Shown piece after piece: positions 1-34,316 of a stretch of DNA of 34,316 bases. The notes below the pieces were generated by a model that searched no databases, was not told the origin of the DNA, and was given only the letters and a program-made list of their open reading frames with translations. The stretch comes from Naasia sp. (GTDB lineage: Bacteria > Actinomycetota > Actinomycetes > Actinomycetales > Microbacteriaceae): the NCBI RefSeq assembly GCF_025465545.1, contig NZ_JAODMK010000008.1:1-34316 (forward strand), given 5' to 3'. Each line of letters opens with the position of its first letter. Position 1 is the stretch's first letter. The position numbers and the translations under genes were made by a program.

Positions 1-396
1 GACTCCCGGGTGCGAGCTCGGCAGCGGCTCCCCCGCGAGGGTCCGCCTGACCGCCAGCTCCTGGCCGACGCTGCACCAGTCGGCCGCGCGTCCCACGGGC
101 ATCAGGGTGATCGCGGCGACGGCAGCCGCGGCCGACCGCTCGCCCAGCCTCTTCGCCAGGGGCTCCTCGACAGCACGCGATGACCGAGCGGCGAACTCAC
201 CCGACAGTCTCGCGGCGAGCGCGTCGACCAGATGCGCGAGGGTGCCGACCTCGTCGATGAGGCTCACCAGGTCGGCGTCGGGCGCCCCCGCGACCACCTC
301 GGCCAGGGAGGCGCCGTCGCCCGCCGAGGCGAGCTCGGCCACCCGCTGAGCGAGGGCGGCCGAGTGCTCCGCAAGGGCATCGGACGAGCGCTTCAT
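1..396 (-). CDS. DUF222/HNH endonuclease-type protein, N-terminal part (runs off the window)
   Basis: This is an open frame of 132 codons from ATG at 396 to the left edge with no stop, so only the N-terminal part is present. It starts MKRSSDALAEHSAALAQRVA and continues as alanine/leucine-rich helices, with a late segment reading RAADWCSVGQELAVRR. That pattern resembles the helical DUF222 region that precedes a C-terminal HNH nuclease domain in a large actinobacterial family, often present in many copies in Microbacteriaceae. The HNH motif itself would lie outside the window, so the nuclease assignment is inferred. An AGGAG lies about 10 nt before the ATG. A longer frame reading upstream to 460 is a different phase and was not used. 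It is divergent from the YbaK-type gene. Function in the cell is unknown; a link to mobile DNA or restriction is speculative. Confidence 0.6.
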   Translation of the reverse strand, partial: MKRSSDALAEHSAALAQRVAELASAGDGASLAEVVAGAPDADLVSLIDEVGTLAHLVDALAARLSGEFAARSSRAVEEPLAKRLGERSAAAAVAAITLMPVGRAADWCSVGQELAVRRTLAGEPLPSSHPGV

Positions 397-518
397 GGGA
401 GAGATTCTCCTGATAGCCACCGACATTGAGCCCCGCGGAACGGCAGTTGTCCACAGGCATCAGGGCGCCCTTTGGACGGACGCCGGAAGTGACTGAGCGA
501 GCACGAAAAGCAGTCCGC

Positions 519-531
519 TACCGTCGAGATG
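519..531 (+). promoter_or_regulatory. Leaderless-type -10 element of the YbaK gene
   Basis: TACCGT at 519-524 is followed by 6 nt and then the GTG at 531. There is no Shine-Dalgarno sequence before this GTG. This is the spacing expected when transcription starts at the start codon itself. Confidence 0.45.
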
Positions 532-1115
532 TGCAATTCGGAAGCCTCCAGTTCGAGCCAGCGGGCGATCGTCTCGACCTCGTGGCCGAGCCCGTCCGCG
601 CCGCCCTGAGCGCCGAGCGCGCGGCCGGGAACGCTTCCGGGGTGCAGGTGGCGGAGATCGACCCGGAGGTCGCGGACACCGCCGCCTTCTGCGAGCGATA
701 CGGAATCGCGATGGCGGAGGGCGCCAACTGCGTCGTCATCGCGGCGAAGCGTGGGGACGTGGTGCGACACGCGGTCTGCCTGATCCTCGCCACCGACCGG
801 ATCGACGTGAACGGCGCCGTGCGGAAGCACCTCGACGCGAAGAAGGCGTCCTTCGCCGCCATGGACACCGCAACCTCCGCGACCGGGATGGAGTACGGCG
901 GCATCACGCCGATCGGCCTGCCGGCGGGATGGCTGCTGCTCGTCGACGCCGCCGTCGCGGCCTCAGGCCCGCTGATCATCGGCAGCGGGCTGCGCCGATC
1001 CAAGCTGCTGGTGTCGGGCGCATACCTCGCGGGGCTGCCCGGTGCCCAGGTGCTGCCCATCGCCAAGGAGCCGAAGGAGCAGATCGATCCGGTCCATCCG
1101 GTACAGCAGAGCTGA
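531..1115 (+). CDS. YbaK/EbsC-family aminoacyl-tRNA deacylase-like protein
   Basis: The 194-residue product belongs to the YbaK/ProX editing-domain family, cytoplasmic proteins that hydrolyse mischarged aminoacyl-tRNAs (for example Cys-tRNA-Pro for YbaK, Ala-tRNA-Pro for ProX). Visible hallmarks are the NCVVIAAKRG segment with the conserved lysine (about K73), an RKHLDAKKASFA helix and a GGITPIG loop, equivalent to the conserved glycine/proline-rich loop of the fold. The start was set at GTG 531: a -10 element precedes it at leaderless spacing, and the family fold begins soon after, whereas an in-frame ATG at 426 would add 35 unrelated residues. It stands alone between a divergent DUF222 gene and pepN, about 90 nt from the latter. 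Substrate specificity cannot be read from sequence. Confidence 0.82.
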   Translation: MQFGSLQFEPAGDRLDLVAEPVRAALSAERAAGNASGVQVAEIDPEVADTAAFCERYGIAMAEGANCVVIAAKRGDVVRHAVCLILATDRIDVNGAVRKHLDAKKASFAAMDTATSATGMEYGGITPIGLPAGWLLLVDAAVAASGPLIIGSGLRRSKLLVSGAYLAGLPGAQVLPIAKEPKEQIDPVHPVQQS

Positions 1116-1166
1116 CGAGCACCGCTACGCCTGTCCCCCGCTTCGGTTCCGCCCGCCCGGACTCCC

Positions 1167-1172
1167 TAGGGT
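1167..1172 (+). promoter_or_regulatory. Probable -10 element of pepN
   Basis: TAGGGT lies 33 nt before the pepN ATG, giving a short leader that carries AGGACGG about 8 nt before the start. No convincing -35 was seen. Confidence 0.35.
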
Positions 1173-1205
1173 GGGAACGACCCCGAAATCAGGACGGATG
1201 GACCC

Positions 1206-3749
1206 ATGCCAGGAGAGAACCTCACCCGCGCCGAGGCGCAGGAGCGTGCAGCGCTCCTCACCGTGCACGACTACGCCGTCGAGCTCGACCTCACCACCGG
1301 ACCCGAGACCTTCCGCAGCACCACCACTGTGCGCTTCTCGGCCAAGGACGGCGCGTCGACGTTTCTCGACGCCATCACGCGCACGGTGCACTCGGTCACC
1401 CTGAATGGCGCCGAGCTCGACCCCGCCAAGGTCAGCGACGGCGTCCGGATCGCCCTCGACGGCCTCGCCGAGGAGAACGAGCTGACCGTGGTCTCGGACG
1501 CCATCTACACGAACACGGGTGAGGGCCTGCACCGGTTCGTCGACCCGGTCGACGACGAGGTGTACCTCTACTCGCAGTTCGAGGTGCCGGATTCCCGCCG
1601 CGTGTTCGCGGTGTTCGAGCAGCCCGACCTGAAGGCCACGTTCCAGTTCACCGTGACGGCGCCCGACTACTGGGAGGTCGTCTCCAACTCCCCCACGCCG
1701 AAGCCCACCGACGTCGGCGACAGCAGGTTCCGCTGGGAGTTCCCGCCGACCCCCGTCATCTCGAGCTACATCACCGCGCTGATCGCCGGCCCCTACGCGG
1801 TCGAGCGGCGCGAGCTCACCTCGTCCGACGGGCGCGTCATCCCGCTCGGCGTCTTCTCGCGCGCCTCGCTCGCGCAGTACGTCGACACTGACTACATCGT
1901 GGAGAAGACCCGACAGGGCTTCGAGTTCTACGAGAGGATCTTCGACTTCCCCTACCCGTTCGAGAAGTACGACCAGCTGTTCGTGCCCGAGTTCAACGCC
2001 GGGGCGATGGAGAACGCGGGGGCCGTCACCTTCACCGAGACCTACGTGTTCCGGTCCAAGGTGACCGACGCCGTTCGCGAGCGCCGGGTCGTCACGATCC
2101 TGCACGAGCTCGCCCACATGTGGTTCGGCGACCTCGTGACCATGAAGTGGTGGAACGACCTCTGGCTGAACGAGTCGTTCGCCGAGTACATCTCCACGCT
2201 CGCCACCGCCGAGGCCACCGAGTGGTCCGAGGCGTGGACCACCTTCGCGGCACTCGAGAAGAGCTGGGCCTACCGGCAGGACCAGCTGCCCTCCACCCAC
2301 CCGATCGTCGCGGTCATCAACGACCTGGAGGACGTGCAGGTCAACTTCGACGGCATCACCTATGCCAAGGGCGCGTCGGTGCTCAAGCAGCTGGTGGCCT
2401 GGGTCGGCCGGGACGAGTTCCTCACGGGTGTCGGCGCGTACTTCCAGAAGCACCAGTACAAGAACACGGAACTGAAGGACCTGCTCAGCGAGCTGGAGAC
2501 CGCCAGCGGACGGGATCTCGCATCCTGGTCCGAGCAGTGGCTGGGCACCGCGGGCGTCAACACCCTGCGCCCCGAGTTCGAGACGGCCGAGGACGGGACC
2601 TACTCGTCCTTCGCCGTGGCGCAGTCCGCGCCGCCCGAGTGGCCCACCATCCGGCCCCACCGCCTGGCGATCGGCAGCTACAGCATCCAGGACGGCAAGC
2701 TGGTGCGCACCGACCGGATCGAGCTGGACATCGACGGCGAGCGCACCGAGATCGCCGAGCTGGTCGGCAAGCCCCGTCCCGACCTGCTGCTGCTCAACGA
2801 CGACGACCTCGCCTACGCGAAGATCCGCCTGGACGACGAGTCACTGCTGGTGGCCATCGACTTCCTGTCGGCCATCGAGGCGCCGCTCGCGCGGTCGATC
2901 GTGTGGGGTTCCGCCTGGGACGCGACCCGCGACGCGGAGACCTCGGCGTCGGACTTCGTGCAGCTGGTGCTGCGCAACGTCGGCGCCGAGACGGAGTCGA
3001 CCACGCTCCGCACGGTCCTCTCGCAGGCGCAGACCACCGCGTCGATGTACGTGGCCCCCAAGCACCGTGCCGAGACCCTCGCCACCGTCGGGGACACGTT
3101 CTGGAAACTCGCCCAGGAGGCGGAGCCGGGATCGGATTCCCAGTTCCAGTTCGTCAGGGCATTCGCGGCCGTCGCACACACGCCTGAGCAGCTCGACACG
3201 GTGCAGCGTGTGCTCGACGAGGAGATCACCCTCGATCAGCTGAACATCGACACGGACCTCGGCTGGGAGCTGCTCATCGCCCTGGCCGCCGGCGGCCGTG
3301 CCGGCACTGCGGAGATCGAGGCGGCGCTCGCCTCCGACAACACCGCGACCGGCGCTCAGTCGGCCGCCCACGCGAAGGCGGCGCTGCCGACCCTCGCGGA
3401 CAAGACGGCGGCCTGGAAGTCGATCGTGGAGGAGACCGGAGCGTCGAACCTCATCGTGCGGGCGACGGGACTCGGCTTCGTCCGGGCCTCCGACCCGGCG
3501 GTGCTCGAGGAGTTCGTGCCACGGTACTTCGATGCGCTCACCGGGATCTGGGAGTCGCGCAGCTACGCCATCGCCTCGGGCATCATCAACGGGTTCTACC
3601 CGGCGCCGCTCGCCAACCAGGCTCTCGCGGACGCGAGCCGGGAGTGGCTCGCCGCGCACCCGGAGACCCCGGCACTCCGCCGCCTCATCATCGAGAACCT
3701 CGCCGGCGTGGAGCGCGCGCTGCGGGTGCAGGCGCGCGACGCCGGGTAG
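1206..3749 (+). CDS. pepN: Aminopeptidase N (M1 family)
   Basis: This 847-residue zinc aminopeptidase removes N-terminal residues from peptides in the cytoplasm; no signal peptide is seen. The length is normal for actinobacterial PepN. The substrate-anchoring exopeptidase motif GAMEN is at 266-270. The zinc site is HELAH at 300-304, with the third ligand Glu323 in WLNESFAEY, which is the exact HEXXH-(18)-E spacing of gluzincins. The catalytic domain follows an N-terminal beta domain (about 1-190). The remainder is the ERAP1-like helical C-terminal domain (about 520-847). The start at ATG 1206 is supported by AGGACGG upstream. All active-site residues checked are present, so it should be a functional enzyme. 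Downstream lies a palindromic intergenic repeat rather than another co-transcribed gene. Confidence 0.97.
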   Translation: MPGENLTRAEAQERAALLTVHDYAVELDLTTGPETFRSTTTVRFSAKDGASTFLDAITRTVHSVTLNGAELDPAKVSDGVRIALDGLAEENELTVVSDAIYTNTGEGLHRFVDPVDDEVYLYSQFEVPDSRRVFAVFEQPDLKATFQFTVTAPDYWEVVSNSPTPKPTDVGDSRFRWEFPPTPVISSYITALIAGPYAVERRELTSSDGRVIPLGVFSRASLAQYVDTDYIVEKTRQGFEFYERIFDFPYPFEKYDQLFVPEFNAGAMENAGAVTFTETYVFRSKVTDAVRERRVVTILHELAHMWFGDLVTMKWWNDLWLNESFAEYISTLATAEATEWSEAWTTFAALEKSWAYRQDQLPSTHPIVAVINDLEDVQVNFDGITYAKGASVLKQLVAWVGRDEFLTGVGAYFQKHQYKNTELKDLLSELETASGRDLASWSEQWLGTAGVNTLRPEFETAEDGTYSSFAVAQSAPPEWPTIRPHRLAIGSYSIQDGKLVRTDRIELDIDGERTEIAELVGKPRPDLLLLNDDDLAYAKIRLDDESLLVAIDFLSAIEAPLARSIVWGSAWDATRDAETSASDFVQLVLRNVGAETESTTLRTVLSQAQTTASMYVAPKHRAETLATVGDTFWKLAQEAEPGSDSQFQFVRAFAAVAHTPEQLDTVQRVLDEEITLDQLNIDTDLGWELLIALAAGGRAGTAEIEAALASDNTATGAQSAAHAKAALPTLADKTAAWKSIVEETGASNLIVRATGLGFVRASDPAVLEEFVPRYFDALTGIWESRSYAIASGIINGFYPAPLANQALADASREWLAAHPETPALRRLIIENLAGVERALRVQARDAG

Positions 3750-3778
3750 CGCCGGTCGAACTGCCTAGTTTCGGCGCG

Positions 3779-3858
3779 CCGCTTGCGGCGGCTGTCTCAA
3801 CCACCGGTCTCAGGTCCGGGGTTGAGGAGGCCGCGCGGCGGCCGTCTCGAAACCACCA
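3779..3858. repeat. Palindromic intergenic repeat (GGTTGAGGAGGCC...GGCCGTCTCGAAACC type)
   Basis: The spacer between convergent pepN and the VOC gene holds two nested inverted repeats. CTCAACC (3796-3802) pairs with GGTTGAG (3820-3826), and GGCCGC (3829-3834) pairs with GCGGCC (3838-3843), followed by GTCTCGAAACCACC. From memory, elements of the form GGTTGAGGAG-palindrome-GTCTCGAAACC are scattered between genes in many Microbacteriaceae genomes. No second copy of this sequence was found in this window. It may also act as a bidirectional terminator here. Confidence 0.6.
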
Positions 3859-3874
3859 CTGCGGACGCGATCTA

Positions 3875-4288
3875 CTAGGCGGGCCCCAGCTCCTCGAAGA
3901 GGGTGACCTGCAGGCCCGCCGGCGCCTCCAGGCGAGAGTTGAGCGAGCGCCAGGGCGTCTCCACCGGCTCCGCGATCAGCTCGGCGCCCGCCTGCACCAG
4001 GGAGGCCGTCGTGCCGACGGCGTCCTCGACCTCGAAGGCGACCCGCAGGCGGGCGCTCGGCCGGCTGGATCCCTCGACCCGATCGATCATGTCCACCTGT
4101 GCCGGATTCGACAGCTCGAGGGTGGCGCGGCCCGCGTCGAGGATCATCACCTGCGCGCCGCCCTCCCCCGCGTAGGACTCCTCCTCGGGCATACCCAGAA
4201 CGTCCCGGTAGAACCGCACCGCCTCGTCGTAGTCCTCGGCGCGCACGACCAGTCGCAGCTGCCGCACGCGTCCCGTCGCGTCCGTCAT
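3875..4288 (-). CDS. VOC (glyoxalase/bleomycin-resistance) family protein
   Basis: The 137-residue cytoplasmic protein has the paired beta-alpha-beta-beta-beta architecture of the vicinal oxygen chelate superfamily. The first module starts RQLRLVVRAEDYDEAVRFYR and continues into VLGMPEEE and ATLELSN. The second runs from LRVAFEVEDAVGTTASLVQA to GLQVTLFEE. Members bind a divalent metal and act as lyases, dioxygenases or drug-binding proteins; the substrate cannot be inferred here. The ATG at 4288 is preferred: AGGA lies about 8 nt upstream and TACGCT (4312-4317, minus strand) is a plausible -10. The frame stays open to 4543, but that extension covers the divergent mscS promoter and start, and does not resemble the family. 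Confidence 0.8.
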   Translation of the reverse strand: MTDATGRVRQLRLVVRAEDYDEAVRFYRDVLGMPEEESYAGEGGAQVMILDAGRATLELSNPAQVDMIDRVEGSSRPSARLRVAFEVEDAVGTTASLVQAGAELIAEPVETPWRSLNSRLEAPAGLQVTLFEELGPA

Positions 4289-4353
4289 GAGCACAGTCCT
4301 GTCATGCGCACAGCGTAGGACCGCGCCGCGACCGACGGTGCAGACCCGGTTCG

Positions 4354-4359
4354 TAGACT
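4354..4359 (+). promoter_or_regulatory. Probable -10 element of mscS-globin operon
   Basis: TAGACT ends 10 nt before the mscS ATG and no Shine-Dalgarno is visible, so the transcript would have only a few leader bases. On the other strand TACGCT (4312-4317) would serve the divergent VOC gene. Confidence 0.4.
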
Positions 4360-4369
4360 GGGGCGCAAT

Positions 4370-5380
4370 ATGAACTGGGATCTCTTCTGGAAAATCTGGG
4401 GCATCCCCATCAACGTCGTCGTGATCATCGTGGTGGCGGTGCTGCTGCGTCTCGTGCTGCACTTCGTGATCCGGCGCGTGGTGGAGCGCATCGTGCACGG
4501 CGTGAAGAAGCGCCAGCGGGTGGAGGAGACCCAGGCGCTGCACGCCACTCCCCTCACAGCGGTGCGGCTCGTCCAGCGCGCCAGGACGCTCGGCTCGGTG
4601 CTCGGCAACGTGGTGACGGTCACCATCACGATCGTCGCGCTGCTGCTCATCATCACCGCCATCAATCCGGCCATCACCGGCGCCTTCTCGCTGATCACCG
4701 CCGCGCTCGGTGCGGGGCTCGGCTTCGGCGCGCAGAACATCGTGAAGGACGTGCTCAACGGCCTGTTCATGGTCGCCGAGGACCAGCTGGGCGTCGGCGA
4801 CGTGGTCGACACCGGCCAGGCGACGGGCGTGGTGGAGGACGTCGGCATCCGCTCCACCCAGGTCCGCGACGTGAACGGCACGCTCTGGTACGTGCGCAAC
4901 GGCGAGATCCTCAGGGTGGGCAACATGTCCCAGGGCTGGGCGCGGGTGATCGTCGACCTGGCCATCCCCTACGACGCCGACATCGACGCCGTCGAGCAGA
5001 GGATGCTCGCCACCGCCACCGAGCTGGTCGACGAGGAGAAGTGGCGGATGACCATCCTCGAGCGGCCGGAGATCTGGGGGCTCGAGTCGATCTCGTCGGA
5101 GGCGCTCGTGATCCGGATGGTCATCAAGACCCGCACCTCGGCGAAGGACGACGTGGCGCGGGAGCTGCGGATGCGGCTGAAGCGCGCACTCGACGAGATG
5201 GAGGTCAAGCTGCCTTCCCTCAACACGGTCGTGCTGAGCGGCTTCGAGGGCGCGGCGAGCGTCAAGGGCGCCCGACCTGGCCCCGTGCCCGTTGAGGCTG
5301 CTGCTCCCGTTCCCGCCGTGCCGGACAAGAAGCCCCGCGCCCCACGCGCCCGGGCGACGAAGGAACGGAAGGAATCGTGA
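4370..5380 (+). CDS. MscS-family small-conductance mechanosensitive channel
   Basis: The 336-residue inner-membrane protein should open under membrane tension and release solutes on hypo-osmotic shock. A first membrane helix lies at about 10-32 (INVVVIIVVAVLLRLVLHFV), a second at about 78-100, and the pore-lining TM3 with the family motif ALGAGLGFGAQNIVKDVLNG at about 110-135. The soluble beta domain follows (DVVDTGQATGVVEDVGIRST, then WYVRNGEI), and then the alpha/beta vestibule. The C-terminal tail after about 300 is Ala/Pro/Lys-rich and probably disordered. Its GTGA end overlaps the globin start by 4 nt, so the two are translationally coupled. The same membrane channel-globin pairing may be conserved in relatives, which I could not check. 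Confidence 0.93.
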   Translation: MNWDLFWKIWGIPINVVVIIVVAVLLRLVLHFVIRRVVERIVHGVKKRQRVEETQALHATPLTAVRLVQRARTLGSVLGNVVTVTITIVALLLIITAINPAITGAFSLITAALGAGLGFGAQNIVKDVLNGLFMVAEDQLGVGDVVDTGQATGVVEDVGIRSTQVRDVNGTLWYVRNGEILRVGNMSQGWARVIVDLAIPYDADIDAVEQRMLATATELVDEEKWRMTILERPEIWGLESISSEALVIRMVIKTRTSAKDDVARELRMRLKRALDEMEVKLPSLNTVVLSGFEGAASVKGARPGPVPVEAAAPVPAVPDKKPRAPRARATKERKES

Positions 5381-5829
5381 CCGACCTTCCCGTCCCCCCT
5401 CACCAGCCGAGCCCCGTGACGCTTCGCCTGAGTGCCGGCGGCGACCCCGTCGACGGTAACTTCTACGACCAGGTCGGCGGTCGGGCGACCTTCGAGCGCC
5501 TTGTGCGCGAGTTCTATCGCGGGGTGGCGAGCGACCCCCCGCTGCTGGCCATCTATCCCGAGGAGGACCTCGAGCCGGCGATCCAGCGGCTGACGGGATT
5601 CCTCGAGCAGTACTGGGGCGGCCCTGGGACCTACAGCGAGCAGCGGGGGCACCCCAGACTGCGGCTGCGTCATCAGGCCTTCACGGTGAACCCAGACCAG
5701 CGCGACCGCTGGCTTCGGCACATGCGGGCCGCCGTCGACTCCCTCGAGCTGCCGCCGCTTCAGGATGCGACCCTGTGGGCGTACCTCGAGCGCGCCGCGC
5801 ACGCGATGGTGAACACGTTCGAGGAGTGA
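5377..5829 (+). CDS. glbO: Group II truncated haemoglobin (trHbO type)
   Basis: The 150-residue haem protein closely follows the GlbO pattern. After a 25-residue N-terminal extension come FYDQVGG, a FERLVREFY segment with TyrB10, IYPEEDL with TyrCD1, FLEQYWGG and TYSEQRGHPRLRLRH. The final His of that last segment, or its neighbour in RHQAF, is the proximal haem ligand region. A Trp in RDRWLRHM matches the group II marker TrpG8. These proteins bind O2 and NO and are linked to aerobic respiration and redox stress in mycobacteria. GTG at 5377 overlaps the mscS stop as GTGA. A palindromic element follows the gene and probably ends transcription. Confidence 0.94.
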   Translation: MTDLPVPPHQPSPVTLRLSAGGDPVDGNFYDQVGGRATFERLVREFYRGVASDPPLLAIYPEEDLEPAIQRLTGFLEQYWGGPGTYSEQRGHPRLRLRHQAFTVNPDQRDRWLRHMRAAVDSLELPPLQDATLWAYLERAAHAMVNTFEE

Positions 5830-5860
5830 CGCCCGGACCTGCCCCGGCCGGCCGACGAAT

Positions 5861-5916
5861 GCATCCCGGCGGCCAAACTGCATCGGCGTGCGGATGCGAT
5901 TTGGCCGGACGGATGC
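5861..5916. repeat. 56-nt palindromic element, copy A, between convergent genes
   Basis: The spacer folds end to end. GCATCC (5861-5866) pairs with GGATGC (5911-5916), GGCCAAA (5871-5877) with TTTGGCC (5900-5906), and GCATC (5880-5884) with GATGC (5893-5897), leaving an 8-nt loop. The right arm TTTGGCCGGACGGATGCG (5900-5917) recurs exactly at 20715-20732. It sits between the globin stop and the stop of the minus-strand gene, so it could terminate both. It lacks a T-run. Confidence 0.7.
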
Positions 5917-5929
5917 GGTCCTAGGGCGA

Positions 5930-6598
5930 TCAGCCGAGCAGTGACCAGGAGCGGCGGCGCACCAGCACGTGCCCTCGCGTCGACGTGAGACGGGACCAGG
6001 CGCCCGCCTCGTACACGCCGACCTCCTCGACGGGGTCGGGACCGAGGAAGCCGAGGCTCACCGCGGCGAACGCCGCACCCGCCGGAACATGCTCCAGTGC
6101 GTCGATGGGCCGGCCCCAGACCTCGGAGCGGACGCGGCGCACGATCTGCTCCCCTGTGCCGGTGGGCACCGCCTCGGCGACCGCCTCGATCCCGCTGCGC
6201 CCGACGGACTCGAGGATGCCCGCCGTCGTCCGGCCGACACGCTTCCATCCGCCGCGGGGCGGCGAGATCCCGGCCCAGGTCACGGTGCTCACCTCCGTCG
6301 GCAGCGCGATCGTCGCCGCCCTCAGCGTGCCCGCCCGGGTGAGCCGGTCGAGCAGCGAGCGCACGGGCACGACGGCGTCGAATTCGCTGCGGTCCGAGAG
6401 GGCAAGCGTGCGGAGGCCGAGCACGGTCGGGCTCTCGTCGAGCAGACCATGCGGATAGAGGATCGCGGTGTACACGGCGAGCACGCCCGATCCGGCAACG
6501 AGCCGCACGGAGCCGTCCTCGACGCGCCCGGCGCGACCCAGATAGGTGGCGAGGTCCTCGGCGGCAAGCGGATCGGCGAGAGTGAATGAGCGGATCAT
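5930..6598 (-). CDS. Conserved-looking hypothetical protein, 222 residues
   Basis: I do not recognise the family. The predicted soluble protein begins MIRSFTLADPLAAEDLATYL. It has an even hydrophobic/polar pattern with beta-rich stretches such as GSVRLVAGSGVLAVYTAILY and FAAVSLGFLG, and no signal peptide, membrane helix, P-loop or metal motif. ATG 6598 was chosen because GAGG lies about 8 nt upstream; the frame extends to 6634 but that adds residues across the divergent promoter. The gene shares its promoter region with tesB on the other strand, with the two -10 boxes overlapping. Codon use matches the neighbours, which argues for a real resident gene rather than a shadow frame. Confidence 0.75.
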   Translation of the reverse strand: MIRSFTLADPLAAEDLATYLGRAGRVEDGSVRLVAGSGVLAVYTAILYPHGLLDESPTVLGLRTLALSDRSEFDAVVPVRSLLDRLTRAGTLRAATIALPTEVSTVTWAGISPPRGGWKRVGRTTAGILESVGRSGIEAVAEAVPTGTGEQIVRRVRSEVWGRPIDALEHVPAGAAFAAVSLGFLGPDPVEEVGVYEAGAWSRLTSTRGHVLVRRRSWSLLG

Positions 6599-6607
6599 CG
6601 GCGCCTC

Positions 6608-6614
6608 TAAACTA
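6608..6614. promoter_or_regulatory. Overlapping divergent -10 elements (tesB and 222-residue protein gene)
   Basis: On the plus strand TAAACT (6608-6613) is a -10 candidate for tesB. On the minus strand TAGTTT (6614-6609) is one for the divergent gene, 10 nt before its ATG. The two hexamers share five base pairs, so polymerase could serve only one at a time. -35 elements are not convincing on either strand. Confidence 0.4.
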
Positions 6615-6674
6615 ACTGACCGGATGCCGCGCACCGCAGCGGCGGGCGGATGGCGACAGCGACTGGGAGAATCC

Positions 6675-7559
6675 GTGACCGATCAGCTCGACCCGCTCGC
6701 CTCGCTCCTCGGCGCGCTGGATCTCACCGACACCGGCGCGCGCACGAGCGAGGACATCTTCACCGGCCCATCCCAGTGGAGCCCGAACGGCCGGGTGTTC
6801 GGCGGCCAGGTGCTGGCCCAGTCGCTCATCGCGGCAATCCGGACCACCGATACCGACCGAGCGGTGCACTCCATGCACGGCTACTTCCTGCGCCCGGGCG
6901 ACGTGCAGCATCCGATCACCTTCTCGGTGGATCGCATCCACGACGGCCGGTCCTTCTCCACGCGGCGCACACAGGCCTATCAGCACGGGCTGCCGATCCT
7001 GTCGATGATCGCGTCCTTTCAGATCCACGACGGCGGCCTCGAGCATCAGACCGACATGCCGGCCGACCTCCCCGACCCGGAGAGCGTGATGAGCGACGCC
7101 GAGGTGCTCGGGGCGGTGGACCATCCGATCGCCCGGCACTGGGCCGTCAGCCGGCCCTTCGAGATGCGGCACATCCCCTCCCCCATCTACTTCCGCGTGG
7201 ACGGGGAGCACGTCGCGAATCAGGCCGTGTGGGTGCGGGCGATCGGGCGGCTGCCCGACGACCCCAACCTGCACCGGGCCGCGCTCGCCTACGCCAGTGA
7301 CTACTCGATCCTCGAGTCGGTTCAGCGGCGCCACGGGATCGCCTGGACCACGCCGGGTCTCAAGGTGGCGAGCCTGGACCACGCCATGTGGTTCCACCGG
7401 TTCGCCCGCGCCGACGAGTGGCTGCTCTACACGCAGGAGTCCCCGAGCGCGGGCGGCGGGCGGGGACTCTCGATGGGCCGCATCTACGACCGCTCCGGCA
7501 ACCTCATCGCGAGCATCGCCCAGGAGGGCATGATCCGCGTTCCCGACCCCGGCGAGTGA
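6675..7559 (+). CDS. tesB: Acyl-CoA thioesterase II (TesB)
   Basis: The 294-residue double hot-dog enzyme hydrolyses acyl-CoA to free acid and CoA in the cytoplasm. The first hot-dog runs to about residue 115, with FGGQVLAQSL and MHGYFLRPGD typical of TesB. The second carries the catalytic elements: the Asp in YASDYSIL, the Ser/Asp loop ASLDHAMWFHR (Thr in E. coli TesB), and the Gln in IAQEGMIR. GTG 6675 is preferred over the in-frame ATG at 6624 because GGGAGA sits 4 nt upstream and homologues begin close to the DPLASLL segment. It converges on another hot-dog thioesterase gene 52 nt away, a plausible functional pairing for acyl-CoA turnover. Confidence 0.92.
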   Translation: MTDQLDPLASLLGALDLTDTGARTSEDIFTGPSQWSPNGRVFGGQVLAQSLIAAIRTTDTDRAVHSMHGYFLRPGDVQHPITFSVDRIHDGRSFSTRRTQAYQHGLPILSMIASFQIHDGGLEHQTDMPADLPDPESVMSDAEVLGAVDHPIARHWAVSRPFEMRHIPSPIYFRVDGEHVANQAVWVRAIGRLPDDPNLHRAALAYASDYSILESVQRRHGIAWTTPGLKVASLDHAMWFHRFARADEWLLYTQESPSAGGGRGLSMGRIYDRSGNLIASIAQEGMIRVPDPGE

Positions 7560-7611
7560 GGCGCGTCGAGCTGGATCGCACCTCGTCGGGCATGGGCGAA
7601 AACCTCCTCGG

Positions 7612-8079
7612 TCAGCGGCGGGTGAACTTCACCGGCTCCTCGACGTAGGCCGCCCACGCCTTCCGCGCTCGCTCACCGATCCGCACCGGCTCACCTGTGC
7701 CGGGGTCGACCATCACGAGCGTCGTCGAGGCCCTTCCGAAGAGCACCCGTGGCGCGCCGCCCTCCGGCGAGTAGATCTCGTAGCAGACCTGGATGCTTGC
7801 GCCCCCGAGGCGGCCGATCCACAGCTCGATGTCGAGCGGCTTCCGGAGGTAGGGGACGGGCGCGAGGTACTCCATCTCCTGGTGCGCTATCAGTGACAGC
7901 GTCGACCCGCCGACCCCGGAGTCGAGCACCGCGGTGCCGGCGCCGTCGGGGTCGTCGCCATCCGCCCAGAAGGCCTGGATGCGGGCCTCCTGCAGGATGC
8001 GGAGCATCTCCACGTTGTTCACGTGGTTGTACGCGTCGAGGTCGGACCAGCGCAGCTGGATGGGGACGTGGAGGCGCAT
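7612..8079 (-). CDS. Single hot-dog acyl-CoA thioesterase (4HBT/FadM-YbgC type)
   Basis: The 155-residue cytoplasmic protein begins with the classic 4HBT opening QLRWSDLDAYNHVNNVEMLR. The Asp-Ala-Tyr-Asn-His-Val motif contains the catalytic Asp and the residues that line the CoA thioester site. The rest shows the single hot-dog pattern (MEYLAPVPYLRKPLDIELWI, then ASIQVCYEIYS). Such proteins hydrolyse short- to long-chain acyl-CoA or 4-hydroxybenzoyl-CoA-like esters; the substrate is not evident. The start is 9 nt after the ettA stop on the same strand, with no strong ribosome-binding site, so it is probably the distal gene of an ettA operon. It is tail to tail with tesB, and no obvious terminator hairpin lies between them. 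Confidence 0.88.
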   Translation of the reverse strand: MRLHVPIQLRWSDLDAYNHVNNVEMLRILQEARIQAFWADGDDPDGAGTAVLDSGVGGSTLSLIAHQEMEYLAPVPYLRKPLDIELWIGRLGGASIQVCYEIYSPEGGAPRVLFGRASTTLVMVDPGTGEPVRIGERARKAWAAYVEEPVKFTRR

Positions 8080-8088
8080 CGCCGGAGG

Positions 8089-9771
<1,683 letters not shown>

Positions 9772-9777
9772 GCACCC

Positions 9778-9783
9778 ATCCTA
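9778..9783 (-). promoter_or_regulatory. Leaderless-type -10 element of ettA
   Basis: On the minus strand TAGGAT is followed by 6 nt (GGGTGC) and then the ettA ATG. This matches the spacing for initiation directly at the start codon. Confidence 0.5.
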
Positions 9784-9806
9784 TTTGGGCCGCCGGAGCC
9801 CGGCCC

Positions 9807-9830
9807 CCGCTCCGCCTCCGCCGGGAGCGG
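9807..9830 (-). terminator. Possible terminator after the lipoprotein gene
   Basis: CCGCTCC (9807-9813) and GGAGCGG (9824-9830) form a 7-bp stem with a 10-nt loop. The stem lies 17 nt past the lipoprotein stop and before the ettA promoter. There is no U-run, so the call is weak. Confidence 0.35.
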
Positions 9831-9846
9831 ACACGGGCGCACGGGA

Positions 9847-10320
9847 TCACCCGCCGACCGGCTCCGTCGCGCCGATGAGGCATCTGCCGGAGCCCAGCAC
9901 GGGGGCCACCATCGACACGTAGCCCGTCTTCTCACCGGATTGCCCGAGGAGACAGCCGTCGTCGAAGCGCACGGAGAACTGGATGGAGTCGGCCTGCAGA
10001 TCGATGGCGGTGCGATCCGCAGTCACCTCCATCCGGCCGCGATCGAATCCGGCCTCGGTGAGAGCGTCGAGGAACGCCTGCCCGCCGGCCTTCGGATCCG
10101 TGGAGAGCACCGCCCGGTTGACCCAGTCGAAGAACTGGAGGTTCGCCTCCGCCCCGCCGGTCGGGTCCCTGGTCGGAACGACGGTGGGCGCGGGGCGATC
10201 GGGCGCAGAGCTGGAGGGGGTCGGCCCGGGACCGGCCGCCACCGTCGTGGGCGTCGAGCAGCCGCTCACGAGGAAGGCGAGCGCGACGGTCAGCGCGAAG
10301 CCTGTGGCCGTTCGACGCAT
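9847..10320 (-). CDS. Putative secreted lipoprotein of unknown function
   Basis: The 157-residue protein has a lipoprotein signal: basic MRRT, a hydrophobic stretch FALTVALAFLV, and the lipobox LVSGC with the lipidated Cys at 21. A Pro/Ser/Thr-rich linker follows (about 22-52), then a globular domain of about 100 residues starting near NLQFFDWVNRAV. It contains two cysteines (in DDGCLLG and GRCLIGA) that could form a disulfide. I do not recognise a named domain. It should sit on the outer face of the membrane. AAGGGGGAG lies just before the ATG, and TAGACT (10344-10349, minus strand) is a good -10, so it probably has its own promoter despite lying 37 nt after the ssb stop. Confidence 0.82.
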   Translation of the reverse strand: MRRTATGFALTVALAFLVSGCSTPTTVAAGPGPTPSSSAPDRPAPTVVPTRDPTGGAEANLQFFDWVNRAVLSTDPKAGGQAFLDALTEAGFDRGRMEVTADRTAIDLQADSIQFSVRFDDGCLLGQSGEKTGYVSMVAPVLGSGRCLIGATEPVGG

Positions 10321-10357
10321 CGGCTCCCCCTTCCGGAAGAGTCAGTCTAGGAGGCGG

Positions 10358-10837
10358 TCAGAACGGGACCTCCTCGCCCTGCCGCAGTTCACCGGAGAGG
10401 GCGGGTGCTCCCCAGTCCCCCGCCGTGGCAGCCGGCTCGGGCTCCTGCGTCGCAGGTGAGGCCGACTGCACGGAGGCGCGGGGATTCCTGGTGTAGCTGC
10501 TGGTTCCGAACCGGAGGTTGTGGCCGATGGCGTCGGCGACGAGATCGACGGTGAGGTTCTTGCGCCCCTGGTCGTCCTTCCACTCCTTCAGCTGGAGCCG
10601 CCCGTCCACGAGCACCGAGTCCCCCTTGTGCAGGGACGCCGCCATGCCTGCAGCGAGTTGGCGGAAGCCGACCACGGAGAACCAGTTGGTGTCGGTGTCG
10701 ACCCAGGTCTTCTGCCCGCTGTCGAAGCGGCGGCCGCTCGAGGCGAGCCGGAAGCTCGTCACCTCCATGCCGTCCGCGGTGATCACGTGGTTGGGCTCGG
10801 TGGCCACGATGCCGATGGTGCTGAACAGGTCGTGCAT
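10358..10837 (-). CDS. ssb: Single-stranded DNA-binding protein (SSB paralogue)
   Basis: The 159-residue protein has an N-terminal OB-fold of about 105 residues. Recognisable parts are the opening IGIVATEPNHVITADGMEVT, then TNWFSVVGFRQLAAGMAASL, the loop KGDSVLVDGRLQLKEW and RKNLTVDLVADAIG. The short linker ends EEVPF, an abbreviated version of the acidic C-terminal tip (DDDIPF type) that SSBs use to dock partner proteins. It coats single-stranded DNA during replication, repair or uptake. It is not beside rpsF/rplI, where the essential actinobacterial ssb lies, so it is more likely a second SSB. AAGGAG 6 nt before the ATG fixes the start; an in-frame extension to 10906 has no support. Confidence 0.9.
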   Translation of the reverse strand: MHDLFSTIGIVATEPNHVITADGMEVTSFRLASSGRRFDSGQKTWVDTDTNWFSVVGFRQLAAGMAASLHKGDSVLVDGRLQLKEWKDDQGRKNLTVDLVADAIGHNLRFGTSSYTRNPRASVQSASPATQEPEPAATAGDWGAPALSGELRQGEEVPF

Positions 10838-10861
10838 ATGCTGCTCCTTCGTCTCGGGGAG

Positions 10862-10900
10862 GCCGGGCCGACCGCTCGTGCCGGGAAAGGCCGGCCCGGC
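10862..10900. other. 9-bp inverted repeat in the ssb upstream region
   Basis: GCCGGGCCG (10862-10870) and CGGCCCGGC (10892-10900) are perfectly complementary across a 21-nt loop. The structure sits 25 nt before the ssb start on the minus strand, just beyond its ribosome-binding site. No clear -10 is visible between it and the msrA terminator, so it could be an mRNA-leader structure or an operator. Confidence 0.4.
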
Positions 10901-10942
10901 TCGCACACAGCGTGCCGAGCGGCGCTCCGGAGAAAGAGCGAA

Positions 10943-10973
10943 GGCCCGCCTCCGTGCGAAACGGAGACGGGCC
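10943..10973 (-). terminator. Terminator of msrA
   Basis: GGCCCGCCTCCGT (10943-10955) and ACGGAGACGGGCC (10961-10973) pair in a 13-position stem with one mismatch and a 5-nt loop. On the minus strand it follows the msrA stop by 18 nt and leads into TTCGCTCTTTC, a pyrimidine-rich tail. It is one of the two clearest intrinsic terminators in the window. Confidence 0.8.
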
Positions 10974-10991
10974 CGGAGTTGGGGAGGAGGG

Positions 10992-11519
10992 TCAGGCGGC
11001 CTTGATGTACTCCGCGTAGCTCTTGCGCACCTTGTTGACCTTGGGCACGGCGACCGCGAGGCAGTAGCCCTGGTTGGGGTTCTTGGCGAAGAAGTCCTGG
11101 TGGTACTCCTCGGCCGGGTACCACTCGCCGAGGGGGGCGATCTGTGTGACGATCTTGCCGTCCCACCACTCGCCGGCGCGGGCCGCAGCGGCCTCGAAGA
11201 GCGCCTTCTGCTCGTCGCCCGTGTAGAACATCGCCGAGCGGTACTGCGTCCCGACGTCGTTGCCCTGGCGGTTCAGCTGACGCGGGTCGTGCAGCGTGAA
11301 GAAGACGTCGAGGATCACCTCACGCGGGATGACGTCGGGGTCGAAGGTCACCGCGACCGCCTCGGCATGGCCGGTGGTCCCGGTGCAGACGAGCTCGTAG
11401 CTGGGGTCCTTCGCGGATCCGCCGGTGTAGCCCGAGGCGACATCGGAGACTCCCCGGAGGTCGCGGTACACCGCGTCCAGGCACCAGAAGCATCCTCCGG
11501 CCAGTACGAACGTCTCCAT
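10992..11519 (-). CDS. msrA: Peptide-methionine (S)-S-oxide reductase MsrA
   Basis: The 175-residue cytoplasmic repair enzyme reduces methionine-(S)-sulfoxide in proteins, with thioredoxin as reductant. The signature GGCFWC is at 8-13, with catalytic Cys10; Glu and Tyr residues of the active site follow in the usual places (YTGG, GHAEAV). The segment HDPRQLNRQGNDVGTQYRS is near-invariant in the family, and the C-terminal Cys in NQGYCLAV is a likely recycling cysteine. AGGAG sits 8 nt before the ATG at 11519. The gene is transcribed as a single unit: it is divergent from the aldo/keto reductase and followed by a strong terminator. Confidence 0.96.
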   Translation of the reverse strand: METFVLAGGCFWCLDAVYRDLRGVSDVASGYTGGSAKDPSYELVCTGTTGHAEAVAVTFDPDVIPREVILDVFFTLHDPRQLNRQGNDVGTQYRSAMFYTGDEQKALFEAAAARAGEWWDGKIVTQIAPLGEWYPAEEYHQDFFAKNPNQGYCLAVAVPKVNKVRKSYAEYIKAA

Positions 11520-11609
11520 CGTGTTCTCCTCTTCGTCGTCGTCGCGGCACCGCGAAGCGGGCCGCACCAGTATCAACGAACAGCGGCGGAATCGCATTCC
11601 GGGGCCTCG

Positions 11610-11615
11610 TAGCAT
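11610..11615 (+). promoter_or_regulatory. Leaderless-type -10 element of the aldo/keto reductase gene
   Basis: TAGCAT is followed by 7 nt and then GTG at 11623. This spacing supports the GTG over the ATG at 11614, which overlaps the hexamer itself. Confidence 0.5.
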
Positions 11616-11622
11616 GGCCAGG

Positions 11623-12633
11623 GTGAGCTACGTCGCCGCCTCAGATCGATATTCGGTGCTCGACTACCGGCGCACCGGCCGCAGCGGGCTGCTCCTGCCC
11701 CCGATCTCGCTCGCGCTCTGGCAGAACTTCGGCGACGCGCGCTCACTCGAGGTCCAGCGCGCCATTGTCCGCCGCGCGTTCGATCGCGGCATCACCCACT
11801 TCGACCTGGCGAACAACTACGGGCCTCCCCCAGGGTCGGCCGAGGAGAACTTCGGCCGCATCTTCGCCGACGACCTGCGCCAGCACCGGGACGAGATCGT
11901 CGTGTCGACCAAGGCCGGGTACCCCATGGGTCTCGGCCCGTACGGGGACGGGGGCTCGAGGAAGTACCTGCTGTCCTCGCTCGACGCGACCCTGAGCAGG
12001 CTCGGACTCGGCTACGTCGACAGCTTCAACCATCACCGTCCCGACCCCGAGACGCCTCTGGAGGAGACGGCGGGCGCCCTCGCCAGCGCCGTCACGAGCG
12101 GCAGAGCGCTCTACGTGGGCATCTCCAACTACGACCCGGTGCGCACCGCGGCGATGGCGGCCGCTCTGGCCGAGCACCGCGTTCCGCTGCTGATCCACCA
12201 GCCCCGCTACTCGATGTTCGACCGGCACATCGAGGACGGCCTCTTCCCGGTGCTCGAGCAGCACGGCATCGGGGCGATCGTGTTCTCCCCGCTCGCCCAG
12301 GGCCTGCTGACCGACCGCTATCTCGGCGGCGGGCTGCCCGCCGACTCGCGCGCGGCATCGTCGAGTCCGTTCCTGTCCGCCGGAGACATCACCGAGACCT
12401 ACCTGACCCGCGCGCGCGCACTCCAGCGGCTCGCCCAGCAGCGGGGACAGACCCTCGCTCAGCTCGCGCTCGCCTGGGTGCTGCGCAATCCGGTGATCAC
12501 CTCGGCGCTGATCGGCGCCTCCAGCGTGGCGCAGCTCGACCAGAACCTCGGGGCCCTCGAGGCGCCCCCTCTGAGCGATGAGGAGCTCACCGCGATCGAG
12601 CCGCACGCAGTGCACGGCACCGCGGCCCGCTGA
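11623..12633 (+). CDS. Aldo/keto reductase (YghZ/Kvbeta-like)
   Basis: The 336-residue NADPH-dependent oxidoreductase has a TIM-barrel fold and acts in the cytoplasm on aldehydes or ketones. After an opening typical of the subfamily (SDRYSVLDYRRTGRSG) comes the catalytic tetrad: Asp and Tyr in THFDLANNYG, Lys in VVSTKAGYP and His in the SFNHHRPDPE strand. The cofactor-binding end is ITSALIGASSVAQLDQNL. The closest named relatives I recognise are YghZ-type glyceraldehyde-3-phosphate reductases; the true substrate is unknown. GTG 11623 was chosen for its leaderless -10 and because homologues start at this position; ATG 11614 would add three residues. The EamA exporter begins at the base after the stop codon, so the two are co-transcribed. 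Confidence 0.9.
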   Translation: MSYVAASDRYSVLDYRRTGRSGLLLPPISLALWQNFGDARSLEVQRAIVRRAFDRGITHFDLANNYGPPPGSAEENFGRIFADDLRQHRDEIVVSTKAGYPMGLGPYGDGGSRKYLLSSLDATLSRLGLGYVDSFNHHRPDPETPLEETAGALASAVTSGRALYVGISNYDPVRTAAMAAALAEHRVPLLIHQPRYSMFDRHIEDGLFPVLEQHGIGAIVFSPLAQGLLTDRYLGGGLPADSRAASSSPFLSAGDITETYLTRARALQRLAQQRGQTLAQLALAWVLRNPVITSALIGASSVAQLDQNLGALEAPPLSDEELTAIEPHAVHGTAAR

Positions 12634-13617
12634 GTGGGCTACCTCGCCGCCCTCCTGTCCGCCCTCCTTTTCGGCGCGAACGGGAGCCTTGCGAAGATCG
12701 TGATCGAGTCCGGCATCACGGCCGGCCAGCTCACGTTCCTGCGCTCCCTGGGGGCCGCCGTCCTGGCCGCCCTTGCTCTGGCCGCGGTCGACCGGAACGC
12801 GTTCCGGATCTCGCCGCGCTCACTGCTGGGCACCGCGATCCTCGGTCTCGTCGGGGTCGCCGCCGTGCAGTGGCTGTACGCGGTGGCGATCACGCTCCTC
12901 CCGGTCGGCATCGCGCTGCTGCTCGAGTACCTGGCCGTGCCGATCGTGGCGCTGGTGGCCTGGCTCGTCCTGCACGAAGGGGTGCGGGCATCGCTGTGGG
13001 TCGGGATCGGGCTCGTGGTCGCCGGCCTGGCCGTCGTAGCCCAGCTCGGCTTCGCCCCGCTCGATGCGCTCGGCATGGCGGTCGCGCTCCTCGCGGCGAT
13101 CGCCCTGGCCGCCTACTTCCTGATCGGACAGCTCGGTGTGGCGACCATCTCGCCGCTGGGCATGGCGTTCTGGTCCATGAGCTTCTCCGCCCTGTTCTGG
13201 GCCGTCTTCAGCGGCTGGTGGACCATCCGACCTGCCGCTCTCCTGGCACCGCTTCCCGCTCACGCCGGGGTTCCGACGCTGCCCCTGTGGGCCGGTCTCG
13301 CCCTGGTGATCGTGCTCGGCTCCTTCGCGCCCTACCTGCTGAGCTACGCCGCCATCCGGCGCCTCGGCGCGACGCGGGCCGGGGTCCTCGCCACGGCCGA
13401 GGTGGTGTTCGCCTTCGCGGCGGCCTGGGCCTTCCTCGGCGAGACCATCGAGCCCCTTCAGCTCATCGGCGCGGCCATCGTGCTCGCGGGCATCGTGACG
13501 GCGCAGCTGGCACGCCCGGGCACTGCCATCGATGCCGACCTCGCGATGGCGGCCCCTCACCCCGGCCAGATCGCTCGCACCGGGGCCGGTGATGGCGGTG
13601 TCGGGGGTCGCTCCTAG
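12634..13617 (+). CDS. EamA/DMT-family exporter
   Basis: The 327-residue membrane protein has ten predicted helices in two EamA repeats. The first starts LAALLSALLFGANGSLAKIV, and the second is centred on MAVALLAAIALAAYFLIGQL and GVLATAEVVFAFAAAWAFLG. The motif LEYLAVPIVALVAW in the first repeat and the AEVVFAFAAAW helix in the second are typical of RhtA/YdcZ-like drug/metabolite transporters. Such proteins export amino acids, nucleobases or metabolites; the substrate is unknown. The C-terminal 30 residues are polar. The GTG start directly abuts the TGA of the aldo/keto reductase gene (zero spacing), so translation is coupled. The likely promoter of the next gene overlaps its stop codon. Confidence 0.9.
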   Translation: MGYLAALLSALLFGANGSLAKIVIESGITAGQLTFLRSLGAAVLAALALAAVDRNAFRISPRSLLGTAILGLVGVAAVQWLYAVAITLLPVGIALLLEYLAVPIVALVAWLVLHEGVRASLWVGIGLVVAGLAVVAQLGFAPLDALGMAVALLAAIALAAYFLIGQLGVATISPLGMAFWSMSFSALFWAVFSGWWTIRPAALLAPLPAHAGVPTLPLWAGLALVIVLGSFAPYLLSYAAIRRLGATRAGVLATAEVVFAFAAAWAFLGETIEPLQLIGAAIVLAGIVTAQLARPGTAIDADLAMAAPHPGQIARTGAGDGGVGGRS

Positions 13618-13620
13618 CCT
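13615..13620 (+). promoter_or_regulatory. Probable -10 element of the 82-residue protein gene
   Basis: TAGCCT overlaps the TAG stop of the EamA gene. It would give a leader of about 55 nt carrying GAGGAG before ATG 13681. Confidence 0.35.
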
Positions 13621-13680
13621 GGCGACACACCGAACAACACGCGCGCAGGGCCGGCTGCCGAAGAGAGCGAGGAGCACCTC

Positions 13681-13929
13681 ATGACGTTCAGCACCCTCCC
13701 TGTTCCGCCGCGGCCTCGCACGGGCATCGCGTTCCGGCAGCTCAACAACGGCCTCTGGCGGATCACCCGGTCGTCGGGGACGGTCCTCGGCTACGTGGAG
13801 GACTCGTCGAGCACCGATCGGCTGCCCCGGTTCTCCGCCAAGCGCCTGTCCTCGACCGGACGGTCCTTCCTGCCGCTCGGCGACTTCCGCACCTTCGACG
13901 ACGCGGTGGACTGCCTGCGCTTCGGCTGA
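13681..13929 (+). CDS. Small hypothetical protein, 82 residues
   Basis: This is a small basic protein with no signal peptide or membrane helix. Its core (RQLNNGLWRITRSSGTVLGY and the following VEDSS) looks like a short beta-sheet, and the end (LPLGDFRTFDDAVDCLRF) like a helix. I do not recognise the family, but the layout resembles small actinobacterial proteins of unknown role that carry a 'W-R-I-x-x-x-x-G-x-x-x-G-Y' strand pair. GAGGAG 6 nt before the ATG and a -10 upstream make it a credible gene. It lies between the EamA exporter and marR on the same strand, 89 nt before marR, without overlap. Confidence 0.7.
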   Translation: MTFSTLPVPPRPRTGIAFRQLNNGLWRITRSSGTVLGYVEDSSSTDRLPRFSAKRLSSTGRSFLPLGDFRTFDDAVDCLRFG

Positions 13930-13996
13930 CGAGGCGACCTGCTCCGCCGTCAGCGAAACGGAAGAGCTGCCGTCGCCGACGAGCACCCGGTGATAT

Positions 13997-14012
13997 ATAG
14001 CCAAGCTATGCT
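13997..14012 (+). promoter_or_regulatory. marR promoter with overlapping palindromic operator
   Basis: ATAGC-CAA-GCTAT (13997-14009) is a perfect 5-3-5 palindrome. It overlaps the -10 TATGCT (14007-14012), which lies 6 nt before the marR GTG. A MarR dimer bound here would block RNA polymerase, so autorepression of the marR-MFS pair is likely. The surrounding bases are AT-rich compared with neighbouring DNA. Confidence 0.7.
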
Positions 14013-14018
14013 TATTCG

Positions 14019-14453
14019 GTGACGGACACCAGAAACACTCTCGCCTCGCTGATCAGCTCGGCACACCGACTCACCCGCATCGCGGCCCAGTCGACCGGCG
14101 ATCAGACGTCCCCCGCCGTCTGGCGGACACTCTCGATCCTCGCCGCCGACGGTCCCATGCGGCTCGGTGAGCTGGCCCGCGCAAGCCGCGTCGCCCAGCC
14201 CACCATGACCAGGCTCGTGCAGAACCTCGCGTCGGAGGACCTCATCCGCCGCATCGCGGATGTCGCCGACTCCCGAGCCTGGCTGATCGCCACGACGCCC
14301 AAGGGCGAGCGTGCGCTCGCCGCCTGGCGCGACCGGCTCGCCGACGCGGCGGCGCCCTTCTTCGTGGGACTCAGCGACGACGACTGGCGGAGCCTCGCCG
14401 CCGCGGCGTCCATCGTGGAGCAGCGCATCTCGGACACGGAAGCCGCGGCGTGA
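14019..14453 (+). CDS. MarR-family transcriptional regulator
   Basis: The 144-residue cytoplasmic winged-helix repressor is of the usual MarR length. An N-terminal dimerisation helix is followed by the helix-turn-helix: LRLGELARASRVAQPTMTRL-like sequence at about 47-67, with recognition helix VAQPTMTRLVQNL. The wing follows at about 72-90 (LIRRIADVADSRAWLIATT, containing the conserved D-x-R). C-terminal helices complete the dimer interface. MarR proteins typically sense aromatic or phenolic compounds and regulate adjacent pumps. GTG 14019 is leaderless, with the -10 overlapped by a palindrome. The stop overlaps the MFS start by 4 nt (GTGA), so the regulator and exporter are one translationally coupled unit. 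Confidence 0.93.
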   Translation: MTDTRNTLASLISSAHRLTRIAAQSTGDQTSPAVWRTLSILAADGPMRLGELARASRVAQPTMTRLVQNLASEDLIRRIADVADSRAWLIATTPKGERALAAWRDRLADAAAPFFVGLSDDDWRSLAAAASIVEQRISDTEAAA

Positions 14454-15676
14454 GCGGCGGGTCGACCGGGAGCATCCTGCACCAGCCGCGCAAGGTCTGG
14501 GCGGTCGCCTTCGCGTGCGTCGTCGCGTTCATGGGGATCGGCCTCGTCGACCCGATCCTGCCCTCCATCGCCGCCGACCTTGAGGCGTCGCCGACCGAGG
14601 CCGAACTGCTCTTCACGAGCTACCTGCTCGTCACCGGTCTCGCGATGCTCGTGACCAGCTTCATCTCGTCACGGATCGGGGCCAAGAAGACGCTGCTCTG
14701 GGGCCTCGGCCTCATCGTCGTCTTCGCGGCGCTGGCAGCGGTGAGCGGCAACGTGGAGGCCGTCATCGGCTTCCGCGCCGGCTGGGGTCTCGGCAACGCG
14801 CTCTTCATCTCCACCGCCCTCGCCACCATTGTGGGCGCCGCGAGTGGCGGAACCGGGTCGGCGATCATCCTCTACGAGGCCGCCCTGGGTCTCGGCATCG
14901 CCATCGGCCCGCTGCTCGGCGGACTGCTCGGCAGCATCAGCTGGCGCGGCCCCTTCTTCGGAACAGCAGTCCTGATGGCCGTCGGCTTCGTGGCCATCGT
15001 CGTGCTCCTTCGCACCGACGAGCAGGACAAGCCGGAGCCGATGCCCCTCTCCGCCCCAGTGCGGGCCCTGCGGCACCCGGCGCTCGCGCTGCTGGCGGCG
15101 ACCGCGTTCCTCTACAACGTGGGCTTCTTCATCCTCCTGGCGTACACGCCGTTCCCGCTCGGCTTCACGGCGATCGGGATCGGCTTCACGTTCTTCGGCT
15201 GGGGCCTCGGCCTCGCGCTCACCTCGGTCTGGGTTGCTCCCGCCCTGACCGCGCGATTCCGACGGACCACCGTCATCAGCACGGCACTCCCCCTGCTCGC
15301 GCTGGACCTGGTCGCCGCCGGCCTCTTCGTCTCGAGCCAGGTCGCGCTCGTGATCGCCGTGGTGGTGGGTGGCCTCATCCTCGGCGTGCTCAACACCGTG
15401 CTGACCGAGAGCGTCATGGAGGCGACCGATCTTCCGCGCTCGGTCGCGTCGTCCGCCTACTCCGCAGTGCGCTTCATCGGCGGCGCGGTGGCTCCGCCGC
15501 TTGCGACAGTGCTGGCAGCCTCGATCGATGCGTCGACGCCATACTTCGTGGCAGGCGCGGCGGTCCTCGCGGCGACCCTCGTCACCCTGTTCGGCGCCAA
15601 GGCCCTCGGCCGGGTGAACGGCGCCCCGGAGTCGGCTCTCGTCGAGGCGGAAGCCATCTCCATCGGGGACGCCTGA
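14450..15676 (+). CDS. MFS efflux transporter
   Basis: The 408-residue protein has twelve predicted membrane helices and belongs to the drug:H+ antiporter branch of the major facilitator superfamily. Helix 1 contains VVAFMGIGLVDPILPSIAAD, the motif D1-like opening of this branch. The loop between helices 2 and 3 carries the motif A variant SSRIGAKKTLLWG. Helix 5 has the motif C-like GLGIAIGPLLGGLLG, characteristic of antiporters. It probably expels a toxic compound recognised by the upstream MarR protein; the compound is unknown. GTG 14450 overlaps the marR stop. A strong terminator starts 17 nt after the stop. Confidence 0.93.
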   Translation: MSGGSTGSILHQPRKVWAVAFACVVAFMGIGLVDPILPSIAADLEASPTEAELLFTSYLLVTGLAMLVTSFISSRIGAKKTLLWGLGLIVVFAALAAVSGNVEAVIGFRAGWGLGNALFISTALATIVGAASGGTGSAIILYEAALGLGIAIGPLLGGLLGSISWRGPFFGTAVLMAVGFVAIVVLLRTDEQDKPEPMPLSAPVRALRHPALALLAATAFLYNVGFFILLAYTPFPLGFTAIGIGFTFFGWGLGLALTSVWVAPALTARFRRTTVISTALPLLALDLVAAGLFVSSQVALVIAVVVGGLILGVLNTVLTESVMEATDLPRSVASSAYSAVRFIGGAVAPPLATVLAASIDASTPYFVAGAAVLAATLVTLFGAKALGRVNGAPESALVEAEAISIGDA

Positions 15677-15692
15677 TCCCCATCGACGCAGG

Positions 15693-15725
15693 AAGCGCCG
15701 ATCGCGGTTCTCGCGGTCGGCGCTT
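15693..15725 (+). terminator. Terminator of the marR-MFS operon
   Basis: AAGCGCCGA (15693-15701) pairs with TCGGCGCTT (15717-15725), with an inner CGCG/CGCG stem. It follows the MFS stop by 17 nt and lies just before the 3' end of the opposing tRNA gene, so it may stop transcription from both sides. Confidence 0.75.
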
Positions 15726-15735
15726 CTCCGTTCGG

Positions 15736-15808
15736 TGCCCCCGGCAGGATTCGAACCTGCGACCAAGAGATTAGAAGGCTCCTGCTCTATCCCCTGAGCT
15801 ACGGAGGC
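15736..15808 (-). tRNA. tRNA-Arg (anticodon TCT)
   Basis: On the minus strand the gene reads GCCTCCG-TA-GCTC ... GAGC, anticodon loop CTTCTAA, T-arm GCAGG-TTCGAAT-CCTGC, and 3' acceptor strand CGGGGGC with discriminator A, 73 nt in all. The anticodon TCT reads AGA/AGG arginine codons, which are rare in this GC-rich genome. CCA is not encoded (CCG follows the discriminator). The anticodon stem (27-31 GGAGC, 39-43 TCTCT) has a C31-U39 mismatch next to the loop and a G-U at 27-43. TAGAAT, 9 nt upstream, is a good -10. Confidence 0.93.
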
Positions 15809-15817
15809 GACGCCGCG

Positions 15818-15823
15818 ATTCTA
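15818..15823 (-). promoter_or_regulatory. -10 element of tRNA-Arg
   Basis: TAGAAT on the minus strand lies 9 nt before the tRNA 5' end, matching the consensus well. No clear -35 was identified. Confidence 0.5.
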
Positions 15824-15862
15824 CTCGCCAGGCCCAAATGCGCCCGGGATCAGCGCCGCTCG

Positions 15863-16900
15863 TCACTCGGCCGCGAAGAAGACCGGGTCGCCGAAGATGT
15901 AGGACACCGTCCAGGTCCCCTTCTCGACCTCTTCCGCCGGAACCTCGACGATCACCGTCCCGCTCGCTTCGCCACCGGTGAAGAGCTCCTCGACATCGCT
16001 GAGCTGACCGTCCATCGAGACGAAGGCGCCGCTGAAGGAGCGGCCGGCCGCCGAGACGAAGTTGAAGTCGAGTTCGAAGGGCCGGCCGCTGTTCGGACCG
16101 ACGTACTTGACGTCAACCGACAGCGAGGCGTACTGGTTACCCGGCTGGGGATCTTCGTTGAACTGATTCGCCGCCTTCACCTGGTCGGTGACATCCAGAG
16201 CGGAGGAGGTGGGCGTCACCTCCCAGTCGATGCCGTCGCCGCCCTCGATGGAGACGGTCGTACCGAGCGGTGCCGGGTTCGCGCGAGTGCCCAGGTCGGA
16301 GGCGTTCTCGTCGGCCGGGGCTGCGGAGGCGCCAGGAGACGCCGAGGCGATCACCGAGGGGGTGTTCGAGAGCGAGTCGTCGACCGACGCGACCAGAGCC
16401 GCCGTGTAGGCGAAGGCGATGACGATCGAGGCGATCAAGGCGATCGCGGAGACGACCACCGCCACGATGGCCATCCCCTTGGCCCTGCCCTTGAGAAAGA
16501 GGGCGATGGCGCCGAGGACGAGGCCGACGAACGCGAGGAAGCCGCCGAAGACGCCGACGACGGGCAGGAACGCCAGCACGAGGCCGATGATCCCGAGCGC
16601 CAGCGCCGCGATGGCGAGCCCATTGGCGCGACGAGGCGTCGCCTCCGGATCGGTCCCCCGCGACGCCGGAGGCGTGAGGACGTGCAGGTCGGACGGAGCC
16701 AGGGTCTGCGGTGCTGGCTGGTCATGCAGCGGCGGGAACCCGGGCCATGCAGAAGGCGGTGATGCCGAAGGCGGCGGCGGCAGGATGGGGGCAACGTGAC
16801 CGGTCCAGGAGCCGCCGTCCCAGTACCGCTGCTGCCCGGCTGTCTCGGGATCCTGATACCAGCCGGACGGAATGGCTTCGGGGTGCGTCGGCGTCGACAT
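15863..16900 (-). CDS. DUF2510 membrane protein with C-terminal DUF4352-like extracellular domain
   Basis: The 345-residue protein has four parts. An N-terminal DUF2510 module (about 12-36, GWYQDPETAGQQRYWDGGSW) is a tryptophan-rich motif common in actinobacterial envelope proteins. A Pro-rich linker (about 37-92) follows. A membrane block (about 93-170) has three hydrophobic helices, including NGLAIAALALGIIGLVLAFL and GMAIVAVVVSAIALIASIVI, with a short basic KGRAKG loop. The C-terminal beta domain (about 205-345) resembles DUF4352/telokin-like exported domains (YASLSVDVKYVGPN, FVSAAGRSFSG). The C-terminal domain is probably outside the cell. Function is unknown. GAGGAG 8 nt before ATG 16900 sets the start; an ATG at 16907 is out of frame. 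Confidence 0.85.
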   Translation of the reverse strand: MSTPTHPEAIPSGWYQDPETAGQQRYWDGGSWTGHVAPILPPPPSASPPSAWPGFPPLHDQPAPQTLAPSDLHVLTPPASRGTDPEATPRRANGLAIAALALGIIGLVLAFLPVVGVFGGFLAFVGLVLGAIALFLKGRAKGMAIVAVVVSAIALIASIVIAFAYTAALVASVDDSLSNTPSVIASASPGASAAPADENASDLGTRANPAPLGTTVSIEGGDGIDWEVTPTSSALDVTDQVKAANQFNEDPQPGNQYASLSVDVKYVGPNSGRPFELDFNFVSAAGRSFSGAFVSMDGQLSDVEELFTGGEASGTVIVEVPAEEVEKGTWTVSYIFGDPVFFAAE

Positions 16901-16929
16901 TCTTCATGCTCCTCGTGCTGATTGCTCAC

Positions 16930-16954
16930 AAATTAGCAGGGCCGGACTTCCGGC
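16930..16954 (-). promoter_or_regulatory. Promoter region with palindrome upstream of the DUF2510 gene
   Basis: On the minus strand TAATTT (16930-16935) is a -10 candidate 30 nt before the ATG. A perfect palindrome GCCGGA-CT-TCCGGC (16941-16954) fills the spacer between -10 and -35, a position where a bound repressor or activator would act. Confidence 0.4.
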
Positions 16955-17008
16955 ATAACCGCGCTGAGAGCTATCTCACCCGACCTCTGTCCCGCACTCG
17001 GCTCGATC

Positions 17009-17692
17009 TCACAATCCGAGGCTTGCCTCCACTCGTGATGCGATCGCGGCATGGCCCGAGTCATTCACGTGCACCGAGCCGGGAATCAGGTATTCCGGGG
17101 CGAGGACTGGCGGATTCAATAGGTCGACATAGTCGGCCCCCACCGCTTGGGCCGCATCTCGGACGGCCGCATTCACCACCTCCGCATCGGCATAGACAAG
17201 CGGATAGGAGGGCCCGACCGCGATGATGCGGGCACTGGGCAGCGCAGCTCGAAGGTCTTGGAAGAATGCGCCGACCGCGACGGCCTCGTCGCGTGCGTCC
17301 TGAGCGATGTCGTTCTGCCCGCCCGCGACGACCACGATGTCCGGGTTGAATCCGGCCACCGTGGGGATCATCTCGGAGAGATTGCGGAGGCCCGTGCGGC
17401 CGTTGCTCACATATCCCGTTCCGACCTGGGCCAGATTGATCTCTTCCCAGCCCGCCGAGACAGCGACGCGGGAGGACCACCGGAGCGAAGGGTCGCTGGC
17501 TCCAACTCCGAGGGTGTACGAGTCCCCCAGGAAGGCGGCACGAGGCGGAGGAGGCGGCGTTGAGACGGGAACGACCGATGCCGTGGGCAGCGGGGCAGCG
17601 GAAGGGCCGGCGCAGCCGCCGAGGATCGCTGTGAGCGCGAGAACTGCGGCTGTGAGCAGAAGCCCCCGAGGCGTTCGGGCCGGGATGGACAC
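17009..17692 (-). CDS. SGNH/GDSL-family hydrolase, lipoprotein
   Basis: The 227-residue protein has a lipoprotein signal: SIPARTPRG, then a hydrophobic stretch, with lipobox LGGC and the lipidated Cys at 27. A Pro/Thr-rich tether (about 28-50) follows. The SGNH domain shows block I FLGDSYTLG (catalytic Ser58), block III GGQND (Asn127) and block V DSGH (Asp211, His214). These enzymes are serine esterases or lipases acting outside the cell, possibly on cell-wall acyl groups or exogenous esters. GTG 17692 was chosen: GAGGAG precedes it by 6 nt and the signal peptide begins there. The longer in-frame extension to 17860 adds 56 residues without a plausible N-terminus. Confidence 0.9.
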   Translation of the reverse strand: MSIPARTPRGLLLTAAVLALTAILGGCAGPSAAPLPTASVVPVSTPPPPPRAAFLGDSYTLGVGASDPSLRWSSRVAVSAGWEEINLAQVGTGYVSNGRTGLRNLSEMIPTVAGFNPDIVVVAGGQNDIAQDARDEAVAVGAFFQDLRAALPSARIIAVGPSYPLVYADAEVVNAAVRDAAQAVGADYVDLLNPPVLAPEYLIPGSVHVNDSGHAAIASRVEASLGL

Positions 17693-17889
17693 GACTCGCT
17701 CCTCGTGATCGGTCGATTCGGGAAAGGGGCGCCCGCCGAACGACGCGACCGCACAACGGTTCTCGAATACTCGCACGGGGAATTGCTTATCGGAGGCATT
17801 GGCGAGTCGGCTGCTAGATTTGCTCGCACTCTGGCGGACACAAGAATCGCAGCTTCGCATTATCCGAAAAGGAACCGAAAGACACGATC
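17693..17889. other. Divergent intergenic region between SGNH lipoprotein and zinc-ribbon gene
   Basis: This 197-nt spacer is visibly more AT-rich than its surroundings and must hold both divergent promoters. TAGATT near 17815 and AAGAAT near 17844 are plus-strand -10 candidates. On the minus strand several AT-rich words lie near 17780 and 17865. I could not choose between them and see no clear operator. Open frames across it do not look like genes. Confidence 0.4.
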
Positions 17890-19125
17890 ATGACAACCCG
17901 CTTCTGCCACAACTGCGGCTCGCCTCTCGCCGACGCGGCGAACTTCTGCAACTCATGCGGCGCCCCGGTGCATCTGTCGGGTACATCGGAATCATCCGAG
18001 TCAGAGGTCGAATCGGACGCAAAACGCGCCGGGCAGCCGGTGCCACCGCCGCCGCTTTTCCCAGCACCTTTCCCGGGAACGGGAACGGAACCCGCACCGC
18101 AATCCGCGACTGCGCAGCCCGCGTCGGCCTCACCTCCGCCTCCTCCGCTATCCGCGCCGCCTTTCTCGGGAAGGACGAGCCGATCCGTCCAAGAAGCTGA
18201 AGCGCCCCAGCGGGCGCCGGTCTCGCCGCCGCCTCCTCCCCTAGCGCCTCCCGTGTTCCCGGGAGCGGCCGAGCGGGCGCACCGCGAGCGTCCGGCGGTC
18301 GAGGCGGCTGCAGCGCCGGCCACTTCGCCACCACCTGGGCCGCCTCTCTCCTCGCCGGCCGACTTCCCGGGCGGAGCCGATGGAGTCTCGCAGGCTGCCG
18401 CCCGGGGCCCCGAGGTGTCCGAAGTCTCCGCGGCCGGCGACTCGCCGGTGCCTGCCCGCGGCGCCGCCTCGGCTGTTCCGGTGGCTCCGCCGCCCCTCTC
18501 GCCGCCCTACGCCGGCCTCGCGGCCCCCATCGTTCACGGGAAGGTCGAGGTGGTCGAGCGCTCCCGCGGCGAGGCCCGCGGCGCACGCAAAGGTCGGCGG
18601 CGCCTTGTGCTGTGGGCGCTGGGGGCGGCCGCCGTCGTGGTCCTGCTCGTGGCGGCCCTGCTCACGGTGCCAGCCATCCTCCGGACCCCGAGTCCGTCGG
18701 ACCCCGCTCTCGCCGGCCCGCTCACCCCGGCTCCCACGGCGACTCCGACCGTGGCGCCGATCGTGGTGGACCCCGCGGACGGACCTGCCGACTTCATGAG
18801 CGCGTCGAAGAACATCCGCTGCCATCTGGACGACAAGGGCGTGCTGTGCGCCGTCATCGCTGTCGCCTACAAGCTGCCGAACACGGAATGCACCGACCAG
18901 GCCGTGGCTTCCGCGGTCGCCCTGCGCGGCTCGGAGCTCACGTACTCGTGCGTCACGCAGGTTCCCGCCGAATCCGACGTGCTCGAGCGTGACGTCCCCT
19001 ACGTGTACGGGGACTACACCTGCACCCTCACCGGCGAAGCCGGCGCGACCTGCGTCACTACTGAGGGCGTCGGCTTCCGCCTGAGCGCGGCGCGGCCCCT
19101 CGTCACCCTGCCCACCACGGGTTAG
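17890..19125 (+). CDS. Zinc-ribbon, proline-repeat membrane protein with exported Cys-rich domain
   Basis: The 411-residue protein is modular. A treble-clef/zinc-ribbon motif with CHNC and CNSC (Cys6, 9, 20, 23) is followed by a long Pro/Ala-rich region (about 50-210). Units of PPPPLxxPxFPG recur with Leu at 56, 87 and 118, an exact 31-residue period, and two looser copies end near 161 and 209. A basic stretch and one transmembrane helix (about 239-262, LWALGAAAVVVLLVAALLTV) come next. The last 110 residues have a six-cysteine exported domain starting FMSASKNIRCHL, like the 'F-x-S-x-x-x-N-I-x-C' domains of actinobacterial secreted proteins. The zinc ribbon should be cytoplasmic and the Cys-rich domain outside. 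Role unknown. Confidence 0.85.
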   Translation: MTTRFCHNCGSPLADAANFCNSCGAPVHLSGTSESSESEVESDAKRAGQPVPPPPLFPAPFPGTGTEPAPQSATAQPASASPPPPPLSAPPFSGRTSRSVQEAEAPQRAPVSPPPPPLAPPVFPGAAERAHRERPAVEAAAAPATSPPPGPPLSSPADFPGGADGVSQAAARGPEVSEVSAAGDSPVPARGAASAVPVAPPPLSPPYAGLAAPIVHGKVEVVERSRGEARGARKGRRRLVLWALGAAAVVVLLVAALLTVPAILRTPSPSDPALAGPLTPAPTATPTVAPIVVDPADGPADFMSASKNIRCHLDDKGVLCAVIAVAYKLPNTECTDQAVASAVALRGSELTYSCVTQVPAESDVLERDVPYVYGDYTCTLTGEAGATCVTTEGVGFRLSAARPLVTLPTTG

Positions 19126-19135
19126 CAGGCGGGAG

Positions 19136-19151
19136 CGCGGCGACCGCCGCG
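19136..19151. terminator. Possible bidirectional terminator hairpin
   Basis: CGCGGC (19136-19141) and GCCGCG (19146-19151) form a 6-bp stem with a GACC loop. It lies in the 30-nt gap between two convergent stop codons. There is no T-run. Confidence 0.4.
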
Positions 19152-19155
19152 TGCG

Positions 19156-19371
19156 TCAGACGAACAGCCCGAGAATGCCGAGCACGAGCGACACTGTGGC
19201 GAGCAGCAGGGATACGCCGACGAGCACCGTGTGCACGATCAGGAACTTGGTCGGGCGGCCGTTGGTGCTCTGGGCACGCGGATCCTTCGCCACCCGGCGG
19301 AAGAACGGCGGCCAGACGATGAAGCCCCATACGGCGTTCACGAGCAGGAATACGGCGAGGGTCGTCGGCAC
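19156..19371 (-). CDS. Small two-helix membrane protein (SCO4848-like)
   Basis: The 71-residue protein has a first membrane helix at about 2-22 (PTTLAVFLLVNAVWGFIVWP) and a short cytoplasmic basic loop FFRRVAKDPRAQSTNGRPTK. A second helix at about 43-70 (IVHTVLVGVSLLLATVSLVL) ends the protein. The size, helix spacing and 'vNavW-f..WP.FfR' opening resemble the SCO4848 family of actinobacterial membrane proteins, whose function is not known. It is convergent with the zinc-ribbon gene and divergent from orn; in this position it is probably monocistronic. The start is the only ATG that yields the full first helix. Confidence 0.75.
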   Translation of the reverse strand: MPTTLAVFLLVNAVWGFIVWPPFFRRVAKDPRAQSTNGRPTKFLIVHTVLVGVSLLLATVSLVLGILGLFV

Positions 19372-19488
19372 TCGCGAGAGTCTAGGGGTGGGCGCCGCAC
19401 CGCTCCTTGCGCCTCGCTGCGGGGCTCCCGAGTTCGGGGTGGGTTACGCCCTTCCGGCCACCCCGCGAGGACCGTCCAGGCCGCCACC

Positions 19489-19494
19489 TAGACT
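19489..19494 (+). promoter_or_regulatory. Leaderless-type -10 element of orn
   Basis: TAGACT is followed by 6 nt and then GTG 19501. No ribosome-binding site is present, so the orn mRNA is expected to begin at its start codon. Confidence 0.55.
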
Positions 19495-19500
19495 CGACGG

Positions 19501-20121
19501 GTGGCAAACGGCTCCGAGAGACTCGTCTGGATCGACTGCGAGATGACGGGGCTCGACCTGTCCGTCGACGAACTGGTCGAAGTGGCGGTCGTCATCACCG
19601 ACTACGACCTCAACCCTGTCGACGCCGGACTCTCGCTCGTGATCAAGCCCGACCAGAGTGCTCTCGACAACATGGGCGAGGTCGTGACGACAATGCACAC
19701 CAGCTCGGGCCTTCTCGACGAGATTCCCCACGGCATGAGCCTGGCCGACGCCGAGTTCCGCGTTCTGGAGTACATCCAGCGCTATGTCCCGGCATCCGGC
19801 CAAGCGCCGCTCGCGGGCAACACGATCGGCACCGACCGGTCCTTCCTGGCCAAGTACATGCCACGGGTGGATGGCTGGCTGCACTATCGCAGCGTCGACG
19901 TCTCCTCCATCAAGGAGCTGGCGCGGCGCTGGTTCCCGCGCATCTACTTCAACGCTCCGCAGAAGGCCGGCGGTCACCGTGCCCTGGCCGACATCCTCGA
20001 GTCGATCCGGGAACTCGAGTACTACCGCCGCGCCGCGTTCGTCGCCCCGCCCGGCCCGAGCACCGACCAGGTGCAGGCGGTGTCGGCTGGGGTGGTCGAA
20101 GAGTTCGCCTCGCGTCTGTAA
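19501..20121 (+). CDS. orn: Oligoribonuclease
   Basis: The 206-residue DEDDh exoribonuclease degrades 2-5-nt RNA and, in many bacteria, pGpG from cyclic-di-GMP breakdown. ExoI motif WIDCEMTGLD carries Asp12 and Glu14. ExoII is in the GNTIGTDRSFLAKYMP segment with its Asp, and ExoIII is HRALADILESIRELEYYR with the general-base His and last Asp. The C-terminal 25 residues are an extension beyond the core, as in other actinobacteria. Two metal ions are expected. GTG 19501 is leaderless. The -10 of the downstream tRNA-His gene starts at the base after the orn stop codon; in mycobacteria orn and hisT are also neighbours, as I recall. Confidence 0.96.
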   Translation: MANGSERLVWIDCEMTGLDLSVDELVEVAVVITDYDLNPVDAGLSLVIKPDQSALDNMGEVVTTMHTSSGLLDEIPHGMSLADAEFRVLEYIQRYVPASGQAPLAGNTIGTDRSFLAKYMPRVDGWLHYRSVDVSSIKELARRWFPRIYFNAPQKAGGHRALADILESIRELEYYRRAAFVAPPGPSTDQVQAVSAGVVEEFASRL

Positions 20122-20127
20122 TAGAAT
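20122..20127 (+). promoter_or_regulatory. -10 element for the tRNA-His transcript
   Basis: TAGAAT begins at the base after the orn TAA stop, 65 nt before the mature tRNA. The primary transcript would have a long 5' leader that RNase P removes. Confidence 0.45.
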
Positions 20128-20138
20128 GGCTTGGCCGC

Positions 20139-20156
20139 GCGAGGGGAGACCCTCGC
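20139..20156 (+). other. GNRA-capped hairpin in the tRNA-His precursor leader
   Basis: GCGAGGG (20139-20145) and CCCTCGC (20150-20156) form a 7-bp stem closed by GAGA, a GNRA tetraloop. It lies between the orn stop and tRNA-His. It could protect the orn mRNA 3' end or stabilise the pre-tRNA leader. Confidence 0.45.
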
Positions 20157-20191
20157 TCGGGCGCGAAAGACTCCGTCCTCGGACGGACATG

Positions 20192-20267
20192 GTGGGCGTA
20201 GCTCAGTTGGTAGAGCGCTGGCTTGTGGTGCCGGATGTCGCGGGTTCGAGTCCCGTCGTTCACCCCA
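20192..20267 (+). tRNA. hisT: tRNA-His (anticodon GTG)
   Basis: Acceptor GTGGGCG, D-arm GCTC-AGTTGGTA-GAGC, anticodon arm CTGGC-TTGTGGT-GCCGG, T-arm GCGGG-TTCGAGT-CCCGT, and acceptor CGTTCAC with discriminator C and encoded CCA. The base before it (20191) is G, opposite the discriminator C, supplying the G-1 identity element of tRNA-His. All stems pair well. Confidence 0.97.
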
Positions 20268-20308
20268 ATACTTCCTCTCGGGCGACCGCAGCGGACCGAG
20301 GCGGCAGC

Positions 20309-20656
20309 ATGGAGATGGGTCCCGACGAGTTCGAGCGGCTCGTCGTCGGCGAGCTGGACGCGCTGCCGGACGACATGGTGGACGGCCTCGAGAACGTCGT
20401 GTTCGTGGTGGAGGACAGGCCCGAGGACGGCTCGCTCGACCTGCTCGGCTCCTACGACGGCGTCGCCCTCACCGAGCGCGACCGCTACGGCTTCGGCGAG
20501 ACGCCCGATCGGATCGTGCTCTTCCGGGAGCCGCTGCTCGCGATCAGCGAGGATGAGGACGAGCTGCGGGACGAGATCCACGTGACGCTCGTGCACGAGA
20601 TCGCGCACTACTACGGCATCGACGACGACCGGCTGCACGAGCTCGGCTGGGCTTAG
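20309..20656 (+). CDS. Minimal zincin-like metallopeptidase (DUF1025 family)
   Basis: The 115-residue protein is a very short metalloprotease fold. Its only strong motif is HEIAHYYG at 96-103, giving the HEXXHXXG zinc site, followed by IDDDRLHELG at the C-terminus, as in PF06262 minimal zincins. The first 90 residues are acidic with a beta-rich core (LENVVFVVEDRPEDG, RIVLFREPL). Structural members of the family show a zinc-binding site, but physiological substrates are not established. No signal peptide is seen. ATG 20309 was chosen, with GAGG about 8 nt upstream; ATG 20315 is a possible alternative two residues later. It lies 42 nt after tRNA-His and is followed by palindromic element copy B. 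Confidence 0.88.
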   Translation: MEMGPDEFERLVVGELDALPDDMVDGLENVVFVVEDRPEDGSLDLLGSYDGVALTERDRYGFGETPDRIVLFREPLLAISEDEDELRDEIHVTLVHEIAHYYGIDDDRLHELGWA

Positions 20657-20674
20657 GGTCTCATCCCCCGGAAG

Positions 20675-20732
20675 CGCATCGCATCGGCCAAGATGCAACC
20701 GCGTGCCGCTGCTGTTTGGCCGGACGGATGCG
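20675..20732. repeat. Palindromic element, copy B, between convergent genes
   Basis: CGCATC (20675-20680) pairs with GATGCG (20727-20732), GGCCAA (20686-20691) with TTGGCC (20716-20721), and GCA (20695-20697) with TGC (20710-20712). The right arm (20715-20732) is identical to 18 bases of copy A at 5900-5917, and GGCCAA, TGCA and GCGTGC of the left half are also conserved. It lies between convergent stop codons, like copy A. Confidence 0.7.
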
Positions 20733-20757
20733 TCCGTCGGCCGCAGCGCGCCGCCGG

Positions 20758-21030
20758 CTAGAAGCGGAGGGAGTCGACCTCGCCGTTGTCGTCCTCCACC
20801 GGGTCGCTGTCGCGCTTGTCGAACGAGTAGGAGACGTGCAGCACGTCGCCCACGTGGCGGGACTCGCCTGCCACGTACCAGTACAGGCGCTCCTGGCCGC
20901 CGACCGAGCCCAGCTCGCTGATCTCCGGCTCCGGCGTGCCGCCCCGAAGGACGCGGTGCTCGACGCGACCCTCGAAGGGTCCATCGACGAACCGGACCAC
21001 GTACTGGACATCAGAGGGGGTTTCGCTCAT
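20758..21030 (-). CDS. Small hypothetical protein, 90 residues
   Basis: This is an acidic soluble protein with a clear beta-strand pattern: VQYVVRFVDGPFEGRVEHRV, then ERLYWYVAGESRHVGDVLHV and SYSFDKRDSDP. Alternating aromatic and charged residues suggest a small barrel or sandwich. I do not recognise a family. TAACGT (21037-21042, minus strand) sits 6 nt before the ATG, a leaderless arrangement, and the intervening bases GGAGCC are too close to act as a normal Shine-Dalgarno. It is divergent from the carboxypeptidase homologue and convergent with the zincin gene. Codon use is in line with neighbours, so the frame is probably real. Confidence 0.72.
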   Translation of the reverse strand: MSETPSDVQYVVRFVDGPFEGRVEHRVLRGGTPEPEISELGSVGGQERLYWYVAGESRHVGDVLHVSYSFDKRDSDPVEDDNGEVDSLRF

Positions 21031-21036
21031 GGCTCC

Positions 21037-21042
21037 ACGTTA
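21037..21042 (-). promoter_or_regulatory. Leaderless-type -10 element of the 90-residue protein gene
   Basis: TAACGT on the minus strand ends 6 nt before the ATG at 21030. Confidence 0.45.
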
Positions 21043-21082
21043 CCCCGCGGCGGTTCGGTGCTCCGACGGCGGGTGCCGCCCC

Positions 21083-21088
21083 TAGCCT
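21083..21088 (+). promoter_or_regulatory. Leaderless-type -10 element of the carboxypeptidase homologue
   Basis: TAGCCT ends 6 nt before ATG 21095. The same string CCTAGCCTGGCG also forms the candidate promoter near 13615. Confidence 0.5.
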
Positions 21089-21094
21089 GGCGCC

Positions 21095-22339
21095 ATGGCT
21101 GAGGGGCGGGAGCGGAACCGGGTCCTCGTCGCGACCGTCGCCGTGCTCCTCGTCGGAGCCGCCGTCTACACGCCCGCCGCGCTGCTGGCACCACTCCCCC
21201 GGGTGGCCGCAGCTCCGGTCGAGGTGCGCCCGCCGACGGCAGGCGATGCGTCGGCTCCTGCGCTTCCGGATGCCGGAGCGAGCGGGATCACCCTCTCCGC
21301 CCTCGCCGATCCCATCCCCGGCGGAAGCGCCGATGCTGTCCCGATCGCGGCCGCGGCCAAGCTGGTCACCGCCCTCGTCGTGCTGGATGCGCGTCCTGTC
21401 GAGCAGGGCCGCAGCGGCCCCTCTGTGCCGGTGACCGCGGAGGACTACGCGTCCTACGCGCGCTACTCGGCGGAGGGCACGCGAGCGGTGCGCGTGGTCG
21501 CTGGCGACACCTGGACCGAGCGCGAGGCGCTGCACGCCTTGCTCATCGCCTCGAGCAACAACCACGCGGAGATGCTCGCGCGCTGGGCGTTCGGCTCCCT
21601 GGACGCCTACGTCGCCGCCGCGAATGCGTGGCTGCACGAGCACGGGCTGACGCACACCGTGGTGACCGACTCGACCGGCCTGTCTGCGGACAGCGTCGGC
21701 ACCGGGGCGGACCTGGCGAGGCTCGCCGCCCTGGCCATGACCGACCCGTTCGTGGCGGAGGCGGTACCGCTCGACGCCGCGACCACGACCCGTGGCACCG
21801 ACTTCGACAGCACCATCCAGTATCGACCGGGCGACGGCATCACCGGCATCTCCCGCAGCTACACGGACGAGGCGGGCGTATGCCTGCTCTTCTCGATCGC
21901 GACGACGGCGGGAGCCGACGACGTCCCCCTCTACGGCGCGATCCTCGGCGAGCCCTCCTATGCGGACCTCGACGCCGACGTGGACGCGCTGCTCGCGTCG
22001 ATCGAGGGCTCGGTCGCCCGCCTCGACGTGCTCTCGGCGGGGACCCCGGTCGCCCGGTACACGAGCGCCTGGGGCGGGGTGGCCGACGCCGTGACGGTCG
22101 CGCCCGTGACCGAGATCGGCTGGGCGAGAGCGGCGGCCGGGGCGCCGACGCCCGCGGTCGACACCGTCCCGATCGCGACCGCCCGCAAGGGCGCAGCGGT
22201 GGGCACCGCCAGCCTCAGCCCGCAGCTCTCGACCGCGCTCGTGCTGGACCGTGCCTTGACCGACCCCGGCCCGCTGTGGCGCCTGGGGCATCCGGGAGTG
22301 GTGATCCCCCAGTTCGTGCGCTGGGTCTCGGGCGGCTAG
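21095..22339 (+). CDS. D-alanyl-D-alanine carboxypeptidase homologue (S11), probable pseudoenzyme
   Basis: The 414-residue protein has an N-terminal membrane anchor or signal (about 9-33, [20 protein letters not shown]) and then the penicillin-binding fold of S11 peptidases, which trim peptidoglycan stem peptides outside the membrane. The SxN motif is intact (SSN at 153-155). However, the SxxK position reads AAAK (86-89, GCC-GCG-GCC-AAG), so the acylated serine is alanine. The KTG position reads SRS (253-255, within [11 protein letters not shown]). Flanking sequence is otherwise conserved ([27 protein letters not shown]). It probably cannot hydrolyse peptidoglycan or be acylated by beta-lactams, and may act as a scaffold or regulator. 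Its stop overlaps the convergent aspS stop by 4 nt. Confidence 0.9.
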
Positions 22340-24126
22340 GCCTTCGGCGCCGCAGGCACCGCAGGCACCGTCTGCACGCCGAGTGTGCGGTAGAGCTCGG
22401 TCTGCTGGCCGCCCTCGAGCAGCGCGGGCGCGCCGGTCAGCGGGTCGTTGCCGCCCCCGGACTTGGGGAACGCGATCACGTCGCGGATCGAGTCGGTTCC
22501 GGCCAGCAGCGACACGATGCGGTCGAACCCCATCGCGAATCCGCCGTGCGGCGGCGCACCGAACGCGAACGCCTGCAGCAGGAAGCCGAACTTGTCGCGA
22601 GCCTCCTCGTCGGAGATGCCCATGACCCGGAAGACCCGCTCCTGCAGCTCCCGCGTGTTGATGCGGATGCTCCCGCCGCCGATCTCGTTGCCGTTGCAGA
22701 CGATGTCGTACGCGTAGGAGAGCGCCGACTCCGGCTCGGTGTCGAAGGTGTCGAGGTACTCGGCCTTGGGCGAGGTGAAGGCGTGGTGCACGGCCGTCCA
22801 CGCGCCCGACCCGACCGCGACGTCGCCGCTCGCGACGGCCTCCCCGGCGGGCTCGAAGAGAGGGGCGTCGACCACCCAGGTGAACGCCCACGCGGCGGGG
22901 TCGATGAGCCCCTGGCGCTCGGCGATCTCGCCGCGGAGGGCCCCGAGCAGGCCCCGCGACGGCTTCGGCGCACCCGCGGCGAAGAAGATGCAGTCGCCCG
23001 GCTGCGCTCCGGTATGGGCGGCGAGGCCGGCCCGCTCCTCGTCGGTCAGGTTCTTGGCCACCGGGCCGCGGAGCTCGCCGTCCTCGCCGACCAGAACGTA
23101 GGCGAGCCCCTTGGCGCCGCGCTGCTTGGCCCACTCCTGCCAGGCGTCGAGGGCCCTGCGCGGCTGGTCGGCCCCGCCGGGCATCACCACGGCGCCGACG
23201 TACGGGGCCTGGAAGATGGCGAAGGTGCCGCCCGCGAAGTAGTCGGTGCACTCCACCAGTTCGAGACCGAACCGGAGATCCGGCTTGTCGGACCCGAAGC
23301 GGCGCATCGCATCCGCGTAGGTCATTCGCGGGATGGGCGTCGCGAGCTCCACGCCGATGGTGCCCCACATCGCGGTGAGCACGTCCTCGGCGAGCGCGAT
23401 CACATCCTCCTGGTCCACGAAGCTCATCTCGACGTCGAGCTGGGTGAACTCGGGCTGGCGGTCCGCCCGGAAGTCCTCGTCCCGATAGCAGCGGGCGATC
23501 TGGAAGTAGCGCTCGAAGCCGCCGACCATCAGCAGCTGCTTGAACAGCTGGGGGCTCTGCGGCAGTGCGTAGAACGTCCCCGGCTTGAGGCGCGCCGGCA
23601 CGAGGAAGTCGCGCGCTCCCTCGGGCGTGGAGCGGGTGAGCGTGGGGGTCTCCACCTCCACGAAGTCCCTGTCCACGAGCACCGACCGAACCGCAGCGGA
23701 CACCTTGGAGCGCAGCTTGAGGGGGTACGCGGCCGCCTCCCGGCGGAGATCGAGGTAGCGGTAGGCCAGGCGGGTCTCCTCGCCGGGCTCGTCGTCCAGC
23801 TGGAAGGGCAGCACGTCGCTCGCTGCCAGGACCGTCACGGCGGTCGCCTCGAGCTCCACCTCGCCGGAGGCGATGGCCGCGTTGACGTTGCCGGCCGGCC
23901 GCTCGCGGACGAGGCCGGTGACGGTCACACACGACTCCACCCGAAGGTCCTCGGCCGCGGCGACCTGCGCGTCACGAAGGGTGACCTGAGCGACGCCGGA
24001 GGAGTCGCGCAGGTCGAGGAACGCCACCCCGCCGTGGTTGCGGATGCGGGCGACCCAGCCGGCGAGGGTCACCTCGGAGCCGGCGTCCGATCGGCGGAGC
24101 GCGGAGGCGGTGGTGGTTCTGTACAT
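22336..24126 (-). CDS. aspS: Aspartyl-tRNA synthetase
   Basis: The 596-residue class IIb synthetase charges tRNA-Asp. An N-terminal OB-fold anticodon-binding domain ([20 protein letters not shown]) is followed by the catalytic core. Flipping-loop and motif 2 regions are seen in [20 protein letters not shown] and [20 protein letters not shown]. The bacterial GAD insertion lies in about residues 290-430, and motif 3 is [15 protein letters not shown]. The long length and insertion identify the bacterial type. Whether it is discriminating or also makes Asp-tRNA-Asn is not decided by these motifs. ATG 24126 has AGGGAAG upstream. The last codons contain a tandem 9-bp repeat (22352-22369), giving a VPAVPA tail. 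The stop shares CTAG with the opposing gene. Confidence 0.97.
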
Positions 24127-24189
24127 GTGCTTCCCTGCGGGTCGAACGCTGCTCGCGGAGGTGCGGGCGGGGGCCCGAGACCGCCGACC

Positions 24190-24195
24190 AGCCTA
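24190..24195 (-). promoter_or_regulatory. Probable -10 element of aspS
   Basis: TAGGCT on the minus strand gives a leader of about 60 nt before the aspS ATG. No T-box or other recognisable leader structure was seen. Confidence 0.35.
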
Positions 24196-24233
24196 GGACA
24201 CCTGCCGCCGGGCGACGGCGGGGCCTCGGGGTC

Positions 24234-25100
24234 TCAGGCTCCGTACTCGAGCGGCAGGGCCGGCACGGCGGACCATTCCTCGAGGGAGCCGTCGTAGATC
24301 CGCACCTCGGAAACGCCGAGCTCGGCGAGGGTGAGTGCTCCCGCCGCGGCGGAGATCCCGGCGCCGCAGTAGAGCAGCACCTCCTCGTGGCCGGTGATCC
24401 CCTGGCCGACGTACGCGGCCTTGATCTCGCGGGCGCCGCGGACGGTGCCGTCGGGCGCGAAGAGGTCGCGGCTGGAGACGTTGACGCTGCCGGGGATGTG
24501 GCCGCGCCGGGTGTGGCGCGTCGGGTCCGCCCCGGAGTAGCCGCTCGCAGGCAGCGTGCACACCAGCGGGCGCCAGTCCCGCTGGGTGCGAGCCAGCAGG
24601 TCCTCCTTGGTGACCCACGCCTCCCGAGGAGAGCTGGGCGTCCAGGTCGGCACGGGCACCGGCGGCGCCTCCTCGCCGGACGCGACCGCTGCCCCCGACC
24701 GCTTCCAGCCGGCGAAGCCGCCGTCGAGGACGCGCACGTCCATGCCGATCCAGCGGAGGAGGTACCAGAGCCGCGAGGCGAACATCATGCCGGTGCCGTC
24801 GTAGACGACCACCCTGCGGTCCGCGGCGATGCCGAGTGCGGCGAGCCGGTCCGCGACGACCTGCGCCTCGGGGTGCGTGAAGCTGAGTGGCGCCGTCGGA
24901 TCGCTGAAGTCCCGCGCCATGTCCACGTGCCGGGAGGCGGGGATGTGGCCGGCCAGCCACTTGGGGTAGCCGCTCTCCCTGCGATAGTCACCGTCCTCGC
25001 GGGGCGGGTGCAGCACGAGTGACGCGTCGAGCACGGCGGGAGGCGTCGCCCCGGAGAGCTCGCGGCGGAGGGCGGTGACGGAGACGAAGGGAGATGCCAT
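24234..25100 (-). CDS. Sulfurtransferase, two rhodanese domains (3-mercaptopyruvate sulfurtransferase-like)
   Basis: The 288-residue cytoplasmic enzyme has two rhodanese folds. The N-terminal one (about 5-140) is inactive: its loop, GTGMMFASRLWYLL, has no cysteine. The C-terminal one carries the persulfide-forming Cys245 in CGAGISA (245-251). The loop CG-x-G-x-x-A is closer to mercaptopyruvate sulfurtransferases (CGSGVTA) than to thiosulfate rhodaneses (CRKGVT), so mercaptopyruvate is the likelier donor. GHIPGSVNVS and HIPASRHVDMARDF are the typical rhodanese entry motifs. GAGAGGG and TAACGT (25111-25116, minus strand) support ATG 25100 and a promoter separate from the kinase gene upstream. 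Confidence 0.92.
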   Translation of the reverse strand: MASPFVSVTALRRELSGATPPAVLDASLVLHPPREDGDYRRESGYPKWLAGHIPASRHVDMARDFSDPTAPLSFTHPEAQVVADRLAALGIAADRRVVVYDGTGMMFASRLWYLLRWIGMDVRVLDGGFAGWKRSGAAVASGEEAPPVPVPTWTPSSPREAWVTKEDLLARTQRDWRPLVCTLPASGYSGADPTRHTRRGHIPGSVNVSSRDLFAPDGTVRGAREIKAAYVGQGITGHEEVLLYCGAGISAAAGALTLAELGVSEVRIYDGSLEEWSAVPALPLEYGA

Positions 25101-25155
25101 TGCCCTCTCCACGTTAGACCCCGCGCCCCCGCCTGCGCAGGAGGGCGGGCATCTC

Positions 25156-25719
25156 TCACTCGAGAAGGAGCCTGCCGTCGACGCGGACGTCGGCCAGCAG
25201 GTCGGGCCGCTCACGTGCGAAGAAGGCGCGCTCCTGCGCCGCCCAGCGCTCCCAGTGGAGGGCGTACGCCTCCCCGTCCCGCTGCAGGGCACGCCGCTTC
25301 CGTTCGTCCTCGGCCAGATCGATCCAGATTCCGAAGGTCGCCATGGCGCGGTTCGCCGCGCTGAGAGAACCCGACCCCTCGACCACCAGCGGCCGCCGGG
25401 GATCGACCGTCAGCACGTCTTTCGGCCGGTTGCTCGTCCAGTCCCAGCGGGGCACCCGGTGCCGGGCGAGCACCACGGCCGCGACCGCGCTGCTCGCCTG
25501 CTGCAGCCCGTCCCAGCCCGGATACATGTCGTCCAGCCGAACGAGGGTGGCCCCCAGCGCGGCCGCGAGCGCCGCACCGACCGTCGTCTTCCCGGAGCCG
25601 GAGCCGCCGTCCACCAGTACGACCGGACGGCCTGCGCTCGCCCGTGCCCGACGCTCCAGCTCGCCGAGCATCTCCGCGGGCCCGAGCCCTGCGGTGTCGG
25701 CAGAGGTCACCTCAGCCAC
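25156..25719 (-). CDS. P-loop kinase, uridine kinase-like, coupled to the ECF transporter
   Basis: The 187-residue cytoplasmic nucleotide-binding protein has Walker A GGSGSGKTT (38-46) and the strand VVLVDGGSGSGKTT typical of the uridine kinase/phosphoribulokinase branch. A DDMYPGWDGLQ segment matches the 'DDFY' substrate loop of nucleoside kinases. RPLVVEGSGSLS follows like their Walker B region, and a basic lid segment (DERKRRALQRDGEAY) completes the fold. The phosphorylated substrate is unknown. GTG 25719 lies inside the end of the T-component gene (8-nt overlap), so the kinase is translationally coupled to a thiamine-type transporter. Phosphorylating an imported B1 precursor is a tempting but unproven role. 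Confidence 0.82.
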   Translation of the reverse strand: MAEVTSADTAGLGPAEMLGELERRARASAGRPVVLVDGGSGSGKTTVGAALAAALGATLVRLDDMYPGWDGLQQASSAVAAVVLARHRVPRWDWTSNRPKDVLTVDPRRPLVVEGSGSLSAANRAMATFGIWIDLAEDERKRRALQRDGEAYALHWERWAAQERAFFARERPDLLADVRVDGRLLLE

Positions 25720-26509
25720 CGCCGACGAAGTTCCACTCGCCCGCGGCGACCGACGCCGCCACCGCGACCGCTCCGATCAGGCCGCTCGAGGCGAGCAGCA
25801 CCGCGTCCACGGCGCCGAACCGCGATGCGCGCGCCCAGGTGCGGCGCACGGGTGCACCGAACGCCCGCGCCTCCATGGCGGTCGCCAGGGTGCTGCCCCG
25901 GCGGATGGCGAGGACCAGGAGGGCGAAGGCCTGCCCGGCGAACCGTCGCACGCGGCCGGTGTCCGCAACTCCGCGCGCCCGGCGGGCCAGTTCGAGCGCC
26001 CGCCAGTCCTCCTGGAAGAGGGTCACCAGCCGGAGCCCGCCGAGCGCCCCGAGCACGAAGCGGGACGGAAGCCTGAGGCGCTGCGCGAGGCCGTCGGCGA
26101 GGTCGGTGGGGTCCACGGTGAGGAAGAGCGCGACGGAAGGCAGGCCGATCGCGAGCACGCGCAGCACTGTGGCGATCGCGAGCTCGACGGAGCCGTCGGA
26201 GATCTGCACGAGCAGCCAGGAGACGTAGACCCTGCCCTCCGGGCGCCCGTACAGCAGGACGGTGAGACCGGCGAACGGGGCGGCCGCCCAGATCGGCAGG
26301 GTGCGGATCCAGAGGGTGCGCCAGGGGACGCCGCATGCTGCCAGCAGCACGCTCTCGAGCGCCAGCGCGACCGACGCGGAGACCCAGTCGAGCGAGAGCA
26401 CGAGTGCGACGGCGAGCAGGGCGGACGCGCCGAGCTTGGCGACCGGGTTCGCGGCGGCGAATCCGCGCGCCGGGACCCGGACGACGGGCCGCTGGGCGAC
26501 GGCGGTCAT
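25712..26509 (-). CDS. ykoC: ECF transporter T component (EcfT/CbiQ/YkoC type)
   Basis: The 265-residue integral membrane protein couples the ATPase to the substrate-binding S subunit. There are several hydrophobic helices near the N-terminus (LGASALLAVALVLSLDWVSA) and the middle (VELAIATVLRVLAIGLPSVA), and one at the C-terminus. The two coupling motifs are in the cytoplasmic helices: ARRARG (about 190) and MEARAFG (about 220), the Ala-Arg-Gly/Ala signatures through which T subunits contact the ATPases. ATG 26509 overlaps the ATPase stop as ATGA, and the gene's own end overlaps the kinase start. The gene symbol is by analogy with the YkoEDC system, since the S component and riboswitch match it. 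Confidence 0.9.
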   Translation of the reverse strand: MTAVAQRPVVRVPARGFAAANPVAKLGASALLAVALVLSLDWVSASVALALESVLLAACGVPWRTLWIRTLPIWAAAPFAGLTVLLYGRPEGRVYVSWLLVQISDGSVELAIATVLRVLAIGLPSVALFLTVDPTDLADGLAQRLRLPSRFVLGALGGLRLVTLFQEDWRALELARRARGVADTGRVRRFAGQAFALLVLAIRRGSTLATAMEARAFGAPVRRTWARASRFGAVDAVLLASSGLIGAVAVAASVAAGEWNFVGGG

Positions 26510-27966
26510 GCCGGCACCGCCACCGTCCGCGACGGGAGGGCGAGCGTCGCGGTGGCGAGCGCCTCCGCGAAGGCCTCATCGTGCGTGACCGCCACCACGC
26601 CGGTTCCGTCGTCCACGAGGGAGCGCAGCAGCAGCACCAGCTCACGCCAGGTGCGGGCGTCCTGGCCGAAGGTGGGCTCGTCGAGCACCAGGACCGCGGG
26701 CCGGGTCGCGAGCGCCGTTCCCACCGACAGGCGTCGCTTCTCGCCTCCGGACAGCGTGAAGGGATTCGCGGCGGCGAGCCGGACGAGACCCAGCCGCTCC
26801 AGCAGCTCGTCGACCCGGGCGTCGATCTCGCCCTGCGGCAGGCCGAGTGCGCGCGGTCCGACGGCCAGCTCAGCCGCCACGTCGGCCGCCAGGAACTGAT
26901 GCTCCGGCTCCTGGAACACCGTCCCGATGCGGGAGAGCAGATCTCGCGAGCGCCAGCGGATCGGCTCCGGTCCGCGCCCCGCCGCCAACCGCTCTCCCGC
27001 TCGGAGGGAGCCGCCGACCGGCGGAAGCAGCCCGGCGAGAGTGAGGCCGAGGGTCGTTTTCCCCGCCCCGTTCGGTCCGGTCACGGCGAGCGCGCTGGAT
27101 TCGCGCACCCCGATCCGTCCCACCTCGGCGAGAGCGGCACCTCCTCGGCCGACGGTCAGCTCCTCGCCGGTCAGGAGCGGACCGCCCGGCGTGGGATGCC
27201 ACGTGGGGAGGTCGATGGCCCGGCCGGGGATCCAGACCCCGTCCGCGGCGAGCCGGTCGGCATCCCGCTGCAGCAGGCTCGGCGGGCCCGCGGCCGCCAC
27301 GCCGCCACCGGGAGCGAGTACGACGACGCGGTCCACGAGGTCCGCCCACACCGCCGTCCGGTGCTCGACGACGACGAGGGTGGCGCCCGTCCGGTCGAGG
27401 AGGCGTTCGACGGCCTCCCGGACCTCCCGAACGCCGACCGGGTCCAGATTGGCGGTGGGCTCGTCGAGCAGCACGATGCCGGGGCGCATGGCGAGCACCC
27501 CGGCGAGCGCGAGCCGCTGCTTCTGCCCGCCTGACAGCGTCGAGGTCGCTGCGTCGAGCGGGAGCCGGAGCCCGACGCCGTCGAGCGCCTCTCCGACCCG
27601 AGGCCAGATCTCCCCCGGCGGCACGCCGAGGTTCTCGCAGCCGAACGCGACGTCGTCGCCGACCCGGGCGAGCACGATGCCGGCCTCCGGATCCTGCAGG
27701 ACGAGGCCTGCACGACCACGCTGCCCTGTCGCCGGCCGTCCGTCGAGGAGCAGACTGCCCTCCTCCTCGCCCTCGTCCTCGCCGCCGAGGAGGCCGGCGA
27801 TGCCTTGGAGCAGGGTCGACTTGCCCGCGCCGGACGCACCGAGCAGCAGCACCCGCTCCCCCGGCGCGATGGCGAGGTCCAGCCCGCGGACGGCGAAGTC
27901 GCGCCGTCCGGCGTGCCGCCAGCCCCACCCGCGGGCGACGACCGCCGCGGGAACCGTGCTCGCCAT
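26506..27966 (-). CDS. ykoD: ECF transporter ATPase, two fused nucleotide-binding domains (YkoD type)
   Basis: The 486-residue protein fuses the two ATPase subunits that most ECF transporters make separately. Domain 1 has Walker A GASGAGKST (43-51), signature LSGGQKQRLAL and Walker B IVLLDEPTANLD. Domain 2 has GPNGAGKTT, LSGGEKRRLSV and VLVLDEPTFGQD. A short acidic insert (GGEDEGEEEGS) follows the first Walker A helix. ATP hydrolysis drives the S subunit to flip and release its vitamin inside. ATG 27966 was chosen because domain 1 starts there; an in-frame extension to 28059 lies within the upstream S-component gene. Spacing from that gene is 11 nt, and it overlaps the T component by 4 nt. 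Confidence 0.93.
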   Translation of the reverse strand: MASTVPAAVVARGWGWRHAGRRDFAVRGLDLAIAPGERVLLLGASGAGKSTLLQGIAGLLGGEDEGEEEGSLLLDGRPATGQRGRAGLVLQDPEAGIVLARVGDDVAFGCENLGVPPGEIWPRVGEALDGVGLRLPLDAATSTLSGGQKQRLALAGVLAMRPGIVLLDEPTANLDPVGVREVREAVERLLDRTGATLVVVEHRTAVWADLVDRVVVLAPGGGVAAAGPPSLLQRDADRLAADGVWIPGRAIDLPTWHPTPGGPLLTGEELTVGRGGAALAEVGRIGVRESSALAVTGPNGAGKTTLGLTLAGLLPPVGGSLRAGERLAAGRGPEPIRWRSRDLLSRIGTVFQEPEHQFLAADVAAELAVGPRALGLPQGEIDARVDELLERLGLVRLAAANPFTLSGGEKRRLSVGTALATRPAVLVLDEPTFGQDARTWRELVLLLRSLVDDGTGVVAVTHDEAFAEALATATLALPSRTVAVPA

Positions 27967-27977
27967 CGGCCGGCGGG

Positions 27978-28598
27978 TCAGACCCTGGCCGTCGACTCGC
28001 GGCCGGAGGCGAACCGCGACAGCGCACCGGTCCGCGCGATCGCGCGGGCGAGCAGCCACGACAGCAGCCCGGCGATCACGGCGCCGGACAGCACGGAGCT
28101 GAGCACATAGACGACGCCGAAGGGGACGTCTGCTCCCGCGTACCAGAGCACGAGGTCGTTGACCCCGTTGAAGAGCCCGGCCGCCGCTCCCGCGAGGACG
28201 GCGACGGTCGGCGTCCAGCGGGAGTAGAGGAACAGCGCGAGCACGATCTCCGCGCCGAGGCCCTGCACGATGCCCGCCTCGATGGTGAGGAAGCCGCCCC
28301 AGACATTGCCGACGAGGGCCGAGACGACCGCGGCGACCACCTCGGTGAACAGAGCCGCCCCGGGCTTGCGGATGATGATCCCGCCGAGCACGCCGGCGAA
28401 CAGCCAGACGCCGTTGACGAGACCCTGCAGCCCGGGCAGGGCAGCTTGCAGGAAGGAGCCGGGAACCTGGTAGCCGAGGTTCCAGGCGAGGAACACCAGG
28501 CCGGCGGCGACGCCGAGCACGGCGGCCACGACGATGTCGACGACCCGCCAGCGATAGCGGGAGCGCCGGGCGGTGGAGGAGGGTGCGGTGGTGGTCAC
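27978..28598 (-). CDS. ykoE: ECF transporter S component, YkoE family (thiamine or HMP uptake)
   Basis: The 206-residue membrane protein binds the vitamin for a group I ECF importer. About six helices are visible, beginning RVVDIVVAAVLGVAAGLVFL and including VNGVWLFAGVLGGIIIRKPG and AVVAAVVSALVGNVWGG. The patterns WNLGY near the N-terminus and FTEVVAAVVSALVGNVWGG are family-typical for YkoE. The Bacillus relative binds thiamine, and a TPP riboswitch lies directly upstream here, so a thiamine or hydroxymethylpyrimidine substrate is well supported. GTG 28598 has AAGG 9 nt before it; a GTG at 28631 is a less likely start. It heads a four-gene operon with the ATPase, T component and kinase. Confidence 0.9.
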   Translation of the reverse strand: MTTTAPSSTARRSRYRWRVVDIVVAAVLGVAAGLVFLAWNLGYQVPGSFLQAALPGLQGLVNGVWLFAGVLGGIIIRKPGAALFTEVVAAVVSALVGNVWGGFLTIEAGIVQGLGAEIVLALFLYSRWTPTVAVLAGAAAGLFNGVNDLVLWYAGADVPFGVVYVLSSVLSGAVIAGLLSWLLARAIARTGALSRFASGRESTARV

Positions 28599-28645
28599 GA
28601 TTCGTGCCCTTCGGTGAGGAAAAGAGGGCACGGGTTAGAAGAGAT

Positions 28646-28739
28646 GCCTCCCTGCGCTGGCATGATCCAGATCAGGTTCGACGGTCGAAGCTTGGAGAAG
28701 CTTCCTCTCAGCCCGGCTCACCGGACTCCCGTGTGAGGA
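28646..28739 (-). ncRNA. TPP (thiamine pyrophosphate) riboswitch
   Basis: On the minus strand the leader contains the THI-box hallmarks in order. CACGGGAGTCCGGTGAGCCG is the 5' part, followed by GGCTGAGAGG with the conserved CTGAGA (28706-28711). Then come the variable P3a-type stem AAGCTTCTCCAAGCTT, ACCTGAT (28671-28677), GGATCATGCCAG (28657-28668) and GCAGGGAGG closing P1. P1 pairs TCCTC (28735-28739) with GGGAGG-type bases (28646-28651). Binding of TPP should repress the ykoEDC operon; the GTG at 28598 is about 48 nt downstream, so control of translation or termination are both possible. Confidence 0.95.
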
Positions 28740-28847
28740 CGACACTACCCCCTCCATCAGCGCTGCAGGGAGGCGAGGACGGCGAGCACCCGGCGATGCC
28801 GCCCCATCCGGCCGTCAACCCGGTTCAAGGGGGATAACCTCCCGGCC

Positions 28848-28853
28848 TAGGCT
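28848..28853 (+). promoter_or_regulatory. Leaderless-type -10 element of the LLM oxidoreductase gene
   Basis: TAGGCT is followed by 7 nt and then GTG 28861, with no ribosome-binding site. Confidence 0.5.
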
Positions 28854-28860
28854 GAGGCCC

Positions 28861-29787
28861 GTGGAATTCTGCCTCTTCACCGAACCTCAGCAGGGCTACG
28901 ACTACGAGACTCTGCTGCGCAGCGCGCAGGCCGCGGAGCGCCTCGGCTTCGACGGCTGGTTCCGCAGCGACCACTACCTGAAGATGGGCGACTTCTTCGA
29001 CGGGCTGCCCGGATCGACCGACGCCTGGACGACTCTGGCAGGTCTGGCACGGGAGACGTCCCGCATCCGGCTCGGCACGCTCGTCTCCTCGGTCACCTAC
29101 CGCCACCCCGGGGTGCTCGCCATCCAGGTCGCCCAGGTGGATCAGATGTCGGCCGGCCGCGCCGAGCTCGGGCTGGGCACCGGCTGGTATGCGGAGGAGC
29201 ACGCCGCGTACGGCATCCCCTTCCCGCCGCGCCGGTTCGACCTGCTCGAGGAGCAGCTGGCCATCGTCACAGGCTTCTGGTCGACGCCGCTCGGGCAGAA
29301 GTTCGACTTCGCCGGCGAGCACTACACACTGACCGACTCCCCCGCGCTGCCGAAGCCGGTGCAGTCCCGGGTGCCGGTCATCGTGGGCGGCGGCGGTCCC
29401 AAGCGCACTCCGCAGCTCGCTGCCCGGTTCGCCACCGAGTACAACATCGGCTTCGTGGACGACGAGGCAATCCAAGCCGCCTTCGGGCGGGTCCGGGCAG
29501 CCGCCGAGGCGATCGGCCGAGAGCCGGGCGACCTGCGCTACTCGATCGCCCAGCCCACCGTGGTGGGCCGCACCGAGGAGGAGTTCCGCGCCAGGGCCGA
29601 GCGGATCGGAGCGGATCCCGCCGAGCTCCGCCGGCTCAACCTGGGCGGAACCGTCGGCGAAGTCGTGGACCGGATCGGCCGCTTCTCCGACTTCGGCGCC
29701 GCGCGGGTGTACCTGCAGGTGATCGACCTCGCCGACGAGGACCAGCTCGAGCTGCTCAGCAGCGAGGTTCTGCCCGCCTTCCGCTGA
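28861..29787 (+). CDS. LLM-class F420-dependent oxidoreductase
   Basis: The 308-residue cytoplasmic enzyme has the luciferase-like monooxygenase TIM barrel. Characteristic pieces are ERLGFDGWFRSDHYLKMG, RIRLGTLVSSVTYRHPGVLA, the phosphate-binding AELGLGTGWYAEEHAAYG, the loop FPPRRFDLLEEQLAIV and the late RVPVIVGGGGPKR strand. This arrangement matches TIGR03560-type actinobacterial proteins, which use F420 rather than FMN. F420 use is inferred from the family, not from a residue I can point to. Substrates could be aldehydes, alcohols or xenobiotics. GTG 28861 is leaderless. It is divergent from the thiamine operon and separated from glgX by about 130 nt with a weak hairpin. Confidence 0.88.
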   Translation: MEFCLFTEPQQGYDYETLLRSAQAAERLGFDGWFRSDHYLKMGDFFDGLPGSTDAWTTLAGLARETSRIRLGTLVSSVTYRHPGVLAIQVAQVDQMSAGRAELGLGTGWYAEEHAAYGIPFPPRRFDLLEEQLAIVTGFWSTPLGQKFDFAGEHYTLTDSPALPKPVQSRVPVIVGGGGPKRTPQLAARFATEYNIGFVDDEAIQAAFGRVRAAAEAIGREPGDLRYSIAQPTVVGRTEEEFRARAERIGADPAELRRLNLGGTVGEVVDRIGRFSDFGAARVYLQVIDLADEDQLELLSSEVLPAFR

Positions 29788-29791
29788 CGCT

Positions 29792-29815
29792 GGGCCGTTG
29801 CCGTCGCCGCGGCCC
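29792..29815 (+). terminator. Weak terminator-like hairpin after the LLM gene
   Basis: GGGCCG (29792-29797) and CGGCCC (29810-29815) form a 6-bp stem with a 12-nt loop, 5 nt after the stop. It has no U-run, so function is uncertain. Confidence 0.3.
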
Positions 29816-29880
29816 GGCTCGCGCGCCATTGCATCCCGCAGCCGGGGCGTCAACCATCCGTGCCGAACTGCGCGAGTCGC

Positions 29881-29886
29881 TAGTTT
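29881..29886 (+). promoter_or_regulatory. Probable -10 element of the glgX-treY operon
   Basis: TAGTTT lies about 30 nt before the glgX start, giving a leader of roughly 24 nt that carries GGAGG. The -35 is not obvious. Confidence 0.4.
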
Positions 29887-29916
29887 GGGAAACGCTGCCC
29901 ATCGACTGGAGGACTC

Positions 29917-32124
<2,208 letters not shown>

Positions 32125-32169
32125 ATACCCTCCGGGCAGCGGGCTCCGGAAGGAATGGAAGAAAACACC

Positions 32170-34316
32170 ATGACGAAGAAGCCGATCTCGACCTACCGGG
32201 TCCAGGTCCGCAAGGCGTTCGATCTGGCCGAGACCGCAGGAATCGCGGACTACGTGCACGACCTCGGCGCGGACTGGATCTACTTCTCCCCCGTGCTGGA
32301 GGCCGAGCCGGGCTCCGACCACGGCTACGACGTCGTCAACCACGCTCGGGTCGACCCCGAGCGTGGTGGCGGCGAAGGACTGGACCGCGCGGTCGCAGCG
32401 GCGCGGAAGAACGGGCTCGGCGTCCTCATCGACATCGTGCCCAACCACGTCGGCGTCGCCACGCCCGTGCACACCCGCTGGTGGTGGGACGTGCTCGAGA
32501 AGGGGCAGGAGTCGGCGTACGCGAGAGCCTTCGACATCGACTGGGACTTCGGGGGCGCGCGCGTGCGGCTGCCGGTGCTGGGCTCGGCCGACGACCTCTC
32601 CGCGCTCCAGCTCGTGGAGGTGCATGCCGCCGAAGGCGAGGCGGAGTCCTTCGAGCTTCGGTACTACGACCACCGCTTCCCGGTCGCGCCCGGCACCGCT
32701 CTGGCCGGCGAAGACCCGGTCGCAGTGCATGCGCGCCAGAACTACGAGCTGATCGACTGGAGACGGGCGGACTACGACCTCAACTACCGCAGATTCTTCG
32801 CGGTGAACACGCTCGCCGCGGTGCGCGTGGAGGTTCCGGACGTGTTCACCGAGTCGCACGAGGAGATCCTCCGCTGGGTGCGCGAAGGGCTCACCGACGG
32901 CCTGCGCATCGATCACCCCGACGGCCTCTTCGATCCCGGCCGCTACCTCGACGACCTCGCCGAGGCCACCGGCGGCGTCTATGTGCTGGTGGAGAAGATC
33001 CTCGAGGGCGACGAGCAGCTGCCGACGTCGTGGAAGACCGACGGGACCACCGGCTACGACGCCCTCGCCGACATCGACCGCATCCTGGTCGACCCGGCGG
33101 GCGCCGAGCCGCTCGCGCGCCTCGACGGCGAGCTGACCGGCGGCGAGCCGCTCGACTGGCACGAGCTCATCCACGGCACCAAGCGGGCGGTCGCCGACGG
33201 CATCCTCCGCTCCGAGGTGCTGCGGCTCGACCGGGTGGTCGCGGACCGGATCGACCGCGGGTCGGAGCCGTCCGATCGGGTCGCCGACGCCATCGCGGAG
33301 CTCCTCGCCTGCTTCCCGGTGTACCGGTCGTACCTCCCCGAGGGCCGCGAGCACCTCGACGAGGCCGCTGAGCTCGCGAAGCGGCACCGGCCCGACCTCA
33401 CCGCCACCATCGACGCCCTGCTCCCGGTCCTCGGTGACGTGGCGGAGCCCGCCGCGCGCCGGTTCCAGCAGACCTCCGGCATGGTGATGGCGAAGGGCGT
33501 CGAGGACACCGCGTTCTACCGCTACACCCGGCTGACGAGCCTGACCGAGGTGGGAGCGGACCCCGCCGAGTTCTCGGTGGCGCCGGACGAGTTCCATGCC
33601 CGGCAGCAGCGCCGCCTCACGACGATCCCCTCCTCGATGGTCGCCCTGTCGACCCACGACACGAAGCGCGGCGAGGACGTGCGCGCCCGGATCAGCGTGC
33701 TGGCGGAGATCCCCGAGGAGTGGGCGACGGCACTGCGCGAGCTGCGGCGGCTCGCCCCGCTCGGCGACGGGGCGCTGGAGAACCTGCTCTGGCAGGCGAT
33801 CCTCGGCGCCTGGCCCGCCAGCCGGGAGCGCCTGCACGCCTACGCCGAGAAGGCCTCCCGCGAGGCGGGCGACTCGACCACCTGGACCGAGCCCGACGAG
33901 GCCTTCGAGAACCGCATGCACGCGCTCATCGACGCCGCCTTCGACAACGAGTCGGTCTCCGCGATCCTCGCGGGCCTCCTCGAGCGGGTCGCCGCTCCCG
34001 GCTGGTCGAACTCGCTCTCCGCGAAGCTCCTCCAGCTCACCGTTCCTGGCGTGCCGGACGTGTACCAGGGCAGCGAGCTGTGGGAGATGTCGCTCGTCGA
34101 CCCCGACAACCGGCGCCCGGTGGACTACACCGTCCGCCGCGACATCCTGGCGCGGGTCACCGGGGGCTGGCTGCCGCCGATCGACGAGAGCGGTGCCGCC
34201 AAGCTGCTCGTCACCACCCGCGCCCTCCGGCTGCGGCGCGAACGGCCGGAGTTGTTCACCCGACACGCCCCCGTCGAGGCCTTCGGCCCGGCCGCCGCGC
34301 ACGTGATCGCCTACGA
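32170..34316 (+). CDS. treY: Malto-oligosyltrehalose synthase TreY (C-terminus beyond window)
   Basis: At least 715 codons are open to the window edge; full TreY proteins are about 750-800 residues, so only the tail is missing. It isomerises the reducing-end glucose of maltodextrin to an alpha-1,1 linkage, making maltooligosyltrehalose for TreZ. The opening [20 protein letters not shown] and [20 protein letters not shown] is typical. Catalytic residues by homology are Asp248 (LRIDHPDG), Glu275 (VLVEKILEG) and Asp497 ([10 protein letters not shown]). [11 protein letters not shown] and [13 protein letters not shown] are further TreY marks. ATG 32170 has GGAAG upstream at normal spacing; an in-frame ATG at 32155 abuts AGGA and is less likely. 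treZ is expected to follow. Confidence 0.95.

Follow-up and report, generated by a model that had tools for sequence, protein, structure and literature searches.

Why is a full-length gene of the D,D-carboxypeptidase family kept once the residues for its chemistry have gone? The question is raised by the 34,316-nucleotide stretch of Naasia sp. DNA analysed here (the window), in which an open frame with an ATG start, 21095-22339 on the + strand, encodes a protein of 414 amino acids, referred to below as the SRS protein. It matches the Pfam family Peptidase_S11 (PF00768) above the cut-off of 27.6 bits and displays SSN at residues 153-155 (21551-21559), the SxN motif of active S11 enzymes. It lacks the nucleophilic serine of SxxK, which reads AAAK, as well as KTG or a close variant of it, which is replaced by SRS. 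The initial annotation had placed these degenerate motifs at 21350-21361 and 21851-21859 within a full-length frame, and both the letters and the coordinates are borne out; the motif register agrees with that of this genome's intact paralogue (G000:C26, L015), whose SITK, SAN and KTG fall in the same columns. The gene and its parts are:

21095-22339, + strand: putative S11-type pseudoenzyme (SRS protein), 414 aa; open frame, PF00768 62.6 bits, assigned by clade and synteny
21122-21193, + strand: N-terminal hydrophobic segment, predicted membrane anchor, residues 10-33 (Kyte-Doolittle; the end at 33 is an estimate)
21350-21361, + strand: degenerate SxxK, A86-A-A-K89 (codons for residues 86-89)
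21551-21565, + strand: SxN region, S153-S-N-N-H157, with clade-specific Ser154 and His157
21851-21868, + strand: KTG position, S253-R254-S255 (codons 21851-21859), followed by Y-T-D

Residues 10-28 have a mean Kyte-Doolittle value of 2.15, and this hydrophobic segment suggests an N-terminally anchored, outward-facing protein. The SRS protein is probably membrane-anchored and would face the wall.

A recent inactivating event in this one strain would be expected to leave close relatives that all carry SxxK and KTG, as the initial annotation had pointed out. Instead, all nine Naasia genomes (the genus as defined in the genome collection, belonging to the Microbacteriaceae) have the gene, the eight besides the window genome at 52-63% identity, and all nine combine A-x-x-K at residues 86-89 with SRS. 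Inactivation in a single strain is therefore rejected. Two carriers have an orthologue whose reading frame is broken, by true loss or sequencing error, namely G001 (Naasia aerilata; L007, L022 and L025), where the break lies near residue 45 and the pieces were kept separate, and G437 (L170). An intact S11 paralogue also occurs in nine out of nine Naasia genomes, with SITK and KTG in each, SAN in eight and SAG in one, and in the window genome it is the one further S11 match besides the SRS protein. The paralogue belongs to the sister group and is 38-39% identical to the SRS protein over its length, but keeps SITK/SAN/KTG where the latter has AAAK/SSN/SRS, and, unlike the SRS-protein gene, it has neither a zincin gene nor transporter genes within 1.5 kb (L012-L020).

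Across the family, a profile of 32 members (A3) was run on 398 Microbacteriaceae genomes and the motifs were read in the fetched loci. Orthologues of the clade are present in at least 104 of the 398 genomes and at least 22 of 78 genera, one carrier, G075, having been recognised only through its locus and not by the profile list. Motif states were counted in 104 distinct sequences from 104 genomes (103 carriers and the 68%-complete G007; L212 of G075 left out). KTG is found in none of them, a count that is circular when taken alone because the groups were separated by the presence of KTG or KNG; its position reads SRS in 77, SLS in 12, TRS in 8, YRG in 4, and VRS, TRA and TRG in one each. Residue 86, the nucleophile position, is Gly in 68, Ala in 19 and Ser in 17, so that the serine is lost in 87 of the 104 sequences, whereas residue 89 is Lys in 100 and Arg in 4. 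At the SxN position we find SSN in 98 sequences, GST in 3, ASN in 2 and DSG in 1, and the preservation of SxN claimed for the window gene thus extends to most of the clade. Two checks of the grouping are free of the circularity, paralogues fetched by position and the tree. In 20 carrier genomes outside Naasia the other S11 gene was fetched by position only, and it has Ser-x-x-Lys and KTG in 20 out of 20 cases. Some members from genus g8 have Ala/Gly/Thr-rich insertions, either in the linker that precedes the S11 domain (L063, L168) or in the loop that follows the SRS strand (L063, L065).

An order-level search of 198 genomes matched 37, of which 15 belong to the Microbacteriaceae and 22 to other families. 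Six strong matches of the family coded f15 have KTG at one locus each, and second matches are present there as well. From 16 weak loci outside the Microbacteriaceae, 9 were fetched and 8 aligned; two have KNG, one shows no motif (poor alignment) and the rest stop before KTG. No clade member outside the Microbacteriaceae was seen among the loci read in these 198 order genomes. Spread by plasmids was considered and rejected, as tblastn matches in 27 plasmid records are all below 60% identity and none covers 80% of the protein.

As determined from a tree of 77 chosen rows (42 clade sequences out of 105 known members, 29 intact and 6 outgroup), the clade forms one branch with 100/100 support, apart from the intact S11 paralogue. 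The tree contains one KTG change and, within the clade, three changes of the serine state whose direction it leaves unresolved; L212 is a long branch, and its placement inside the clade is unsure. The loss of catalytic residues is hence a property of one branch spanning 22 genera, not of one strain, and KTG appears to have been lost once, the nucleophilic serine variably. Selection was gauged by Nei-Gojobori dN/dS, a rough estimate here, as some pairs share a genome and distant pairs are near saturation. For 13 genome pairs with both genes taken from the same genomes, the values range from 0.060 to 0.520 in the clade and from 0.047 to 0.565 in the intact paralogue, the clade gene being lower in 6 pairs and higher in 7. 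This comparison with an intact S11 paralogue, which the initial annotation had proposed, yields values of about equal size, though the clade gene evolves somewhat faster in all three Naasia pairs (0.36-0.38 versus 0.25-0.36). Fourteen further clade pairs give 0.079-0.476, and dN/dS stays well under 1 throughout the 27 clade pairs, indicating purifying selection within the roughness of the estimates.

These data bear on a rival account, that of a slowly decaying duplicate whose conservation is historical and whose product has no function. The faster rate in Naasia, the broken frames in G001 and G437, and the fact that the gene is unseen in about three quarters of the 398 family genomes, among the matches listed, are what such decay would produce, and the last two indicate that the gene is not generally essential. 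Decay is nevertheless strongly disfavoured by dN/dS well below 1 in every clade pair, by the single clade across 22 genera, and by the retention of the gene where no intact S11 protein was found (see below). With KTG in none of 104 sequences, degenerate motifs in nine of nine Naasia genomes and dN/dS close to that of the intact paralogue, the homologues lend support to the maintained pseudoenzyme that the initial annotation had suggested. As the motif loss is kept in many related bacteria, the SRS protein very likely has a job other than cutting.

Structure prediction is consistent with a preserved fold. The S11-domain model (residues 55-322; best of five models), built on a 4-sequence alignment, reached pLDDT 66.3 and pTM 0.73, and the full-length model pLDDT 34.7. 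Foldseek returned 151 matches at E <= 0.001 for this four-sequence domain model, the best being E. coli PBP6 (3it9_C; E 4.8e-11, TMq 0.67), and PBP5, PBP-D2, PBP4 and K15 structures were among the further matches; the prediction that the initial annotation had called for thus gives an S11/PBP-like domain. The solved sequences nearest to profile A3 are 6muq, 6azi and 4k91, and the alignment with 4k91 covers profile positions 64-377, extending past the S11 domain. With the S11 D,D-carboxypeptidases PBP5, PBP6 and DacA the SRS protein shares the common fold and the order of the three motif regions; it differs from them in the missing serine nucleophile, in the replaced KTG and in newly conserved Ser154, His157, Arg254 and Ser255.

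Given these replacements, the normal S11 route of acylation, with D-Ala-D-Ala or with penicillin, would not be expected to be open to the SRS protein. In S11 enzymes, KTG holds the beta-lactam carboxylate. The initial annotation had considered a decoy for beta-lactams, and a decoy or sensor that binds penicillin could make use of the PBP fold seen in the domain model. However, the nucleophile is lost in 87 and the carboxylate-holding KTG in all of the 104 sequences, and no beta-lactamase or regulator gene was detected among the window neighbours scanned, which renders this role very improbable. Residual acylation is conceivable in the members that keep the serine, because 17 of the 104 sequences do so and Ser86 and Lys89 are both kept in 16 of 99 core members.

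To describe what has taken the place of the catalytic site, we compared the 99 core members of the clade (g16, L212 and G437 left out) with 47 intact sequences, the placement of residues around the groove resting on the alignment and not on model coordinates. Lys89 is invariant in the core (99/99), mostly without its serine, as is Asn155 (99/99). Ser154 is found in 99/99 core members, whereas intact sequences have Ala in 44/47; His157 (97/99) contrasts with an intact Tyr in 47/47, and Trp140 (99/99) with Leu in 37/47. At the former KTG, position 253 is Ser or Thr in 98/99 core members instead of Lys, position 254 is Arg in 87/99 and Leu in 12/99 instead of Thr, and Ser255 (97/99) replaces Gly. 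Ser153 is Ala in 2/99 core members, so the constraint near SxN in the wider clade is better assigned to residues 154-157. Mean conservation in the clade exceeds that of the intact group at residues 138-160 (0.75 versus 0.64), falls below it at 83-93 (0.66 versus 0.84) and at 248-262 (0.75 versus 0.80), and is about equal over the S11 core (0.63 versus 0.65).

Since Lys89, Ser154 and Asn155 are strictly kept in the core, a rewired chemistry is conceivable, and the SRS protein might be a neofunctionalised enzyme whose site has been rebuilt (Lys89 with Ser154 or Ser153, His157, Arg254 and Ser255) for a different wall substrate. The invariance of Trp140, the 97/99 occurrence of His157 and Ser255 and the elevated conservation at 138-160 are in agreement with this notion. 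In contrast, all four sequences of genus g16 have exchanged Lys89 for Arg and have lost Asn155 along with KTG, and the divergent member L212 reads AGIAK/SGN/TNS, yet these genes remain full length at the standard locus; moreover, Arg254 is Leu in 12/99 core members, and replacing the Gly of KTG should, in known S11 enzymes, obstruct the substrate strand. We consider a new enzyme improbable. The pattern in g16, where Ser154, His157 and Arg254 are retained, points to binding rather than serine chemistry, and its full-length genes fit a non-catalytic role.

We propose, with a probability of roughly 0.68, that the SRS protein is a maintained, vertically inherited, family-wide pseudoenzyme of the LMW PBP/D,D-carboxypeptidase fold, whose groove binds a wall peptide or a partner; this reading draws on motif states, tree, shared locus, substitution rates, the newly conserved residues, the domain model and the genomes in which no other S11 match was found. 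The reshaped groove, presumably lined by Lys89, Ser154, Asn155, His157, Arg254, Ser255 and Trp140, would hold its ligand without cutting it. The ligand might come from the peptidoglycan, as a stem peptide or a precursor, or might be a loop on a wall enzyme that partners the protein; in wall synthesis the protein may then have the part of an adaptor, a regulator or a sensor. A more far-reaching version, which we regard as possible but rather unlikely, is that the clade was neofunctionalised as a receptor or an enzyme: following a single KTG loss in an ancestor among the Microbacteriaceae, the D-Ala-D-Ala pocket would have been rebuilt around Lys89, Ser154-Asn155-Asn156-His157 and Ser/Thr253-Arg254-Ser255, recognising or acting on a family-specific wall structure, and kept in lineages without a catalytic S11 enzyme. 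The B-type peptidoglycan of the Microbacteriaceae is one structure to which the SRS protein could be linked.

The pseudoenzyme reading leaves room for a partner, and the initial annotation had named an active carboxypeptidase as one. Thirteen genomes (genera g2, g31 and g8) chosen for a single A3 match, and three others, were searched with PF00768, a profile that might overlook a strongly diverged S11 protein. In 13/13 chosen genomes the SRS-clade protein is the only S11 match, each time at the locus of this gene, and the other three have two matches. As the 13 were selected for one hit, the proportion says nothing about frequency, and among the matches listed from the 398-genome profile run, further carriers in g8 are represented by two or three. 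Judged by PF00768, these genomes retain the gene although no intact S11 enzyme can be recognised in them. With the clade protein standing alone in all 13, a simple partnership with the intact S11 paralogue cannot be its general role.

The partner could instead be another D,D-peptidase, either an S13 enzyme of the DacB type or a PBP of class A/B, for which the SRS protein would be a dedicated regulator or activator. It would touch this enzyme directly, in the way that inactive LytM domains control autolysins. This is a special case of the pseudoenzyme reading and our best specific guess within it, put forward tentatively. S13 matches occur in 16/16 genomes searched, including all 13 without another S11 match. 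This presence says little, however, because S13 also occurs in 8/14 control genomes, and the S13 matches lie elsewhere in the genomes, not adjoining the SRS-protein gene. Precedents come from two papers, on the structural role of PBP 2B (PMC5656894) and on DipM of Caulobacter, an inactive LytM protein (PMC10336132). DipM likewise combines a peptidoglycan-hydrolase fold lacking catalysis with a conserved groove; it has, however, an endopeptidase fold of another family and known partners, whereas for the SRS protein S13 enzymes and PBPs are candidates.

Inactive relatives within the superfamily itself are already on record, and the section of PMC12073871 concerned describes a class A-type protein that keeps the fold while its nucleophile is changed to Gly. 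That protein has lost the base lysine (Ala50) and retains K-A-G, whereas the SRS clade keeps the lysine in 100/104 sequences and loses KTG; no conserved clade is described in that section, unlike the situation here. Our full-text literature searches, covering titles and abstract openings among the matches listed and with subscription papers largely outside their reach, found no conserved inactive S11 clade. LMW PBPs are read as enzymes on sight, but here a whole orthologous group is without the chemistry motifs, including proteins above the Pfam cut-off for D-alanyl-D-alanine carboxypeptidase. In 13 genomes a clade protein alone matches S11, so that such genomes would be wrongly counted as having an S11 carboxypeptidase. 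The clade also offers a natural series (serine kept, serine lost, lysine lost) in which the role of a PBP fold devoid of catalysis can be studied.

Synteny was read in 108 loci, that is, 104 genomes and 4 second fetches, many misses having just 1.5 kb of flank. The usual order is metallopeptidase gene, SRS-protein gene and then, in the opposite orientation, the genes for a P-loop kinase, CbiQ and an ABC protein. In the window, the neighbours are:

20309-20656, + strand: zincin-like metallopeptidase (PF06262), 115 aa by homology; Pfam 101.8 bits, start inferred
22336-24126, - strand: class II D/K/N synthetase by Pfam (PF00152, 398.3 bits), convergent neighbour, which we take to be aspS, aspartyl-tRNA synthetase
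25156-25719, - strand: P-loop kinase-like protein, convergent and downstream; Pfam AAA/kinase matches below cut-offs; 88/108 loci
25712-26509, - strand: CbiQ/EcfT-type transport protein (PF02361, 67.8 bits); downstream on the opposite strand in 96/108 loci
26506-28059, - strand: double ABC ATPase adjoining CbiQ (PF00005, 160.6 bits, 2 stretches); 64/108 loci, with flanks often too short

The 3' end of the SRS-protein gene overlaps aspS by 4 bases; that the frame is an artefact or a shadow ORF of aspS is refuted by its protein-level homologues, synteny and dN/dS. The zincin lies upstream on the same strand in 95/108 loci, within 250 bases of the gene in 82/91 (measured between match ends and without the 4 second fetches). 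In Naasia the two are farther apart because a 90-aa gene (20758-21030, - strand) sits in between; this conserved protein has no Pfam match, is found downstream of the SRS-protein gene in other genera and is matched by tblastn in 58/108 loci. The mechanical ORF of the zincin, from 19784, starts too early, and a tRNA-His (gtg; 20192-20267, + strand) lies inside it. Within the flanks fetched, aspS adjoins the gene in 1/108 loci, that of the window, where aspS and a rhodanese gene (22336-25292, - strand) are placed between the SRS-protein gene and the kinase and transporter genes. Two loci of genus g66 (L069, L071) show no zincin, CbiQ, kinase or ABC gene in about 3 kb of flank, so in g66 the gene lies elsewhere.

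For comparison with empty sites, 28 genomes without a high-scoring member were picked. The zincin is present in 28/28. In 22 of them the first gene recognised after it is that of the kinase, the rhodanese or the 90-aa protein, with 0.7-1 kb of other sequence in between in four of the 22; among the remaining 6, nothing was recognised beside the zincin in 5 and the divergent member of G075 was found in 1. Zincin and kinase genes occur together without the SRS-protein gene in 21/28 genomes, and the neighbourhood therefore gives no function. The rhodanese gene follows the zincin in 3/28 of these genomes.

Frames at 25343-26899 and 26927-28102 (+ strand) were discarded as neighbour markers, having no Pfam match and running antisense to the CbiQ and ABC transporter genes (- strand). 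These shadows give tblastn matches of 31-69% between genera. Further shadow ORFs of this GC-rich DNA, very long like these two, at 28825-31875 and 31993-34302 (- strand), are antisense to luciferase-like and isoamylase-like genes with Pfam matches.
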